Part shown: positions 1-64,000 of the stretch, piece by piece
Position numbering within the stretch: the stretch's first letter is position 1
How the letters are laid out: every line of letters begins with the position of its first letter
Assembly: GCF_040581405.1 (NCBI RefSeq)
Contig: NZ_CP137157.1
Coordinates: forward strand, 996,001-1,060,000
Direction of reading: 5' to 3'
From: Komagataeibacter sucrofermentans DSM 15973
Lineage (GTDB): Bacteria > Pseudomonadota > Alphaproteobacteria > Acetobacterales > Acetobacteraceae
DNA: 64,000 nt
Made by a program: the position numbers and the translations under genes
Notes under the pieces: generated by a model
What the model was told of the DNA's origin: nothing
Databases searched by the model: none
The model's input: the letters and a program-made list of their open reading frames with translations, nothing else

Positions 1-1885
<1,885 letters not shown>

Positions 1886-1922
1886 TCAATTCGGGTAATC
1901 CCGTAGTGATAAGGCGTATGCC

Positions 1923-2192
1923 TTATTCCGCTGCCAGCGGCAGGGCTTCCACGGAAACGTGCACGCGGCCTTCAGCGCGGCGCACGAACTTCACATGGCC
2001 ATCCACCAGGGAAAACAGGGTGTGGTCGCGGCCAACGCCAACGTTCACACCGGGCTTCATCTTCGTGCCGCGCTGGCGCACGATGATGTTGCCTGCGATG
2101 ACGCTTTCGCCACCAAACTTCTTGACGCCAAGACGACGCCCGGCGCTATCGCGCCCGTTACGGGACGAACCGCCTGCCTTTTTTTGTGCCAT
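1923..2192 (-). CDS. rpmA: 50S ribosomal protein L27
   Basis: Large-subunit ribosomal protein near the peptidyl-transferase centre, 89 residues, the normal length. Family features visible are [18 protein letters not shown] at the N-terminus, [20 protein letters not shown], and a [14 protein letters not shown] segment. The N-terminal arm lacks the extra cleaved peptide seen in some Firmicutes. It follows rplU by 66 bp on the same strand and is closed by the terminator at 1855-1884. Confidence 0.97.
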
Positions 2193-2258
2193 TGCCTGAA
2201 CTCCTTAAAACTGAAATCTCTGATCTGACCTGCCCGGGCGCATAAGCCCGGATAGGGA

Positions 2259-2573
2259 TCAGGCGGCGTTGATCGCGGAGATGCGCACCACGGTCACCGG
2301 CTGGCGGTGGCCATTCTTGCGGCGGCTGTTCTGCCGGCGGCGCTTCTTGAAGATGATGACCTTGGCCAGGCGGTCCTGCGCGATCACGGTTGCCGTGACG
2401 GTCGCACCCTTGACGGTCGGCGCACCAATGGTCGTGCCGCTTTCGCCGCCAACGGCGAGAACCTGATCGAACGTGATGGTGGCGCCGGCTTCGGCTTCCA
2501 GCTTCTCGACCTTCAGGACGGCATCTTTCGCAACGCGGTACTGCTTACCGCCGGTACGGATAACTGCAAACAT
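2259..2573 (-). CDS. rplU: 50S ribosomal protein L21
   Basis: Large-subunit ribosomal protein, 104 residues. It begins [14 protein letters not shown] and ends with the basic [20 protein letters not shown] segment and a short tail VTVVRISAI typical of L21. It is first gene of rplU-rpmA. A GC hairpin (2671-2690) lies in its presumed 5' UTR. Confidence 0.97.
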
Positions 2574-2670
2574 TCTCTATCTATCTTTCCGATCTCTTGG
2601 CGTGCGCGGCATTGCGGGAATGCAGGCGGCACGGCCCAGTCGCTTTTTTATATTGGCCACATTGCAGCGG

Positions 2671-2690
2671 CACCCCGTCCGCGCGGGGTG
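2671..2690 (-). promoter_or_regulatory. Hairpin in the rplU 5' leader
   Basis: CACCCCG-TCCGCG-CGGGGTG is a perfect 7-bp stem with a 6-nt loop. It would sit at or just after the predicted 5' end of the rplU transcript. A stabilising or autoregulatory element is possible; no function can be shown. Confidence 0.4.
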
Positions 2691-2698
2691 AATGCGGG

Positions 2699-2727
2699 CT
2701 TTTACTGGCTGAGGGGGGCGAGGTCAA
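2699..2727 (-). promoter_or_regulatory. Candidate sigma70-type promoter for rplU-rpmA
   Basis: On the minus strand TTGACC (2722-2727) and TAAAAG (2699-2704) are separated by exactly 17 bases, about 125 bp upstream of the rplU start. The -35 is near consensus and the -10 is weak. No other good promoter is seen in this gap. Confidence 0.4.
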
Positions 2728-2817
2728 TATTTTTATGGCGCCGTCGAATAGCTAAAAAAGACCCCTTGCGCGGGGGCGCGTGCCACCCTATAAGCCGCTG
2801 CATCACCGCGTGCAGTT

Positions 2818-2907
<90 letters not shown>

Positions 2908-2936
2908 CTGCATCGCGTGTGTTTTTCCCAAAGCAT

Positions 2937-3014
2937 AAAAGTTTTTGATAAAGTTTTTTCAGAAAGCTTTGGATGAATGCCGCCTATTTTAAAATAGGCA
3001 GCACCCATGAACTT
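2937..3014 (-). repeat. Nested-palindrome intergenic repeat, reverse orientation
   Basis: Compared with the best copy at 31614-31693, this one is inverted. Reading the plus strand: outer arm AAAAGTTTTTG, a small hairpin around AGTTTTTTCAGAAAGCTTT, then GCCGCCTATTTT-AAAATAGGCAGC and the closing arm ACCCATGAACTT. The inner stem differs from other copies by paired changes (CTA/TAG), so base pairing is preserved. It fills the gap between tRNA-Ser and the guaD 3' end. Confidence 0.7.
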
Positions 3015-3032
3015 CGCCTTGCTGGCAATCCC

Positions 3033-4376
3033 TTAAAGTGTAGCGTCCTCTTTGCAGTCATGCACCTTCGTGCCGCCTGCATAGGTTGCGCGGATGCTGC
3101 GGTCATCGCCCAGCATCATCAGCGTGAACAGCAGGTCGGCCGTGCTGTCGCACATCTGTGTCCGCAGGGCCTGCAGGGGCGTAGCCTTCGGGTCGAGAAT
3201 GCACAGATCGGCGTCCATGCCCGCAGCTACCGTGCCGATCCGTCCCTCAAGATGCAGCGCCTCGGCGCCGCCGCGTGTCGCCAGCCAGAAAGCCTGTACG
3301 GGGTGCAGGCGGTGGCCGTTCATCTGCGCGATCTTGTAGGCCTCGTTCATGGATTGCAGGTGCGACAGGCTGGTGCCCGCGCCAATATCGGTGCCCAGCC
3401 CCGTGCGCACCGGGCGTTTTGCATCCATCACATCAAACAGCCGGAAGGACCCGCTACCCAGGAACAGGTTCGACGTGGGGCAGTGCGCCAGCGCGCAGCC
3501 GCTTGCATGGCAGCGGCACAGATCCTGTTCATCCACATAAATGCCGTGGCCCATCACGCTGCGCGGGCGCACCAGGCCTGCGCGGTCATACACATCAAGA
3601 TAGGAGCGGCTGTCGGGGAAGAGTTCCTTCACCCAGGCAACTTCCGCCCGGTTCTCGGCCAGATGGGTCTGCATGAACAATGTATCGTCCTGCGCCAGCA
3701 GCGCGCCTGCCAGTTCAAGCTGTTCTGGCGTGCTGGTGGGGGCGAAGCGGGGGGTGACGGCATAGAACTGGCGGTTTTTGCCATGCCAGCGTTCAATCAG
3801 CGCGCGCGATTCATCATAGCCGCGCTGGGCGGTATCGCGCAGGAAGTCGGGCGCGTTGCGGTCCATCAGCACCTTGCCCGCGACCATGAGCGTGCCGAGG
3901 CGGGTGGATTCGGTAAAGAACGCATCGACCGATTGCGGGTGCACGGTGCAGTACACCGCTGCCGTGGTGGTGCCGCAGCGCAGCAGTTCGCGCAGGAAGG
4001 TGCGCGCGATGGTGGTGGCGTAGGCCCCATCGGCAAAGCGGCGCTCGGTGGGGAAGGTGTAGCGCTCCAGCCATTCCAGCAACTGCTCGCCATAGGCCGC
4101 GATCATGGGCAGTTGCGGGTAATGCACATGCGTGTCGATAAACCCGGCCGAGATCAGGCATCCCCGGTAATCGGCCACGTCGGTGCCGGGCGGCAGGTGG
4201 GCCAGCGTTTCGCTGTAGGGGCCGGCATGGGTGATGCGCCCGTTGGTGATCAGAACCAGCCCGTCAGGTTCCTCCACCAGCGCATCGGCAGGCGGCATGA
4301 GGAACGGGTTGCCCCGAAAGGTGACGATATGGCCGCGTAGGGCGGTGTGGACCGGGGGTGTGGGGGCAGGGGTCAT
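3033..4376 (-). CDS. guaD: Guanine deaminase
   Basis: Hydrolyses guanine to xanthine and ammonia in purine salvage/catabolism. The protein is a 447-residue amidohydrolase-fold enzyme. The metal-binding HVH is in GFIDTHVHYPQ (residues 83-85), followed by FPTERRF, THLAENRAEV, VMGHGIYVD and GLGTDIGAGTSLS, which match the guanine deaminase subfamily of chlorohydrolase-type enzymes. The start ATG at 4374-4376 is the first plausible one. No purine transporter or xanthine dehydrogenase is adjacent; the upstream neighbour is a FUSC transporter on the same strand, 35 bp away. Confidence 0.92.
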   Translation of the reverse strand: MTPAPTPPVHTALRGHIVTFRGNPFLMPPADALVEEPDGLVLITNGRITHAGPYSETLAHLPPGTDVADYRGCLISAGFIDTHVHYPQLPMIAAYGEQLLEWLERYTFPTERRFADGAYATTIARTFLRELLRCGTTTAAVYCTVHPQSVDAFFTESTRLGTLMVAGKVLMDRNAPDFLRDTAQRGYDESRALIERWHGKNRQFYAVTPRFAPTSTPEQLELAGALLAQDDTLFMQTHLAENRAEVAWVKELFPDSRSYLDVYDRAGLVRPRSVMGHGIYVDEQDLCRCHASGCALAHCPTSNLFLGSGSFRLFDVMDAKRPVRTGLGTDIGAGTSLSHLQSMNEAYKIAQMNGHRLHPVQAFWLATRGGAEALHLEGRIGTVAAGMDADLCILDPKATPLQALRTQMCDSTADLLFTLMMLGDDRSIRATYAGGTKVHDCKEDATL

Positions 4377-4411
4377 GTTGGCTCCATCTCCCTGCCGGTC
4401 CGGGCGTCGTG

Positions 4412-6616
4412 TCAGGACATCTCGCCGGTGCGGTAAGGCTGGGAGGCATCAAGGAAGGCGGCGTTGGCACCGAGTTCATAGGAAATGACCAGCAGATACG
4501 CAATGGCGCGGGTGATCTCGATGCGCGATGTGATGTTGCCTTCCGTCGCCTCCAGCCGGCGCAGGCTGCGCGTGGCCCCGCGTGCCACGCGGGCGGTGCG
4601 GCCAAAACGCCCGTACCGCCCGCTGAACTGCGACATGCGGTTGAGGAACAGCTCGATGGCCCGGTCCGCAGCCGGCGGCAGTTGCCCGCGTTCGAGCACC
4701 GTGCGCAGCCGGATGATGTTCAGCCCGATGGTCATGGCCGAGAGCGTGCCCTGCAGGTAGGCCTCGATGGTGGGGGTGGGCGTGGGGCCTGCATGGCGGA
4801 TCAGGCGGGAAAAACGGTCGGTATTGCGCCCGATCCATGACTGCGTGCGCGGCATGGGCTGGGCGGAGGCCAGGTGGCGCAGGTCATGCAGCGTGCGGTT
4901 GCGCATGCGCCAGCGTTCTTCATCATTATCGAAGGGCAGTACCGCGCGGAAGATCAGCACCGCAAAGCCGATGCTGCACAGCAGCGCGAAGGAGGCATTG
5001 AAGTATGCAATCTCGTTCAGGCGCGTCTGGTTGCCCGGCCCAACGAGGTTGGGCAGGAACAGGCAGTACGAGGCGGCGGCCCCCGCCGTGGCCGGGTTGC
5101 GCGCGGCAAGTCCGCCCGCAATCATGGGCAGGGCCAGGGCTGCGGCCAGCATTTCGAATTCCGCGGGTCGCGGCATGACCAGCATCACCAGAAAGCCGGA
5201 TACCAGAACCGCCCAGCACGCCCCGCGCAGGAAGTTCATGGTGCCCACCACCGGGTTCTCACGCGTGGCGAACAGGCCGCATGTCACCGCGACCATGGTG
5301 ATGAAGCCGATGCCGTTGGCCCAGGCCGTGACTTCCCATATCAGTGCCGAGGCGCCGATGGCCACGGCGGCGCGGATGCCGTTATAGGCGGCTTCCTTGA
5401 AGTCACGATGCGCTTCGATGCGGAAATGGAAGTGATCGCCACGGATCTCGTGCTGGCTGGCATCGAATTCGGCAATGGCCTGCTCAAGTTCGCCCAGCAG
5501 TTCATCAAGCGCGTTGTGCAGGATGCGGCAGTTCAGCAGGTCGTCCACCTCGGCGGTCGCGGTGGTGGATTCCATGCTGATTTCATGGCTCAGCGCATCA
5601 ATGATGCGCTGGCGGCACACGCCGCGCAGGTCCTGCAGGTCCTGCTGGATGTGCGGAATTTCGGAATCGTTTTCCAGCCGCGCGGGCACGCCAAGCAGGA
5701 AGGTACGGGTGAGCAGCGAGGTCTCGGTAAACTGCTCGTTGGTGGTTTCCAGCGCCTTGATGCGCGCCATCATGCCCAAACCGCGTGAAAGCAGAACCGA
5801 CACGGCGGCAAGGGCCGCGCGCGCATGGTCGCCTTCATGCCCGTGCGGGCCCATCTCGACTTCACTGAACTCGATCTGGTCATTGATGCTCAGGATGGTG
5901 CCAAACAGGGCGCGTGAGCGCACGAAAGCGGCATCATCGCCCGCGAGCAGGTTGGCCACGGCATCGGTGGAACTGCCCAGCGCCATCTGGATCTTCTGGC
6001 GCATGTTGCGCCGCGCGCTCGAGGCGAGGTTGTGCGCGAACAGCACCGCCACCAGCGTCTCGCACGTAATGCCCAGCACGATGTAGGACGTGCGCGACAT
6101 GGTGATCATGAAGATGTTGTCGGGGTCGCGCGTGGCGGCGAGCGCGATGATGGCGCAGGTATAGCCCGACAACACCAGCGCGTAGGAGCGGAAGTTGCGC
6201 ACCAGGGTTGCGCACATGCAGCACAGCCCGATCCACAGGCTGATGGCGGGAAAGAACAGCCATGGCGCCTGCGGAAACGAACAGACCAGAATGACCGCGC
6301 TGATCGCCCCGATGGCGGTGCCCACCAGTCGCCACCGCGCCTTGGAAAGGCTCTCCCCGCGCGAGCCCTGGGCTACGATCCATACGGTCATGGCGGCCCA
6401 TGGCGGGTCGTCAAGTTCCATCCACATCGCGATCGTCAGCGCCATCAGGGCTGCGACCGTGGTGCGCACGGCAAAGCCGAGCGCTTCAGGCGTGGGGGCG
6501 TAGAGCCATTTCAGGCCGCTCATGCGCGCATAGCCTGGCGCGCGGATGGGGGGGAAATGCTTTCCGCTGAAAAGACGGGTCAGGAAAGAGGGCAGAAGAT
6601 TGAGGTCTGCAGGCAC
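4412..6616 (-). CDS. FUSC-family inner-membrane transporter (aromatic acid exporter-like)
   Basis: A 734-residue membrane protein built as two halves. An N-terminal group of hydrophobic helices (about residues 45-190) is followed by a soluble stretch, then a second group (about 430-570), and ends in a soluble tail. This layout is typical of the FUSC family (AaeB, YccS and relatives), which includes efflux pumps for aromatic carboxylic acids. Sequence alone does not define the substrate. No AaeA-type membrane-fusion partner is adjacent. It sits 35 bp upstream of guaD on the same strand and may be co-transcribed with it. Confidence 0.8.
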   Translation of the reverse strand: MPADLNLLPSFLTRLFSGKHFPPIRAPGYARMSGLKWLYAPTPEALGFAVRTTVAALMALTIAMWMELDDPPWAAMTVWIVAQGSRGESLSKARWRLVGTAIGAISAVILVCSFPQAPWLFFPAISLWIGLCCMCATLVRNFRSYALVLSGYTCAIIALAATRDPDNIFMITMSRTSYIVLGITCETLVAVLFAHNLASSARRNMRQKIQMALGSSTDAVANLLAGDDAAFVRSRALFGTILSINDQIEFSEVEMGPHGHEGDHARAALAAVSVLLSRGLGMMARIKALETTNEQFTETSLLTRTFLLGVPARLENDSEIPHIQQDLQDLRGVCRQRIIDALSHEISMESTTATAEVDDLLNCRILHNALDELLGELEQAIAEFDASQHEIRGDHFHFRIEAHRDFKEAAYNGIRAAVAIGASALIWEVTAWANGIGFITMVAVTCGLFATRENPVVGTMNFLRGACWAVLVSGFLVMLVMPRPAEFEMLAAALALPMIAGGLAARNPATAGAAASYCLFLPNLVGPGNQTRLNEIAYFNASFALLCSIGFAVLIFRAVLPFDNDEERWRMRNRTLHDLRHLASAQPMPRTQSWIGRNTDRFSRLIRHAGPTPTPTIEAYLQGTLSAMTIGLNIIRLRTVLERGQLPPAADRAIELFLNRMSQFSGRYGRFGRTARVARGATRSLRRLEATEGNITSRIEITRAIAYLLVISYELGANAAFLDASQPYRTGEMS

Positions 6617-6721
6617 GATATACGGCTTCCGGCGGCAAGGGGCCCTCTACCCATAGCCCATCTTGGCATAACGTAATGGTGTTGCGAGTGCATATCAGGC
6701 ATCGGCTTTCCTCGTGACGGA

Positions 6722-7948
6722 TTATGTCACGGCAGGGGCAAGGCGGCCTGCGGCCAGGCGCAGGTCGTTGACAAAGCGGTCATATTCACGCGTCCGCGCG
6801 GCTTCATCGGGCAGGCGCAGCAGGTAGGAGGGGTGAACCGTCACGAGTCCGTCTGATCCATCCCCCATCGGAATGATGCGCGAACGCTCGCGGCTTATGG
6901 TAACGGCGCGCCCCAGCAGGGCCGATGCCGCCGTGACGCCAAGCATGACCACCACGGCCGGGCGGATGATGCGCCGCTCGGCGGCAAGCCACGGGGCGCA
7001 GGCGGCGATTTCCGCCGGGCCTGCCTTTTCATGGATGCGGCGCGTGGGGGTGCGGCGGAATTTGAAGTGCTTGACCGTATTGGTCACGTAAGTGTCATCA
7101 CGCCCGATTCCGGCTTCGAGCAGGGCGCGGTCGAACAGTTGGCCTGCCGGGCCAACAAAGGGGCGGCCGGCGCGGTCTTCAATATCGCCGGGCTGTTCGC
7201 CCACGAACATCATGCGGGCTGCCTCCCGGCCTTCGCCAAACACGGTCTGGGTGGCATGGGCGGCCATGGGGCAGATCAGGCATGTTTTTGCCGCCAGCGC
7301 TACCGCGCGCAACGACGTGATGCGGGCAATATCAAGGTCCGGCACCATGGGCAGGGCGGGTGGTGGCAGGCTGGTCGGGTCAAGCGGTTGCGGCGCCTGG
7401 CCGGGGGTTTCGCACAGCATTTCCTGGCCGGTCCAGCGCAGCGTGCGGTCGGGCATGTCAAGCTGCCAGGGGGCGAAGGAGCGTTGCAGGGTCAGGAACC
7501 GCGCATTGCTTTCTGGCACAAGGTCGAGCGTATCCACGCGACCCTGATACGGGGTGGTGCCATCGTGGCTGGGCAGAGCCCTGCGGATTTCATCGCGCAA
7601 CTGCCGGGTTTGCGTGATGACGTCTTCCTTTGTCCCTGCCATGCGGTCTGCTGCATCTTCGCCCGTCGGCACGCCCATGACATGGTCATAAACCAGCGTG
7701 TAGGCGAGGGCGAAGCGGTCGGGCAGGGCGGACTGCACCATTATGGCCGCAAGGTCCATGATCGCGCGCGGCACGGTGAAGCGCGCGGCCGCCGGGTCTG
7801 GCGCGGGCAGGGCGGCGGATTCGGTATCGATTGCGATCCGCCATGTAATGTCGGCGGGCGGAGTATGACGCCCGGCAAGGCTGCGCGTGGCTGATCGCCA
7901 GCCCGCAAAGTCGGCTTCATGGGCAAGGGTGACGGTTGCGTGGGGCAT
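6722..7948 (-). CDS. UdgX-type uracil-DNA-binding protein fused to a DUF4130-like N-terminal domain
   Basis: A 408-residue protein. The C-terminal half is a uracil-DNA-glycosylase-superfamily domain with GEQPGD (250-255), the RPFVGPAGQ loop, YVTNTVKHFKF and a closing VHPSYLLR motif. It carries TRRIH (302-306), which matches the KRRIH loop whose histidine forms a covalent bond with uracil-DNA sites in UdgX; the first Lys is Thr here. Cys223, Cys226 and Cys317 are candidate Fe-S ligands. The N-terminal half (VPRAIMDLA, RFALAYTLVYD, a FLTLQRSFAPW segment) resembles DUF4130, which is often fused to UdgX. The usual radical-SAM companion is not adjacent. Confidence 0.82.
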   Translation of the reverse strand: MPHATVTLAHEADFAGWRSATRSLAGRHTPPADITWRIAIDTESAALPAPDPAAARFTVPRAIMDLAAIMVQSALPDRFALAYTLVYDHVMGVPTGEDAADRMAGTKEDVITQTRQLRDEIRRALPSHDGTTPYQGRVDTLDLVPESNARFLTLQRSFAPWQLDMPDRTLRWTGQEMLCETPGQAPQPLDPTSLPPPALPMVPDLDIARITSLRAVALAAKTCLICPMAAHATQTVFGEGREAARMMFVGEQPGDIEDRAGRPFVGPAGQLFDRALLEAGIGRDDTYVTNTVKHFKFRRTPTRRIHEKAGPAEIAACAPWLAAERRIIRPAVVVMLGVTAASALLGRAVTISRERSRIIPMGDGSDGLVTVHPSYLLRLPDEAARTREYDRFVNDLRLAAGRLAPAVT

Positions 7949-7999
7949 GATGGCGGTCTCATCGCGGTGGCGGGCAGGCGCAGTAGCGCCCGCGCGGTG

Positions 8000-8788
8000 T
8001 CAGACAAGGCCCATGGCCCGCGCGCTGCGCCACATCATGTAGACTGCCACGATAAAGATCAGGCATGCAAAGATCAGCCGCAGGCGTTGCGGCTGGCGGC
8101 CCAGCCTGCGTGCCGCCAGTGTGCCGCCCAGTCCGCCAACCATGCCGCTCGCCACCAGTATGGCCGCCATGGGCAGATCAACCATTCCGGCCACGGCGTA
8201 GCTGAGTGATGTGGTCAGCCCGAAGGCGCACACCGCCACCAGCGAGGTCGCGATGGCGTTGAGCATGGGCATGCCTGTTGCCGCCAGCAGTGCCGGCACG
8301 ATCAGGAAGCCGCCGCCAATACCGAAGAAGCCCGAGCAGAATCCTGTCGCCACGCCATAAAGCAGCACGGGCATCATGGTGGTGCGCTCGGCGGGGGCAG
8401 GGGGCTGCGCGCCGGTGCTGCAGCCGCGCGCCATCAGCCCGCCAACGCCCAGCATGACCAGCGCGAACAGGAACAACAGGTGCTGCCCGTTGATGATCTT
8501 GCCGCACGCAGCCCCCACCAGCGCGCCGCCCACGCCCGCGCTGGCGAACAGGCCCGCGCATCTCCACCGCACGTTGCCCGCCCGGGCATGGCTGGCGAGG
8601 CTGAACAGGGCATTGACCGTGACAGCGACCGCGCTGGTGCCGATGGCGCGATGGGGGTCAGTCATGCCAACCACGTAAAGCAGCAGCGGCACGGCCAGGA
8701 TGGAGCCGCCACCGCCCACAAGCCCGAGCGTGAAACCGATGATGCCGCCACTGCCCAGACCGAGAGCGACCTGAGCCAGATCAGCCAT
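8000..8788 (-). CDS. TauE/SafE-family sulfite/organosulfonate exporter-like membrane protein
   Basis: A 262-residue protein with about seven to eight hydrophobic segments. Two internally similar halves each start with a glycine-rich motif (GFTLGLVGGGGSILAVPLL near the N-terminus and GFFGIGGGFLIVPALL near residue 150), the hallmark of TauE/SafE (DUF81). Family members export sulfite, sulfoacetate or related anions, or are uncharacterised. It is divergent from an ArsR/BigR-like regulator at 9001, which fits control by a sulfur-responsive repressor. The exact substrate is unknown. Confidence 0.85.
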   Translation of the reverse strand: MADLAQVALGLGSGGIIGFTLGLVGGGGSILAVPLLLYVVGMTDPHRAIGTSAVAVTVNALFSLASHARAGNVRWRCAGLFASAGVGGALVGAACGKIINGQHLLFLFALVMLGVGGLMARGCSTGAQPPAPAERTTMMPVLLYGVATGFCSGFFGIGGGFLIVPALLAATGMPMLNAIATSLVAVCAFGLTTSLSYAVAGMVDLPMAAILVASGMVGGLGGTLAARRLGRQPQRLRLIFACLIFIVAVYMMWRSARAMGLV

Positions 8789-8859
8789 GGGGCATGATGG
8801 GGCGCTGGGGTGGGCGGCTGGGGGTCATGCGGTCAGTCCGGTTTGTGGCATGTGAAGCC

Positions 8860-8905
8860 TGATAAATAGTTTATTTTTTTAGTATATTATGTATGTATTT
8901 TATCA
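8860..8905. promoter_or_regulatory. Imperfect inverted repeat in the tauE/arsR divergent region
   Basis: TGATAAATAG (8860-8869) and TATTTTATCA (8896-8905) form a 10-base inverted repeat with about one mismatch, spaced by AT-rich DNA containing ATATTATGTATG. It lies between the divergent tauE-like and arsR-like genes and is a candidate operator for the regulator. Confidence 0.45.
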
Positions 8906-9000
8906 AGCGCTATATTCCTCGCATGCGGCAGGTTGCTGTTGCGCGGGGCGCGAATATGGTACAGCACGCGCACAAACCGCCAGCTGAGAGGGGATATCCC

Positions 9001-9405
9001 ATGCCAAAAATGCCCAGAACACGCGAAGTGGCCGAAAGCCTTGTGCAGCGCCTGCGGCTTCTGGCCCAGCCTCAGCGGCTTATGGTGCTGGCCTGCCTGC
9101 TTGAGGGCGAAAAGAGTGTGGGCCAGATCGAAAGCGAGACCGGTATCGGCCAGCCGACCCTGAGCCAGCAGCTTGCGGAACTCCGGCGCGCGGAAATTGT
9201 TATAACCCGCAAGGAAGCCCGGCAGGTCATTTACAGTATTAAAGATAGTATGGAGGAGATGCGCGTGCGCCTGATCTGCGCCGTATGCGATCCGGATTTC
9301 GACATGGAGCGCCTTGCAGGGCTGGTGCGCCGGGGCGCAGCGGGTCCAGGCCCCACCAAGGATGAACCATCGGCCTGCTTTGCCCGTATATTTATGGAAT
9401 CGTAA
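9001..9405 (+). CDS. ArsR/SmtB-family regulator, BigR/SqrR-like
   Basis: A 134-residue winged-helix repressor. The start at 9001 (MPKMPRTREVAE) has a good ribosome binding site (GAGAGGGG) just upstream; an earlier in-frame codon would add 36 unsupported residues. The core LLAQPQRLMVLACLLEGEKSV and recognition helix TGIGQPTLSQQLAELR match ArsR proteins. Cys32 in the second helix and Cys93/Cys96 in helix 5 (LICAVC) recall the cysteine pair that senses persulfide or H2S in BigR and SqrR. Divergent from a TauE/SafE gene, a known partner of BigR-type regulators. The sensing role is inference. Confidence 0.8.
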   Translation: MPKMPRTREVAESLVQRLRLLAQPQRLMVLACLLEGEKSVGQIESETGIGQPTLSQQLAELRRAEIVITRKEARQVIYSIKDSMEEMRVRLICAVCDPDFDMERLAGLVRRGAAGPGPTKDEPSACFARIFMES

Positions 9406-9797
9406 TGGCGCGGCTGAAGGCGCGTTTCAAAACAACATATTGATGGAAGCAATAAAGGTTTCTTCCGGGATGCTGTCTTTGTTCAAAATGGCGGCATTTC
9501 CCGAAGCGTTCTGAAAAAAGCATCTCGCAAAAAACGTCCATATGATGGCTGAAGGTTTTGCGGCGGGGTGTTTTCGGCACATTTTGAATCAATTTTATAC
9601 AAATAAATGCTTTCAAACGGCGGCGTTATTTAATACTGGCTATTCCATATAATATAAGAGGTATAGGTGATTAGAATAAGCGTATTCGGTTCAATGTCCT
9701 GTATTGTATTCAGAAGTCTGTCCGTATATGTAAGCGTAATGAAGGATCGTGAATAAATCACGAAATTTTATTGTAAGTTAAATAAGGTGCAAAGATC
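9406..9797. other. 392-bp gene-free AT-rich region before mucR
   Basis: Contains the degenerate repeat at 9454-9538, then about 250 bp of strongly AT-rich DNA up to the mucR start. MucR/Ros proteins bind AT-rich DNA and often regulate themselves, so this stretch is a plausible autoregulatory region. No open reading frame of interest was seen. Confidence 0.5.
9454..9538 (+). repeat. Nested-palindrome intergenic repeat, degenerate copy
   Basis: The order of elements matches the best copy at 31614-31693: left arm AAAGGTTTCTTCCGGG, first hairpin remnant (TTTGTTCAAAATGGCGGC), second hairpin GCGTTCTGAAAAAAGC, right arm CGCAAAAAACG. Several arm positions no longer pair. It lies between arsR and mucR. 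Confidence 0.55.
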
Positions 9798-10280
9798 ATG
9801 TCTGATACTGAACAGGACTTCTCGTGTCTGGAACTGACCGCGCAGATCGTGTCGGCGCATGTTTCCAATAACAGTGTCGGTGCCGATGTGCTGCCTGACC
9901 TGATCCGTAATGTTTATGCTGCACTGTCAACCGTGGGTCGTCCGGCGCAGGAGCCCGAAAAGCTTCAGCCCGCCGTGCCCATCAAGCGCTCGGTGTTTGC
10001 CGATTACATCGTCTGCCTTGAAGACGGCAAGAAGCTCAAGATGCTCAAGCGCCATCTGCAGAGCGCCTATGGCATGACCCCCGACCAGTACCGTGAGCGC
10101 TGGGGCCTGCCGGCCGAATACCCCATGGTCGCCCCCAACTATGCCGAGCGGCGCTCAAGCCTCGCGCGTGAGATCGGGCTTGGCCGCAAGATCACCGCAG
10201 CATCCGCCGCGGCAGCCGCTGCGGAAGCCGGTGGGGCGGAAAATGGCCGCGGGCGCCCGGGCCGTCGACGCAAGGCATGA
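9798..10280 (+). CDS. mucR: MucR/Ros-family transcriptional regulator
   Basis: A 160-residue DNA-binding protein of the alphaproteobacterial Ros/MucR family, global regulators of surface polysaccharide, motility and cell-cycle genes. The signature is SVFADYIVCLEDGKKLKMLKR followed by HLQSAYGMTPDQYRERWGLP, YPMVAPNYAERRS and LAREIGLGRK. In rhizobial MucR the finger reads HLxTHYG; here the second histidine position is alanine (SAYG), so the classical zinc site looks incomplete. A long alanine-rich basic tail follows. No Shine-Dalgarno better than AAGGTGC just upstream. Confidence 0.92.
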   Translation: MSDTEQDFSCLELTAQIVSAHVSNNSVGADVLPDLIRNVYAALSTVGRPAQEPEKLQPAVPIKRSVFADYIVCLEDGKKLKMLKRHLQSAYGMTPDQYRERWGLPAEYPMVAPNYAERRSSLAREIGLGRKITAASAAAAAAEAGGAENGRGRPGRRRKA

Positions 10281-10317
10281 TACGGGTCTGTTTTAACGTC
10301 TGATCCTGTTCTTCGGT

Positions 10318-11271
10318 ATGGGCGGTATCCGTGGTATTACCCTGACCATGGATACCAGCCCCGATATGTCTATGCACGCTACGTCACGCCGCCGCCAGCT
10401 TCTGCTCTGGCGGGGGGGTGCCGTGGCTTTTTTTGTTCTTGCCTGCCTGCTCGCCGTAAGCCGGTCGGGTGGACTGGCCGGCCACGCCCCGCATCTTGTC
10501 CACCTCAAGCTTGGTGGGGTCATTGGCGCTGATGAGCATGAGAATGTCGAGGCGCTGAAAAAGGCGGCGGATGATGCCTCGGTCAAGGGGCTGGTGCTTG
10601 AAGTCAACAGCCCTGGCGGCGCGGTAACGGGTGGCGAGGTGCTGCATGATGCCGTGGCGGCCTTTGCGCGTCGCAAGCCGGTTGTCGTGTCCATGGGCAG
10701 TGTTGCGGCTTCGGCGGGGTATATGGTGTCTGTGCCTGCCAGCCGCATTTTCGCCAACCGCTCCACCCTGACCGGCTCGATTGGCGTGCTGCTGGAATCG
10801 CCCGATGTTTCCGGCCTGCTCGAACGGGTGGGCGTGCATGTGGACCAGCTTGTATCCGGCCCCATGAAGGGCCAGCCTTCCGCCGTGCAGCCGCTCTCGC
10901 CGCAGGGGCGTGAGATGTTGCAGGGCGTCATTGCCGATCTTTACGGTTTTTTCGTTACCGTCGTGGCGCAGGACCGGCACATGCCGCCCGAGCGCGTGCG
11001 TGAACTGGCCGATGGCCGCCCCTATACCGGCCAGCAGGCGCTCGGGCTCGGGCTTGTTGACCAGATCGGCTCGCTTGATGATGCGCGGCAGTGGTTGCTC
11101 AAAACCACGCATCTGCCCGACAGTGCGCCGGTGACCGATATCGGGCCGCAGGCAACCGGGGTCAACTGGCGGCACTGGATCGCGGGTGTGCTGTCAGGGG
11201 TGCCGGGTGCGGAAATGTTGTTGAAGGAAAGTAGTATGCTTGACGGGGCCGTTGCGATCTGGAAACTATAA
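10318..11271 (+). CDS. sppA: Signal peptide peptidase SppA (S49 family, short form)
   Basis: A membrane-anchored serine protease that degrades cleaved signal peptides. It has 317 residues with one N-terminal membrane helix (about 33-47). The Ser-Lys dyad is predicted from SMGSVAASAGY (Ser132) and Lys184 in SGPMKG; the spacing of 52 matches the short Bacillus SppA (Ser147/Lys199). The TLTGSIGVL segment is also conserved. The start is uncertain between 10318, 10348 and 10372, as no clear ribosome binding site decides it. ihfB follows 27 bp later, so the two probably form one unit. Confidence 0.9.
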   Translation: MGGIRGITLTMDTSPDMSMHATSRRRQLLLWRGGAVAFFVLACLLAVSRSGGLAGHAPHLVHLKLGGVIGADEHENVEALKKAADDASVKGLVLEVNSPGGAVTGGEVLHDAVAAFARRKPVVVSMGSVAASAGYMVSVPASRIFANRSTLTGSIGVLLESPDVSGLLERVGVHVDQLVSGPMKGQPSAVQPLSPQGREMLQGVIADLYGFFVTVVAQDRHMPPERVRELADGRPYTGQQALGLGLVDQIGSLDDARQWLLKTTHLPDSAPVTDIGPQATGVNWRHWIAGVLSGVPGAEMLLKESSMLDGAVAIWKL

Positions 11272-11298
11272 TTTCTTGTTTAATTTGAGGGGAACAGG

Positions 11299-11592
11299 AT
11301 GACCAGATCGGAATTGATCGCCGAGCTTGCCGCAGCCCGCCCCCATATCCCCCTGCGGGATGTGGAACGTATCGTTCAGGTCATCTTTGCTGAAATCAGC
11401 AATGCCCTGATGCACGGTGACCGGGTGGAATTGCGTGGCTTTGGCGCATTTACCGTCAAGAAGCGCGATGCCCGCACCGGGCGCAACCCCCGCACGGGAG
11501 AGAGCGTATCGGTGGATGAGAAGGTCGTGCCCTTCTTCAAGGCAGGCAAGGAACTGCGCGAACGCGTCAATTCAGCCCCCGCTGCTGATTGA
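11299..11592 (+). CDS. ihfB: Integration host factor subunit beta
   Basis: The DNA-bending HU/IHF-family protein, 97 residues. [18 protein letters not shown] at the start, the [21 protein letters not shown] beta-arm region with the RNP tip, and the [14 protein letters not shown]-terminal helix identify the beta subunit, since the alpha subunit and HU differ at the N-terminus and arm. The start has GAGGGGAACAGG upstream, a good ribosome binding site. Located behind sppA. Confidence 0.93.
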
Positions 11593-11644
11593 ACGAGGCG
11601 GCGGGCATTCTGTTTTTTTAACGATTTATTGAAACAGAGAAAAA

Positions 11645-11721
11645 GGATGTTTCCGGGTGTCGCCTTTTTAAAAGGCGGCGTTCTTTCAGGCTTCTGGCAA
11701 AAAGGGGACCCGGAAATTTCC
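11645..11721 (+). repeat. Nested-palindrome intergenic repeat
   Basis: Outer arms GGATGTTTCCGGG and CCCGGAAATTTCC pair at 11 of 13 positions. Inside are a first hairpin GTCGCCTTTTTAAAAGGCGGC and a weak second one. It lies in the 240-bp gap between ihfB and the convergent lysR gene. A 65-residue reading frame across it is not considered a gene. Confidence 0.7.
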
Positions 11722-11838
11722 AGCGTGATTGCACGCTATGGCGTCGTGCAGGACTGGCAGGCAGTCATGCAGTGGCGCCTGTCATGTCGCGCGCATCACC
11801 CGACCGGACTGAACCGGCGCGGGTGATGCCATGCGCGC

Positions 11839-12723
11839 TTAGTGGCGGGCGTTGATTTCCGCGAGCAGGAAGTCACGGAAAACGGCCACGCGCTTGGAGG
11901 TGCGCAGTTCCTCGGGGTAGACGAAATAGGCATCTACCGTGGGCAGCGGCACCTCGGGCAGGATCTTGACGAGGTTGGGGTACTGCGACGCCGCATAAAG
12001 CGGAATCGAGCCAATGCCGATGCCAGCCGCAATGGCGCCCGCCATGGCGGCGAGGCTGTTGACCTCAAGGCGGGCCTGGCGACGCTCATCGGATGGCACG
12101 CCGGTCTCGGCCAGCCAGTTGATGTGCGGCACGGGCGGGTGATACCCCCCGAACAGGATCAGCTTGTGGGCGTTGAGCTCTTCCAGCGTGCGCGGCGTGC
12201 CGTAATCGTTGAGGTACGACTGCGAGGCATAGATCGGCAGCGGGAAGTCGGCCAGGTGCCGCTGGATCAGGTCCGGCTGGCGGGGTGGATGCATGCGCAC
12301 GGCCACGTCGGCCTCGCGCATGCCCAGATCAAGGTCGTTATCTTCCAGGATCAGGGTAATCGAAATATCAGGGTTGGTTTCCATGAACCGGTGCAGCCGC
12401 GGCGTGAGCCAGCAGGTGCCAAAGCCGGTTGTGGTGGTTACCCGTAGCCGACCGGCCGCCTTTTCCTTGCTTTCCGTCAGCAGGGACTGGGTCATGGCGA
12501 GCTTGGAGAAGACTTCCCGAACCGTCTGGTTCAGCGTCTCGCCCTGCTCGGTCAGGATCAGCCCCCGGGCATGCCGGTGGAAAAGAGGAACCTGCAGCGC
12601 TTCTTCCAGGGCTGAAATCTGCCGCGATACCGCAGACTGGCTCAGGTTAAGCACGTCGCCGGCATGGGTGAAGGACCCTGCCTCGGCTACAGCATGAAAT
12701 ATCCGGAGTTTATCCCAGTCCAC
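11839..12723 (-). CDS. LysR-family transcriptional regulator
   Basis: A 294-residue regulator with an N-terminal winged helix-turn-helix (MDWDKLRIFHAVAEAGSFTHAGDVLNLSQSAVSRQISALE, residues 1-40) and a substrate-binding-like effector domain from about 90. The helix region closely follows LysR proteins with the SQSAVSRQI recognition helix. It lies 104 bp downstream of trxB on the same strand and could be transcribed with it. Its effector and targets cannot be read from sequence. Convergent with ihfB. Confidence 0.88.
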   Translation of the reverse strand: MDWDKLRIFHAVAEAGSFTHAGDVLNLSQSAVSRQISALEEALQVPLFHRHARGLILTEQGETLNQTVREVFSKLAMTQSLLTESKEKAAGRLRVTTTTGFGTCWLTPRLHRFMETNPDISITLILEDNDLDLGMREADVAVRMHPPRQPDLIQRHLADFPLPIYASQSYLNDYGTPRTLEELNAHKLILFGGYHPPVPHINWLAETGVPSDERRQARLEVNSLAAMAGAIAAGIGIGSIPLYAASQYPNLVKILPEVPLPTVDAYFVYPEELRTSKRVAVFRDFLLAEINARH

Positions 12724-12827
12724 GCGTTGACTCCGCTTTCTATCTTATAAAGGGCGCGCCAAATGTTATGACACTAGGGGTTGTGGTGAAGGAAATGCTG
12801 GGGCAGGTCAAGGACTCATGCAGTCCT

Positions 12828-13784
12828 TTACTGACCGGTGGCAAGAAAGCGCTCGGCCTCGAGCGCTGCCATGCAGCCGGTGCCCGCCGCCGTGACGGCC
12901 TGCCTATATATCTTGTCCTGCACGTCACCTGCGGCAAATACGCCTGGCACCGAGGTGCGCGTGCTACCGGGTGCCGTGGTGATGTAACCATCCGTATCAA
13001 TGGCCACAACATCACGAAAAATTGTGGTGTTCGGGGCATGGCCGATGGCAACGAACACGCCATCCACGTCGATATGACTGGTTGCGCCCGTAACCGTGTC
13101 GCGCAGGTCCGCCCCCGTGACCACGGCTGGCGTGCCGCTGCCGGTAATGCGTTCGACCGCCTTGTTCCACAGTACCGATATCTTGGGGTTGGCATGCAGG
13201 CGGTCCTGCAGGATCTTTTCCGCCCGTAGGGTGTCGCGGCGGTGGATCAGGGTAACGTGGCTGGCATGGTGGGTGAGGTAAAGGGCTTCCTCCACCGCCG
13301 TGTTGCCGCCGCCAATCACGGCCACGCGCCTGCCGCGATAGAAAAAGCCATCACACGTGGCGCAGGCCGAAACGCCGCCACCCTGGAATTCCTTCTCGCC
13401 CGGCACGCCAAGCCATTTGGCCTGGGCGCCCGTGGCGATGATGACGCTGCGCGCCTCGTACACCGTGCCGGAATCGCCCGTGGCGTAAAAGCGGCCACTG
13501 CCGTCCTTGCGGCTGAAATCGCAGGAAACGATGATGTCATCCATCATGCGCGTGCCGACATTGCGGGCCTGCTCGGCCATCTGCTCCATCAGTTCCGGCC
13601 CCTGTATGCCCTTGGCGAAGCCGGGATAGTTCTCGACATCGGTAGTGATCATGAGCTGGCCGCCGGGCTGCAGCCCCGCCACGAGAACGGGCGAAAGACT
13701 GGCGCGCGCGGCATAGATGGCGGCGGTATAACCGGCGGGACCCGCGCCGATGACAAGCAGGTCGGTAGAAACGGTCTGGGGCAT
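12828..13784 (-). CDS. trxB: Thioredoxin reductase
   Basis: NADPH-dependent flavoprotein that reduces thioredoxin. The protein has 318 residues: FAD-binding VIGAGPAGYTAAIYAARA, redox-active CATC (Cys141-Cys144) in GVSACATCDGFFYRG, NADPH-binding VIGGGNTAVEEALYL, and the C-terminal GVFAAGDVQDKIYRQAVTAAGTGC. The start is set at 13784 (MPQTVSTDLL); the same frame stays open another 550 bp but that stretch overlaps the divergent lrp gene antisense and has no family match. An Lrp regulator is divergent 138 bp away. Confidence 0.96.
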   Translation of the reverse strand: MPQTVSTDLLVIGAGPAGYTAAIYAARASLSPVLVAGLQPGGQLMITTDVENYPGFAKGIQGPELMEQMAEQARNVGTRMMDDIIVSCDFSRKDGSGRFYATGDSGTVYEARSVIIATGAQAKWLGVPGEKEFQGGGVSACATCDGFFYRGRRVAVIGGGNTAVEEALYLTHHASHVTLIHRRDTLRAEKILQDRLHANPKISVLWNKAVERITGSGTPAVVTGADLRDTVTGATSHIDVDGVFVAIGHAPNTTIFRDVVAIDTDGYITTAPGSTRTSVPGVFAAGDVQDKIYRQAVTAAGTGCMAALEAERFLATGQ

Positions 13785-13922
13785 GAGATCGGGAAAACCT
13801 ATCGTAGCGTCATAATTTCCTTTGGTATGGTCGTCCACTGGCGTCCGTGCAAGGGTTGGAGTAGAAAGTGCTTCATTATCGTGGCACCCGGTCCGGCGGT
13901 TGCCCCCTTGTCGAGAGATGGA

Positions 13923-14399
13923 ATGTGCATGGCGGAACGGATGGCTGATCTGGATGCGATTGATCGTCGGATTGTGGCCGAACTTCAGCTCGACGGACGC
14001 ATGACGAACGTGGAACTGGCGCGGCGTGTCGGTATTTCCGCGCCGCCCTGCCTGCGCCGCATGCGCAGGCTTGAGGAAGACCACGTGATCCGTGGCTACC
14101 ATGCCGATACCGATGGCGCGCGGCTGGGCTGGTCGATCACGCTTTTCGCTCTGATCGGCCTGGACAGCCAGAAGGAAACCGTGCTGGCCGCCTTCGAGGC
14201 GCAGGTCTCGGCCTGGCCGGAAGTGCGCGAGTGCCACATGATTCGCGGCGGCGGCGACTTTCTGGTGCGGCTCGTGGCGCGTGACGCCACGCATGAAAAC
14301 CTGCTGACCCGCCAGTTGACCGAAGCCACCCACGTGGTGCGCGTGCAGACACTCCAGACCATCCGCACCAGCCTCAACCGCCCTGGCGTGCCTGTGTGA
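13923..14399 (+). CDS. Lrp/AsnC-family transcriptional regulator
   Basis: About 158 residues, with an N-terminal helix-turn-helix (LDAIDRRIVAELQLDGRMTNVELARRVGISAPPCLRRMRRLEE) and a C-terminal RAM ligand-binding domain (VRECHMIRGGGDFLVRL). Feast/famine regulators of this type usually respond to amino acids. The start is 13923, with a weak GAGAG upstream; 13929 or 13941 are alternatives. It is divergent from trxB, and a similar trxB/lrp pairing is seen in related Acetobacteraceae as far as I recall. The ligand is unknown. Confidence 0.88.
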   Translation: MCMAERMADLDAIDRRIVAELQLDGRMTNVELARRVGISAPPCLRRMRRLEEDHVIRGYHADTDGARLGWSITLFALIGLDSQKETVLAAFEAQVSAWPEVRECHMIRGGGDFLVRLVARDATHENLLTRQLTEATHVVRVQTLQTIRTSLNRPGVPV

Positions 14400-14409
14400 A
14401 GGCAGGAGC

Positions 14410-15876
14410 GTGAGGGTGAAGGACAGCCCGCGCCCGTGGCTGTGCCTGCTTGGCCTGGTGGCCTGCCTGCGGCTGGTGGTGGCAGCGCTTCTGCCGCTTT
14501 CGCCCGATGAGGCCTATTACCGCATCTGGGCGCTGGCGCCTGCCGCAAGCTATCTTGACCACCCGCCCATGGTGGCTGTGTGGATCAGGCTGGGCATGGC
14601 GCTTGGTGGCGATGACCCGTTTGGCGTGAGGCTGGCGGGCGTGCTGGCGGGGGCGGGGATATCGTTTTTCCTGTTCAGGGCCGTGCGTGACCTGCTGCCG
14701 GGTGCGGCGCCTGTGCTGGCATGGCGGGCCTGCGCGCTGTTGCAGGCAACGCTTGTGCTGGCCATCCAGTCCGTTGTCATGACGCCGGACATGCCGGTGC
14801 TCTTTTTCCTGTCCGTGCTGCTCTGGGTCATGGGGCGCATCGTGGCCGGAGGGGGCGCGCGCTGGTGGCTGGCTGCCGGGCTCGTGGCCGGGCTTGCGTT
14901 TGATAGCAAATACACCGCCGTGCTGCCTGTGGCGGGCATTGGCCTGTGGTGGCTGGCTCAGAGCCTGTGGCGGCGCGTGCCGGGGCAGGGCAGGCATTGG
15001 GTCGCAATTGCAGGCGGGCTGGTTCTGGCCGTGCTGTGTGTCACTCCGGTACTGTGGTGGAATGAAACCCATGGCTGGGCCAGCTTTGCCCGGCAGGGTG
15101 GTCGCACGGCGGACTGGCACCCGGCAAAGGCCTTTCAGTTCCTGACCGAACTGCTGGCCGGGCAGGCGGGGCTGATGACGCCGGGCATTGCCGCGTTTTT
15201 CGTGTGGGGGCAGGTCCGTGCGTGGGGGCAGGCCCGTCAGGTGCCCGGTGCGGCCCTGCTGGCCTGTTTCGTGGCCGTGCCTGCGTGTGTGTTCGTGCAG
15301 CATGGCATAGGCGACCGGGTGCAGGCGAACTGGCCGGGGGTGATCTATCCGGGGCTGGCGGCGGCCACGGCGCTGGTGGGCTGGCGCTGGGGGCGTTGGG
15401 CGGTTGGTGGCGGCCTGCTGGTTGGCGCGCTGGTTTACGGGCAGGCGCTGTTTGCCCCGCTGCCCCTTTCTTCCCATACCGATGTGGCGCTGCGGCAGAT
15501 GGCGGGGTGGCACAGGCTGGCGGCGGATATTAGCGCTGTGGCCAGGCCCGGCGAATTCGTAGCCGCGTGTGATTACGGCACGGCTGCGGAACTGGCCACG
15601 GTGCTGCCTGGCCGCATCGTGGTGGGCATTGAGCCGCGCTGGGCGCTGTTTAACCTGCCGCATGACGTGACGGGTGGGGGCATTATGGTCTGTAACCCGC
15701 GCCGCACGTTCGATGCAGGTGTCTTCGCCTCCATAGACAGCCTGGGCACGGTAACGCGCGGGCGCAAGGGGCGTGTGGCCGAGCCGGTCAGCCTGTATCG
15801 CGTGCAGTTGCGCGATGACCTGTCAGCCACCCAGCGCCAGACGATGGCGCGCCTGCCGGTAGTGGGCGGGGGATGA
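14410..15876 (+). CDS. GT39/ArnT-like membrane glycosyltransferase
   Basis: A 488-residue multi-pass GT-C glycosyltransferase of the PMT_2 (dolichyl-phosphate-mannose mannosyltransferase-like) type. An early acidic loop after the first helix, LSPDEAYYRIWALAPAASYL, then DHPPMVA, carries the catalytic DE-type motif facing the periplasm. About ten hydrophobic segments follow, and the C-terminus is a small soluble domain. Enzymes of this kind transfer a sugar from a polyprenyl-phosphate donor to lipid A, protein or glycan. It starts 10 bp after the lrp stop, so it may be co-transcribed. Acceptor and sugar are unknown. Confidence 0.75.
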   Translation: MRVKDSPRPWLCLLGLVACLRLVVAALLPLSPDEAYYRIWALAPAASYLDHPPMVAVWIRLGMALGGDDPFGVRLAGVLAGAGISFFLFRAVRDLLPGAAPVLAWRACALLQATLVLAIQSVVMTPDMPVLFFLSVLLWVMGRIVAGGGARWWLAAGLVAGLAFDSKYTAVLPVAGIGLWWLAQSLWRRVPGQGRHWVAIAGGLVLAVLCVTPVLWWNETHGWASFARQGGRTADWHPAKAFQFLTELLAGQAGLMTPGIAAFFVWGQVRAWGQARQVPGAALLACFVAVPACVFVQHGIGDRVQANWPGVIYPGLAAATALVGWRWGRWAVGGGLLVGALVYGQALFAPLPLSSHTDVALRQMAGWHRLAADISAVARPGEFVAACDYGTAAELATVLPGRIVVGIEPRWALFNLPHDVTGGGIMVCNPRRTFDAGVFASIDSLGTVTRGRKGRVAEPVSLYRVQLRDDLSATQRQTMARLPVVGGG

Positions 15877-15977
15877 ATGAAGATTTGTTTATATAAAATA
15901 AATATAGACGTTTTATTGTCTATTGCTTTCTATTTTATTTTAAACAGCGATTATAGGCAATTCTGAATATAATTAAT

Positions 15978-16048
15978 AAAAGTTTTTGGGTGCCGCTTTT
16001 TCCAAAAAGGCGGCGTTCTCCAAAGCATTAAAAAAGCCTTACCAAAAC
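15978..16048 (+). repeat. Nested-palindrome intergenic repeat
   Basis: Left arm AAAAGTTTTTGGG, first hairpin TGCCGCTTTTTCCAAAAAGGCGGC, weak second hairpin GCATTAAAAAAGC, right arm ACCAAAACG. It lies between the GT39-like gene and the convergent response regulator, preceded by about 100 bp of AT-rich DNA. Confidence 0.7.
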
Positions 16049-16077
16049 GACGGGCGCGGCGTCGCGCTGCGGCAGCC

Positions 16078-16428
16078 TCAGTCAGCCACGGGCAATGCCT
16101 GCCGCACCTGTTCAAGCATGGCCTTCATGCGGAAGGGTTTTTCCAGCAGGGGCAGGGGGGCGTAGCGTGCCAGCCGGTCGGGGTCGCCGCTCATCACGAT
16201 CACATGGCTGCCGCGTGCGCGGGCTGCAGCAATGAAGGCATCAGGTTCCCCATCAGGCAGGGTCAGGTCCACCAGCGCCAGGGCGCAGGGGCGGGTTTCA
16301 AGCTGGTGCATGGCCTCGGCCACGCTGGGGCATATGGTGGCGGTGATGCCGTCGCTTTCCAGCATGGTGGCGACGAGTTCGGCAATCATGGTCTCGTCTT
16401 CAACAATCAGGGCGGTGCGCGCGGTCAT
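16078..16428 (-). CDS. Single-domain response regulator (CheY-like receiver)
   Basis: A 116-residue stand-alone receiver domain. The acidic pair is Glu10/Asp11 (IVEDE), the phosphorylation site Asp54 (LALVDLTLPD), the switch Ser80 (IVMSGD), and Lys97 (LEKPFR). There is no output domain. The ATG (16426-16428) overlaps the stop of the Nudix gene by four bases (ATGA); an upstream in-frame extension of 24 residues lies inside the Nudix gene and is rejected. No histidine kinase is adjacent, so its partner is elsewhere. Confidence 0.88.
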   Translation of the reverse strand: MTARTALIVEDETMIAELVATMLESDGITATICPSVAEAMHQLETRPCALALVDLTLPDGEPDAFIAAARARGSHVIVMSGDPDRLARYAPLPLLEKPFRMKAMLEQVRQALPVAD

Positions 16429-16958
16429 GACAGGAGGCTTTCGGCCCGATGGTGGGGGGCGGTATCGGTGGTCGTGCGGGTTTGCGGGGCCAGTGGCCAC
16501 GGCGCGATGCCACGGGCTGACAGGGCCAGGGCACCGAGTTCGGGCAGGCCGGGGCTGAAGGTGGCCGGGCGGGCGTGCACCTGCTCAAGATCGAACCAGT
16601 CCACCGCATCCGCATCATCACCCGCATGGATGTCGGTCCAGCCATTGTCGTGGCATTTCACGGCCACGATCAGGTAGTGAAAGCGGATATGGCCCCTGCT
16701 GTCACGATCGATCAGGTCAAAGGCGGTCAGCGTGCCTTCGGCATGGGTGATGAAGCCGGTTTCCTCGCGCAGTTCGCGCGCGGCGGCCTCAAAGCAGGTT
16801 TCGCCATGCTCGATGCGCCCGCCGGGAAAGCCCCATAACCCCTGATCGGGCGGATTACGGCGGCGCACAAGCAGCATGCGCCCCTTGCGGACGATGATGG
16901 AAAGAACGGCCCCGGCCAGTGTCGTGTTATCGGACATAAACGGAATATATCGGATCAT
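16425..16958 (-). CDS. Nudix hydrolase
   Basis: A 177-residue protein with a clear Nudix box: GGRIEHGETCFEAAARELREETG, holding the metal-binding REEtG glutamates. The sequence around it (LLVRRRNPPDQGLWGFPGG) resembles ADP-ribose or nucleoside-diphosphate-derivative pyrophosphohydrolases, but the substrate is not fixed by sequence. The last 40 residues are Pro/Thr/His-rich and probably disordered. Start at 16958, or MSDNTTLAG at 16937. It is translationally coupled to the downstream receiver gene. Confidence 0.85.
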   Translation of the reverse strand: MIRYIPFMSDNTTLAGAVLSIIVRKGRMLLVRRRNPPDQGLWGFPGGRIEHGETCFEAAARELREETGFITHAEGTLTAFDLIDRDSRGHIRFHYLIVAVKCHDNGWTDIHAGDDADAVDWFDLEQVHARPATFSPGLPELGALALSARGIAPWPLAPQTRTTTDTAPHHRAESLLS

Positions 16959-17035
16959 GGCCCCGCATCCATGCCTGTACGGGACCAGAGTGTTCCCGAT
17001 TGCGTGAGCACGCCCGCGCGAGCGGTATGGCGGGC

Positions 17036-17431
17036 CTATCGTTTGAGCACGATATGCGCCCGGCAGCGCGGCGTGCCATAGATGCCAACGATGGTCTTGC
17101 CTTCGGGATGGGCCTCGAACACCATGGGGTAGGCAGCACCCGAGGGCTGCTGCAGCAGGACCTCGGCATGATAGTGGGCATATCCCTTTTCAGGCCGGCC
17201 CCGCAGCGGCACGGAGCCATCGGCGGGGGTGAAGGTGAGGGTTTTCGAGCCAACCTGAAAGGTGGAGGTATCGCGGGTTTCCTCGGTGCAGTTGCCCCTG
17301 TCGGCCACGAGCTGGCCGGTCCATAATCCTTTCGGGTCGTGCAGCGCATCGGCTGCGGCGGGGGGCGTAAAGGCAAGGACGCCGGCCAGGCCAAGGGCCA
17401 CCACCGCTGGCCGCGCGAGGCATGCAATCAT
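17036..17431 (-). CDS. Exported protein of unknown function
   Basis: A 131-residue protein with a signal peptide (about residues 1-27, cleavage near AAADA). The mature part is about 100 residues and begins [25 protein letters not shown]; two cysteines, in GNC and PRCR, could form a disulfide. The GLWTG and FTPADG segments suggest a small beta-rich periplasmic protein. I do not recognise a family. It is divergent from guaA. Confidence 0.65.
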
Positions 17432-17596
17432 GAAAACGGACCTCTGGTTTGTGTTTCAGAACACGGCAGGCGACATGGGCCTGCCTCATGCCTTATATTG
17501 TGCTATCTGCGCCCGAAAGACTATCCCACCCTTGCACCGGGTCGCCCGCTCATGCTGGAAGCCCTGTGTATCGATAATGCCGCGACCGAAAGACAC

Positions 17597-19201
17597 ATGA
17601 TGAACGACACCGTGAATACAGCCCCCCCATCGGCAGGACTTGATGAATCCCTGCATGAAGACCGGATCCTGATCCTGGATTTCGGCAGCCAGGTCACGCA
17701 GCTGATTGCCCGCCGCGTGCGCGAGAGCGGGGTGTATTGCGAAATCTGGCCGTATTCCAGCACGGCCGAGCGGATTCGGGCCTTTGCGCCCAAGGGCATC
17801 ATCCTGTCAGGCAGCCCGGCCAGCGTGCTTGACGAGAATGCGCCGACCATCCCGCCGGTGGTGTTTGAACTGAACGTGCCGGTGCTGGGTATCTGCTACG
17901 GGCAGCAGGCCATGTGCCGCATGCTGGGCGGTAAGGTCGAATCATCCGAACATCGTGAATTCGGCCGTGCGCATATCGATATCATCAAGGACTGCGCGCT
18001 GTTTCGCGGCACATGGGCGCGCGGTGGGCGCGAGCAGGTGTGGATGAGCCATGGTGACCGCGTGACCGCGCTGCCGCCCGGCTTTCAGGCCGTGGCCGTG
18101 AGCGAAGGGGCGCCGTTCGCCATCATCGCCGATGAAGGGCGCAGGCTCTATGGCGTGCAGTTCCACCCTGAGGTGGTGCACACCCCGCATGGCGCGGCCC
18201 TGCTGCGCAACTTCACGCATGGCGTTGCGGGGTGCCGGGGCACCTGGACCATGGCGGGCTTCCGCGACATGGAGATCGCGCGCATCCGCCAGCAGGTTGG
18301 CAAGGGGCGGGTGATCTGCGGGCTTTCGGGGGGCGTTGATTCCTCGGTGGCCGCCGTGCTGATCCATCAGGCCATTGGCGACCAGCTGACCTGTATTTTC
18401 GTCGATCCGGGCATCCTGCGCGCGGGCGAGGCGGATGAGGTGATCCGCACCTTCCGTGACCGCTTCAACATCCACCTGATCCACCGCGATGCATCCGACC
18501 TGTTCCTCAACGCGCTTGAAGGGGTGAGCGACCCCGAAATCAAGCGCAAGACCATTGGCCGCCTGTTCATTGAGGTGTTCGAGGAGGAAGCCGCCAAGCT
18601 TGGCGGCGCCGAGTTCCTGGCGCAGGGCACGCTCTACCCCGATGTGATCGAGAGCGTGAGCTTTACTGGCGGCCCGTCGGTTACCATCAAGTCGCACCAC
18701 AATGTTGGCGGCCTGCCCGAGCGGATGAAGATGCAGCTTGTCGAGCCGCTGCGCGAACTGTTCAAGGACGAAGTGCGCGAACTCGGCCGCGAAATGGATA
18801 TTCCCGAAGCGATCGTGGGCCGCCACCCGTTCCCCGGCCCGGGGCTGGCGATCCGTATTCCCGGTGCCATCACGCGCGAGAAGCTGGCCCTGCTGCGTCG
18901 CGTTGATTCGATCTTCCTGGAGGAGATCCGCGCGGCTGGGCTGTATGACGCCATCTGGCAGGCCTTTGCCGTGCTGCTGCCCGTGCGCACCGTGGGTGTT
19001 ATGGGCGATGGCCGCACCTATGATTACGCCTGCGCCCTGCGCGCCGTAACCAGCACGGATGGCATGACGGCGGATATCTATCCGTTTGACATGTCTTTCC
19101 TCAACCGTGTGGCCGGGCGTATTGTCAATGAAGTGCGGGGCGTGAACCGCGTGACGTATGACATTACGTCCAAACCGCCCGGAACGATTGAGTGGGAATG
19201 A
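17597..19201 (+). CDS. guaA: GMP synthase (glutamine-hydrolysing)
   Basis: Converts XMP to GMP using glutamine and ATP. 534 residues in two domains. The N-terminal class I glutamine amidotransferase has Cys100 (GICYGQQ), His190 and Glu192 (QFHPEVV). The ATP-pyrophosphatase follows with SGGVDSS (244-250), and the dimerisation domain ends KPPGTIEWE, the standard GuaA C-terminus. The start is the first ATG of [11 protein letters not shown]; the frame runs on upstream for 86 codons without family match. A long GC hairpin follows the stop. Confidence 0.97.
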
Positions 19202-19242
19202 TGTTCGGGGCGGGCTGAATTCTCCCGTTCTCTCCCCGAAAA

Positions 19243-19269
19243 CCAGCCTGACGGATATCGTCAGGCTGG
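19243..19269 (+). terminator. Strong hairpin downstream of guaA
   Basis: CCAGCCTGACG-GATAT-CGTCAGGCTGG is an 11-bp perfect stem with a 5-nt loop, 42 bp after the guaA stop. There is no T-run after it, so it could be a 3' stabiliser or a non-canonical terminator. Confidence 0.5.
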
Positions 19270-19413
19270 CCGATCTGGAACCGTCATGGGCAGATGGACC
19301 TGTGACGGTATTTATGATCGGAAATGCTGCGATGCTTATGGCATGGTGCAGTTATATATTTTAAATACAAATTAAAGATAGAAACCGGCATTGCAGGCAA
19401 GTGGCCCGTTTTA

Positions 19414-19914
19414 TTATTCAGCCGATCCTGGCTGTTCGATAATAATCCGCATGCCCCATGTTTTTCCGCCATCATTGGTCGTGAGTACAACCTGATAGGT
19501 TCCATTATTGGGGATTATGATATGGTCGAGTGGTGTATCGGTTGAGGGCCAGATGATGTTCTTGTCATCATAATGCTTCAATGACACCGTCATCGGCACA
19601 ACAGGCGCTGCCGTGATCCCGCTTATGATGGCGGCTTTCTGTATATCTTTTGGCAGTAAGGTCTCGATTGCCCTTATATCGATATCGCCACCACGGTTGG
19701 AAGGCAGGCTCAGGATGGCGGAAATGCAGGTTTCGTATTCCTTGTAGCTCTCGCTTGTGCAGGGTGTCTGAACGGTTACGTTTGTCGGGGTTCCATCGGG
19801 AAGCTTCACGTCCGTTGCATACGCATGGCCAGTCAGCAGGAGCGCCGGAACAAAGGCAGAAAAGCTTTTACGCATGGGACGAGACACCTTACGGGAGATT
19901 TGAACAACGCTCAC
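19414..19914 (-). CDS. Exported protein of unknown function (orphan)
   Basis: Up to 166 residues; the more likely start is MRKSFSAFVPALLL at 19875, giving a signal peptide cleaved near HAYA-T. The mature part includes the Cys pair in TPCTSESYKEYETC (likely disulfide), an IDIRAIETLLPKDIQKA helix, and a beta-rich end with NGTYQVVLTTNDGGKTWGM. The last motif resembles Asp-box/BNR strands, but one copy is not enough to call a family. AT content is higher than in neighbouring housekeeping genes. Confidence 0.6.
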   Translation of the reverse strand: MSVVQISRKVSRPMRKSFSAFVPALLLTGHAYATDVKLPDGTPTNVTVQTPCTSESYKEYETCISAILSLPSNRGGDIDIRAIETLLPKDIQKAAIISGITAAPVVPMTVSLKHYDDKNIIWPSTDTPLDHIIIPNNGTYQVVLTTNDGGKTWGMRIIIEQPGSAE

Positions 19915-20337
19915 AATCCTGATTTATTACTCCAGATTATTGTCTCTGCACAGGAGGCGATGCGACCAGATCAGGTCGTTGATACACTATTTCATCATTA
20001 CGTATGTTCCGTGAACATTGCTTTCATGTGCCGGGCAGGCGTGGGTTCATGTCAATTCAGTATAATTTACATGATTTTAATAATTTCGCACATTTCGCCA
20101 TTCAGAATATCGCCCTGACTGCTGAGGGTTATATCATTGAAAATATTTATGAAATTATGGAAACATGATTTTTTCATTTTCGGATAAAAATCAATATAGT
20201 TACAATTCAAGAAAACCACATGCTAGCATGAGAAAATGTGTTTCAGTCATTTTATGAAGTCAGGTGCCCGTCAATCATCAAAAAGTAGTCAAGATTAATA
20301 TAATACGTCGTATTGAGGGATGCAGGGTTCTGTTGTT
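19915..20337. other. 423-bp gene-free AT-rich region
   Basis: Strongly AT-rich DNA between two orphan genes transcribed away from each other. A perfect 12-bp palindrome CATGCTAGCATG lies at 20219-20230, about 108 bp before the lipoprotein start. Promoters for both genes should be here, but no single -35/-10 pair is convincing. Confidence 0.4.
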
Positions 20338-21402
20338 ATGAAAAAAATTACCGTGGTGCCGCTTATTTTATTGCTGAGCGGATGTTATGGTGTTGGCTCC
20401 CAAAGACTGGATCGCGATCAGCTTGATTATTCGCAGGCGTTGATTGGTTCTTCCAAACAGCAGACACTCCTTAACGTCGTTCGTTTGAGGTATGCCGATA
20501 CGCCTGGCTTTCTGGATACGACCCAATTGATTTCCGGCTACCAGCTACAGCGTAATATTGCCATCGGGGTTGGTTCGGATTCCAATCCGATCAGGCCCGC
20601 AGGCACGATTGGTGCCCAGATACAGGAAAGCCCGACTTTTACATTCCAGCCCGTTACGGGTGATGCCTATGCGCAAAGTTTCCTGCGCCCGCTTCCTCCC
20701 GGGAGCCTGCTTCCCCTGGCCATGGGTGGGCTGCCCATAGATATTTTATTCCGCCTGTCTGTGCAGTCGGTTAATCTTATCAATAACGCAGGCGCCATAG
20801 GGGGTGATCTTGGAAGAGGTTCGCCTGAATTCTTTGAACTCATCTATGATCTCCGGCGGCTGCAGATTGCGGGCCTTTTAGGCATACAGCTTGAACATAG
20901 TGAAGAAATACCTGGCAAGACGCCAGCTTTTGACCGGGTATTTCTGACGGTCTCATCAACGACAGACCCCATTCTGGTCGAAGTTGTGAAGGCAACGCGG
21001 CAGTTTTTTGCAATGGGCCCCAATGACGAGCGTGTGGAAGTCATTTATGGCGCAGGAAAACCGCAACGTGGTCAGGTCAGGCTTCTCACGCGCACAATGC
21101 TGGGCGTTCTGGGGCAGATTGCCTATCAGATCGACGTTCCGCAGGAAGATATTGATTCGGGGCGAACCCTGCCCAAAATCATTCTGATCGGGCGCAATAC
21201 AAAGCCGACTGTTTTTGTTCATGTCAGTAATGAACGACCAAAACTTTCCTTTGTATCAATAAAATACAATAATAAATTCTACTTTATATCAGATACTGAT
21301 TATCCCAGCAAACTCGGGTTTACAATGTTGCAGATCCTGATGGAACTTTCCAAAACCACCAAAAATCCGGGTGCCGTGCTGACCATACCCGTAAATGGAT
21401 AA
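20338..21402 (+). CDS. Lipoprotein of unknown function
   Basis: A 354-residue lipoprotein from MKKITVVPLILLLSGC, with lipobox LLSGC and lipidated Cys16. After it comes DRDQLDYSQALIGSSKQQTLLNVVRLRYADTPGFLD, which resembles the start of a conserved uncharacterised proteobacterial family (DY-x-AL ... LLNxVRLRYxDxPxFL), as far as I recall. No enzyme motif is seen. The reading frame opens six codons earlier (20320) but that would bury the signal peptide. Codon use and base composition are AT-richer than the flanking genes, consistent with transfer. Confidence 0.65.
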   Translation: MKKITVVPLILLLSGCYGVGSQRLDRDQLDYSQALIGSSKQQTLLNVVRLRYADTPGFLDTTQLISGYQLQRNIAIGVGSDSNPIRPAGTIGAQIQESPTFTFQPVTGDAYAQSFLRPLPPGSLLPLAMGGLPIDILFRLSVQSVNLINNAGAIGGDLGRGSPEFFELIYDLRRLQIAGLLGIQLEHSEEIPGKTPAFDRVFLTVSSTTDPILVEVVKATRQFFAMGPNDERVEVIYGAGKPQRGQVRLLTRTMLGVLGQIAYQIDVPQEDIDSGRTLPKIILIGRNTKPTVFVHVSNERPKLSFVSIKYNNKFYFISDTDYPSKLGFTMLQILMELSKTTKNPGAVLTIPVNG

Positions 21403-21726
21403 ATACTGTCGTTGTGAATGACATTAAAATACTGACTGGCACATTGCGTTTGTAAAATACTTTATGAGAACTGCTCAATAAAAGTTCTGCAAAGGACATT
21501 GCTTTTCAGCATGGTGGTAAAGCGTTCGTTTTTCCGCAACATGCAGCCCGGATGTAAAAGAAAGCGCGCATGGGGGCTATTCCAGGCACATCGTGGTGCG
21601 TGATGAATTCGTGCTGCGTCTGCCTGCAGGGTCTGATCCCTCCCGCGCATGGACCGGGGTGATGGGCATTATTGCTCCGTGATCGACATGACCTCGCTCA
21701 CTGCAGCCTGACAGCCGTAAACGCTT

Positions 21727-21757
21727 CTGGCTGCCGCCCTTGCAAAGGCGGCATCAG
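21727..21757 (+). repeat. Remnant of the nested-palindrome repeat (inner hairpin)
   Basis: TGCCGCC (21732-21738) and GGCGGCA (21747-21753) form a 7-bp stem in the context CTTCTGGCTGCCGCC...GGCGGCATC, matching the centre of the dispersed repeat family. The outer arms are lost. Confidence 0.4.
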
Positions 21758-21801
21758 TGGAAGGCGCGACCATGGCTTGCGGGGCAGGCCATTATGGTTT
21801 A

Positions 21802-21819
21802 ATTCCATCCGGATGGAAT
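21802..21819. promoter_or_regulatory. 18-bp perfect palindrome, likely TetR operator
   Basis: ATTCCATCC-GGATGGAAT is perfectly palindromic with no spacer. It ends 21 bp before the start codon of the TetR-family gene, where bound repressor would block transcription of its own gene and possibly of shc behind it. Confidence 0.75.
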
Positions 21820-21840
21820 GAAACTATGGAGACCCCGCGC

Positions 21841-22398
21841 ATGGCGCGCCCGAGAACCATCGACCGTGACAGAGTGCTTGATTGTGTCGAACACCTCGTG
21901 CAGCGCGAAGGTGCTGCCGCCCTCACGCTCGATGCCGTGGCGCGCGAGGCCGGCATTACCAAGGGTGGCCTGCAATACTGCTTTGGCAGCAAGGATGACC
22001 TGATTACCGCCCTGATCGACCGCTGGATTGTGGTGTTTGATGCGCAGGTCAGCCAGAACATGCCCCCCGGGTCCGATGCCACCGATCGGGCGCGCGCCTA
22101 TGTGGTGGTCGCCAGCCAGATCGATGAGGCCACGCAGGCCCGGATGGCGGGCATGCTCGTTACCCTCATGCAATCCCCCAAACATCTGCATCGGCTGCGG
22201 GCGTGGTATGCACGCTGGTTCAAAGTGTGTAATCCGGCCTCTGCCGTGGCGCGTCGGGCCCGCACGGCGCTTTTTGCCGCCGAGGGGGCATTTTTTCTAC
22301 GCAGCACAGGGTTTATTGAAATGGATCAGGCGGAGTGGGAAACTGTCTTCGCTGATTTTGAGCAACTGGTCACGCCCCTGCGGGCCAGCACGGATTGA
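21841..22398 (+). CDS. TetR/AcrR-family transcriptional regulator
   Basis: A 185-residue repressor. The N-terminal helix-turn-helix (RVLDCVEHLVQREGAAALTLDAVAREAGITKGGLQYCFGSKDDLITAL) is typical TetR; the KGGLQYCFGSK turn resembles the TetR subgroup with a C-terminal all-helical ligand domain. ATG 21841 is chosen because GGAG lies nine bases upstream; 21826 is the alternative. The palindrome at 21802-21819 suggests self-repression. The stop is 32 bp from the shc start, so shc may be in the same transcript. The ligand is unknown. Confidence 0.85.
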   Translation: MARPRTIDRDRVLDCVEHLVQREGAAALTLDAVAREAGITKGGLQYCFGSKDDLITALIDRWIVVFDAQVSQNMPPGSDATDRARAYVVVASQIDEATQARMAGMLVTLMQSPKHLHRLRAWYARWFKVCNPASAVARRARTALFAAEGAFFLRSTGFIEMDQAEWETVFADFEQLVTPLRASTD

Positions 22399-22430
22399 CA
22401 AGGCCCCTGACTATTATATCGCCCACAGGT

Positions 22431-24545
22431 ATGGATGAAATGAACAGCGAAAGTCGCCCTTCACGCAAGCAGGCCGGAACGCCCGGCTCCGACAAGACCG
22501 AATCCCGCCCCGATTCCGCTCTGGCGGCGGCTTTCAGGGGCATGGACAACAGCCTGACGCACACGATCTCATCCGCCTGCAAATGGCTGGTGGAGCAGCA
22601 GAAGCCCGATGGGCACTGGGTGGGGTCGGTGGCGTCAAACGCCTCGATGGAGGCCGAATGGTGCCTGGCCCTGTGGTTCCTTGGCCTTGAGGACCACCCG
22701 CTGCGCCCCCGTCTGGGCAAGGCTCTGCTGGAAATGCAGCGCGAGGATGGCTCATGGGGCATCTATTACGGCGCGGGCAATGGCGACATCAACGCCACCG
22801 TCGAATCTTACGCCGCCCTGCGCTCGCTGGGTTATGCCGCCGATGACCCCGCCCTGAGCCGGGCAGCCACATGGATCGCGAGCAAGGGCGGCCTGCGCAA
22901 CGTGCGCGTGTTCACCCGCTACTGGCTGGCCCTGATCGGGGAATGGCCGTGGGAAAAGACGCCCAACCTGCCGCCGGAAATCATCTGGTTTCCCAACAAA
23001 TTCGTGTTCTCCATATACAATTTCGCGCAGTGGGCGCGCGCAACCCTGGTGCCGCTGGCCATCCTGTCCGCGCGCCGTTCGTCACGCCCCCTGCGCCCGC
23101 AGGACCGGCTTGATGCGCTCTTTCCCGCAGGGCGCGAGAATTTTGATTACGAACTGCCCCCGCGTGACGGGCAGGATCTGTGGGCCACCTTCTTCCGCAA
23201 GACCGATCGCGCGCTGCACTGGCTGCAGACGAAATTCCTCAAGCGCAACACCATGCGCGAGGCCGCGATCCGCCACATGCTGGAATGGATCATCCGCCAT
23301 CAGGATGCCGATGGCGGCTGGGGCGGCATCCAGCCGCCATGGGTCTATGGCCTGATGGCGCTGCATGGCGAGGACTATCAGTTCCATCACCCCGTCATGG
23401 CCAAGGGTCTGGCAGCGCTGGATGATCCCGGCTGGCGTTATGACCGGGGCGATGCAAGCTGGGTGCAGGCCACCAACAGCCCGGTATGGGATACCATGCT
23501 GGCGCTGATGGCCCTGCATGATGCCGATGCCGAGACCGATTTCAGCCCCGAGATGGACAAGGCGCTGGGCTGGCTGCTCGAGCGCCAGGTGCGGGTAAAG
23601 GGCGACTGGTCCGTCAAGCTGCCCGATCTGGAACCCGGCGGCTGGGCGTTTGAATACGCCAATGACCGCTACCCTGATACCGATGACACCGCCGTGGCCC
23701 TGATCGCGCTGGCTGCCTGCCGCGACCGGGAGGAATGGAAGAGCCGGGGCGTGGAGGCCGCCATCACTCGCGGCGTGAACTGGCTCGTGGGCATGCAGAG
23801 CACCTGCGGCGGCTGGGGCGCGTTTGACAAGGACAACAACCGCGCATTGCTCTCCAAGATCCCGTTCTGTGATTTTGGCGAGGCCCTCGACCCGCCCTCC
23901 GTTGATGTCACGGCGCATGTGCTCGAGGCCTTTGGCGTGCTGGGCCTGCCGCGCGACATGCCCGCACTCCAGCGTGGGCTGGCCTATATCCGCGCCGAGC
24001 AGGAAGCCGATGGCCCGTGGTTTGGCCGCTGGGGCGTTAATTACCTGTATGGCACAGGTGCCGTGCTGCCCGCCCTTGCCGCCATTGGCGAGGACATGAC
24101 CCAGCCCTACATCGCCAAGGCCTGTGACTGGCTTGTGGCCCACCAGCAGGAAAATGGCGGCTGGGGCGAAAGCTGCGCATCCTACATGGAGATTGCCTCC
24201 ATCGGGCGCGGGCCGACCACGCCATCCCAGACCGCCTGGGCGCTGATGGGGCTGATCGCGGCCAACCGCAAGCAGGACCATGAGGCCATCGTGCGCGGCT
24301 GCCGCTACCTGATCGACCTGCAGCAGGCCGATGGCCACTGGGATGAGAAGGAGTTCACCGGCACCGGCTTCCCCGGTTACGGCGTGGGGCAGACCATCAA
24401 GCTTGATGACCCGGCCCTGACAAGCCGCCTGCAGCAGGGCGCGGAACTCTCGCGGGCGTTCATGCTGCGCTATGACCTGTACCGGCAGCTCTTCCCCATC
24501 ATGGCGCTGAGCCGTGCCGGGCGCATCCTTAAAAGCAGCACCTGA
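22431..24545 (+). CDS. shc: Squalene-hopene cyclase
   Basis: Cyclises squalene to hopene/hopanol, the committed step of hopanoid synthesis at the inner membrane. About 704 residues. The catalytic DXDD is D416-T-D418-D419 in RYPDTDDTAV. Many QW repeats are visible, for example QREDGSWGIYYG, GGWGGIQPPW, STCGGWGAFDKDN, QENGGWGESC and QADGHWDEKEFTGTGFPG. The start is uncertain: ATG 22431 or 22440; a TTG at 22395 would overlap the TetR stop. In many bacteria shc sits with hpnCDE; here it stands alone behind a TetR gene. Confidence 0.96.
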   Translation: MDEMNSESRPSRKQAGTPGSDKTESRPDSALAAAFRGMDNSLTHTISSACKWLVEQQKPDGHWVGSVASNASMEAEWCLALWFLGLEDHPLRPRLGKALLEMQREDGSWGIYYGAGNGDINATVESYAALRSLGYAADDPALSRAATWIASKGGLRNVRVFTRYWLALIGEWPWEKTPNLPPEIIWFPNKFVFSIYNFAQWARATLVPLAILSARRSSRPLRPQDRLDALFPAGRENFDYELPPRDGQDLWATFFRKTDRALHWLQTKFLKRNTMREAAIRHMLEWIIRHQDADGGWGGIQPPWVYGLMALHGEDYQFHHPVMAKGLAALDDPGWRYDRGDASWVQATNSPVWDTMLALMALHDADAETDFSPEMDKALGWLLERQVRVKGDWSVKLPDLEPGGWAFEYANDRYPDTDDTAVALIALAACRDREEWKSRGVEAAITRGVNWLVGMQSTCGGWGAFDKDNNRALLSKIPFCDFGEALDPPSVDVTAHVLEAFGVLGLPRDMPALQRGLAYIRAEQEADGPWFGRWGVNYLYGTGAVLPALAAIGEDMTQPYIAKACDWLVAHQQENGGWGESCASYMEIASIGRGPTTPSQTAWALMGLIAANRKQDHEAIVRGCRYLIDLQQADGHWDEKEFTGTGFPGYGVGQTIKLDDPALTSRLQQGAELSRAFMLRYDLYRQLFPIMALSRAGRILKSST

Positions 24546-24551
24546 AACAGG

Positions 24552-24581
24552 GGGCAGGCGTGTTGTTCAATGCGCCTGCCC
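24552..24581 (+). terminator. Hairpin terminator after shc
   Basis: GGGCAGGCG and CGCCTGCCC form a 9-bp stem with a 12-nt loop 6 bp after the shc stop. It is followed a few bases later by CCTTTTTT, so it may act as a Rho-independent terminator. Confidence 0.55.
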
Positions 24582-24584
24582 ATA

Positions 24585-24612
24585 GCCTTTTTTCAAAAAA
24601 GGCGGGGTCCCC
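24585..24612 (+). repeat. Partial nested-palindrome repeat (inner hairpin only)
   Basis: GCCTTTTTTCAAAAAAGGC makes a 9-bp hairpin followed by GGGGTCCCC. It matches the first inner hairpin of the dispersed repeat; the outer arms are absent. Lies between shc and the convergent orphan gene. Confidence 0.5.
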
Positions 24613-24621
24613 GAATACCCG

Positions 24622-25188
24622 TTATTTTTGCGTCTCATCTTTCCCGGGGGTGGCGGGGCTGGCTTCGATCTGTAGCGGCTGGGCTTTCATGGCATCAGCC
24701 GCAGGCACGCCGTTGAGGCGTATGGCCGCGATCTTGCGCAGGATCGGCTCCTTGGCGCGTGACAGGGCTGCTGTCAGCAGCCTGTCCATGCCGGTCTTGC
24801 GCAGGACAATCTGGGCATGAGGCGGCAGGTGCGCAATGACCAGATCGGCAAATCGGGCGATGATCAGTTCATCGGCCAGAATATCAAACGCGGCGGACGA
24901 GGCGACCTGCCGGATGGTCTGCTCGATCAGCGGACCATATTTTTCCAGCAGTTCGGAATCCCTGATGGACAGGGTCTTGTCCCGCAGCCACTGGATCTTC
25001 TCCTGTGATGCATCGCTTCTGTAATAGTCTTTCACCCCTTCCTTGACCTTGCCCGTTCTCTCGGCCACCGAAGCGAGCTTTGATTTCAGCCATCCCTTTT
25101 TGCCGCCATTTTCAGGGGGCAGGGGGGCATCGTCACCTTCCGGGCCACTCCGCGCGGCGTCAGTGTGTTCCTGGTCTGCTGTCATCAT
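24622..25188 (-). CDS. Conserved-looking cytosolic protein of unknown function
   Basis: 188 residues, no signal peptide and no membrane segment. The first 35 residues are acidic and low-complexity. A basic helical stretch (KSKLASVAERTGKVKEGVKDYY) is followed by helices such as KYGPLIEQTIRQVASSAAFDILADELIIARFADLVIAHLP. Probably all-helical. I do not recognise a family. Convergent with shc; codon use is like the neighbours, so it is likely a real gene. Confidence 0.6.
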   Translation of the reverse strand: MMTADQEHTDAARSGPEGDDAPLPPENGGKKGWLKSKLASVAERTGKVKEGVKDYYRSDASQEKIQWLRDKTLSIRDSELLEKYGPLIEQTIRQVASSAAFDILADELIIARFADLVIAHLPPHAQIVLRKTGMDRLLTAALSRAKEPILRKIAAIRLNGVPAADAMKAQPLQIEASPATPGKDETQK

Positions 25189-25342
25189 ATTCTCCGACCG
25201 GGCGCTGCCATTTTGGGCACGGGTCTTGATAAAGGATGGCCAATGCCTGTCGGGCGGTCAGATGTAAAGCCAGGTTTATTGACATCCATGGGTACCTTTA
25301 TCATAAGCACGGCCTCAATTCCTGCCCGTGAAAGAACTTTGC

Positions 25343-25693
25343 ATGCGTTTTTCAGTTAAATCCCTGCGTTCAGGCCTGGTACTGTTTCCCGTGCTGGCGC
25401 TGACAGCCTGTGGCGGCCCTTCGACGGGCGACATACAGGCGGCTGTGGACAAGAGCATGAAACAGGAACTGGAGCAGGCAAACCACCTCAGCATGGAACT
25501 GATCGGGCGGCCCAACCCGCTCGTTTCACAGAACCCGCAGGTCAAGGTTGTTGATAGCGATTGCCACACGCAGGCGGGCGATGATTCCATCTACACCTGC
25601 AAGGTCACGCTCAAGAACGCTGAAGGCAACGTGCGCGAGGCGACCCTGCTGATGAAGAAAGTCGAGGGTGAATGGCTTGTTCTGCACAACTGA
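25343..25693 (+). CDS. Small lipoprotein of unknown function
   Basis: 116 residues from MRFSVKSLRSGLVLFPVLALTACGG. The lipobox LTAC places a lipidated Cys at residue 23. The mature domain is about 90 residues: a helix (IQAAVDKSMKQELEQANHL), then a small alpha/beta part with two cysteines (DC and YTCKVTL) and the end VEGEWLVLHN. This looks like a small periplasmic-facing fold of the cystatin/NTF2-like kind, but that is only an impression. It is convergent with pmm. Confidence 0.65.
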   Translation: MRFSVKSLRSGLVLFPVLALTACGGPSTGDIQAAVDKSMKQELEQANHLSMELIGRPNPLVSQNPQVKVVDSDCHTQAGDDSIYTCKVTLKNAEGNVREATLLMKKVEGEWLVLHN

Positions 25694-25799
25694 ATAAGGT
25701 TTTTTGGAAGTAATGAAAGTTTTTCGAAGCTGACGATCCCTGACGCCCGGGGTCGGAAGCCCTCGGGCGGATGGCTTCAATCCTGCCCGGGCCCCGTGC

Positions 25800-27266
25800 T
25801 CAGCGCCATGCGCTGACGGCTTCAAGCCCCGTGCGCAACAGTTGCGCCGCCCGTTCGGGGCTGGCGGCCTCTACATACACGCGCAGTTCCGGCGCATTGC
25901 CTGACGGGCGGAGGTGAATGACCTCGCTGTCCGCAAAGGTCATGCGCAGGCCATCGGTTTCATCCACATGGGCCAGCGGGCCGCAGGCTCCGGTCAGACC
26001 CAGCGCGTCGGCCCCCTGTGCCGGGTTGCGGCGCAGGGCGGCAATATGGGCGGCACTCTGCTCGGTGGGCATGTCCTTCAGCCGGTCGCTCAGCGTAAAG
26101 CGGCGGGGCAGGGAGGCGACAAGCCCGGCAAGGTCGGTGCCCGTCTCGCGCGCGGCCACGAGCGCGCAGATCATGGGCAGCACGGAATCCCGCGTGGGCA
26201 GGGCCGCCAGCGTGCGCTCCCCGCGCGTGACCGGGCTTGCCAGCAGGAAGCCGCCATTGGCTTCATATCCGACCGAGGGTTCATGCCCATCGTGTGCTGC
26301 CTGCGTCATGGCCGCGACCACGTAGGGCGAGCCGATGCGCGTGCGCTGCACCGTATGGGCAAAGCCTGCCTGTTCCAGCGCCGTGTTGCTGCTGACCGGG
26401 GTGGCCACGGCACGGGCGGCCAGAAACCGCGCGGCCAGAATGCCCAGCACGTCGCCGCGCAGCCAGGCGCCGTGCCGGTCGGCCAGCAGCGGGCGGTCGG
26501 AATCACCATCGGTGGTCAGGATGCCGTCCAGCGTGCCATCGGCAGCCCACTCCCGCGCGAGGGTGGCATCCTCGGGGCGGACGGCTTCGGTATCGACGGG
26601 GATGAAGCTGTCCATGCGGCCGAGGGGCACGGCGGTGGCGCCAAGGGCCTCGACAATCTGCACCAGCACGTCGCGCCCCACGGCAGAATGCTGGTAAATG
26701 CCCAGTTTCAGCCTCGCCAGCGCATCGGCGCCAAAGAAATCACGGTAACGGGCCACGAAGCCGGGCACCACATCTGTCACGGGTGGCAGGTCGGGTGGGG
26801 CGGTCAGCGTGCCTTCGGCATCGAACCAGCCTTCGGGCAGGCTCACGTCAAGCGCGCGCATTGCTGCCTCGTCAGGCTTGAGGAACTCGCCGCGCGCGCG
26901 GTTGAACTTGATGCCGTTGCGATCGGCCGGGATATGGCTGCCCGTAACCATGAGCGAGGGCATGCCGTGCGCAAATGCGTGCAGGCACAAAGCCGGTGTG
27001 GGCACGTAACCGCAAAAGACCGGCACGCCATGCATGTAACGGATCGCGGCGGCACAGGCGCGCAGGATGCGCGGCGTACTCGGGCGCAGGTCCCCCGCCA
27101 CGGCCACGGCAGCACCCGGCGCGAACTCGCCGAGGCTGGCCAGATGCCGCAGATAGCCCACCGTGTAGGCGAAGCAGACCGAATCCTTCATCGCGCTGAC
27201 AAGGCCGCGCGCGCCGCTCGTTCCAAACGCGACACCGGAATGCTGCATCCACTGGGCTATCTTCAT
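25800..27266 (-). CDS. Phosphomannomutase/phosphoglucomutase family enzyme
   Basis: Alpha-D-phosphohexomutase of 488 residues, which interconverts hexose 6- and 1-phosphates for nucleotide-sugar supply. The phosphoserine loop is MVTGSHIPADRNGIKF, a subfamily variant of the usual TASHNP. The metal site is DGDSDRP, and the C-terminal phosphate-binding loop is LRPSGNAPELRVYVE. The start is ATG 27264-27266 (MKIAQWMQHSGVAFGTSGARG); the open frame continues upstream 173 codons into the decayed EAL region and is not coding there. Probable role in exopolysaccharide precursor synthesis; substrate not certain. Confidence 0.88.
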   Translation of the reverse strand: MKIAQWMQHSGVAFGTSGARGLVSAMKDSVCFAYTVGYLRHLASLGEFAPGAAVAVAGDLRPSTPRILRACAAAIRYMHGVPVFCGYVPTPALCLHAFAHGMPSLMVTGSHIPADRNGIKFNRARGEFLKPDEAAMRALDVSLPEGWFDAEGTLTAPPDLPPVTDVVPGFVARYRDFFGADALARLKLGIYQHSAVGRDVLVQIVEALGATAVPLGRMDSFIPVDTEAVRPEDATLAREWAADGTLDGILTTDGDSDRPLLADRHGAWLRGDVLGILAARFLAARAVATPVSSNTALEQAGFAHTVQRTRIGSPYVVAAMTQAAHDGHEPSVGYEANGGFLLASPVTRGERTLAALPTRDSVLPMICALVAARETGTDLAGLVASLPRRFTLSDRLKDMPTEQSAAHIAALRRNPAQGADALGLTGACGPLAHVDETDGLRMTFADSEVIHLRPSGNAPELRVYVEAASPERAAQLLRTGLEAVSAWR

Positions 27267-27305
27267 GGGTTCTTTCTCGCTTCTGGCCAATCCTGCGCGG
27301 ACTTT

Positions 27306-27334
27306 CGCGCCTGCCTGCCGACAACGCAGGCGCG
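27306..27334 (-). promoter_or_regulatory. GC hairpin in the upstream region of the phosphohexomutase gene
   Basis: CGCGCCTGC (27306-27314) and GCAGGCGCG (27326-27334) form a 9-bp perfect stem with an 11-nt loop, 40 bp upstream of the start codon. It could be a leader structure or a relic of the pseudogene. Confidence 0.35.
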
Positions 27335-27369
27335 TGGACAGGCGTTTATACAAACAATCGTGCCCGATC

Positions 27370-27870
27370 GAAGTCCCGCATCCGCCACGCGGGCCAGCGT
27401 GGGGCAGGGGCGTGGCGCAAATAAGGCGGGCCGCCTGCCTGGAGGCGGCAGGCTGGCCTAGGCAGGCAAGCATTGCGGTCAATGTCTCGCCCCCCGCGCG
27501 TTTTCTGAGCATTGTGGAAGGGGCGCTGGCAGGCTCCGGCCTTGCGCCCGCGTGGCTTGAGGTCGAGATTACCGAAAGCATTTTCGTGCAGAGCAGCGCG
27601 GCCAACCGCGACATCGTGCCTGATGATGCGGCACCGGCTATTCCTCGCCGGGCTACCTGTGCCCGTTTTGCTTCCAGAAAATCAGGATCGACCGCGTCTT
27701 TGTGCACGAACCGCCCGGGCGCGGGTTCGCGGGCATCCATCCGCAGTATCATCAGCCTGGCGCAGGGCATGAACATTCCCATCACGGTGGACGCACCTCA
27801 ACGCGTTTGGCTGCAATCAGGTGCAGGGCGGCCTGCCCGGTCGCCCACAGCCATCGGAGAGGGGCCGCCA
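27370..27870 (+). pseudogene. Decayed EAL-domain c-di-GMP phosphodiesterase
   Basis: Fragments in different frames align in order with an EAL domain. First, IRRAACLEAAGWPRQASIAVNVSP, then FLSIVEGALAGSGLAPAWLEVEITES in the same frame. After a deletion of about 15 residues and a one-base loss in the DDF codon, GTGYSSPGYL and FQKIRIDRVFVH appear in a second frame. IRSIISLAQGMNIPITVDA follows in the first frame, and FGCNQVQGGLPGRPQP in another. The EAL motif itself is not intact. No start or full-length frame remains, so it is non-functional. It lies between pmm and metA. Confidence 0.8.
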
Positions 27871-28014
27871 GAGCATCCTGACCCATGCCTGAACGCTGTT
27901 GCTGCTGGCCATATCTGAAAATGCACGGCTGTCGCTGATGGAAACGTGAGCCACGCCGCGTGTCGTGCCGGTGCGTATGGTCTTGCAATCGTAACAGAAA
28001 ACACGTAAAAGCGC

Positions 28015-28098
28015 GGCCTGCATCAGGAGTTGGGGCGACGCCCAACGCCAACCTGCCGTGCCGGGCAAGGTGGCGCTCCCGCAAGGGGGGATGTGGCC
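28015..28098 (+). ncRNA. Structured metA leader RNA, candidate SAM-I-like aptamer
   Basis: Hand folding gives a four-way junction. P1: GGCC-U-GCAUC (28015-28024) with GAUGU-GGCC (28090-28098). P2: GUUGGG/CCCAAC. P3: GCCAACCUGCC with GGGCAAGGUGGC, containing the unpaired A positions. P4: CUCCC-GCAA-GGGGG with a GNRA tetraloop. J1/2 with P1 reads AUCAGGAG, and P3 reads CAACC...AAGGUGGC; the SAM-I core has AUCAAGAG and GCAACC...AAGGUGC. P2 is short and lacks the kink-turn and pseudoknot of SAM-I. It lies 70 bp upstream of metA. Folding is seen in sequence; SAM binding is inference. Confidence 0.45.
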
Positions 28099-28131
28099 AG
28101 GCCGGCAACAAAACGGATCATGCCACGTAGC

Positions 28132-28163
28132 GCGTCATGCCCCTCGTAATTGAGGATGGACGC
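28132..28163 (+). promoter_or_regulatory. Predicted ribosome-binding-site-sequestering hairpin before metA
   Basis: GCGTC (28132-28136) pairs with GACGC (28159-28163), and CCTC (28142-28145) with GAGG (28152-28155). GAGG is the best Shine-Dalgarno sequence for metA. The hairpin sits between the leader RNA and the start codon, as an expression platform for translational control would. Confidence 0.45.
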
Positions 28164-28167
28164 GGCA

Positions 28168-29115
28168 ATGCCCATAAGAATACCCGATGATCTCCCCGCC
28201 CGCGGCACGCTTGAAGCCGAAGGCGTGATGGTGATGGGCGAGACCGACGCCATACGGCAGGATATCCGCCCGCTGCGCATCGGGCTGCTCAACCTCATGC
28301 CCAACAAGATCCGCACCGAGACCCAGATCGCCCGCCTTATCGGCGCAACGCCGCTGCAGGTCGAACTCACGCTGGTGCGCATGAGCGGGCATGTGCCGCG
28401 CAATGCTTCAGCCAGTCACATGACCTCGTTTTACCGGGCGTGGGAGGATGTGCGCAACGCGCGGTTCGATGGCTTCATCATCACCGGCGCCCCCGTCGAG
28501 CGCCTGCCCTTTGCCGAGGTGACCTACTGGGATGAACTGCGCCGCGTGTTCGACTGGACCCTGACCAACGTGCACCGATGTTTCAACATCTGCTGGGCAG
28601 CCCAGGCCGCGGTGCACCACTTTCATGGCATGCCCAAGCACGCGCTCGCCCGCAAGGCGTTCGGGGTGTATGACCACCGCATCCTCGCCCCGACCTCGCC
28701 CTACCTGCTCGGCTTTGCCGATGACCTGTCCATTCCCGTCTCGCGCTGGACGGAGGTGCGGCGCGCCGACCTGCCACGCAACACCGACATGACCGTTCTG
28801 GCCGAAAGCCCCGAGACCGGCCTGTGCCTGCTTGATGATCCGCGGCACCATGCGCTGCACATGTTCAACCACCTTGAATATGATTCCACCTCGCTGGCGG
28901 ATGAATATTTCCGCGATCGCGAGAGGGGGCTCGATATTGCGGTGCCGCACAACTACTTCCCCCATGATGACCCGGCCCTGCGCCCCATCAATCGCTGGCG
29001 CGCGCATGCGCACCTGCTGGCAGGCAACTGGATCAACCAGATATACCAGACCACCCCCTTCAATATTGCGCGGATCGGGCATGAAAGCCGCGGTCCCGTC
29101 CTGGCCTGCGCCTGA
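28168..29115 (+). CDS. metA: Homoserine O-acyltransferase (predicted acetyl-CoA-specific)
   Basis: Activates homoserine for methionine synthesis. 315 residues from [18 protein letters not shown], the standard MetA start. The nucleophile is Cys142 (FNICWAAQA). Residue 111 is Glu (GAPVE), as in Bacillus cereus MetA, which uses acetyl-CoA; E. coli has Gly111 and uses succinyl-CoA. So this enzyme is predicted to be a homoserine O-acetyltransferase. HNYFPHDDP near the C-terminus is family-typical. ATG 28168 is chosen over TTG 28150 and ATG 28156, which add residues not seen in the family. Confidence 0.93.
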
Positions 29116-29283
29116 CAGTAAACGGATATGTGATGGGGTCATGCCTGTTCGCGCAAACGTCAGGCAATCAGCGCAATGGCGGGAGGATGGGGTATTCTCT
29201 CCTGTCGGCGGAGGTGCTAAAAAACGGTCAAGGCCATGATCAACGGCTATTTATTGCGGTAAAAAACCGACATAGTTACAGGC

Positions 29284-30459
29284 ATGGCATTGCATGGCAT
29301 GAAGATCGGCTTTCTGTTCAACCACGACTGTATCCACCAGGTTTCGCACACGGCCCCCATCATCTGCCAGCTCGTCGCATTGGGGCAGGATGTGACGGTC
29401 ATTACCTCATCGGTGGAGCAGGAGGCGCATGTGCGCCGCACGGTGGCCGCGTGTGCGCAGAATGTCACCTTCGTCCGCATCGACATCAGCCTGCTCGCGC
29501 GTGCCGTCAACGTGGTGGCCCGTTCCTTCCTGCCTTTCCGCCGCATTGCCAACCTGCGCGAGAATGTGCGCCTGTTCTCCCGCTTTGACGCGTTAGTGGT
29601 GCCCGAGACCACATCCGCCCTGCTCAAGAGCCATTTCCGGCTCGATATCAAGCTGATCTATTTCCCCCACGGTGCGGGCGACCGCTCCATCGGGTTTCGG
29701 GATGTGACGCGGTTTTTCGATCTGGTGCTGCTGCCCGGTGAAAAGACGCGCGAGCGCATGCAGGCCAGCCGCCTCATCCGGCCTGATGCACATTCCGTGG
29801 TCGGCTACCCCAAATTCGATATTGTTGACCTGTCCAGACGCCGCCGGTTCTTTGATAATGACCGCCCGACCGTGCTGTACAACCCGCATTTCGATCCCGT
29901 CCTGTCCTCATGGTGGGACATGGGGCTTGAGGTGCTTGACTGGTTTGCGCGGCAGGATGACTACAACCTGATCTTCGCGCCCCATGTCATGCTGTTCCGG
30001 CGCAACCTGCATACATCGGTCGAGCACCGCAGGCTGCGGCTGCGGCGGATGATACCGCAGAAGATCCGCAATCTCTCGCATATCCTGATCGATACCGGCA
30101 GCGCCAACTCGGTCGACATGTCCTATGTGCGCGGGGCTGATATTTACCTCGGCGATGTCAGCAGCCAGATCTATGAATGGATCTACCGGCCGCGGCCGTG
30201 CATCTTTCTCAATTCGCACGGGGCGCGGTGGCGGGATAATCCCAACTATGCCCACTGGAACATGGGGCAGGTGATCGACCGGGTGGATGAACTGCCCCAT
30301 GCCCTTGCCGTGGCGCAGGCGCAGCAGGAACTTTATGCGCCACGCCAGCAGGAGGCATTTGCCGCCACCTTCCATACCGTGCCCAACGAGAGCGCTGCCA
30401 GCCGCGCCGCCCGGGACATTGTGTATTTCCTCTCGCATGGTAAAACAGCCGCCGCCTGA
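29284..30459 (+). CDS. CDP-glycerol glycerophosphotransferase-like surface-glycan transferase
   Basis: A 391-residue cytosolic-facing protein of GT-B-like build. MKIGFLFNHDCIHQVSHTAPIICQL starts an N-terminal Rossmann-like half. KLIYFPHGAGDRSIGF, VGYPKFDIVDL, PTVLYNPHFDP, LIFAPHVMLF and SVDMSYVRGADIYLGDVSSQIYEWIY follow. The last segment, with D-SS, is similar to CDP-glycerol glycerophosphotransferases and related polymer synthases. Exact donor and acceptor are unknown. Start at 29284 or the internal MKIGFLF at 29299. A GT4 gene follows 43 bp later, suggesting a small glycan-synthesis unit. Confidence 0.5.
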   Translation: MALHGMKIGFLFNHDCIHQVSHTAPIICQLVALGQDVTVITSSVEQEAHVRRTVAACAQNVTFVRIDISLLARAVNVVARSFLPFRRIANLRENVRLFSRFDALVVPETTSALLKSHFRLDIKLIYFPHGAGDRSIGFRDVTRFFDLVLLPGEKTRERMQASRLIRPDAHSVVGYPKFDIVDLSRRRRFFDNDRPTVLYNPHFDPVLSSWWDMGLEVLDWFARQDDYNLIFAPHVMLFRRNLHTSVEHRRLRLRRMIPQKIRNLSHILIDTGSANSVDMSYVRGADIYLGDVSSQIYEWIYRPRPCIFLNSHGARWRDNPNYAHWNMGQVIDRVDELPHALAVAQAQQELYAPRQQEAFAATFHTVPNESAASRAARDIVYFLSHGKTAAA

Positions 30460-30502
30460 AAGCTGAGAGAACCCATGACCATCGGTGTGGGGGGAGAGGG
30501 TC

Positions 30503-31582
30503 ATGCGGATCGCCTATGTCATCAACACGTTCGAGGGTGGTGGCGCTGCCCTGCCCATACCCGATATCGTGGAGGTATGCCGCGCAAACGGGCACAGTGT
30601 TGATGTCGCTGCGCTCTCCCCGCGCAATGGCCGCGCCATGCCAGCCCTGCGCAAGGCCGGGCTGACACCGGTCGTGCTGGCCGAGGATACGTCATCCCCC
30701 GCGCTGATGCTGCACCGGCTTGATGCCTGGGTGCGGCAGGTGCAGCCGACCCATATCTGGACATCGCTGACTCGCGCGACCCTGCTCGGGCAGCTTGTGG
30801 GGCTGCGCCAGGGCATTCCGGTGGTGAGCTGGCAGCACAATGCGTTTCTCAAGCCAGCCAACCTTGCGCTGCTGCGGCTGATGAAAAACCGCAGCCGGTT
30901 GTGGGTGGGCGATTCAGGCTACGTGACCGAACTGACACGCCAGCGCCTTGGCCTGCCCGCAGATCGGGTGATGTCATGGCCCATCTTCCGCATTGATCCT
31001 GATCTCGCACCCGCAGCCCCGTGGCGCGCGGGCGAGGTGGTGCGGATCGGCTCGCTGGGGCGGCTTGATCCGTCCAAGGGGTATGACGTGCTGTTCCGCG
31101 CGCTGCTGGCCCTGCGTGACGTGCCAGGCCTGCCGCCCTACAGCGTCACCATAGGCGGCGAGGGGGCGGAACATGCGCGGCTGCTGGGTTTCTGCCAGCG
31201 CCATGGGCTGGATCAGGTGCATTTCGCGGGTTATGTCGAGGATACGGCAGCCTTCCTGCGCGGCTGCCACCTTTATGTCCAGCCATCGCGGCAGGAAGGG
31301 TTCTGCATCGCCGCCCACGAGGCCATGAACATGGGCCTGCCGGTGCTGGGCAGCACCGTGGGCGAGATGACGCATTCCATTACGGAAGGGGTCAGCGGCT
31401 GGCACGTCCGCCCCCGTCGCCCGCATGAACTGGCTGGCAAGCTCGAACAGGCCCTGCGCCAGCCCGAGCGGCTGGCCGACATGGGGCAGGCGGCACGGGC
31501 CTATGTGGCGCAGCATTTCAGCCCGGCGGCCTTCATGCAGGCAGGGAGCGCGGTGCTGCAGCGCATGGCGGCGCTGGCGTAG
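30503..31582 (+). CDS. GT4-family glycosyltransferase
   Basis: A 359-residue retaining glycosyltransferase with a GT-B fold. The N-terminal half starts MRIAYVINTFEGGGAALPI. The C-terminal Glycos_transf_1 domain has RIGSLGRLDPSKGYDVLFRAL, FAGYVEDTAAFLRGCHLYVQPSRQEGFCIAAHEAMNMGLPVL, and the E-x7-E pair (Glu265, Glu273). Sugar and acceptor cannot be told from sequence. GTG/ATG alternatives start 18 bases earlier; 30503 gives the normal GT4 N-terminus. Likely works with the preceding transferase on a surface polysaccharide. Confidence 0.85.
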   Translation: MRIAYVINTFEGGGAALPIPDIVEVCRANGHSVDVAALSPRNGRAMPALRKAGLTPVVLAEDTSSPALMLHRLDAWVRQVQPTHIWTSLTRATLLGQLVGLRQGIPVVSWQHNAFLKPANLALLRLMKNRSRLWVGDSGYVTELTRQRLGLPADRVMSWPIFRIDPDLAPAAPWRAGEVVRIGSLGRLDPSKGYDVLFRALLALRDVPGLPPYSVTIGGEGAEHARLLGFCQRHGLDQVHFAGYVEDTAAFLRGCHLYVQPSRQEGFCIAAHEAMNMGLPVLGSTVGEMTHSITEGVSGWHVRPRRPHELAGKLEQALRQPERLADMGQAARAYVAQHFSPAAFMQAGSAVLQRMAALA

Positions 31583-31613
31583 CGCCGTCACCTGATTCTG
31601 GCATTAAAATAGC

Positions 31614-31693
31614 AAAAGTTTCCGGGCACCGCCTTTTTGAAAAAAAGCGGCGTTCTTCAGATGCTTTTTGAAAAAGCTTCGCCAAAAACTTTT
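31614..31693 (+). repeat. Nested-palindrome intergenic repeat (best copy, 80 bp)
   Basis: Outer arms AAAAGTTTCCGGG and CCAAAAACTTTT enclose two hairpins: one around CCGCCTTTTTGAAAAAAAGCGG and one GCTTTTTGAAAAAGC. The result is a cruciform or three-way-junction layout. It lies between the GT4 gene and the convergent kdsA. Used here as the reference for the family. Confidence 0.8.
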
Positions 31694-31714
31694 CAGGTTA
31701 AGGGCAGGGGCGTT

Positions 31715-34323
<2,609 letters not shown>

Positions 34324-34617
34324 TTACTTGCCTGCGGGGGCCGATGTTGCGGGCGGCTGGGCCAGGATATCGTGGCCAACCCCGCTCGAGGCGCCCCGGT
34401 TCATGACCGCGAGCGTGAGCGACAGCACCATGAACGCCGTGCCGAGCACCGCGGTCGAGCGGGTGAGTAGCGTTGCCGTGCCACGACCGGACATGAAGGA
34501 GCCCATGCCCTGCGAGCCGCCGATTCCAAGCCCGCCACCCTCGCTGCGCTGGATCAGGATGGTGCCGATCAGCGCGATGGTGACGAACAGGTGCAGTAGA
34601 AGAAGAACTGTAATCAT
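34324..34617 (-). CDS. secG: Protein translocase subunit SecG
   Basis: Small accessory subunit of the SecYEG channel. 97 residues with two membrane helices: MITVLLLLHLFVTIALIGTILIQ and, after the glycine-rich cytosolic loop (SEGGGLGIGGSQGMGSFMSGRG), LGTAFMVLSLTLAVMN. The loop motif GGLG-x-GG is the SecG signature. Start at 34617; the frame stays open 21 codons upstream but overlaps tpiA's tail. It follows tpiA by 37 bp, the common tpiA-secG order. Confidence 0.95.
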   Translation of the reverse strand: MITVLLLLHLFVTIALIGTILIQRSEGGGLGIGGSQGMGSFMSGRGTATLLTRSTAVLGTAFMVLSLTLAVMNRGASSGVGHDILAQPPATSAPAGK

Positions 34618-34654
34618 GCGTCTTTCCAGTAGATCCCCGCAGGCCGCGCGGCAA

Positions 34655-35398
34655 TCACGATGCGCGGGCGGCGCGGACAAGCGGCACGAAGGACTCGGCC
34701 TTCAGGCTGGCATTGCCCACCAGCGCCCCGTCAACGTGTTCGACAGGCAGGATATCGGTGACATTGCGTGCGTTAACGGACCCACCATAAAGGATTCGGA
34801 TCGTTTTGCCAGCTTCACCGAACTGCCGCACCAGTTCGGCGCGGATAAAGGCGGACATATCGGCAATATCCTGCTGGGATGCAGCCTGCCCGGTGCCGAT
34901 GGCCCAGATCGGCTCATACGCCACGATGCCCCTGAAACCCTGCGGCAGCGAGCCTTCAAGCTGCCAGCCCACGGTCGCCTGCGAATCCCCCGATGAGCGC
35001 TGGTCGTCGTTCTCGCCCACGCACACGATGGGGGTGAGGCCAGCGGCCATGGCGGCAACCGCCTTCTCGCGCACCGTCTCGTCAAGCTCGTGGTGTTCGG
35101 CGCGGCGCTCGGAATGGCCAAGGATGACGTATTCCACCCCGAGATCGACCAGCATGGGGGGCGAAATATCGCCGGTATGCGCACCGGATGCATCCTTGTG
35201 GCAGTCCTGCGCGCCAAGGGCGATGCCCGCTGCCTTGAGCTTGGGCGCAAGGCGGGCAAGCTGCGTAAAGGGCGGACAGACCACCACGTCGGCGCGGGTG
35301 GGTAGGGCGGTCAGTTCAGTGGCCAGTCCTTCCACCAGTGCATCCGCCTCGGCGCTCAGGCCGTTCATCTTCCAGTTGCCAACAATGATCTGTTTCAT
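34655..35398 (-). CDS. tpiA: Triosephosphate isomerase
   Basis: Interconverts glyceraldehyde 3-phosphate and dihydroxyacetone phosphate in glycolysis. 247 residues; GNWKMNG with Asn8 and Lys10, the catalytic His in ILGHSERR, the catalytic Glu in VAYEPIWAIGTG, and the phosphate loop ILYGGSVNARN are all present. ATG at 35398 gives MKQIIVGNWKMN; an upstream start (35452) adds 18 arginine-rich residues not seen in the family. It is divergent from ppiD. Confidence 0.97.
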   Translation of the reverse strand: MKQIIVGNWKMNGLSAEADALVEGLATELTALPTRADVVVCPPFTQLARLAPKLKAAGIALGAQDCHKDASGAHTGDISPPMLVDLGVEYVILGHSERRAEHHELDETVREKAVAAMAAGLTPIVCVGENDDQRSSGDSQATVGWQLEGSLPQGFRGIVAYEPIWAIGTGQAASQQDIADMSAFIRAELVRQFGEAGKTIRILYGGSVNARNVTDILPVEHVDGALVGNASLKAESFVPLVRAARAS

Positions 35399-35661
35399 GT
35401 TTCCCCTCCTGGCCATGGCCCGGTCGTGCGGCCTGCGGGCGGCACGGGGCATGGCGATGATGGCGGCAAGCCTACACCACGGCTATCGCGGTGTTGCAAC
35501 CCGCGCGCGCGGCACAACCGGCCCGCATCACGCTAGCGCTGGTCAAACCGCTACCGTGACCGTATGGTGCCCGACCGGAAAACAGGGCCGCCCGCACGGC
35601 GTACGGGGTGCGCGGGTCTGATCCGTCCGCCTTTTATCTTGGTCCTGGTGCAGGGTTTTTC

Positions 35662-37596
35662 ATGCTGTCTTTTCTGTATCGCGTGTTTGTCGATTCATGG
35701 GTGGGGCGTATCGTCGCCGGGCTGTTCTTCCTGGCCTTCATCGGTTTTGGCGTGGGCGACGTGCTGCTCAATATCGGCTCAGAGCGCGCTGACGTGGCCG
35801 CCCGCGTGGGCAACCGCCCCATCCTGGTGCAGACCTACCAGAACGCGCTGCAGACCGAGATGCCGCAGGTGGCGCAGTCCATGCACCTGACCGACCCCTC
35901 GCAGATCCCGGCCACCACGCGCGCGCAGGTGGCCCGGCAGGTGCTTGGTCGCCTCATGCTGCAGGCAGAGATTGCCGAGGCGGCCGACCGTCACGGCCTG
36001 ATCGTGCCCGATTCCGTCGTGCGTGATGAAATCTTCTCCATTCCCGCCTTCAAGGGGCGCGATGGCCAGTTCGACCGCGCCCTGTTCAATGACCGCCTGC
36101 GCCGCACCGGCATGACCGAAGGCCGCCTGATCGAACTGGTGCAGCAGGAGCAGGCCTCACGCGTGCTGCTTCAGCCGATTCGCGATGGCGTGACCGCCCC
36201 TGATGTAATGGTGCGCCGCGTGTTCGAGTTCGAGGCCCAGACCCGCACCATCGACCTCGTGCGCGTGCCCTTTGCCGAGCAGGACGTGACCGCCACCCCC
36301 ACCGCGGCGCAGCTGGCCCGCTATCAGGCCAACCATCCGTGGGAATTTACCGTGCCGGAATACCGTCATGCCCGCATTGTGGTGCTGTCAGCCGATACGA
36401 TTGGCCAGCGGCTTGATATTACCGATGCCGACCTGCATCAGGCCTATGAGGCACAGGCCCAGACCTTCAACCAGCCCGAGCGGCGCAACGTGCAGATCGT
36501 GACCGTGCCGACCGAGGCGCGCGCAAAGGCGCTCGCCGCGCAGTGGACGGACGGCGGCGCGTGGGCCAGCGTGCAGAAGGGCGCGGGCAAGGACGCGGCG
36601 GCGGTGGAACTGCCGGGCATCAAGATGAGCGACGTGCCCTCGGCCGATCTGGGCAGGCAGATCTTCGCGGCCCCCGCCGATGCCACGCAGGGCCCCCTCA
36701 AGAGTGAGGGCGGCTGGGTTGTCTTTCGCGTGACAGCCATCAATGCCGCGCATTCCACGCCCTTTGATGACGTGAAGCAGGCCCTGCACGACAAGCTCGC
36801 GCATGACCGCGCCCAGGCGCTGCTCGCTGACCGGGTGCAGAAGCTGCAGGATGCGATTGCAGGCGGCGGGCTTGACGCCATTCCCACCGATCTGGCCGCC
36901 ACCGCCGTTTCGGGTGATCTTGACGCGCAGGGCCAGACCCATGAAGGCACGGCCGCCCCCATCCCCGGTAGCGACGCCGCCCGGCAGGCGATCATCGCGC
37001 GCGTGTTCTCGCAGGCCAGGGGCGCAAACCCCGAGCTGCTGCAGGGGCCTGATGGTGTGTGGTATGCCGTGGCGGTTGATGGCGTAACGCCGGGCCATGT
37101 GCAGACCCTGGCCGAGGCCGGGCCGAAGGTTGCCAGCGCGTGGCAGGCGGCGGCCCGTCGCCACATGGCCGACCAGCAGGCCACTGCCTATTACACGCAG
37201 GCCGCGGCCCAGGGCGGGCTTGGCCATGTCAGCCCCGCCATTGCCGGGCTTGAGCACAGCCAGCCGATCTCGCCCATGCAGCCCGCGCCTGAAATCCCGC
37301 GTGAGGTGGCAGCCCTGATCTTCCGCCTGTCGCAGCCGGGGCAGAGCGTCATGACGCAGGCAGGCGATGCCTATGTCGTGGCCACGCTGACCGCCATCAA
37401 CCATCCCGACCCGGCCACCCAGAAAAACCTGTATGATCAGGTGCGTGCCGGACTGAACCAGTCGATGGGCGATGATATTGAAATGAGCTATGGCGCGGCC
37501 CTTGAGGGCATCGTCAAGCCCAAGCCCAATAACGGTGCCATTCAGGCGGTCATGGCGGAAGTGACCGGCCAGCAGAATGCGGGAGCAGCACAGTGA
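35662..37596 (+). CDS. ppiD: PpiD-like periplasmic peptidyl-prolyl isomerase/chaperone
   Basis: A 644-residue membrane-anchored periplasmic folding factor. One N-terminal helix (about residues 11-30, GRIVAGLFFLAFIGFGVGDVLL) is followed by a SurA_N-like helical domain (about 35-190), a divergent parvulin-like rotamase region (about 210-360), and a second SurA-like tail. The start is MLSFLYRVFVDS at 35662; the frame opens 18 codons earlier. It overlaps trpE (GTGA at 37593), and ppiD before trpE is a common alphaproteobacterial arrangement. Rotamase motifs are weak, so it may be a chaperone only. Confidence 0.85.
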   Translation: MLSFLYRVFVDSWVGRIVAGLFFLAFIGFGVGDVLLNIGSERADVAARVGNRPILVQTYQNALQTEMPQVAQSMHLTDPSQIPATTRAQVARQVLGRLMLQAEIAEAADRHGLIVPDSVVRDEIFSIPAFKGRDGQFDRALFNDRLRRTGMTEGRLIELVQQEQASRVLLQPIRDGVTAPDVMVRRVFEFEAQTRTIDLVRVPFAEQDVTATPTAAQLARYQANHPWEFTVPEYRHARIVVLSADTIGQRLDITDADLHQAYEAQAQTFNQPERRNVQIVTVPTEARAKALAAQWTDGGAWASVQKGAGKDAAAVELPGIKMSDVPSADLGRQIFAAPADATQGPLKSEGGWVVFRVTAINAAHSTPFDDVKQALHDKLAHDRAQALLADRVQKLQDAIAGGGLDAIPTDLAATAVSGDLDAQGQTHEGTAAPIPGSDAARQAIIARVFSQARGANPELLQGPDGVWYAVAVDGVTPGHVQTLAEAGPKVASAWQAAARRHMADQQATAYYTQAAAQGGLGHVSPAIAGLEHSQPISPMQPAPEIPREVAALIFRLSQPGQSVMTQAGDAYVVATLTAINHPDPATQKNLYDQVRAGLNQSMGDDIEMSYGAALEGIVKPKPNNGAIQAVMAEVTGQQNAGAAQ

Positions 37597-39146
37597 GCGT
37601 ACAGGCAGCAGGCTCCGGTTCCTCTTTCCATCAAGCGGCGCTGGCCAGCCTGCGGGCGGGACAGGCCAGTGTGGCGTGGCGCATCGAGCCTGCCGACCTG
37701 CTCACGCCGGTCGCGGCCTTCCTGCGGCTGGCAAAGCTGGCGCGCAGCCATGGTGGCGGCAATGGCGGGCATAACGCCTTCCTGCTTGAAAGTGTCGAGG
37801 GCGGTACCTCGCGCGGGCGCTATTCGGTCATCGGCCTGCTGCCTGACCTGATCTGGCGCTGCCATGATGGCAGGGCCAGCGTGTGCCACGACCCGGCAGC
37901 CCCCACCCATGCCTTCACGCCCGAGGCCGACGCCCCGCTGGTTTCGCTGCGCCGCATTCTACATGAAAGTCGCATCGAGCTGCCTGAGGCCCTGCCGCCC
38001 ATGACCGGCGGGGTGTTTGGCTATCTGGGCTATGACATGGTGCGTCAGGTCGAGCATCTGCCCGACATGCCCGCCGATGACCTGAACCTGCCCGAAGGCA
38101 TCCTCATCCGCCCCGGCCTGTTCGCCATATTCGACACCGTGCGCGATGAACTGCTGCTGGCAAGCCCGCTGCGCCCCCGGCCCGGTGTCGCGCCCGAGAT
38201 CATCTGGGAAGAAGGGCAGGCCCGCCTGCAGCAGGCCCGCGCGGCACTTTCCACCCCGGTGGAACTGCCCGATGCGCCTGCGGGGGCCATCGAGGCGCCG
38301 GTGCCGCAATCCACGCTGTCGCGTGAGGCGTTCTGCGATATCGTGCGCAAACTGCAGGAGTACATCGCGGCGGGCGATGCGTTCCAGATCGTGCCGAGCC
38401 AGCGCTTCAGCGCGGCCTTCACCCTGCCGCCCTTTGCACTGTACCGCGCGCTGCGGCGCATCAATCCGGCACCTTTCCTGTTCTATCTCGACCTTGACGG
38501 GTTCAGCCTTGTCGGCTCCTCGCCCGAGATCCTGGTGCGCCTGCGCGAGGGCACCATGACCGTGCGCCCGCTGGCTGGCACCCGCCCGCGTGGCCACACC
38601 ACGGCGGAGGATCTGGCGCTGGAGGCGGAACTGCTGGCCGACCCCAAGGAGCGCGCCGAGCACCTGATGCTGATCGACCTTGGCCGCAACGATGTGGGCC
38701 GGGTGTGCGAACTCGGTTCGGTCAAAGTGACCGAGCAGTTCGTGATCGAGCGTTTTAGCCATGTCATGCATATCTCCTCGAATGTGGAGGGCAGGCTGCG
38801 GCCGGGGCTTGAGGCGCTCGATGCGCTGATGGCGGGCTTCCCCGCAGGCACGCTGACGGGCGCGCCCAAGATCCGCGCCATGGAAATCATTGACGAGGTG
38901 GAACCCACCCGCCGCGCCACCTATGCCGGGTGCATCGGCTATTTTGGCCCCGATGGCGACATGGACACCTGCATCGGCCTGCGCATGGCGGTGGTCAAGG
39001 ACGGGCGGATGTACGTGCAGGCGGGCTGCGGCGTGGTGGCCGACAGCGTGCCCGAGGCGGAATACGAGGAAACCCGCCAGAAAGCCCGCGCCCTGTTCCG
39101 CGCGGCTGAGGAGGCGGTGCGTTTTGCCAGTGATGATGGTGCATAA
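37593..39146 (+). CDS. trpE: Anthranilate synthase component I
   Basis: Makes anthranilate from chorismate with ammonia supplied by TrpG. 517 residues; the chorismate-binding core includes [63 protein letters not shown], and the conserved GCGVVADS. The GTG start overlaps the ppiD stop (GTGA), so its translation is coupled to ppiD. The N-terminal LLES-type motif (FLLESVEGG) is the tryptophan feedback site in the family. There is no leader peptide or attenuator space before it. Confidence 0.96.
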
Positions 39147-39247
39147 GGCAATTTGATAGCCGGGGCGTGCATGATAGGATGCGCCCAGACATGCCGGGGC
39201 AGGCCGCAGGGTTTGACCCGGCCCAGCGGAAAAGCCATGATACGCCC

Positions 39248-39844
39248 ATGATCCTCCTGATCGACAATTATGACAGTTTCACGTTCAATCTCGTCCATTA
39301 CCTTGGTGATCTGGGCGAGAAATGCGATGTGTACCGTAACGATGCCATCAGCGTGGAAGAGGCGCTTGCGCTCAGGCCCGAGGCCATTGTCATCTCGCCC
39401 GGACCCTGTTCGCCCAACGAGGCCGGGATCTGCTGCGACCTGATCGCCGCCGCCGCGGGCAAGGTGCCGGTTTTTGGCGTCTGCCTTGGCCATCAAGCCA
39501 TTGGGCAGGTGTTTGGCGGCAAGGTGGTGCGCGCGCCCACGCCCATGCATGGGAAGGTCTCGCCGGTCTATCATGATGGCACCGATATTTTTACCGGCCT
39601 GCCGGACCCTTTCAACGCCACCCGCTATCACAGCCTGACGGTCGACCCCGACAGCCTGCCCGATACGCTGGTCGCCACTGCCCATACATCCGATGGTGTA
39701 ATCATGGGCCTGCGTCACGCCAGCCTGCCCATCTTTGGCGTGCAGTTCCACCCCGAGAGCATTGCCTCGGAATATGGCCACGAGATCATGGCCAATTTCC
39801 TGTCCATCGCGCGTGGCAAGAACACACCGCGCAAGGCCGCCTGA
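39248..39844 (+). CDS. trpG: Anthranilate synthase component II (glutamine amidotransferase)
   Basis: Supplies ammonia to TrpE. 198 residues; it begins [23 protein letters not shown]. The triad is Cys79 ([10 protein letters not shown]), His in FGVQFHPES and the adjacent Glu. [12 protein letters not shown] is a class I amidotransferase motif. The frame opens 27 codons earlier but the chosen start is the family one. The gap to trpE is about 100 bp and trpD follows within 6 bp. Could also serve PabB (amphibolic use), as in many bacteria. Confidence 0.95.
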
Positions 39845-39850
39845 GCCGGA

Positions 39851-41185
39851 ATGAGCAGCACAATGGACAACGCCCCCGATCCGCAGGCCGCGTTCAGGGA
39901 TATTCTGGCCCATGTCGTGGGGCAGGGGGCGGTGCCGCCCGAACTGGCGCAGGCCGGGCTGGCGCAGGTTCGCGCAGGGCAGGTGGCGGAAATTCCGGCA
40001 GTTGCTTTCCTCACCGCACTACGCCTGCGTGGCATGCTGCACGCTGACCCGGTGGAGCTTGAAGGCGTCATGACCGGCCGCACGGCCGACCCTTCCGCTG
40101 AATCTGCCACGTTTCGGGCCATTGTGGATGCGGTGCTTGAAGGCCGGGACCTGCCGCCCGAGATGGCGGATGAAGCCTTCGGGCTGATCATGGATGGCGC
40201 GGTGGGCGAGGGGATGCTGGCCGCGTTCCTGACTGCGCTGCACATGCGTGGCGAGAGCGTGGGTGAACTCGAGGCTGCCGTAAAGGCCATGCGCGCGCGC
40301 ATGCTGGCCGTGCCCGGCATGCCCGATGATGCGCTTGATGTCTGCGGCACCGGGGGTGACGGGCTGGGCACGCTCAATGTCTCGACCGCCGTGGCCTTTG
40401 TGCTGGCAGCCCTTGGCGCGCCGGTGGTCAAGCATGGCAACCGCGCCCTGTCATCACGCTCGGGTGCGAGCGACGTGCTGCTGGAACTCGGCGTGCCGAT
40501 GCCCGTTGAGGCTAGGCCGATCGGGCAGATGGTGGCGGCGCATGGCGTGGCGTTCCTGGCCGCGACAAGCCACCATCCCGCCATGCGGCATGTGGGGGCG
40601 GTGCGTCGGGCGCTGGGGTTCCGCACCATTTTCAACCTTGTCGGCCCGCTTTCCAACCCCGCCGGGGTCAGGCGGCAGCTCGTGGGCGTGTTCACCCCGC
40701 AGTGGCTTGATGTCATGGTGCGCACGCTCCGCGCGCTGGGTTCCGAGCGCGTCTGGGCGGTGAGCGGAGATTGCGGGCAGGGGCGCTTTATCGATGAACT
40801 GACCCTCGCTGGCCCTACGCAGGCCTGCGTGCTGGAAAATGGCCAGGTCCACACCCTGACCATCGAGCCTGAAAAGACCGGCCTGCAGGCTGCTCCCATC
40901 GCGGCCATTGCAGGCGGCGCGCCCGCCCATAATGCCGCCGCCCTGCGCGCGCTGGCAGCAGGCGGGCGGGGGGCCTACCGTGATACCGTGCTGCTCAATG
41001 CAGGCGTGGCATTGCATGTGGCGGGGCGAGGGGACAATATCATGCACGGCGGCGTGATTGACTATGCCGCCCTGCAGGAGAACATCCGCCGGGCTGCGGA
41101 TGTGCTCGACAATGGCGCGGTCGCGGCCGTGCTGGAGGCTGTCCGGCAGTTCCGGACAGACGGGCCAAACAGAGTAACAGGGTAA
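39851..41185 (+). CDS. trpD: Anthranilate phosphoribosyltransferase with duplicated N-terminal domain
   Basis: Transfers phosphoribose to anthranilate. 444 residues, about 100 more than usual. The catalytic part has CGTGGDGLGTLNVST (GTGGDG 166-171), KHGNRALSSRSGASDVLLELG and a HPAMRHVGAVRRALGFRTIFNLVGPL segment. The helical N-terminal domain occurs twice: residues 14-76 (AFRDILAHVVGQ, VPPELAQ, AFLTALRLRG) and 87-150 (TFRAIVDAVLEG, LPPEMAD, AFLTALHMRG). The second copy is the one in normal position. The first starts at MSSTMDN and is clearly coding by composition. Confidence 0.94.
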   Translation: MSSTMDNAPDPQAAFRDILAHVVGQGAVPPELAQAGLAQVRAGQVAEIPAVAFLTALRLRGMLHADPVELEGVMTGRTADPSAESATFRAIVDAVLEGRDLPPEMADEAFGLIMDGAVGEGMLAAFLTALHMRGESVGELEAAVKAMRARMLAVPGMPDDALDVCGTGGDGLGTLNVSTAVAFVLAALGAPVVKHGNRALSSRSGASDVLLELGVPMPVEARPIGQMVAAHGVAFLAATSHHPAMRHVGAVRRALGFRTIFNLVGPLSNPAGVRRQLVGVFTPQWLDVMVRTLRALGSERVWAVSGDCGQGRFIDELTLAGPTQACVLENGQVHTLTIEPEKTGLQAAPIAAIAGGAPAHNAAALRALAAGGRGAYRDTVLLNAGVALHVAGRGDNIMHGGVIDYAALQENIRRAADVLDNGAVAAVLEAVRQFRTDGPNRVTG

Positions 41186-41188
41186 AAC

Positions 41189-42103
41189 ATGAACGACACG
41201 CCAATGACCTCCCCCCAGACAGGCAGTGTCCAGCCCGTGGATGTGGACAGCATTCCCGATGTTCTGGAACGTATCTGTGCACGGACCCGGGTGGACGTGG
41301 CGCAGCGTGCCAAGATCATGCCGCTGAAGGAAATTACCGCCCGTGCGCGTGAGGTGAACACCCCGCCGCGCGGCTTTGGCCAGGCGCTGAAGCAGAAGAC
41401 CGCCGATCACCAGATCGGCCTGATCGCGGAAATCAAGAAGGCCTCGCCTTCCGCCGGTATCCTGCGCCCCGACTATGAGCCCACAGTCATTGCCGAAGCC
41501 TACGAGGCGGCGGGTGCGGCGTGCATTTCCGTCTTGACCGAAGGCTCATGCTTCCATGGCAGCGCCGAGGACCTGACCCGCGTGCGCGAGGCGTGCAAGC
41601 TGCCCATCCTGCGCAAGGACTTCATCATCGACCCGTGGCAGGTGCATGAAAGCCGCCTGATGGGCGCGGACTGCATCCTGCTCATCATGGCCATCCTGAC
41701 CGATGCCGAAGCCGCCGAACTGCTCGACATCGCCCGTGGCCTCGACATGGACGTGCTGGTTGAAGTGCATGATGAAGGCGAACTCAACCGCGCGCTGGCC
41801 CTCGATACCTCGCTGATCGGCATCAACAACCGCAACCTCAAGACCCTCCAGACCGATATCGAGACCACCTGCCATCTCGCCCCGCTGGTGCCGCCTGACC
41901 GGATCATCGTGTCCGAAAGTGGCATCCGTACGCATGCCGATGTCATGAAGCTCAACGCCGTGGGCGCATCGGGCTTTCTGGTGGGCGAGAGCCTGCTGCG
42001 GCATGAAGACGTGGGGGCCGCCGTGCATGCCCTGCTCGGCACCACCGCCCCGGCCAGCCCGGACGCGGGTGAGGCCGCTCCACCTGCCGAGAGCACGCCA
42101 TGA
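41189..42103 (+). CDS. trpC: Indole-3-glycerol-phosphate synthase
   Basis: Closes the pyrrole ring of the indole in tryptophan synthesis. 304 residues with a TIM-barrel core: [14 protein letters not shown] (catalytic Lys), [48 protein letters not shown] and VSESGI. An N-terminal extension of about 25 residues and a low-complexity C-terminal tail (about 285-304) are lineage features. The gene follows trpD by 3 bases; its stop overlaps the moaC start (ATGA). Confidence 0.96.
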
Positions 42104-42591
42104 CCGCGCCCCGCCTGTCACACCTCGATGCGGCGGGGCACGCAGTCATGGTCGATGTCTCGGCCAAGCCTGACACACGCCGCGAGGCCGTGGCGCATGG
42201 GCACATAAAAATGCGCGCCAGAACGCTGGATCTGATCCTGGCGGGCGCCATGCCCAAGGGCGATGTGCTGGCCACGGCGCGCATCGCGGGCATCATGGCG
42301 GCCAAGAAAACGGCGGACCTGATCCCGCTATGCCACCCGCTGGCCATTTCCTCCGTCAAGGTGGAACTCGCGCCGGATAGGGCGGGTGAGGGGGTCGACA
42401 TTATCGCGCGCGTGCGCACCACCGGGCCGACCGGGGTGGAAATGGAGGCGCTGACGGCAGCTTCCGTTGCGGCGCTGACGTTATATGACATGTGCAAGGC
42501 CGTGGAGCGCGATATGGAAATCGGTCAGATCCACGTGATCCATAAATCTGGCGGTGCGTCTGGCACTTATGACCGTGCATCAGGTTCCTGA
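42100..42591 (+). CDS. moaC: Cyclic pyranopterin monophosphate synthase MoaC
   Basis: Second step of molybdenum cofactor synthesis. 163 residues; [52 protein letters not shown] and [23 protein letters not shown] are family hallmarks. It overlaps trpC by four bases and closes the ppiD-trpEGDC-moaC operon, an arrangement often followed by moeA in other alphaproteobacteria; here the pyruvate dehydrogenase genes follow instead. Confidence 0.95.
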
Positions 42592-42657
42592 TGGCACCGG
42601 CAACACCCTGCAATCGCAACGGCTGCCCTACCCTGCGCGGGTGGCGGCACGGGCACC

Positions 42658-43686
42658 ATGAACCAAGGACGTTCGATGAGTAACGAGACCGATCCCGGCC
42701 TGGGGGGCGGGCATAACAGCCGCGCCATGACCGAAGCTGACCTGAAGCATGCCTATTACCAGATGGTGCTGATCCGCCGCTTCGAGGAGCGTTCGGGCCA
42801 GCTTTATGGCATGGGGCTGATTGGCGGGTTCTGCCATCTGTATATCGGGCAGGAAGCTGTTGTGGTCGGGATCCAGATGGAGCTCAAGCAGGGTGACAAG
42901 ATCATCACCTCCTACCGCGACCATGGCCAGATGCTGGCCGCCGGCATGGACCCGCGCGGCGTGATGGCCGAACTGACCGGACGTGAGGGCGGCTACTCCC
43001 ACGGCAAGGGCGGGTCGATGCACATGTTCTCGAGCGAGAAACACTTCTATGGCGGCCACGGCATCGTGGGCGCGCAGGTCTCGCTGGGCATCGGGCTGGC
43101 ATTCGCCAACAAGTATCGTGGCACGGACGAGGTCTCGGTCACGTATTACGGCGAGGGCGCTTCCAACCAGGGTCAGGTTTACGAGAGCTTCAACCTGGCC
43201 GCCCTGCACAAGCTGCCCTGCCTGTTCGTGCTGGAGAACAACCGCTACGGCATGGGCACTAGCGTGGAGCGGGCCTCGGCCTCCAAGGCACTGTGGCGCA
43301 ATGGCGAGCCGTGGGGCATTCCGGGCATGTATGTCGATGGCATGGACGTGCAGGCCGTGCGCGCGGCGGCGGCCGAGGCCGTGGCCCATTGCCGCGCGGG
43401 CAAGGGCCCGGTGCTGCTCGAGGTCGATACCTACCGCTACCGTGGCCATTCCATGTCCGACCCGGCGAAATACCGCCAGCGCTCGGAAGTGGATGAAATC
43501 CGCAAGAACCAGGACCCCATCGACCGCGTGCGCCGCGAACTGCTGGCCATGGGTGTTGAAGAAAACGAACTGAAAGCCATGGACGAACAGGTCAAGGCGG
43601 TCGTGACCGATGCGGCGGCGTTTGCCCAGACCAGTCCCGAGCCCGACCCCTCGGAGCTGTGGACGGACATACTGGTGGAAAGCTGA
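42658..43686 (+). CDS. pdhA: Pyruvate dehydrogenase E1 component, alpha subunit
   Basis: Thiamine diphosphate-dependent decarboxylation of pyruvate in the PDH complex. 342 residues from [21 protein letters not shown] at 42676 is an alternative start. Core motifs are [55 protein letters not shown] and the TDP-binding segment with [10 protein letters not shown]. The [15 protein letters not shown] stretch contains the regulated-loop serine region of E1-alpha. First gene of pdhA-pdhB-pdhC-lpdA. Confidence 0.96.
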
Positions 43687-43693
43687 TCTAGAG

Positions 43694-45049
43694 ATGGCAA
43701 CAGAAATACTCATGCCCGCCCTTTCTCCGACCATGAAGGAGGGGAAGGTGGCCCGCTGGCTGCGCAAGCCGGGCGACGCGATTGCCGCAGGCGACGTGAT
43801 TGCCGAAATCGAGACCGACAAGGCCACGATGGAAGTCGAGGCCGTGGATGAAGGCACCCTTGGCCAGATCCTGGTGCCCGAAGGTACCGAGAACGTAGCG
43901 GTCAACACGCCCATCGCCGTATTGCTGGCGGAAGGCGAGGATGCATCGGCCATGCCCGCGGCAGCGCCCACCGCCGCAGCGCAGGCGCCGGCGGCCCAGC
44001 CCTCGTGCGGGCCGGTTGCCGCCGCGCCGAGTGCCGCCCCCGTTGCCCCGCAGCCCGAAAAGGACTGGGGCGAGACCGCCGAGATAACGGTGCGCGAGGC
44101 GCTGCGTGACGCCATGGCCGCCGAACTCGCGCGTGACGAGGATGTGTTCCTGATCGGTGAGGAAGTGGCCCAGTACCAGGGGGCCTACAAGGTCTCGCAG
44201 GGGCTGCTCGACCAGTTTGGCGAGAAGCGGGTGATCGACACCCCCATTACCGAGCAGGGCTTTACCGGCATGGCCATTGGCGCGGCCCTGACCGGGCTCA
44301 AGCCGATTGTCGAGTTCATGACCATGAACTTCGCCATGCAGGCCATTGACCAGATCATCAACTCGGCGGCCAAGACGCGCTACATGTCGGGCGGGCAGAT
44401 GTCGTGCCCCATCGTGTTCCGTGGCCCCAATGGCGCTGCGGCCCGCGTGGGGGCCCAGCATTCGCAGTGCTATGCCAGCTGGTACGGCCATGTGCCGGGG
44501 CTGAAGGTGGTGGCCCCGTGGTCGGCGGCGGATGCCAAGGGCCTGCTGCGCGCGGCCATCCGCGACCCCAACCCGGTCGTGTTCCTCGAAAACGAGATCC
44601 TGTACGGCCAGCGCTTTCCCTGCCCGGTGGATGAGGATTTCATCCTGCCCATCGGCAAGGCCAAGGTGGAGCGTGAGGGGCGTGACGTGACCATTGTCAC
44701 CTTCTCGATCATGGTGGGCGTAGCACTTGAGGCGGCAGCGAAACTGGCCGAGCAGGGTATCGAGGCGGAGGTGATCAACCTGCGCACCATCCGCCCGCTC
44801 GATACCCAGACCGTGGTGGACAGCGTGAAGAAGACCAGCCGCCTCGTGACGGTGGAGGAAGGCTGGCCGTTCGCGGGCATCGGTGCGGAAGTGGCCATGC
44901 AGGTGATCGAGCATGCGTTCGACTACCTCGACGCGCCGCCGGTGCGCGTGGCGGGGGCCGACGTGCCCATGCCGTTTGCCGCCAACCTTGAAAAGCTTGC
45001 GCTGCCCAATACGGACTGGATCATCAATGCCGTCCGGCAGGTTGTGTGA
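43694..45049 (+). CDS. pdhB: Pyruvate dehydrogenase E1 component, beta subunit with N-terminal lipoyl domain
   Basis: Beta subunit of the E1 enzyme, 451 residues. A lipoyl domain (about residues 1-80; [12 protein letters not shown] with the lipoylated Lys) and an Ala/Pro linker precede the E1-beta core, which starts near [15 protein letters not shown] and contains [36 protein letters not shown] and [12 protein letters not shown]. The lipoyl-E1-beta fusion is typical of alphaproteobacterial PDH. The start [17 protein letters not shown] is 7 bp after pdhA; the frame opens earlier within pdhA. Confidence 0.96.
43779..43856 (+). repeat. 78-bp near-identical direct repeat, copy 1 (pdhB lipoyl domain)
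   Basis: From CGATTGCCGCAGG to GATGAAGGCA this segment is identical to 45147-45224 except for one base (GAAATC against GAGATC). It encodes the lipoyl-lysine hairpin. Confidence 0.85.
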
Positions 45050-45061
45050 GGGGAACGCGCG

Positions 45062-46297
45062 ATGTCCATCAACATCCTGATGCCAGCCCTTTCCCCCACC
45101 ATGAAGGAAGGCACGCTGGCCCGCTGGCTCAAGGCGGAAGGCGACACGATTGCCGCAGGCGACGTGATTGCCGAGATCGAGACCGACAAGGCCACGATGG
45201 AAGTCGAGGCCGTGGATGAAGGCATTCTGGGCCGCATCCTGATCGAGGGCGGTACGCACGGCATTGCCGTCAATACACCCATCGCCATTCTGGTGGCGCA
45301 GGGGGAAAGCGTGCCGGAGGCTCCGGTTTCGGCACCCAAGCCCGCACCCGCTGCGGCAGCATCGGCTCCGGCCGCAGCAACGCCCGCCGTGGCGCCTCAG
45401 CCTGCCCCGGCGGCCGCGACCACGAGCAAGCGCGTGTTTGCCTCGCCATTGGCGCGGCGCATTGCGGCGCAGAAGGGCATCGATCTTGCCAGCCTCAAGG
45501 GCAGCGGCCCCAACGGGCGCATCGTGCGCCGTGATGTGGAGCAGGCCGCCACGGCGCCCGCGCCAAAGGCTGCCGCACCCGTGGCGGCGGTGGAAGAGGC
45601 GGGCTTTGAGAGCATTCCACACAGCACCATGCGCAAGGTCATTGCGCGCAGGCTGACGGAATCCAAGTCCACCGTGCCGCATTTCTATGTGGAAATGGAC
45701 GTGGAGCTTGATGCGCTGCTCGCACTGCGCAGCCAGATGAACGCGGCCTCGCCCGATGAAGGGCCGGGGGCATACAAGATTTCCGTCAACGACATGCTGG
45801 TCAAGGCGGCGGCGGTGACGCTGCGCCGGGTGCCGCAGGTCAACGTGTCCTTCACCGAGGAGGCTGTGCGGGTTTATGAGGACGTGGACATCTCGGTGGC
45901 CGTCTCCATCCCCGACGGGCTGATCACGCCCATCGTGCGCAAGGCCGACACCAAGAGCCTGCGCCAGATCAGCCTTGAAACGCGCGACCTCGTGGCGCGC
46001 GCGCGGGCAGGCAAGCTCAAGCCGGAGGAATTCCAGGGCGGCACCTTCTCCATCTCCAATATGGGGATGTATGGGGTCAAGGCGTTCTCGGCCATTCTCA
46101 ACCCTCCGCAGGCGGCCATCCTTGCCATTGCGGCAGGCGAGCGCAGGCCGGTGGTCAAGGGCAACGACATCACCATCGCAACCGTCATGACCGTAACGCT
46201 CTCGGTCGATCACCGCGTGGTGGATGGCGCGCTGGCGGCGCAGTGGGTCTCGGCTTTCCGCAAGGTGGTCGAAAACCCCATGAGCCTTGTGGTCTGA
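45062..46297 (+). CDS. pdhC: Dihydrolipoamide acetyltransferase (PDH E2)
   Basis: Transfers the acetyl group to CoA and forms the core of the complex. 411 residues: lipoyl domain 1-80 ([12 protein letters not shown]), Ala/Pro linker, E1/E3-binding domain about 123-160 ([33 protein letters not shown]), and catalytic domain from about 185 ending with [15 protein letters not shown] (active-site His in the DHRVVDG motif). It starts 12 bp after pdhB and ends 13 bp before lpdA. Confidence 0.97.
45147..45224 (+). repeat. 78-bp near-identical direct repeat, copy 2 (pdhC lipoyl domain)
   Basis: The partner of 43779-43856, 1368 bp apart in the same orientation, 77 of 78 bases identical. The DNA flanking both copies is less similar, which points to gene conversion or strong constraint. 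Confidence 0.85.
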
Positions 46298-46310
46298 GGG
46301 AGCGCGTTCA

Positions 46311-47720
46311 ATGAGCACCACACAGTTTGATGTGATTGTTATTGGCGGCGGCCCCGGCGGGTATGTCGCGGCCATCCGCGCGGCCCAGCTCAAGCTGAAG
46401 GTCGCGGTGGTGGAAGCCGCGGCCCTTGGCGGCATCTGCCTCAACTGGGGCTGCATTCCCACCAAGGCGCTGCTGCGCGCCTCCGAGATCAACCACCTGC
46501 TGCACAACCTTGGCGAGTTCGGGTTTGCTGCGGATAACGTGCGCTTTGACTTTGACAAGGTGGTCAAGCGCTCGCGTGCCGTCTCGGCGCAGCTTTCGGC
46601 AGGTGTTGCCCACCTGCTTAAAAAGCACAAGGTCACGGTCATCAGCGGTTTTGGCAAGCTGGCCGGAACGGCTGGGGCCAACCGCAAGGTCTCGGTCAGC
46701 GTGGAGGGCAGGGAGACCACCGTGCTGACCGCGCCGAACGTGATCGTGGCCACTGGTGCCCGCGCCCGCGTGCTGCCGGGGCTTGAGCCTGACGGCAAGC
46801 TGGTCTGGTCCTACCGCGAGGCCATGGTGCCAAAGGCCATGCCGCGCAGCCTGCTGGTGATCGGCTCGGGCGCGATTGGCGTGGAGTTCGCCTCCTTCTA
46901 CCGCAATATGGGGGCAGAGGTGACCATTGTGGAAGTCGCTGAGCGCATCCTGCCGGTGGAAGATGCCGAGATCAGCGGCTTTGCGCGCAAGGCGCTGGAA
47001 AAGCAGGGCATGAAGATCCTGACCGGGGCGACGCTGGGCAAGGTCACCAAAGCCGAGAATTCGGTTACGATAGACATAACTGCTGGCGGCAAGACCGCGC
47101 CCGTTACGGTCGAGCGCGTGATCTCGGCGGTGGGTATTGTCGGCAATGTCGAGAATATCGGCCTTGAGGGCACTTCCATCAAGGTGGACCGCACCCACAT
47201 CACGGTCGATCCCTACTGCCGCACGGGCGAGAAGGGCGTGTTCGCCATTGGCGATATCGCGGCTCCGCCCTGGCTTGCCCACAAGGCCAGCCATGAGGGC
47301 GTAATGGTGGCGGAACTAATCGCGGGCCGCCAGGTTCATCCGATCAGCCCCATGAACATTCCCGGCTGCACCTACTGCCGCCCCCAGGTGGCCTCCGTCG
47401 GCCTGACCGAGGAGAAGGCGAAGGCAGTGGGTTACAGGATCCGCGTGGGTCGCTTCCCGTTCATCGGCAATGGCAAGGCGATTGCGATGGGCGAGCCCGA
47501 GGGCATGGTCAAGACCATCTTTGATGACGCCACGGGCGAACTGCTTGGCGCCCACATGGTTGGCGCGGAAGTGACCGAGATGATCCAGGGCTACGTGATC
47601 GCCCGCACGGGTGAACTGACCGATGGCGAACTGAAGGAAACGGTCTTCCCGCACCCCACCATATCGGAGACCATGCACGAGGCCGTGCTGGCCGCGTATG
47701 ACGGGGCGCTGCATATCTGA
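46311..47720 (+). CDS. lpdA: Dihydrolipoamide dehydrogenase (E3)
   Basis: Flavoprotein that reoxidises the lipoyl groups with NAD. 469 residues: FAD motif VIVIGGGPGGYVAAIRAAQL, redox disulfide in GGICLNWGCIPTKALL, NAD motif VIGSGAIGVEFASFYRNMG, and the interface end ETVFPHPTISETMHEAVL with the His-Glu pair. Start at 46311 (MSTTQFDV); the frame opens eight codons earlier, inside pdhC. It is the last of the four PDH genes. Confidence 0.97.
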   Translation: MSTTQFDVIVIGGGPGGYVAAIRAAQLKLKVAVVEAAALGGICLNWGCIPTKALLRASEINHLLHNLGEFGFAADNVRFDFDKVVKRSRAVSAQLSAGVAHLLKKHKVTVISGFGKLAGTAGANRKVSVSVEGRETTVLTAPNVIVATGARARVLPGLEPDGKLVWSYREAMVPKAMPRSLLVIGSGAIGVEFASFYRNMGAEVTIVEVAERILPVEDAEISGFARKALEKQGMKILTGATLGKVTKAENSVTIDITAGGKTAPVTVERVISAVGIVGNVENIGLEGTSIKVDRTHITVDPYCRTGEKGVFAIGDIAAPPWLAHKASHEGVMVAELIAGRQVHPISPMNIPGCTYCRPQVASVGLTEEKAKAVGYRIRVGRFPFIGNGKAIAMGEPEGMVKTIFDDATGELLGAHMVGAEVTEMIQGYVIARTGELTDGELKETVFPHPTISETMHEAVLAAYDGALHI

Positions 47721-47871
47721 CCCCCCCACTGAAAGCCGGGGGCAGGGCCATACCGCACCCTGATCGTGCGGATGTGATCCTGCGCCCGGCTCAGGGCGGC
47801 AAGAATGCTTGACGTCGCGCGGCAGGCGTTTCACTTCTGGTTATCTGCCTGTTTACGGGATTTTTTGCATC

Positions 47872-48864
47872 ATGTCCGTGCGTTTGATGATCGACCACCG
47901 CAAGAAGGGTGAAGCCACGCTGCGCCATCCAGAAAAGGCGCACAGGCCCGATAACCCCATCGCCCGCAAGCCAGAGTGGATCCGCGTGCGGGCACCCAAC
48001 CACCCCACCTATCACGAGACGCGCAAGCTCATGCGCGACAACAACCTCGTGACCGTGTGCGAGGAGGCGGCCTGCCCCAATATTGGCGAATGCTGGTCGC
48101 AGCGCCACGCCACCATGATGATCATGGGCGAGATCTGCACCCGCGCCTGCGCGTTCTGCAATGTCACCACCGGCCTGCCCAACGCGCTTGATGCGGATGA
48201 GCCCGGGCGCGTGGCCGATGCCGTGGCCAAACTGGGCCTGCGGCATGTGGTCATTACATCGGTAGACCGTGATGACCTGCCTGATGGGGGCGCGCAGCAC
48301 TTCGCCCGCGTGATCGGCGCAATCCGCGCGAGTGCGCCCGACACCACCATCGAGATCCTGACACCCGATTTCCTGCGCAAGCCCGGCGCGCTTGAGGTGG
48401 TGGTCCGCGCCCGGCCCGATGTGTTCAACCATAACCTCGAGACCGTGCCCCGGCTGTACACCACCATCCGCCCCGGCGCGCGGTACTACCAGTCGATGCG
48501 CCTGCTTGATGACGTGAAGCGGATGGACCCCTCCATCTTCACAAAATCGGGATTGATGCTGGGTCTGGGCGAGGAACGGCCCGAAATCCTGCAGGTCATG
48601 GATGACCTGCGTATTGCGGACGTTGATTTCATCACCCTGGGGCAATATCTCCAGCCTACGGTCAAGCATGCGGCGGTGGCCCGGTTTGTAACGCCTGAGG
48701 AATTTGCCGATTATGCGGGCATGGCCCGGGTGAAGGGCTTTTTGCAGGTCAGTTCCTCGCCCCTGACCCGGTCGTCGTACCATGCGGATTCAGATTTTGC
48801 GCAGCTACGCGCCGCACGTGAGCAACGCCTGAAGGCAGAGCGTGGCGCAATGGAGATCAAGTAG
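47872..48864 (+). CDS. lipA: Lipoyl synthase
   Basis: Radical-SAM enzyme that inserts two sulfurs into octanoyl-E2 lysines. 330 residues. Both clusters are visible: auxiliary CX4CX5C (Cys63, Cys68, Cys74) and radical-SAM CX3CX2C (Cys89, Cys93, Cys96). [23 protein letters not shown]-like ([12 protein letters not shown]) and [10 protein letters not shown]-like segments are present. Start [13 protein letters not shown] at 47872. It directly follows the PDH operon it serves. Confidence 0.96.
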
Positions 48865-49347
48865 ATGCCCACCCATGCCGAACGTCGGCTTATTGCCTAT
48901 TCGCCCAGCCAGCTTTTTGAACTGGTGGCCGACGTCGGGAAATATCCCCAGTTCCTGCCGTGGTGCACCAGTGCCCGCGTGCGCACGCGCACCGCGACCG
49001 ATCTGGTGGCTGACCTGACCATCGGGTTCGGCCCCTTCCGCGAGACATTTACCAGCCGTGTCCTGCTCGAGGCGCCCAGCACCATCCGCGTCAGCTACGA
49101 GAAGGGGCCATTCCGTTACCTCAACAACGTCTGGACCTTCACGCCCGAGCCGCGTGGCTGCCTGGTCGATTTCTTCGTGGATTTCGAGTTCAAGTCCCGC
49201 CTGTTGCAGGCTGCGATCGGGGTGGTGTTCAACGAGGCCGTGCGCCTCATGGTCTCGGCCTTCATCCGCCGTGCGCGTGACATCTATGGCCCGCCGCCCG
49301 CCGCCGAGCCCGCGCAGGTGAGCGCCGCCAAGGCAGGCAACGCCTGA
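48865..49347 (+). CDS. COQ10/RatA-like START-domain protein
   Basis: A 160-residue polyketide-cyclase/START-fold protein. MPTHAERRLIAYSPSQLFELVADVGKYPQFLPWC is the family signature, followed by FRETFTSRV, GPFRYLNNVWTF, VDFFVDFEFKSRLLQ and VFNEAVRLMVSAF. Homologues bind coenzyme Q (yeast COQ10) or act as ribosome-association toxin RatA in E. coli. It starts immediately after the lipA stop, and the pairing with lipA is common in alphaproteobacteria. The coenzyme Q role is likelier here, by inference. Confidence 0.9.
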   Translation: MPTHAERRLIAYSPSQLFELVADVGKYPQFLPWCTSARVRTRTATDLVADLTIGFGPFRETFTSRVLLEAPSTIRVSYEKGPFRYLNNVWTFTPEPRGCLVDFFVDFEFKSRLLQAAIGVVFNEAVRLMVSAFIRRARDIYGPPPAAEPAQVSAAKAGNA

Positions 49348-49380
49348 TCCGCCCGTATCGACGACAGGGAAAAACACTTC

Positions 49381-49662
49381 ATGAACAGGATTCTCCCCGC
49401 CCTTCTGGGGGCGGCCCTTGTGTGCGCGGCCCCGCTGGCCCATGCCGCCTCGCCCGCGCCGCGCAAGGCGGAAGCCCCCGCGCCCGGCAGCGATGCCGAG
49501 ACCGCTGACCTGAACGAGCAGAGCCTGCAGAAGGCCCGCGCCTCGCTTCAGGCCCCCGCGCCGGTTGCATCCGCAGGCCACCCGGTGCAGGCGCAGGGCA
49601 CGGGCCAGACCGCAAGCCCCATCCGCGTGCCGGAAACCGGCAGCACGGTGGCCGGATACTAG
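49381..49662 (+). CDS. Small exported Ala/Pro-rich protein
   Basis: 93 residues. A signal peptide (MNRILPALLGAALVCAAPLAHAA) is followed by a low-complexity mature part rich in Ala, Pro and Gln. There are no cysteines in the mature chain and no recognisable domain. Codon use matches the neighbours; the gene starts 34 bp after the COQ10-like gene. Function unknown. Confidence 0.55.
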   Translation: MNRILPALLGAALVCAAPLAHAASPAPRKAEAPAPGSDAETADLNEQSLQKARASLQAPAPVASAGHPVQAQGTGQTASPIRVPETGSTVAGY

Positions 49663-49679
49663 ATTGCGTTAGGATAGAA

Positions 49680-49730
49680 GAAAGTTTCTGGTTGCGCCTT
49701 TTTGACAAAAGGTAGCTCCGGAAACTTTTG
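49680..49730 (+). repeat. Nested-palindrome intergenic repeat, short form
   Basis: Arms GAAAGTTTCTGG and CCGGAAACTTTTG enclose a single hairpin GCGCCTTTTTGACAAAAGGT. The second hairpin of the long form is absent. It lies exactly between two convergent genes. Confidence 0.65.
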
Positions 49731-49744
49731 TTATTGTGTTGCCC

Positions 49745-50257
49745 TCATTCCGCCGCCAGTCGGCCCGCATGATCAAGCAGCAGGCCAAGGGCCGCGCGCA
49801 CGGCCTGGGTGCGTATATCCCACCGCTCGCCCGCAAAATTGTGCGAGACCGTATGGACCGTGCCGCTGCCAGCCACGGCAAACCACACCAGCCCCACCGG
49901 CTTGCCCGACGTGGCCCCGCCGGGGCCTGCAACGCCGGTAATGGCGACCGACAGGTTGGCATCGGGCGCATGGCCCAACGCGCCCTGCGCCATGGCGGCG
50001 GCCACTTCGCGGCTGACCGCGCCGTATTCTTCCAGCAGTTTCAGCGGCACGCCCAGCGCATGGTGCTTCATGCTGTTGGAGTAGGTGACAAAACCGCCGC
50101 ACACGACATCGGACGCGCCAGCGGCCTCGGTCAGGGCGGCGGCCAGCAGCCCGCCGGTGCAGCTTTCCGCCGTGACAACACGCTGGCCTGCGGCGCGCAG
50201 GCGGGCCAGGGCATCGGGCATGTGGCCCAGAAAGGTGTCAGGTAACATCCGCGGCAT
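49745..50257 (-). CDS. CinA C-terminal-domain protein (nicotinamide-nucleotide amidase)
   Basis: A 170-residue PncC/CinA C-terminal-domain protein that deamidates NMN to NaMN in NAD recycling. VVTAESCTGGLLAAALTEAAGASDVVCGGFVTYSNSMKHHALGV is the diagnostic region with the nucleophile Ser in ESCTGG, and VAITGVAGPGGAT and GLVWFAVAG follow. The N-terminal competence-type domain of full-length CinA is absent, as in stand-alone PncC. It starts 26 bp after pgpA and closes the minus-strand cluster. Confidence 0.92.
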   Translation of the reverse strand: MPRMLPDTFLGHMPDALARLRAAGQRVVTAESCTGGLLAAALTEAAGASDVVCGGFVTYSNSMKHHALGVPLKLLEEYGAVSREVAAAMAQGALGHAPDANLSVAITGVAGPGGATSGKPVGLVWFAVAGSGTVHTVSHNFAGERWDIRTQAVRAALGLLLDHAGRLAAE

Positions 50258-50283
50258 TCTCCTCTTTCAGGGGCGTCAACGCA

Positions 50284-50748
50284 TCAGGCAAGGCAACGGA
50301 TGCCTGCCAGGATCGCGGCGGCCATGATTCCGGCCACCACGTCATCGCCCATGATGCCCAGCGCATCATGCCTGCGGTCGAACCAGCCCACCGGGCCGGG
50401 CTTGGTAATGTCAAACAGGCGGAACAGGGCGAAGGCCAGCGCCAGCCACAGCCCATCGGCCCAGCGCAGGCCATAAAGGGGCAGCGGGGCGAGGGGGAAC
50501 ATGGCGATCCACATGCCCGCCACCTCATCAATCACGATCCAGCCGTGATCTTCCCCGCCTGAGGCAAGCTGCGTGGCGCGGTAGCCCACAAAGGTCACCA
50601 CCAGCACGGCCAGCGCCATCCATAGCCATTGCCCCAGCAGCGGCACGCCCACGATCAGGGCGGCAAGCGAACCGACCGTGCCCGGCGCGCGCGGCGCAAA
50701 GCCGGTGCCACAGAAGCTGGCAATGAAGCGTGCGGGTGAAAACGCCAT
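50284..50748 (-). CDS. pgpA: Phosphatidylglycerophosphatase A
   Basis: Dephosphorylates phosphatidylglycerol phosphate at the inner membrane. 154 residues: GTGFAPRAPGTVGSLAAL, VGYRATQLASGGEDHGWIVIDEVAGMWIAMF, and FDITKPGPVGWFDRR are the PgpA signature, and DD in MGDDVVAGIMAA is conserved. The start overlaps the lytic transglycosylase stop by one base (TGATG). With cardiolipin synthase at 62084 it marks the phosphatidylglycerol branch in this window. Confidence 0.95.
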   Translation of the reverse strand: MAFSPARFIASFCGTGFAPRAPGTVGSLAALIVGVPLLGQWLWMALAVLVVTFVGYRATQLASGGEDHGWIVIDEVAGMWIAMFPLAPLPLYGLRWADGLWLALAFALFRLFDITKPGPVGWFDRRHDALGIMGDDVVAGIMAAAILAGIRCLA

Positions 50749-52727
50749 CAGCCTGCCCCCAGCGCCGGGTCGGTCGCCTGATAGATGGCCATGTTTTCCT
50801 CCACCCGCTCCACGTAGTTGCGCGTCTCGCCAAAGGGGATGCTCTCGATCCAGTCCAGCATGGCATCGGGCACCGGGGTGTCGCGCGCGGGATTGCCCAG
50901 GGTGAGCAGCCAGCCATCGGTGCGGTGGGGGCCTGCGTTATAGGCGGCGGCCACGTAGGGCACGGCACCGCCCACGCGCTGGGCAATATCGGCCAGGTAG
51001 GCGGCGCCAAGCTGCATGTTCAGGTCCGGGTTGGTCAGGCTGGCGGCGCTGACATTTACGTTCAGGCCCGCCTTGCGCGCCACTTCACGCGCGGTGGGCA
51101 CGAGCAGCTGCATCAGGCCAACCGCGTGGGCGGGGCTGACCACGCCTGCGTCAAACCCGCTTTCCTGCCGGGTTATGGCCAGTTCCACGTCGGGCGGCAG
51201 GGTGCTCGTGGGCGGCGCGCAGGCGCGGGGCCAGCCCTCATGCACCAGTGTCAGCCCATCCTTGCCTGCCAGCCGGGCCACCATCACGGCGGCATCGGGT
51301 ATGCCAAGGCGGGTGGCCATGCGGGCGGCGAGCACGTGGGTGATGGGGCTGGTGCCCTGCGCATCAAGCGCAAGAACGAAGTCACGCGCATGGTGGCGGT
51401 CGTTCCATGCCACGAGGATCTCGGCCGCGCGGGCCAGGTCGGTGGTATCGAACCGCACGGAATCAGCCACGCTGGGGGTGGGTTCGCTCTCGCGCAGCAG
51501 TTGCGCGCGGATCTGGCGGCCCGCCTTGTCAGGCGTAATGAGCTGGTTGGCGTGGTTGCCTGCCAGCCATTCTATGGCCATCTGGCCATAAAAGGTGTTG
51601 GCAAGCGTTGCGGCCTGCGTCCATTGCGCGCGGGCCGGGCCGTGGCGCCCGCGGGCCCAGAGCGCGCGACCTGCCCAGAACAGCCCCCGGCTGCGGGTAA
51701 TGACCGGCACCGCCTGCGCCAGCGGAGCAAAATCGGCCTGTGCGTGCTCGGCATCATGCAGGTATTCCAGCCGGATCCAGCCTGCGAGGAACAGGGCATC
51801 ATAATGGTTGGCCGGGCCGATATCCGCCGTGTCGCTGGCCATGAACAGCGCGTCATCTACCCGGTGGGCCAGCAAAAGGTCACGCGCCAGCCCGTCACGC
51901 TCGCGCCAGAACACGGTGGCAATGGCGGGGGTCTGCTGTTTTTCGGTATCCACGCCACGGGCGCGCCACAGGGCCAGCGCCTCATCGAGGCGTTGCGCGT
52001 GATGCAGCCAGCGCAACTGGTCAAGAACCAGCGCGCCATCGGCCAGTTGCTCGGGCGGCAGGGCGCTCAGGGTATCTTCCGCCAGCGGGTCGTTGCGGCG
52101 AAAGGCCAGGCGCGCGCGGGCCACGGGCTGCTGCGTGGCTTCAAGCAGCGCCATCTGCCGGGTGGCGGCATCAATCCTGCCCGCGCGTTCCTGCCGGTCA
52201 AAGCGCTGCCAGTGGTCCTGTGGCGTCAACTGTGGCCCGAAGGCTGCCAGCAGGGCCTGCGCATCGGTGGGGCTGTCGGCGCGGTTGATCCATGTATCGC
52301 GTACCCATGCCGCCAGTTTTTCGGGGGCAGGGGTGGCATGGGCGCAGCGCAGCAGGGCGTGCACGTCCGTCAGCGGCAGGCGGGGGCACAGCGCGCCCGC
52401 CACCGCATCATCCGCTTCCCCCGCCAGCGCCTGCTGGTAGTGGGCAAGCAGGAGGCCACGCTGGGGCCATGCGGGGTTTTCGTTCAGGAAGGTGGTGTAT
52501 TCCTCCGCCGTGCCGCCAGCACCCGAGAGCAGGCGCAGATAGACCAGCAGCTTGGCCGCGATGGGATCGTCATCGGCATTGCCGGTGGCGGCCTGTCGCG
52601 GCGTGGGCCAGTCGCCTTCAGCCGGTGCCGTGGCTGCCGGGGCAGGGGCGGCCAGCCCCGCCATGATGGTGGCAAGGCAGGCCGTCCGGCCCCATTGGCG
52701 CAGGCGGACGGAGGTCAGGTATGGCAT
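50748..52727 (-). CDS. slt: Soluble lytic murein transglycosylase (Slt-like)
   Basis: A 659-residue periplasmic enzyme that cleaves peptidoglycan to 1,6-anhydromuropeptides. Signal peptide about 1-32 (MPYLTSVRLRQWGRTACLATIMAGLAAPAPA). An alpha-helical superhelix of tetratricopeptide-like repeats spans about 60-480. The C-terminal SLT domain has the catalytic Glu in ITRQESGFD and then SPAHAVGLMQLLVPTA and YNAGPHRT. It overlaps terC by one base and pgpA by one base, so the three are coupled. Confidence 0.93.
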   Translation of the reverse strand: MPYLTSVRLRQWGRTACLATIMAGLAAPAPAATAPAEGDWPTPRQAATGNADDDPIAAKLLVYLRLLSGAGGTAEEYTTFLNENPAWPQRGLLLAHYQQALAGEADDAVAGALCPRLPLTDVHALLRCAHATPAPEKLAAWVRDTWINRADSPTDAQALLAAFGPQLTPQDHWQRFDRQERAGRIDAATRQMALLEATQQPVARARLAFRRNDPLAEDTLSALPPEQLADGALVLDQLRWLHHAQRLDEALALWRARGVDTEKQQTPAIATVFWRERDGLARDLLLAHRVDDALFMASDTADIGPANHYDALFLAGWIRLEYLHDAEHAQADFAPLAQAVPVITRSRGLFWAGRALWARGRHGPARAQWTQAATLANTFYGQMAIEWLAGNHANQLITPDKAGRQIRAQLLRESEPTPSVADSVRFDTTDLARAAEILVAWNDRHHARDFVLALDAQGTSPITHVLAARMATRLGIPDAAVMVARLAGKDGLTLVHEGWPRACAPPTSTLPPDVELAITRQESGFDAGVVSPAHAVGLMQLLVPTAREVARKAGLNVNVSAASLTNPDLNMQLGAAYLADIAQRVGGAVPYVAAAYNAGPHRTDGWLLTLGNPARDTPVPDAMLDWIESIPFGETRNYVERVEENMAIYQATDPALGAG

Positions 52728-53332
52728 CAGCCGCCATGCCCCACATGCGCCCAGACCTCGCCACCGCCCTTGACGATGAGTTCAATGGCCACGGCGAGCA
52801 CTACCAGCAGCCCCACCCATGAAATCCATTTGTACCGCTCCAGCAGCCTGGCGATGAGCGAGGCCGCGACCGCCATCAGCACCACCGATATGACCAGCCC
52901 GCTCACCAGCACGCCCATATGCTCGCCCGCAGCCCCCGCCACGGCCAGCACGTTGTCCAGGCTCATGGACAGGTCGGCCACGATGATGCGGATGATGGCG
53001 TTACGCAGGGAACCGGGGGCAGGGGTATCCGTTTCGGCATGGGTATCGCCGCGCATCTCGCGGAACATGCGCCAGCACACCCACATCAGCAGAAGGCCGC
53101 CCGCCAGTGTCAGCCCGATGATGGCCAGCAGCCTGACCGCCACCAGCGCCAGCCCGATGCGGATGACCGCCGCCCCCAGCACGCCGCACAATATGGCGAT
53201 TCGGCGTGACTTCTGCGGCAGGTTGCGCACCGCCATGCCCACGACGATGGCGTTATCACCCGCCAGGGTCACGTCAATCAGGATAACCTGGGCCAGTGCG
53301 TAAAGGGAGGAAGGAGAAAAAATGGCTGACAT
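52727..53332 (-). CDS. TerC-family membrane protein
   Basis: 201 residues with about six hydrophobic segments. VILIDVTLAGDNAIVVGMAV and VADLSMSLDNVLAVAGAAG give the paired D-N motifs of TerC (GDNA and LDN), which in homologues take part in manganese export or metallation of exported proteins. A YjbE-type subgroup is likely given the short length. Start MSAIFSPSSLYALAQ at 53332; the frame opens earlier but without a family match. First gene of the terC-slt-pgpA-cinA unit. Confidence 0.88.
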   Translation of the reverse strand: MSAIFSPSSLYALAQVILIDVTLAGDNAIVVGMAVRNLPQKSRRIAILCGVLGAAVIRIGLALVAVRLLAIIGLTLAGGLLLMWVCWRMFREMRGDTHAETDTPAPGSLRNAIIRIIVADLSMSLDNVLAVAGAAGEHMGVLVSGLVISVVLMAVAASLIARLLERYKWISWVGLLVVLAVAIELIVKGGGEVWAHVGHGG

Positions 53333-53562
53333 GGGCAGAGGGGTTCCTGAAGGAAAGGTCTTGTCGCCGCAGGGCGTGGCGGGCGTGACAGGTACTTTAT
53401 GCCGCCGGGCGTGGATAACATGCAATCATGCCTGTCATGACAGATTATATGCCATGCGCAGAAAGCGGCGTGAATATAAGGGAGACGCACGCGCCAGAAT
53501 TGGCTAGGAAGGCGGCCTGATCCTGATTGTGTCGCTTTTTTGAGCCAAGGAAGCCCGAGAAC

Positions 53563-54915
53563 ATGGTACCGCGCTATACCCGCCCCGTCATGGCCGCCAT
53601 CTGGTCCCCCGAGAACCGCTACCGCATCTGGTTCGAGATCGAGGCCCTCGCCTGCGAGGCCATGGCGGAATACGGCGCGATCCCAGCCGAGGCCGCCAAG
53701 ACCATCCGCGAAAAGGGCGACGCCGCCATGGCCGCCTTCTCGCAGGCCGATCTTGACCGCATTGACGAGATCGAGGCCGAAACCCGCCACGATGTCATTG
53801 CCTTCCTGACCTGGCTAGCCGAGAAGGTCGGGCCGGACAGCCGCTTCGTGCATCTGGGCATGACCTCGTCGGATGTGCTCGACACCTGCCTGTCGGTGCA
53901 GATGGTGCAGGCGACAGACCTGCTTTTGCAGGATGTCGATGCCGTGCTCGCAGCGCTCAAGCGCCGCGCGTTCGAGCACAAATACACGCTCACCATCGGC
54001 CGCAGCCACGCCATCCACGCCGAGCCAACCTCATTTGGCCTGAAGATCGCGGGCCATTATGCCGAGTTCGCCCGCAACCGTGAGCGTCTGGTTCGCGCGC
54101 GTGAGGAAATTGCCGTCTGCGCCATTTCGGGCGCGGTGGGCACCTACGCCCATATCGACCCCCGCGTTGAGGACTACGTGGCGAAGAAGCTGGGCCTGAA
54201 GCCCGAGGACGTGTCCACCCAGGTCATCCCGCGTGACCGGCATGCGGCCTATTTCTGCGCGCTCGCGGTCATTGCCAGCGGCATCGAGCGGCTGGCCACC
54301 GAAGTGCGCCACCTCCAGCGCTCGGAAGTGCGCGAGGCGGAAGAGTTCTTCCACAAGGGGCAGAAGGGCTCCTCGGCCATGCCGCACAAGCGCAACCCCG
54401 TGCTGTCGGAAAACCTGACCGGCCTTGCGCGCCTGGTGCGCTCGCATGTCATTCCCGCGCTCGAGAACGTGGCGCTGTGGCACGAGCGTGACATCAGCCA
54501 CTCCTCCGTCGAGCGTAACATCTGCCCCGATGGCACGATCGGCCTTGATTTCGCGCTCATGCGCCTTGCGGGCATGATGGAAAAGCTGGTGGTCTATCCC
54601 GACCAGATGCAGGCCAATATCGAGAGCCTCGGTGGCGTGGTGCATTCGGGCGAGGTGCTGCTGGCCCTTGCGCGCGCGGGCATCCTGCGTGAGGATGCGT
54701 ACCGCATCGTACAGCGCAACGCCATGGAAACATGGACAAAGCTGGGCCACAAGGATGGAAAGACCTTCCGCGAGAATCTTGCCGCCGACCCCGAGGTTGC
54801 AGGCCGGGTTCCGGCGGAAGTGCTTGATGCGGCGATGGACAGCAATGCCCATCTGGGCAAGATCGACCACACCTTCACCCGCGTGTTTGGTGAGGCAGGC
54901 CCCGCACGGAGCTGA
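53563..54915 (+). CDS. purB: Adenylosuccinate lyase
   Basis: Cleaves SAICAR and adenylosuccinate in purine synthesis. 450 residues: MVPRYTRPVMAAIWSPENRYRIW, VHLGMTSSDVLDTCL, TIGRSHAIHAEPTSFGLK and the fumarase-superfamily signature GSSAMPHKRNPVLSENLTGL with the catalytic loop Ser. The start at 53563 has GGAAGCCC upstream; the frame begins 12 codons earlier. It precedes the pur cluster by about 900 bp. Confidence 0.97.
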   Translation: MVPRYTRPVMAAIWSPENRYRIWFEIEALACEAMAEYGAIPAEAAKTIREKGDAAMAAFSQADLDRIDEIEAETRHDVIAFLTWLAEKVGPDSRFVHLGMTSSDVLDTCLSVQMVQATDLLLQDVDAVLAALKRRAFEHKYTLTIGRSHAIHAEPTSFGLKIAGHYAEFARNRERLVRAREEIAVCAISGAVGTYAHIDPRVEDYVAKKLGLKPEDVSTQVIPRDRHAAYFCALAVIASGIERLATEVRHLQRSEVREAEEFFHKGQKGSSAMPHKRNPVLSENLTGLARLVRSHVIPALENVALWHERDISHSSVERNICPDGTIGLDFALMRLAGMMEKLVVYPDQMQANIESLGGVVHSGEVLLALARAGILREDAYRIVQRNAMETWTKLGHKDGKTFRENLAADPEVAGRVPAEVLDAAMDSNAHLGKIDHTFTRVFGEAGPARS

Positions 54916-54957
54916 TGCCCCGTGCCCTGACGGAAAACAGCAGCAGGATATCGAGGC

Positions 54958-55698
54958 GTGTGCACAGTCGTCATTTCCCACGATCCGGATCAGGACTGGC
55001 CGCTGCTCATGGCGGCCAACCGTGACGAACGCCTCGACCGGCCCTGGCTGCCGCCGGGGCGGCACTGGGCCGACCAGCCCAACGTCATTGGCGGGCAGGA
55101 CCAGGTGGCCGGGGGCTCGTGGCTCACGCTCAATGATGCAGGCGTTGTGGCAGGCATCATGAACCGCGTGGGTAGCCTCGGCCCCATGCCGGGCAAGAAC
55201 TCGCGGGGCGCGCTGCCGCTGCTGGCAGGCCGGTTTGATACGGCGCGGGCGGCGGTGGAACACATTGCCACCATCGATGCAGGGGCATGGCGCTCGTTCA
55301 ACATGATCGTGGCGGACCGGGCGGATGCGTTCTTCATCCGTGGCCCCGGTTATGGCCAGCCGCAAATCGAGGCGCTCGCGCCCGGCGTGCACATGGTCGC
55401 CACCACCGACCCCGATGACATGGGCATGCCGCGCATTGCCCGCCACCTGCCGCGCTTTCGGGCAGCGCACCGGCCCGTGCCGCCGGAATGGGCAGCCTGG
55501 ACCACGCTGCTCGCCGACCGCTCGCTGCCTGCGGGCAGTGAACTCAACATCCCGCCGCGCTCGGGTTTTGGCACGTGCAGTTCATCGGCCATCGGGGTGG
55601 CAGGCGATGGCCGCCGGTCGTGGTTCTTTGCCGCAGGGGCCCCGGACCGCGTGGGCTACCAGCCCATAGACCTCGGGGCGCCACAGCCACGGGCCTGA
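54958..55698 (+). CDS. NRDE-family protein (TANGO2-like)
   Basis: A 246-residue protein of the NRDE/TANGO2 family, with an Ntn-hydrolase-like fold. It begins MCTVVISHDPDQDWPLLMAANRDER, holding the conserved Cys2 and the NRDE motif. The start codon is GTG (54958). A GGSWLTLNDAGVVAGIMNR segment follows, as in the family. Eukaryotic TANGO2 is linked to heme or lipid transport; the bacterial role is unknown. It lies between purB and purC but no link to purines is known. Confidence 0.85.
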   Translation: MCTVVISHDPDQDWPLLMAANRDERLDRPWLPPGRHWADQPNVIGGQDQVAGGSWLTLNDAGVVAGIMNRVGSLGPMPGKNSRGALPLLAGRFDTARAAVEHIATIDAGAWRSFNMIVADRADAFFIRGPGYGQPQIEALAPGVHMVATTDPDDMGMPRIARHLPRFRAAHRPVPPEWAAWTTLLADRSLPAGSELNIPPRSGFGTCSSSAIGVAGDGRRSWFFAAGAPDRVGYQPIDLGAPQPRA

Positions 55699-55834
55699 GG
55701 TAAATATGGTATCTTCCCGCCCGGAACGCTGCTATGGCATGCGGACCATTGGGGATCATGCCGCAAACTGATCCTGCAGATCAGGGGAGGGGCCGCTCCC
55801 GGCCCGTCCCCACAGCGTTATGTGAAGGACAAGT

Positions 55835-56599
55835 ATGGGCCGCCGCCGCCAGCTTTACGAAGGAAAAGCCAAGATCCTTTTCGAGGGCCCCGAGCCGGGC
55901 ACGCTCGTGCAGTATTTCAAGGATGACGCCAGCGCCGGCAACGGCGCGAAAAAGGGCATCATCACCGGCAAGGGGGTGCTGAACAACCGTATCAGCGAAC
56001 ACCTCATGCTGCGCCTGCACGATATCGGGATTCCCACCCATTTCATCCGCCGCCTCAACATGCGTGAGCAGCTGATCCGCGAAGTCGAGATCATTCCGCT
56101 TGAGGTCGTGGTGCGCAACGTGGCGGCGGGCTCGCTGTCCAAGCGGCTGGGCATCCAGGAAGGCACGCGCCTGCCGCGCCCCATCATCGAGTTCTACTAC
56201 AAGAACGATGCCCTGAACGACCCGATGGTAAGCGAAGAGCACATCACCGCATTCGGCTGGGCCTGCCCGCACGACATGGAAGACATCGTGGCGCTGAGCA
56301 TGCGCGTGAACGACTTCCTGTGCGGCCTGTTCATGGGCATCGGCATCATTCTTGTCGATTTCAAGCTGGAATTCGGCCGCCTGTTCGAGGGCGACAACAT
56401 GCGCATCGTTCTGGCGGATGAAATCTCGCCCGATAACTGCCGCCTGTGGGATGCCAAGACCAGCGAGAAGCTGGACAAGGACCGTTTCCGCAAGGACATG
56501 GGCAAGGTTGAAGAAGCTTATCAGGAAGTTGCGATGCGCCTGGGTATCCTGCCCGAGGCCACGAATTCCGACATGAAGGGACCGGAGGTAATGCAATGA
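55835..56599 (+). CDS. purC: Phosphoribosylaminoimidazole-succinocarboxamide synthase
   Basis: SAICAR synthase, 254 residues. [52 protein letters not shown], and VDFKLEFGR with [14 protein letters not shown] are the family motifs. Its last four bases overlap the purS start (ATGA). It is the first gene of the purC-purS-x-purQ-purL cluster. Confidence 0.97.
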
Positions 56600-56838
56600 A
56601 GGTGCGCGTGACCGTCATGCTGAAGGAAGGCGTGCTCGACCCGCAGGGCAAGGCCGTGGAACATGCGCTGCATGTGCTCGATTTTGGCAATGTGGGCGAG
56701 GTGCGCATTGGCCGCGTGATCGAGCTTGAAATTGATGAGACCGACCGCGAGCGCGCCCGCGCGCAGGCTGATGCCATGGCGCGCGCCCTGCTGGCCAATC
56801 TCGTGATCGAGGATTTCACCACGGAGGTCGTTGGATGA
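56596..56838 (+). CDS. purS: FGAM synthase subunit PurS
   Basis: Small subunit that bridges PurQ and PurL in the three-part formylglycinamidine ribonucleotide synthase. 80 residues: [30 protein letters not shown]-like (here [18 protein letters not shown]) and [15 protein letters not shown]. It overlaps purC and the next gene by four bases each. Confidence 0.95.
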
Positions 56839-57218
56839 AGATCGCCCGCCTTCTTGCCCTTGGCTGCGTGCTGGCCGTGGGCCTGCCTGCGGCCCATGCA
56901 TCCGCCCAGCGCGTCTCGCGCCTTGATGGCGCGCGGCTCGGCTCGCTGTGCACCAAGCCCGCAGGCACCGGCATCTGTGATGCCTACATCTCCGGCCTGG
57001 CGGATTCGGTAACGCTTGCGCACCTTTTCGATCGCAATGTGGAAAAGGACAGCAAGGACGTTCCGGCCTTCTGCATCACACCCGCCACGCCCACGGCGGA
57101 CATGCGCGGCAAGGTCGTGAACTGGATGAAGGCGCACCGCGACGACCTGAACCGCCCGGCGGGCGAGGTCGTGTTTACGGCGCTGCATGAATCCTATCCC
57201 TGCGGCGGCGGCAAATGA
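56835..57218 (+). CDS. Exported Rap1a/Tai-like protein inside the pur operon
   Basis: 127 residues: signal peptide about 1-24 ([24 protein letters not shown]), then a small helical domain. [48 protein letters not shown] and [11 protein letters not shown] resemble the Rap1a/Tai family, which includes type VI secretion immunity proteins. The paired cysteines (C...C, C, C) fit disulfides in a periplasmic protein. It overlaps purS and purQ by four bases each. No T6SS gene is nearby, so immunity function is not implied. Confidence 0.75.
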
Positions 57219-57919
57219 AGGCGGCGATTGTAGTTTTTCCCGGAACCAACCGGGAGCGTGACATGGCCATCGCGCTGCGCAGCGTGACCGGGCAGGCCCC
57301 GGCCATGGTCTGGCACCGTGATACGGCCCTGCCCGAAGGGCTGGACCTTGTGGTGCTGCCCGGCGGCTTCAGCTATGGCGATTACCTGCGCTGTGGCGCC
57401 ATGGCAGCGCATGCGCCGATCATGGCGGCCATCCGTGAATTCGCGCTCAGAGGCGGGCATATCCTTGGCGTGTGCAACGGCTTCCAGATCCTGACCGAAG
57501 CGCAGCTCCTGCCCGGCGCGCTGCTGCGCAACGCGGCGCTGCGCTTCCTGTCGCAGGACTGCTGGCTGCGCGTGGAGCGTAACGACACGCCGTTCACCCG
57601 CCACTGGGCCAGGGGCGACGTGTACCGCACCCCCATGGCGCATGGCGATGGCAATTACATTGCCGAGGCCGAGACCATCCGCATGCTCGAAGATACCGGT
57701 CGCGTGGCCTTCCGCTATGTGGCGGAGAATGGCCGGCTCGACGCAGGCGACCCGCAGATCAACCCCAATGGCTCGATGAACGCCATTGCCGGTGTGTTCA
57801 GCGAGAACCTGCGCATCTGCGGCATGATGCCCCATCCGGAGGATCTGGTTGATCCGCTGATGGGCGGCGAGGATGGTAAACCCCTGTTTACGGGACTTGT
57901 GGAGGCTCTGGTCGGATGA
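57215..57919 (+). CDS. purQ: FGAM synthase subunit PurQ (glutaminase)
   Basis: Class I glutamine amidotransferase that feeds ammonia to PurL. 234 residues: [63 protein letters not shown] (nucleophile Cys in VCNGFQ) and the His-Glu pair in [19 protein letters not shown] is a further PurQ motif. It overlaps the genes on both sides. Confidence 0.96.
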
Positions 57920-60126
57920 GTGCAAAGGCACAACGCCCCGTTGATGAGGCACTGGCGCGCGAATTCGGCCTGACGGCGGAAGAATACGGCAATGTCCTGT
58001 CCATCATGGGCCGCACGCCCAGCTTTACGGAACTGGGCATCTTCTCGGTAATGTGGTCCGAGCACTGCTCGTACAAATCATCCCGCGCCTATCTCAAGAC
58101 CCTGCCCACCACGGCGCCATGGGTCATCCACGGTCCCGGCGAGAACGCGGGCGTGGTTGATATCGGGAACGGACTGGCTGCCATCTTCAAGATGGAAAGC
58201 CACAACCACCCCTCCTTCATCGAACCCTATCAGGGCGCTGCCACCGGCGTGGGCGGCATCCTGCGTGATGTGTTCACCATGGGCGCGCGCCCCGTGGCCA
58301 ACCTCAACGCCCTGCGCTTTGGCGACCCCAACAACCCGCAGACCCGCCGCATTGTTGATGGCGTGGTGCGTGGCGTGGGGGGCTACGGCAACTGCGTGGG
58401 CGTGCCCACGGTGGGCGGCGAGATCAACTTCCACCCCGCCTATGATGGCAACCCGCTCGTCAATGCCATGACCGTGGGCGTGGCCCGGCAGGACCGCATC
58501 TTCCTCTCGGCTGCGGCAGGTGTTGGCAACCCGGTGATCTATGTCGGCTCCAAGACGGGGCGCGACGGCATTCACGGGGCCACCATGTCGTCCTCGGAGT
58601 TTGATGAGGATGCGCTGGCCAAGCGCCCGACCGTGCAGGTGGGCGACCCGTTTGTTGAAAAGCTGCTGATCGAGGCCTGCCTTGAACTGATGGCGACCGA
58701 CGCCATCGTGGCCATTCAGGACATGGGGGCGGCTGGCCTGACCTCTTCCGCCGTCGAGATGGCGGGCAAGGGCGGCGTTGGCATCGACCTCGACCTTGAC
58801 CACGTGCCCCAGCGCGAACGCGGCATGACGGCGTATGAGATGATGCTGTCCGAGAGTCAGGAGCGCATGCTGATCGTGCTGCGCCCCGATCGCACCGAGC
58901 AGGCCCGCGCCATCTTTGACAAGTGGGAACTCGACTTCGCCATCATCGGCCACCTGACCGATACCGGCAATATCGTGATCCGCCACAAGGGCGCGGTCGA
59001 GGCCGAGATTCCGCTGGCCCCGCTGGCCGATCAGGCCCCGGTCTATCATCGCCCCACCGCGCCTGCGCAAAAGCCGCAGCCCATGGAGCCGATCATCGAC
59101 CCCGTGGGCGTGGAACAGGCGCTGATCCGGTTGATCGGCTGCCCGGACCTTGCATCCCGCGCGTGGGTTTACAACCAGTATGACAGCACGGTGGGCGGCC
59201 AGACGGTGCGCAGGCCGGGGGCTGCCGATGCCGCGATCGTCAAGGTCGAGGATACGGAAATCGGCCTGGCGCTGACCACCGACTGCACGCCGCGCTACTG
59301 CCGCGCCAACGCCAGGCTGGGCGGTGCGCAGGCCGTGGCCGAGGCATGGCGCAACATCACGGCCACGGGTGCCCGCCCGCTGGCGGTGACTGACAACCTC
59401 AACTTCGGCTCGCCTGAAAAGCCGGAGGTGATGGGCCAGTTCGTCGATGCCATTGCCGGCATGGGCGAGGCATGCCGCGCGCTCGACTTCCCGGTCGTGA
59501 GCGGCAATGTCTCGCTTTATAACGAGACGCGGGCGCCTGATGGCTCATCGCAGTCCATCCTGCCCACGCCCGCCATTGGCGGCCTTGGCGTGCTGGAAAA
59601 CGTGCGCCAGGCCGTTGGTCTGGAAATGCCCGGGGGCTGCGATGTCATGCTGCTTGGCGAGACGAAGGGCCAGCTTGGCCAGTCGATCTGGCTGCGCGAG
59701 ATCCTTGGCGCGCAGGATGGCGAGCCGCCTGAACTCGATCTGGCCGCCGAACGGCGCAATGGCGATTTCGTGCGCGGGCTGATCCTTGATGGCACGGTTG
59801 TCGCCTGCCACGATGTGGCTGATGGCGGCGTGCTGGTGGCGGTGACCGAGATGGTCATGGCAGGGCAGGCGGGCTGCGTGCTCGATGCCCCGCAGTCAGG
59901 CATGCGCCCCGAGGCCTTCTGGTTCGGCGAGGATCAGTCGCGCTACATCGTGGCCGTGCGTGCCGGGCAGGCGCTTGCCACCCTTGCGGCGCAGGCAGGG
60001 GTGCCATGCCGCAGGCTGGGCCGTTCGGGCGGCGAGGGTTTGACATTGCCTAGCGGCTCCACAATATCCAAGGCGCGTCTGCTCGCGGTGCATTCCGAAT
60101 TCTTTCCGCGACTGATGGACCGATAG
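57916..60126 (+). CDS. purL: FGAM synthase subunit PurL
   Basis: ATP-dependent synthetase subunit, 736 residues, the small (non-fused) PurL type that needs PurS and Pur[42 protein letters not shown] is typical of the N-terminus; ATP and metal sites appear in [25 protein letters not shown], and the second half has [20 protein letters not shown] and [11 protein letters not shown]. The start overlaps the purQ stop by four bases. Confidence 0.97.
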
Positions 60127-60145
60127 GGCAGGAGTTTTAAGCCAC

Positions 60146-60379
60146 ATGGCAATGACGGCACAGGAAATCGAGACCTACATCCGCGAGGCTCTGCCGGATG
60201 CAAAGATCACGATCGATGATCTGGCGGGCGATGGCGACCACTATGCCTGCCGCGTGGTGAGCGAGGCCTTTCGCGGCCTGCCCCGCGTGCGGCAGCACCA
60301 GCTGGTCTACAACGCGCTGCAGGGGCACATGGGCGGCAAGCTGCACGCCCTGGCACTCCAGACCCAGACGCCCGACTGA
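60146..60379 (+). CDS. BolA-family protein
   Basis: 77 residues. AQEIETYIREALPDAKITIDDLAGDGDHYACRVVSEAFRGLPRVRQHQLVYNALQGHMGGKLHALALQT matches the BolA (BolA2/Fra2-like) family with the conserved C-terminal His in MGGKLHALAL. Partners with monothiol glutaredoxins in iron-sulfur sensing and trafficking, and grxD follows 43 bp later, a widely conserved pairing. Confidence 0.93.
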   Translation: MAMTAQEIETYIREALPDAKITIDDLAGDGDHYACRVVSEAFRGLPRVRQHQLVYNALQGHMGGKLHALALQTQTPD

Positions 60380-60422
60380 CCAAAAAACGGTATCCTTACC
60401 CCCAAAGCAGGAAAACAAGATT

Positions 60423-60758
60423 ATGGCCGAAACAATCGCACAGCGCATTCAGGCGCAGATCGATGCCAACCCCGTCATGCTGTACATGAAGGGTGACGCC
60501 AACTTCCCGCAGTGCGGCTTCTCCGCGCGCGTGGTGCAGGTGCTCAAGCACCTTGGCGTGCCCTTCAAGACCGAGAACGTGCTGGCCGACGCCGAGCTGC
60601 GCCAGGGCATCAAGGACTTCTCGAACTGGCCCACCGTGCCGCAGCTTTACGTCAAGGGCGAGTTCATTGGCGGCTGCGACATCGTGACCGAGATGTACCA
60701 GACCGGCGAGCTTGAAAAGCTCCTGACCGAGAAGGGCATTGCCACCGCCGCTGCCTGA
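60423..60758 (+). CDS. grxD: Monothiol glutaredoxin (Grx4/GrxD type)
   Basis: Iron-sulfur cluster carrier and BolA partner. 111 residues, with CGFS active site (Cys31) in FPQCGFSARVVQVLKHLGVPF, DFSNWPTVPQLYVKGEFIGGCDIVTEMYQTGEL and a terminal tail. It is followed by a canonical terminator that closes the pur-bolA-grxD run. Confidence 0.95.
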   Translation: MAETIAQRIQAQIDANPVMLYMKGDANFPQCGFSARVVQVLKHLGVPFKTENVLADAELRQGIKDFSNWPTVPQLYVKGEFIGGCDIVTEMYQTGELEKLLTEKGIATAAA

Positions 60759-60787
60759 CCGGGCGGCCCGAGGGCAGTAAAAAACGG

Positions 60788-60817
60788 CGGGCGGAGCAGA
60801 AATGTTCCGCCCGTTTT
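60788..60817 (+). terminator. Rho-independent terminator after grxD
   Basis: CGGGCGGAGC (60788-60797) and GTTCCGCCCG (60804-60813) form a 10-bp stem with one G-T pair and a 6-nt loop, followed by TTTT. It lies 29 bp after the grxD stop. Confidence 0.88.
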
Positions 60818-60900
60818 GTATTTGGGGCATAACATCACTTGCGTTCTGCCACTGCTTTCGCCTAGCTTTCCCCTGCATTTGAAAAAAACAAGGGGGCCTG

Positions 60901-61236
60901 ATGCGCTACACTGACTTGCGTTCTGCTACAATGCTGCTGCTTGGCGCAGGTCTGATTGGAAGCATCGCCACCCCCGCCCATGCCCGCACCCATGCGGTTA
61001 CCGAGAGCGAGGCCGACCGGCTCACGCTTGGCGCGCTGATCGCGCCCCCGCCGCCAGTACGCCATGTGGCCTATCACCATGCAGCGGGCCGGGGACATGC
61101 CGCCCCGGTGGTGCTGGCGGCGCATCATGGCACCGCCGCCCATACGCAGCACACGATGGTGCATACCATCGTCTATCATCCGCATGGCAGCGTAACCCAC
61201 CATATCCATCCCGCGCCGATCCGCCACCGCACCTGA
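60901..61236 (+). CDS. Exported histidine-rich protein
   Basis: 111 residues. A signal peptide (about 1-27, cleavage near AHA) and a mature part with about twenty histidines, including VAYHHAAGRGH, AAHHGTAAHTQH, TMVHTIVYH and HHIHPAPIRHR. Such composition suggests metal binding (zinc, nickel or copper) or pH response in the periplasm, but no family is recognised. AGGGGGC lies upstream as a ribosome binding site. A stem-loop follows the stop. Confidence 0.65.
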   Translation: MRYTDLRSATMLLLGAGLIGSIATPAHARTHAVTESEADRLTLGALIAPPPPVRHVAYHHAAGRGHAAPVVLAAHHGTAAHTQHTMVHTIVYHPHGSVTHHIHPAPIRHRT

Positions 61237-61261
61237 GGGCCTGTTAAAAAAACAGACCTTC
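61235..61261 (+). terminator. Hairpin after the His-rich gene
   Basis: GAGGGCCTGTT and AACAGACCTTC pair over 9 of 11 positions plus G-T pairs, with an A-rich loop. No T-run follows; it lies at or directly after the stop codon. Confidence 0.4.
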
Positions 61262-61271
61262 GGGAATATAA

Positions 61272-61318
61272 TAGAAGTTTGTGGGTGCCGCCTTTTTCCA
61301 AGAAGGCGGCATTCTTTA
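61272..61318 (+). repeat. Nested-palindrome intergenic repeat, partial
   Basis: Left arm AGAAGTTTGTGGGTG and first hairpin GCCGCCTTTTTCCAAGAAGGCGGC are present, with TTCTTT after it. The second hairpin and right arm are missing. It lies between two convergent genes. Confidence 0.6.
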
Positions 61319-61338
61319 TTCTGGCGGGACAGCCGTGC

Positions 61339-61728
61339 TCAGTATTGCCTGAAGGCGTCCGGTATCCATTCAATGACATTGCCCGGCAGCACCGCGCAGA
61401 CATCAAGGCGCATGCTGTCATAGGTCCAGTGCGGGTTGGCGGCACAGAGTGCCTGCGCCGCATTCATGATGCGCGTGACCTGGGCTGGCCGGATCGATTC
61501 GCCCGCTGCCAGCAGGGAAGGGCGCGCCTTGACCTCGATAAAGGCCAGGCAGCCCCCGCGCAGGGCCACGATATCAATTTCACCCCATCGCGTGCGGGCG
61601 CGGTGCAGCAGCACCTGCCAGCCTCTGGCCCGCAAATCAGCCATGGCGGCGTGTTCCGCAGCCAGGCCATCGGCAAAGGCGCGCCTGCCACGGCGCTGGC
61701 GATGAAGGGCTGGCGGGCGTGCTGTCAT
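61339..61728 (-). CDS. YraN-family (UPF0102) endonuclease-like protein
   Basis: 129 residues. GEIDIVALRGGCLAFIEVKAR is the PD-(D/E)XK-type core of the YraN family, a Holliday-junction-resolvase-like nuclease fold, and AAMADLRARGWQVLLHRARTRW precedes it. The family is often encoded next to rsmI or an AAA ATPase, but not here. Function remains undefined; nuclease activity is inferred only from the fold motif. Confidence 0.88.
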   Translation of the reverse strand: MTARPPALHRQRRGRRAFADGLAAEHAAMADLRARGWQVLLHRARTRWGEIDIVALRGGCLAFIEVKARPSLLAAGESIRPAQVTRIMNAAQALCAANPHWTYDSMRLDVCAVLPGNVIEWIPDAFRQY

Positions 61729-61821
61729 GTTTTGTTTTTACAGGTTTTCTGAAATGCCAGTCCAGCAGGCATCCGGCTCCAGAGGCGTGTTTCAAAGCAC
61801 ATCATTGGTAAAAAACAATAA

Positions 61822-61890
61822 CTGTTTCTGGGTGCCACGTTTTTTTAAAGATGGCGTTCTTTGAAGCCTCTTTTGATTTTAAAGCGCCAT
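61822..61890 (+). repeat. Nested-palindrome intergenic repeat, degenerate long form
   Basis: Left arm CTGTTTCTGGGTGCCACG, a first hairpin with several mismatches (TTTTTTTAAAGATGGCG), then GAAGCCTCTTTTGATTTTAAAGCG in the second-hairpin position. The right arm is unclear. Confidence 0.5.
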
Positions 61891-61895
61891 TATGA

Positions 61896-61932
61896 GCAGC
61901 CTTTTTGACAAAAGGCGACAGGTGGAAAGTTT
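61896..61932 (+). repeat. Nested-palindrome intergenic repeat, short-form right half
   Basis: CAGCCTTTTTGACAAAAGGC followed by GACAGGTGGAAAGTTTT closely matches the right half of the short form at 49680-49730. It adjoins the degenerate long copy to its left. Confidence 0.55.
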
Positions 61933-62083
61933 TATTATTATTTATCAACAAGGTAACTGAAAAATAAGTTCTGCCCCACCGGGGCGTGGCTGGGTAAAAC
62001 CCGGCGGGTAGGATAAAAGCATGTGGGGTCATGACCGCTTTCATCCGCAGGGCATGACCGGGCTGGAGCAGGATTGAGGTGAA

Positions 62084-63502
62084 ATGATCTTTTATTCCCT
62101 GACCATATGGGATCTGGCCCTGCTTGTGCTGCGGCTCTGTTTTGTGGTGCCGGTCGTGATCCATGTGCTCCTGACCAAGCGCGATGTCGGGGCCTCGATC
62201 GGCTGGATTGGCGTGACCGTGCTCATGCCGCTCACGGGCGGCATCCTTTACCTCATGTTCGGCATCAACCGCGTGCACCGGCGCGCACGACGCATGGCGG
62301 GGCAGCACCCGTGGCGCAGCCGCACCATGTCCTCGCAGTGGCGGTGCGACGAGAAGGGGGCCTTCGCCCCGCTCGGCTCCATGGTGGGCAAGCTGACCGG
62401 TCGGCCGCTGCTGGGTGGCAACGCCATCGAGCCGATGCATGATGGTGACACGGTCTACCCGCGCATGCTGGATGCCATCAACGCGGCGCAGCGCAGCGTG
62501 CTGCTGTGTTCCTATATTTTCCGCGCCGACAGCATCGGCCGCCAGTTCTGTGATGCGCTGATTGCAGCCCACGGGCGGGGGGTGCAGGTGCGCGTGCTGG
62601 TCGATGGCGTGGGGTCGGGGTATTTCAATTGCGGGGTGGCCCGCATCCTGCGCCGCGCCGGCGTGCCGGTAGGGCAGTTCATGCATTCCATGCTGCCGTG
62701 GCGCATGCCGTTCATCAACATGCGTGACCACAAGAAGATTCTGGTGACCGATGGGCTGACCGGCTTCATGGGCGGCCTGAACATCGGGGAGGAAAACATC
62801 GCCGCCTCCCGTCCCACGCATCTGGTATCCGATACGCATTTCCAGCTCACGGGCCCGGTCGTGCATCAACTGAGCGAGGCTTTCGCGCGGGACTGGGCCT
62901 TTACCGTGGGCGAGGAACTGACGGCTGAGATCTACTTCCCCCCCCAGCCCAGCTGTGGCGAAACGCCCGGCCGCATCGTGACCGCGGGGCCGGACATGGA
63001 TCTGGAAAAGATCGAGTACACCATGCTCCAGGCCTTCACCATGGCGCGGCACAGCATCCGGCTCATGACGCCCTATTTCCTGCCTGATGACCGGTTCCTC
63101 ACCGAACTGGAACTGGCCTCGCTGCGTGGCATCGAGGTGGATATCGTGGTGCCCGCGCATAGCAACCACACCCTGCTGGACTGGGCGCGCGCGGCCAACC
63201 TGCCGCGCTTTCTGGATTCGGGGTGCCGGATCTGGATGGCGCGGCCGCCTTTCAACCATTCCAAGCTCATGGTGGTGGACCGGCACTGGTCGTTCGTGGG
63301 CAGTTCCAACCTTGATGTGCGCAGCCTGCGCCTGAACTTCGAGATCAACCTCGAAACCTATGACGCCGCGCTGGCAGGCTCCCTTGATGCGTTTATCGCC
63401 AGCCACCGCCATATCAGGCTCACGCACCATGATCTCGACCGCCGCCCGTTCGTGCGCAAGCTGCGCGATGCGGCAGCGCGCCTCATGCTGCCCTACCTGT
63501 AG
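62084..63502 (+). CDS. cls: Cardiolipin synthase
   Basis: Makes cardiolipin from two phosphatidylglycerols at the inner membrane. 472 residues. Two N-terminal hydrophobic segments (about 8-30 and 38-60) are followed by two phospholipase-D domains with HKKILVTD and HSKLMVVD motifs (HxK(x)4D), each with a downstream Gly/Ser-Asn segment (GFMGGLNIG; GSSNLD). The start at 62084 (MIFYSLTIWDLALL) has GGATTGAGG upstream. An EEP hydrolase gene is convergent and overlaps its end by 10 bases. Confidence 0.94.
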   Translation: MIFYSLTIWDLALLVLRLCFVVPVVIHVLLTKRDVGASIGWIGVTVLMPLTGGILYLMFGINRVHRRARRMAGQHPWRSRTMSSQWRCDEKGAFAPLGSMVGKLTGRPLLGGNAIEPMHDGDTVYPRMLDAINAAQRSVLLCSYIFRADSIGRQFCDALIAAHGRGVQVRVLVDGVGSGYFNCGVARILRRAGVPVGQFMHSMLPWRMPFINMRDHKKILVTDGLTGFMGGLNIGEENIAASRPTHLVSDTHFQLTGPVVHQLSEAFARDWAFTVGEELTAEIYFPPQPSCGETPGRIVTAGPDMDLEKIEYTMLQAFTMARHSIRLMTPYFLPDDRFLTELELASLRGIEVDIVVPAHSNHTLLDWARAANLPRFLDSGCRIWMARPPFNHSKLMVVDRHWSFVGSSNLDVRSLRLNFEINLETYDAALAGSLDAFIASHRHIRLTHHDLDRRPFVRKLRDAAARLMLPYL

Positions 63503-64000
63503 GCGCGACTGCCCGAGGGGCGCAACGTGACCGATATGGGCCGGTGGTCGGAGGCATAGTTCTCGATTACATGCCGCTCGGTGCAGGTCAGGCCGCGCAC
63601 CAGGCAGCGATCGAGGCGTATGGGCAGCATGTCGGCCATGCGGTGGGTGGGGGCGCGTGGCCCCACATCATGAAAATGGCGGATCAGCGCCGGGCCAACC
63701 TGATTGAAATCGCCCAATATGGCGGCCTGATGTGGCAGCAACTGCACCACGCGGCGCAACTGACGGCGATTGAGTAGCTGCCCGTGCGAAAGATGCACGT
63801 TGGCTACCACAAGCGACCGGCATTCGATCACCTGCGCCACGCGGCGGATGAGCGTGCCTGCGGGCAGGGTGCAGGTCAGCGGCTGGCGGCGATAGGGCCA
63901 CGGGCTCCAGCACGCCAGCCCGTGAATGCGGCCGGGCAGGGGCGAGCGCGCGTAGTGGCCGCCAATCAGGGTGGGCAGGGTGTCGATTTCCACCGTAGCC
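63493..64000 (-). CDS. Endonuclease/exonuclease/phosphatase-family protein (N-terminus beyond window)
   Basis: About 167 residues visible, the C-terminal part of an EEP-fold metal-dependent phosphoesterase. VVANVHLSHG, AAILGDFNQVGP and NYASDHRPISVTL carry the conserved His, Asp-Asn and Asp-His catalytic residues. The frame stays open to base 64000, so the true start is outside; a GTG at 63991-63993 exists but would remove the first catalytic motifs. It overlaps the cls 3' end. In E. coli an EEP protein (YbhP) is also neighbour to cardiolipin synthase ClsB. Confidence 0.85.
   Translation of the reverse strand, partial: ATVEIDTLPTLIGGHYARSPLPGRIHGLACWSPWPYRRQPLTCTLPAGTLIRRVAQVIECRSLVVANVHLSHGQLLNRRQLRRVVQLLPHQAAILGDFNQVGPALIRHFHDVGPRAPTHRMADMLPIRLDRCLVRGLTCTERHVIENYASDHRPISVTLRPSGSRAYR

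Follow-up and report, generated by a model that had tools for sequence, protein, structure and literature searches.

A SAM-I/IV-family leader of metA in Komagataeibacter sucrofermentans and a candidate anti-sequestor formed by its P2 arm

The leader RNA of metA in Komagataeibacter sucrofermentans DSM 15973 is a catalogued riboswitch, and no new RNA class is needed to describe it. Here, we propose, with a probability of roughly 0.7, that this SAM-I/IV riboswitch lowers metA translation when SAM is plentiful, by the exchange of two alternative helices, i.e., helix AP, which would open the base of the aptamer, and helix AS, in which the 5' arm and loop of P2 would take up the tail that otherwise hides the Shine-Dalgarno (SD) site. 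The riboswitch family is known; what is new is the candidate anti-sequestor made of the P2 5' arm and loop. The window is the whole stretch of DNA analysed, 64,000 nucleotides in length, and its features are as follows.

28020..28024, +, P1 5' strand, pairing with 28090-28094 (RF01725 match; 99.2% of P1 cells paired in 53 sequences)
28025..28028, +, J1/2 AGGA of the predicted SAM core (RF01725 consensus alignment)
28029..28046, +, P2 hairpin GUUGGG-GCGACG-CCCAAC (94.4% of cells paired; changes on both sides in 6/6 pairs)
28032..28041, +, P2 5' arm and loop, candidate AS strand GGGGCGACGC (SD-free ensembles, duplexes, permutation tests, growing-RNA folds)
28047..28074, +, P3 with the AA and A irregularities of the predicted SAM site (96.0% of cells paired; loop 28058-28063)
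28061..28063, +, PK-2 5' strand CCG (fourth pair lost in the window)
28076..28089, +, P4 hairpin with GCAA loop (86.0% of cells paired; changes on both sides in 5/5 pairs)
28090..28094, +, P1 3' strand GAUGU (RF01725 alignment; covariation set)
28091..28097, +, predicted AP 5' strand AUGUGGC (5-bp core; T-A/C-G association in a wider set)
28096..28106, +, P5 hairpin (99.4% of cells paired; changes on both sides in 3/3 pairs)
28114..28116, +, PK-2 3' strand CGG (alignment of 53 sequences; 52 metA leaders)
28122..28128, +, predicted AP 3' strand GCCACGU (folding; alignment; wider set)
28132..28143, +, tail GCGUC-AU-GCCCC, 5' strand of the SD hairpin or predicted partner of the P2 arm (folds, duplexes, permutation)
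28132..28163, +, SD-hiding hairpin, the sequestor (folding; conservation in metA leaders)
28152..28155, +, GAGG, the likely SD site (sequence; inside the hairpin stem)
28168..29115, +, metA, homoserine O-succinyltransferase (PF04204, E 8.5e-123)

An Rfam search of the window placed RF01725 (SAM-I/IV riboswitch) at 28015-28122 (+) with 53.7 bits, against a gathering score of 41.1 (E 5.4e-06). Across the 64 kb, the gathering-level Rfam matches are one tRNA and this RF01725, and nothing else; a permissive search of 27700-28500 returned the same match plus five others (E 0.42 to 7.7), all far under their own gathering scores. The genome has a single RF01725 copy, directly 5' of its sole metA, which is also its only PF04204 match and whose start (ATG 28168) was placed via the MPI[RK]IP start common to its relatives. 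The SAM core of the window aligns to the RF01725 consensus both at P1/J1-2 and at the P3 segments CCAACC and AAGGUG. Membership of this leader in the SAM-I/IV family is, in our view, close to certain.

A sequence-only reading of this DNA had left the choice between a compact SAM-I variant and an unrelated new leader RNA, and had named RF00162, RF01725 and RF00634 for comparison. The first choice was right in substance, the variant being the catalogued RF01725, one of the three named families; the second, and with it any new RNA class, is excluded by the RF01725 score together with the aptamer covariation. The part of that interpretation which did not survive is the expectation of SAM-II near metA (see below). 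Three known classes were rejected for the leader. SAM-I proper (RF00162) has no match in the genome at E<=0.001, and P2 is a plain 6-bp hairpin. For SAM-II (RF00521), only RF01725 reaches a gathering score at the leader and the single RF00521 of the genome lies elsewhere. SAM-IV (RF00634) was judged by architecture, i.e., P4 is present and P2 is single in the window, against P2a/P2b with PK-1 and no P4 in SAM-IV; please note that overlapping matches of one clan are represented by the best one alone, here RF01725. SAM would then be the ligand of the predicted riboswitch. That the same scaffold serves a different ligand has hardly any chance: scaffold variants do exist, e.g., for spermidine in rare SAM-I variants (PMC10853860, in the portion available), but the CCAACC...AAGGUGG core agrees with RF01725 and the gene is metA.

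Two alignments were used for the architecture, one of 52 hand-picked leaders out of 73 metA leaders (A1) and one of 53 sequences picked for diversity (A2). In the 53 diverse sequences, P1-P5 together with PK-2 pair in 93.2% of cells with changes on both sides in 21 of 32 pairs; none of 500 shuffles was as high on any of five measures, and slid versions of the structure pair in 37.5-47.3% of cells. The sequence-only reading had looked to conservation and covariation as its test, and the structure shows both. J1/2 AGGA with G28029 reads AGGAG, whose G-A-G is nearly invariant in the same 53 sequences, as are, fully, CCAACC of P3 and, fully or nearly so, AAGGUGG. The strands are 28029-28034/28041-28046 in P2, 28047-28057/28064-28074 in P3 and 28076-28080/28085-28089 in P4, the last being gapped in 6 of the 53 sequences and present in the window. 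P2 of the window is a single 6-bp helix with no internal loop, and the absence of PK-1 was judged by eye.

Much of what the sequence-only reading had described is found in the sequence: a SAM-I-like core with AUCAGGAG and CAACC...AAGGUGGC, P2 as GUUGGG/CCCAAC, P3 with unpaired A residues, P4 with a GCAA loop and, as described below, the hairpin over the ribosome site. Two of its statements had to be given up. P1 had been drawn with 9 bp and one bulge, but the conserved P1 comprises only 28020-28024/28090-28094; the four extra pairs GGCC/GGCC (28015-28018/28095-28098) form in 29, 18, 33 and 34 of the 52 leaders, show no change on both sides, are gapped at the second pair in seven leaders and have a 3' strand overlapping P5, and the long P1 is ruled out by this poor conservation. 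A pseudoknot had been denied, but PK-2 is present and was missed together with P5; the P2-loop pseudoknot of SAM-I type (PK-1) is not part of SAM-I/IV.

PK-2 is the weakest element (81.0% of cells paired, changes on both sides in 2 of 4 pairs in the 53 sequences); misregister of its 3' strand in some rows accounts for part of this. Its three pairs in the window, 28061-28063/28114-28116, are formed in 52/52 metA leaders. The fourth pair, 28060/28117, is formed in 47/52 and absent in the window and in L005 (K. nataicola), where G28060 faces A; the base at this position is U in 36 metA leaders, C in 12, A in 2 and G in the window and L005. As a mark of SAM-I/IV membership, PK-2 is present at the family level and weak in the window. 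Trausch et al. in 2014 are said to have counted PK-2 as part of the switch.

Compared with known systems, SAM-I/IV RF01725 (PDB 4L81) shares with the window the core, a single P2 without internal loop, P4, P5 and a PK-2 joining the P3 loop to the 3' tail; the window differs in that its PK-2 has only three pairs. RF01725 appears as a SAM-I-IV-variant of several phyla without the P2 internal loop in Weinberg et al. 2010 (PMC2864571, available part), and the accessible portion of PMC6890682 gives SAM-I/IV a P4 helix and a P2 that is not split, without PK-1. The window has the ligand-binding core of SAM-I (RF00162; for the SAM-I core, PMC6890682 in part); SAM-I, however, carries PK-1 and a kink-turn in its P2 and lacks PK-2. 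SAM-IV (RF00634) has PK-2 and P5 in common with the window, but carries P2a/P2b with PK-1 and lacks P4 (PMC6890682, again in part). SAM-II (SAM_alpha, RF00521) also controls methionine genes in Alphaproteobacteria, with a fold that differs from the window.

The neighbourhoods of metA were compared in the best 80 of 452 confirmed MetA relatives in named genomes, a set biased toward close relatives of the window MetA; the nearest, 95-97% identical, are from Komagataeibacter. RF01725 lies just 5' of metA in 72 of these 80 nearest loci (17/20, 19/20, 18/20, 18/20), SAM-II (RF00521) in two (L078, L080), and neither at gathering score in six (L014, L016, L018, L021, L050, L055). The statement that alphaproteobacterial metA leaders are mostly SAM-II fails near this gene, where metA usually has SAM-I/IV rather than SAM-II as its SAM sensor. 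In whole genomes, RF01725 was found in 31/200 of the same family, 35/385 of the class and 19/398 of a phylum sample; loci were analysed for 30/32 and 30/39 of the matches from the family and class searches. Within the genus, RF01725 occurs in 10 of 19 genomes and metA in the same 10, i.e., the two are retained or lost jointly, and two SAM riboswitch classes stand side by side, SAM-II in 19/19 and SAM-I/IV in the 10 with metA. The other nine genomes have neither the PF04204 metA nor its riboswitch. The single SAM-II of the window's genome (G000:C1:350093-350173) is located 5' of a PLP enzyme of Cys/Met metabolism, which we take to be metZ-like. In a comparison with L011-L013, L020 and L022, the window MetA (28168-29112) shares 78-80% identity with Sphingosinicella MetA but only 72% with Acetobacter MetA, a pattern which may point to a transfer of metA together with its leader.

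Other genes also follow this riboswitch. RF01725 is found 5' of genes for proteins starting around QFASDNYxGICPE (L098, L101, L103-L108, L110, L145, L148, L149, L151; for L145, L148 and L149 the first bases alone were compared). The one such gene scanned, that of L105, is a Beta_elim_lyase (PF01212), presumably of threonine-aldolase type; to find such genes in the regulon of a SAM riboswitch is unusual. Short proteins of 83-113 aa lie 3' of RF01725 in L088, L092, L094, L096, L128 and L129 and have, by eye, a WTHxYxV-like stretch in common; the three scanned (L088, L094, L129) gave no Pfam match at E<=0.001, and the group is possibly an unnamed SAM-regulated small protein family. In the window, the ORF 5' of the leader (27265-27918, +) resembles by eye a piece of an EAL-domain protein and is possibly a decayed gene.

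Downstream of the aptamer, the hairpin 28132-28163, described already by the sequence-only reading as pairing GAGG and hiding the ribosome site, is present and conserved. It pairs in 77.5% of cells in the 52 metA leaders, versus 33.5-46.5% for slid versions, with changes on both sides in 7 of 8 pairs and 3/500 shuffles as high; the cells with changes on both sides number 14, a count matched by 51/500 shuffles and by several slid versions (13-20). From the end of GAGG to the metA ATG there are 12 nt in the window; across the 67 leaders scored, the distance is 7-15 nt. A search of 27850-28250 turned up no terminator-like site, and intrinsic termination at the leader was rejected on that ground, which makes translation the likely level of control. 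The SAM-I/IV leader of metA is thus very probably a translational switch, presumably in the OFF direction. A translational SAM-I of Xanthomonas resembles this model as an OFF switch hiding the SD, and differs in its full SAM-I aptamer and in an uncharged initiator tRNA reported to free the SD; its anti-SD hairpin is still found without SAM in vitro (all from the available part of PMC7270179).

Equilibrium folding of the 67 leaders gave no general ligand-dependent SD exposure: without ligand, exposure is higher by >0.1 in nine leaders and lower in two. This is what one would expect if the SD hairpin simply stands and SAM binding acts elsewhere, by Rho-dependent termination or mRNA decay, and for Sinorhizobium the accessible part of PMC9373788 reports dual effects of the SAM-II leader of metA. 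The conserved SD hairpin, however, shares a strand with an alternative partner, and we give regulation at another level a small chance.

The predicted full-length minimum-energy fold of the window consists of P2, AP and the SD hairpin, with the ribosome site hidden. In the growing window RNA, P1 is formed at 28098-28120 and then replaced by AP at 28129, the arm:tail helix displaces P2 at 28144-28156, and P2 and the SD hairpin are back once 28163 is made; these folds are model calculations with neither pseudoknots nor ligand. Of the 68 metA leaders, 60 have a P1 of 4 or more expected pairs at completion of the aptamer, and 7 do so with the tail out. With the tail but not the SD out, AP has at least 4 expected pairs in 57 and AS at least 5 in 48 (10.7 in the window); at full length, AS keeps at least 5 in just 19. 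As the full-length fold is closed and AS is lost in most leaders, the ON state would have to be kinetic, and the growing-RNA folds fit a kinetic switch.

Could AP alone make the switch, by exchange with P1, P5 and PK-2, with arm and tail complementary only because each matches the G-rich strand of the ribosome site? Of the two alternative helices, AP is the more strongly conserved, its 5-bp core pairing in 95.3% of cells in the 52 leaders with no change on both sides, and it follows Y/R changes: in 137 leaders, of which 35 are without the downstream motif and 9 without the P1 motif, the Y/R pair is T-A in 71, C-G in 16, T-G in 4 and C-A in 2. The tail, moreover, must match the SD strand anyway. 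Yet the predicted folds contain AP and the SD hairpin side by side, and hence the SD is not freed by AP on its own; the complementarity of the P2 arm, loop included, is leader-specific and exceeds that of swapped arms; and L151 has as its match an AT-rich 11-mer whose sequence differs strongly. We consider this explanation unlikely, and return to the exchange that involves both AP and AS.

When the SD strand was kept unpaired in the alignment ensembles, the 5' strand of the hairpin had one recurrent partner, the P2 loop and 5' arm, at a mean probability of 0.18-0.25 per column pair. In the window, GGGGCGACGC (28032-28041) pairs with GCGUC-AU-GCCCC (28132-28143). Over 68 metA leaders, the mean arm:tail duplex energy is -16.1 for own, -12.4 for swapped and -11.0 for shuffled partners. 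In 60 leaders, the own energy lies under the mean swap, and in 42 the arm does better than shuffled tails (p<=0.05), versus 6, 5, 9 and 1 for four control segments of the aptamer. These 68 leaders, 67 of which were scored for SD exposure, are what remains of 73 after the removal of L002, which nearly duplicates L001, of L046, whose leader is that of L027, and of L015, L019 and L036, in which a long insert precedes metA.

Leader-specific complementarity holds in most groups of the wider collection. Forty-six groups, covering metA and other genes, were assigned manually, using record names and family handles; with one leader from each, the mean duplex energy is -17.69 kcal/mol for own versus -14.78 kcal/mol for permuted pairs, and 0/1000 permutations were as low in each of 200 draws, a test that controls common descent only partly. 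The own pairing is under the mean swap in 37 of the 46 groups, by at least 3 kcal/mol in 26, and above it by at least 3 kcal/mol in one. The mean longest unbroken run is 7.86 against 6.63 when permuted, and no permutation was as high. In 14 held-out loci, own pairs average -15.33 versus -11.22 (0/10000 permutations as low), and the own pairing is better than the mean swap in 11, also without the near-duplicate L148; L140, L147 and L152 pair worse than swaps. The held-out loci were fetched after the idea had formed, being 14 of 19 matches of the phylum-sample search, the remaining five already in use. The tails in the group, held-out and run-length tests are 48 bases long and can include the SD, and none of the three uses L084-L087 or L097, repeats of L005-L009; the group and run-length tests also exclude the five metA leaders removed above. 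Nine of the 46 groups have no advantage (Sphingosinicella, Sphingomonas, Pseudolabrys/SZAS, Inquilinus, L067, f34, f49, f59 and the threonine-aldolase-type leaders), and own and swapped pairings are level in the Nisaea group.

The pairing is kept in leaders with different sequences: GGGAC.. with ..GUCCC in L009, GAGCGGA with UCCGCUC in L040, GGGCUGACGC with GCGUCAGCCC in L113 and L129, and AUGAUUUGACG with CGUCAAAUCAU in L151. The pairing occurs in most of the alphaproteobacterial groups compared; among six members outside the class, it is seen in L153, short matches in L141 and L146, and none in L140, L147 and L152. L141 and L146 have the variant core AGCAACC. In L141, the aptamer is followed by what looks by eye like a terminator, T-run included; GCGACAAA, immediately 5' of that terminator, is matched by the P2 loop.

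Other measures are less favourable. For the window alone, AS is borderline, with 111/2000 shuffled tails as good. At least 9 pairs in the best duplex are reached by 111/120 own and 81% of swapped combinations, which hardly discriminates, and a cluster test on tail 8-mers collapsed to 4 clusters. With fixed alignment columns, 73.9% of AS cells pair, and 81.1% of AS and AP cells jointly, versus never >49.5% in slid versions, but the AS+AP covariation score is not above shuffles (482/500 as high); we attribute this to varying register, bulges and the narrow metA set.

The P2 loop takes part in the matches examined, and an enlarged loop holds nearly all of the L151 match, so loop and tail might instead form a pseudoknot over an unopened P2, a tertiary contact with no anti-sequestor. 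Many matches, however, extend into the P2 5' stem strand, with 10-11 unbroken pairs in L082, L113 and L124, and the tail bases are those pairing in the SD hairpin, so that even such a pseudoknot would still compete with the sequestor. Its chance seems very slight to us. The P2 arm, we believe on the strength of these comparisons and models, probably serves as the anti-sequestor. No P2 anti-sequestor was found in the open-licence literature covered, represented mostly by titles and the starts of abstracts, on the SAM clan, RF01725, anti-sequestors and expression platforms or on riboswitches of Komagataeibacter or Acetobacteraceae, nor in the available parts of PMC10907184, PMC11477058, PMC12452182 and PMC3766115. 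The SAM-I/IV crystal construct has 96 nt and ends at the PK-2 strand (PMC5393176, accessible part), so it could not show arm:tail pairing.

In our model, both AP and AS would be used in the cell. With SAM present, P1-P5 and PK-2 would form and P2 would stay closed, and the tail 28132-28143 would pair with the SD region, i.e., the OFF state; SAM caught in the first transcription interval would keep P1, P2 and PK-2, leaving the tail to the SD. With SAM absent, during transcription, 28122-28128 would form AP with the 3' strand of P1 and the first bases of P5, and thereby open P1, P5 and PK-2. Next, the tail would pair with the P2 5' arm and loop as AS, leaving the SD free, i.e., the ON state.

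Beyond this gene, we lean slightly toward the view that SAM-I/IV riboswitches widely switch by an internal-helix exchange in addition to P1, in which the P2 arm and loop would act as anti-sequestor, or as antiterminator as L141 suggests by eye, and aptamer and platform would coevolve via P2. The arm:tail pairing offers a directly testable mechanism by which a SAM-I/IV aptamer may talk to the ribosome site.

Follow-up and report, generated by a model that had tools for sequence, protein, structure and literature searches.

The 2010 description of SAM-I/IV riboswitches, in part of PMC2864571, treats them as variants within the SAM-I/SAM-IV superfamily that are without the P2 internal loop, and PDB 4L81 is given as the crystal structure of the class (PMC5393176). 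Compared with SAM-IV, the class is stated in one section of PMC6890682 to have P4 and an undivided P2, and to be without PK-1. A review places the switching sequence of riboswitches most commonly in the first helix, in the section that treats it (PMC10907184). Part of a 2007 survey gives as cases of switching outside P1 the loop pseudoknot of AdoCbl riboswitches, the pseudoknot of SAM-II and the tail of preQ1 riboswitches, and describes some SAM-I riboswitches in which the ribosome site is built into P1 (PMC2258182). In the portion that concerns riboswitches, a 2014 survey of regulons in Proteobacteria names three motifs as being used, SAH, SAM-SAH and SAM_alpha, the last of them found only in Rhizobiales and Rhodobacterales (PMC4239095).

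Our search of the open-access literature found no P2-based switch for SAM-I/IV. The abstract of Trausch 2014 is said to state that SAM stabilises a pseudoknot belonging to the regulatory switch. The RNA considered here, the leader of metA, belongs to a known aptamer class, and we found no description of its expression platform in the open-access literature searched. Comparison with its relatives suggests that release or hiding of the ribosome site may be brought about by P2, an inner helix of the aptamer.

The window, by which we mean the whole 64-kb stretch of DNA that was analysed, contains two Rfam 15 matches above gathering score, a tRNA and a match to SAM-I/IV (RF01725). The latter lies at 28015-28122 on the + strand and scores 53.7 bits against a gathering score of 41.1 (E 5.4e-6, 64 kb searched on both strands), covering positions 1-99 of the 99 in the model. 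A permissive scan of 27900-28300 gave four matches, of which RF01725 alone exceeded the gathering score of its own family; for members of a clan the scan retains the best match only, and a weaker match to SAM-I (RF00162) would stay hidden. SAM-II (RF00521) gave no match above gathering score in the 64-kb window, and none up to E 10 in 27900-28300. Within the window's genome the match upstream of metA is the sole RF01725 match at E ≤0.001. It is near certain that the metA leader RNA is a member of the known, curated class SAM-I/IV. The preliminary description had recognised a SAM-I-type core in a four-way junction, and had proposed the covariance search that returned this match. It had also suggested an unrelated new leader RNA, which is ruled out by the full-length match to RF01725, and with it the claim of novelty falls. 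SAM-II identity is ruled out by the lack of any RF00521 match in the Rfam scans of the window. The elements of the aptamer are as follows.

28015-28122, + strand: SAM-I/IV riboswitch aptamer (RF01725), full-length model match, 53.7 bits
28020-28094, + strand: P1, the family-conserved part of 5 bp, GCAUC 28020-28024 with GAUGU 28090-28094; 99.7% of cells paired
28029-28046, + strand: P2, 28029-28034 with 28041-28046 around the loop 28035-28040; the switching strand is also proposed to lie here, in the 5′ strand together with the loop
28047-28074, + strand: P3 with the SAM-pocket motifs CAACC...AAGGUGG, in invariant columns of the covariation alignment
28076-28089, + strand: P4, 28076-28080 with 28085-28089, GCAA loop
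28096-28106, + strand: P5, GCC 28096-28098 with GGC 28104-28106, from fold and alignment
28061-28116, + strand: PK-2 remnant, CCG 28061-28063 (P3 loop) with CGG 28114-28116, adjoining a G.A mismatch

Helices P1 to P4, and the second hairpin discussed below, are all in the sequence as had been described. The P1-P4 four-way junction carries the SAM-I core motifs, and the core columns are invariant among the aligned leaders. P2 is a 6-bp stem with a 6-nt loop and no internal loop, and a P5 hairpin is present 3′ of P1, both of which are expected of SAM-I/IV. The kink-turn that would be expected in the P2 of SAM-I (RF00162) is missing from this simple short hairpin, as had been noticed. Against SAM-IV (RF00634), P4 is there and covaries, and P2 is undivided.

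Covariation was analysed in a MAFFT alignment of 115 leaders, representing the 90% clusters of 184. These 184 were found by a leader pattern search of 205 loci; the 21 loci that it missed are 8 metA loci without SAM-I/IV and 13 that are Rfam-positive (L114, L115, L133, L135, L149, L164, L196, L200, L203, L204, L205, L210 and L215). Helices P1-P5 pair in 95.5% of cells in the 115 leaders, against 89.1% in shuffles and no more than 51.0% in slid controls, and both sides change in 16 of 28 pairs compared with 10.9 in shuffles (equalled in 0 of 500). All five counted pairs of P2 have changes on both sides, as do all five of P4. PK-2 pairs in 77.8% of cells, with slid controls at 57.6% or below; at columns 47-171 CG is found in 46 of the 115 leaders, UA in 30, UG in 5 and AU in 3, and 22 are unpaired. 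Conservation and covariation had been set beforehand as the point on which the four-helix reading could fail; what we find is that P2, P4 and PK-2 covary.

PK-2 thus appears to covary in the family, and seems to have shrunk to about three pairs in the window. The P3 loop of the window (28058-28063) has G in place of the U found in other members of the genus (L005, L111, L116, L168, L170 and L175), a change shared with L027 and L167. This weakens PK-2, so that CCG/CGG is left in the window. The earlier statement that the RNA has no pseudoknot fits P2; it does not fit the family, where the P3 loop pairs with the strand 3′ of P5 in PK-2. Similarly, a bulged 9-bp P1 had been described, and it can be drawn in the window by adding four outer pairs, GGCC 28015-28018 with GGCC 28095-28098, across a bulged U. 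All four of these are present in only 25 of 184 leaders, and at least three in 77 of 184, and they overlap the P5 strand. We therefore take the P1 of the family to be 5 bp, and reject the 9-bp helix as a conserved feature.

The gene and its ribosome site lie immediately downstream.

28132-28163, + strand: sequestor hairpin, 28132-28136 with 28159-28163 and CCUC 28142-28145 with GAGG 28152-28155 (likely ribosome site)
28152-28155, + strand: likely Shine-Dalgarno sequence GAGG, 12 nt before the metA ATG
28168-29115, + strand: metA (homoserine O-acyltransferase, PF04204), ATG at 28168; from Pfam, NCBIfam and relatives

The metA product matches PF04204 with E 8.5e-123. Among NCBIfam models the acetyl type is best at 439.9 bits, below its own cut-off of 460.5, followed by the succinyl type at 383.2 bits (cut-off 495). 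The start is taken as ATG 28168 on the evidence of the 72 riboswitch-bearing relatives: each has a start codon at the same place (69 ATG, 2 GTG and 1 TTG), and CCN-ATN comes next, as it does in the window. The second hairpin had been described as pairing the likely metA ribosome site, and CCUC 28142-28145 does pair with GAGG 28152-28155. When 69 of the 72 metA leaders were folded from just after P5 (L037, L041 and L058 being omitted for long spacing), the best Shine-Dalgarno match had a mean unpaired probability of 0.26. Upstream of the riboswitch, at 27265-27918, is an open reading frame whose translation, judged by eye, resembles part of an EAL-type protein and is possibly decayed.

The strand that would form the 5′ side of the sequestor is complementary to the 5′ strand and loop of P2, giving the following helix.

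28032-28143, + strand: proposed antisequestor (ON helix), GGGGC 28032-28036 with GCCCC 28139-28143 and GACGC 28037-28041 with GCGUC 28132-28136, with a bulge at 28137-28138

The ON helix uses the P2 stem at 28032-28034 and 28041, so that P2 and the ON helix are mutually exclusive. It also shares 28132-28136 and 28142-28143 with the sequestor, and these two helices are therefore mutually exclusive as well.

We have assessed the complementarity by combining each P2 with the platforms of all the other loci in turn, a platform being taken as 40 nt from 8 nt past P5. This mispair test sets locus-specific pairing apart from common composition. It was applied to a list of 60 clusters built from 183 leaders; some species are present twice, and the clustering removes the duplicates. 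True P2:platform duplexes have a mean energy of -17.42 kcal/mol compared with -13.71 kcal/mol when mispaired (z -10.5, 0 of 5000 permutations). With 39 broader clusters z is -9.2, and metA clusters alone (n=17) and non-metA clusters alone (n=43) give z -4.7 and -9.2, respectively. Where platforms were matched in GC content within 6%, the mean advantage is -3.57 kcal/mol (sem 0.44), favourable in 45 of the 52 clusters with enough matches. Contiguous helices of at least 8 bp occur in 30 of 60 clusters, where 11.3 are expected and the maximum in 20000 permutations was 22, and helices of at least 9 unbroken pairs in 24 of 60. The pairing is kept with different letters in L143 (GGGCUGACGC/GCGUCAGCCC), L138 (GGGCCGACGC/GCGUCGGCCC) and L163 (GGUGGACGCC/GGCGUCCAUC), and also in L218 (GGUCGGCAC/GUGCCGAUC), which was obtained after the hypothesis had been formed. 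In the alignment of 115 leaders 76.2% of P2:platform cells pair, against 70.8% in shuffles and at most 56.9% in slid versions, and there are 74 cells with changes on both sides compared with 39.2 in shuffles (0 of 500). A separate alignment includes 68 of 72 distinct leaders, the four of at least 200 nt being left out. The mispair test on clusters is stronger evidence than counts of pairs, since relatedness among sequences can be enough to exceed shuffles where there is no structure.

Other segments of the aptamer were set against the same platforms as controls. In the 60 clusters the 3′ half of P2 gives z -0.4 (1664 of 5000), P4 gives z -2.4 (41 of 5000) and P3 gives z -3.7 (0 of 5000), the last being -4.3 in 73 non-metA leaders. 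Since P3 and P4 also fall below most permutations, a minor share of the signal belongs to GC-rich segments of one genome in general. What P2 shows goes far beyond this shared composition. Against dinucleotide-shuffled platforms it is weaker, with a mean z of -1.3 and p ≤0.05 in 20 of 60 clusters; for the window z is -2.35 and p 0.015. Changes on both sides are found in nine of nine P2:platform pairs, which is not above the shuffles, where the mean is 7.9 and 113 of 500 reach nine. With a home-made tree-based null the best P2:platform pair has E 5.7 and is ranked 9 among all column pairs, and the other eight have E 35 to 7260. This null is too conservative for single pairs: the P2 stem's own pairs have E 2.75 to 98, and E <1 is reached only by two P4 pairs and one pair of shifted P2 columns.

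The strength of the pairing varies with lineage and gene context. Helices of at least 8 bp are found in 5 of 17 metA clusters, 3 of 12 LTA, 3 of 5 small97 and 19 of 26 other clusters, and lineages weak in P2:platform pairing include L033, L037, L050, L089, L131, L139, L141 and L147. In the window the ON helix consists of two 5-bp blocks around a 2-nt bulge, with a longest unbroken run of 6. Locus-specific P2:platform complementarity that would exclude P2 was found over the clusters, more weakly by dinucleotide shuffles, and was not significant pair by pair. As complementarity in the family the putative exchange is well supported; in the window, where the helix is bulged, the putative exchange is moderately supported.

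We propose that this is a SAM-I/IV riboswitch that probably represses translation of metA at high SAM, switching by P2 strand exchange. Binding of SAM would stabilise P1 to P5, with P2 retained in the aptamer. With P2 held, the strand 28132-28143 would be free to pair with the ribosome-site strand, and GAGG would be hidden (OFF). At low SAM, 28032-28041 (the 5′ strand of P2 and its loop) would pair with 28132-28143, opening P2 and freeing the ribosome site (ON). This would put the switching strand in an inner helix, P2, and not in P1 or PK-2. A further helix may assist by opening P1 and P5.

28091-28128, + strand: candidate extra ON-state helix, AUGUGGC 28091-28097 with GCCACGU 28122-28128, competing with P1 and P5

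Calculated folding energies for the window, which include neither ligand nor pseudoknot energy, are -71.7 kcal/mol with the ON helix forced, -65.3 kcal/mol with the aptamer forced and -74.0 kcal/mol when free. The ON-forced fold lies below the aptamer-forced fold, and thus a SAM-free transcript need not hold the aptamer. The unconstrained minimum-energy fold at -74.0 kcal/mol keeps P2 and hides GAGG without ligand. Since the free fold hides GAGG, and ligand and pseudoknot are not counted, the energies neither prove nor exclude switching. In the 69 folded metA leaders, removing the platform strand left the ribosome site with a mean unpaired probability of 0.51, compared with 0.26 before; the value rose in 51 leaders and fell in 8. 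Removal of random upstream blocks of equal size gave 0.46, and the true strand was higher in 42 of 69 leaders (p 0.14). In these 69 leaders we find no release of the ribosome site significantly beyond the effect of any other strand. The random blocks being nearly equal to the true strand, release follows loss of almost any upstream partner. It is not peculiar to the platform strand, and so the case for P2 rests on the locus-specific complementarity.

The candidate extra helix could instead be the center of a conventional switch, in which SAM stabilises P1 and PK-2, the GUGGC strand of P1/P5 switches through GCCAC 28122-28126, and the P2 complementarity is secondary. We think this unlikely, while giving it some weight. 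GUGGC/GCCAC pairing is kept in 86.4% of cells in the 115 leaders, and its core has one switching pair (columns 132-181: UA in 66, CG in 18 and UG in 6 of 115); one slid version of it, however, also attains 77.9%. The helix 28091-28097 with 28122-28128 forms in both the free and the ON-forced folds of the window. A first helix is the most common site of a switching sequence, as stated in the relevant part of PMC10907184. In one later locus, L222, the strand 3′ of P5 by eye reads AAGGAGAUG shortly ahead of an AUG, which would allow PK-2 itself to cover the ribosome site in that locus. Against this, complementarity of the P1/P5 segment to the platforms is not locus-specific (z -0.8 to -2.0, and -1.2 beside the other controls), in a test that has little power for this segment as its letters are near-invariant. 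Moreover, by eye GCCAC lacks complementarity to the strand with the window's ribosome site, and alone it explains neither hiding nor freeing of GAGG.

Two further explanations are improbable. In the SAM-bound RNA the P2 loop might form a kissing contact, and not an alternative helix, with the platform. Loop contacts of P2 are known in SAM-I, and letters of the P2 loop join in many P2:platform duplexes. Yet the 5′ strand of the P2 stem (all of GGGCCGACGC) is itself engaged in the pairing in L138 and L094, so that the helices exclude each other there, and the 6-nt P2 loop of the window cannot supply ten pairs; we therefore regard a kissing contact as very doubtful. Slightly less probable still is a SAM-I/IV-like aptamer whose ligand has been lost or changed in this lineage with the weakening of PK-2, comparable to the spermidine variants known from SAM-I. 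The PK-2 of the window is indeed reduced to CCG/CGG and a G.A mismatch, and SAM-I variants with altered ligand exist, as reported in part of PMC10853860. However, the aptamer has intact pocket motifs and precedes metA, whereas the spermidine variants are described in the same source as altered in pocket positions and associated with polyamine genes (PMC10853860). The near relative L167 shares the P3-loop change, and its genome retains metA.

To see how far P2 strand exchange extends, we ranked the true duplex among 60 other platforms and 60 other P2s in 13 loci obtained after the hypothesis had been formed; four more (L224 and L230-L232) were excluded, as the set contained these places before. 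Six loci fall in the top 12 of 60 on both sides (platforms/P2s: L217 2/0, L218 3/0, L219 7/9, L228 6/7, L227 10/7 and L229 12/1). L228 and L229 are not independent, since a genome of their order had been used before; L217 and L227 lie outside the class Alphaproteobacteria. Two loci rank well on one side only (L221 7/19 and L223 7/21), and five fit poorly (L225 31/20, L220 30/31, L226 13/51, L216 42/49 and L222 60/58). L217 has a terminator-like hairpin (CCCACCAUUUGGUGGG and a U run), and the strand with which its P2 pairs runs from just ahead of this hairpin into it. On balance these comparisons favour the view that in Alphaproteobacteria, and in at least L217 and L227 outside them, the 5′ strand and loop of the SAM-I/IV P2 act as the antisequestor of a platform hairpin, or antiterminator in the case of L217. 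If this is true, switching through P2 would give a reason why the class has a plain P2 that lacks both the kink-turn and the P2 pseudoknot. The same aptamer class would also be combined with two or more kinds of platform, one working by P2 exchange and another, suggested by L222, in which PK-2 covers the ribosome site. The proposal offers a concrete model, ready for mutation, of gene control by the SAM-I/IV riboswitches of Alphaproteobacteria.

Among named genomes 452 metA loci were found, of which the best 80 were compared. SAM-I/IV lies just upstream of metA in 72 of these 80, and SAM-II in two (L100 and L102). Neither riboswitch exceeds its gathering score in the remaining six of the best 80 (L036, L038, L040, L043, L072 and L077), and those six have no Rfam riboswitch whatever above gathering score. 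SAM-II had been named as the usual alphaproteobacterial riboswitch near metA. For this metA clade that does not hold; in the best 80 of 452 loci the usual sensor is SAM-I/IV. Within Komagataeibacter the riboswitch is present in 10 of 19 genomes and metA in exactly the same 10, both being absent in the other nine. One genome of the genus (G340) has a second weak RF01725 match (C16:120578-120671) of 26.4 bits, below the cut-off.

At E ≤0.001, RF01725 is found in 85 of 397 genomes of the family Acetobacteraceae (81 above the cut-off), in 35 of 385 of the class Alphaproteobacteria, and in 16 of 299 of the phylum, five of these outside the class; strict filters were used for these three counts, and weak matches are lost from them. 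Two further orders have matches at this threshold in 3 of 15 and 1 of 24 genomes. In 30 of 80 Acetobacteraceae loci SAM-I/IV goes not with metA but with a PLP enzyme of the threonine-aldolase kind (including L012, L014 and L016-L021; that of L017 is PF01212, Beta_elim_lyase). A conserved open reading frame of about 97 amino acids accompanies SAM-I/IV in 19 of the 80 family loci (L121:1648-1938 and 18 others), and that of L121 has no Pfam or NCBIfam match. In L120 the next reading frame after it resembles, by eye, a class V aminotransferase.

The metA leader can finally be compared with its nearest described counterparts. It shares with SAM-I/IV (RF01725, PDB 4L81) the P1-P4 junction, a P2 without internal loop, P5 and, in its relatives, PK-2; it differs in that PK-2 is weak in the window and that the likely ribosome site lies in a separate hairpin, whose 5′ side can pair with P2, and not in the PK-2 strand. 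With SAM-I, or the S-box (RF00162), it has in common P4 and the pocket motifs AUCARGAG, CAACC and AAGGUG, where the SAM-I wording is that of the preliminary description. Unlike SAM-I, its P2 has no kink-turn, and PK-2 and P5 are present in the SAM-I/IV family. P5 and PK-2 on the 3′ side resemble SAM-IV (RF00634) as set out in part of PMC6890682, whereas P4 is present in the window RNA and P2 is not split into P2a and P2b. SAM-II (RF00521, SAM_alpha) similarly precedes metA in other Alphaproteobacteria (L100 and L102), but has no match in the window. Mutually exclusive helices, a sequestor with an antisequestor and OFF logic are shared with the strand-exchange riboswitches, as these are described in one section of PMC10907184. 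In contrast to their usual exchange in the first helix, the switching strand proposed for the window would lie inside P2, in its 5′ strand and loop.
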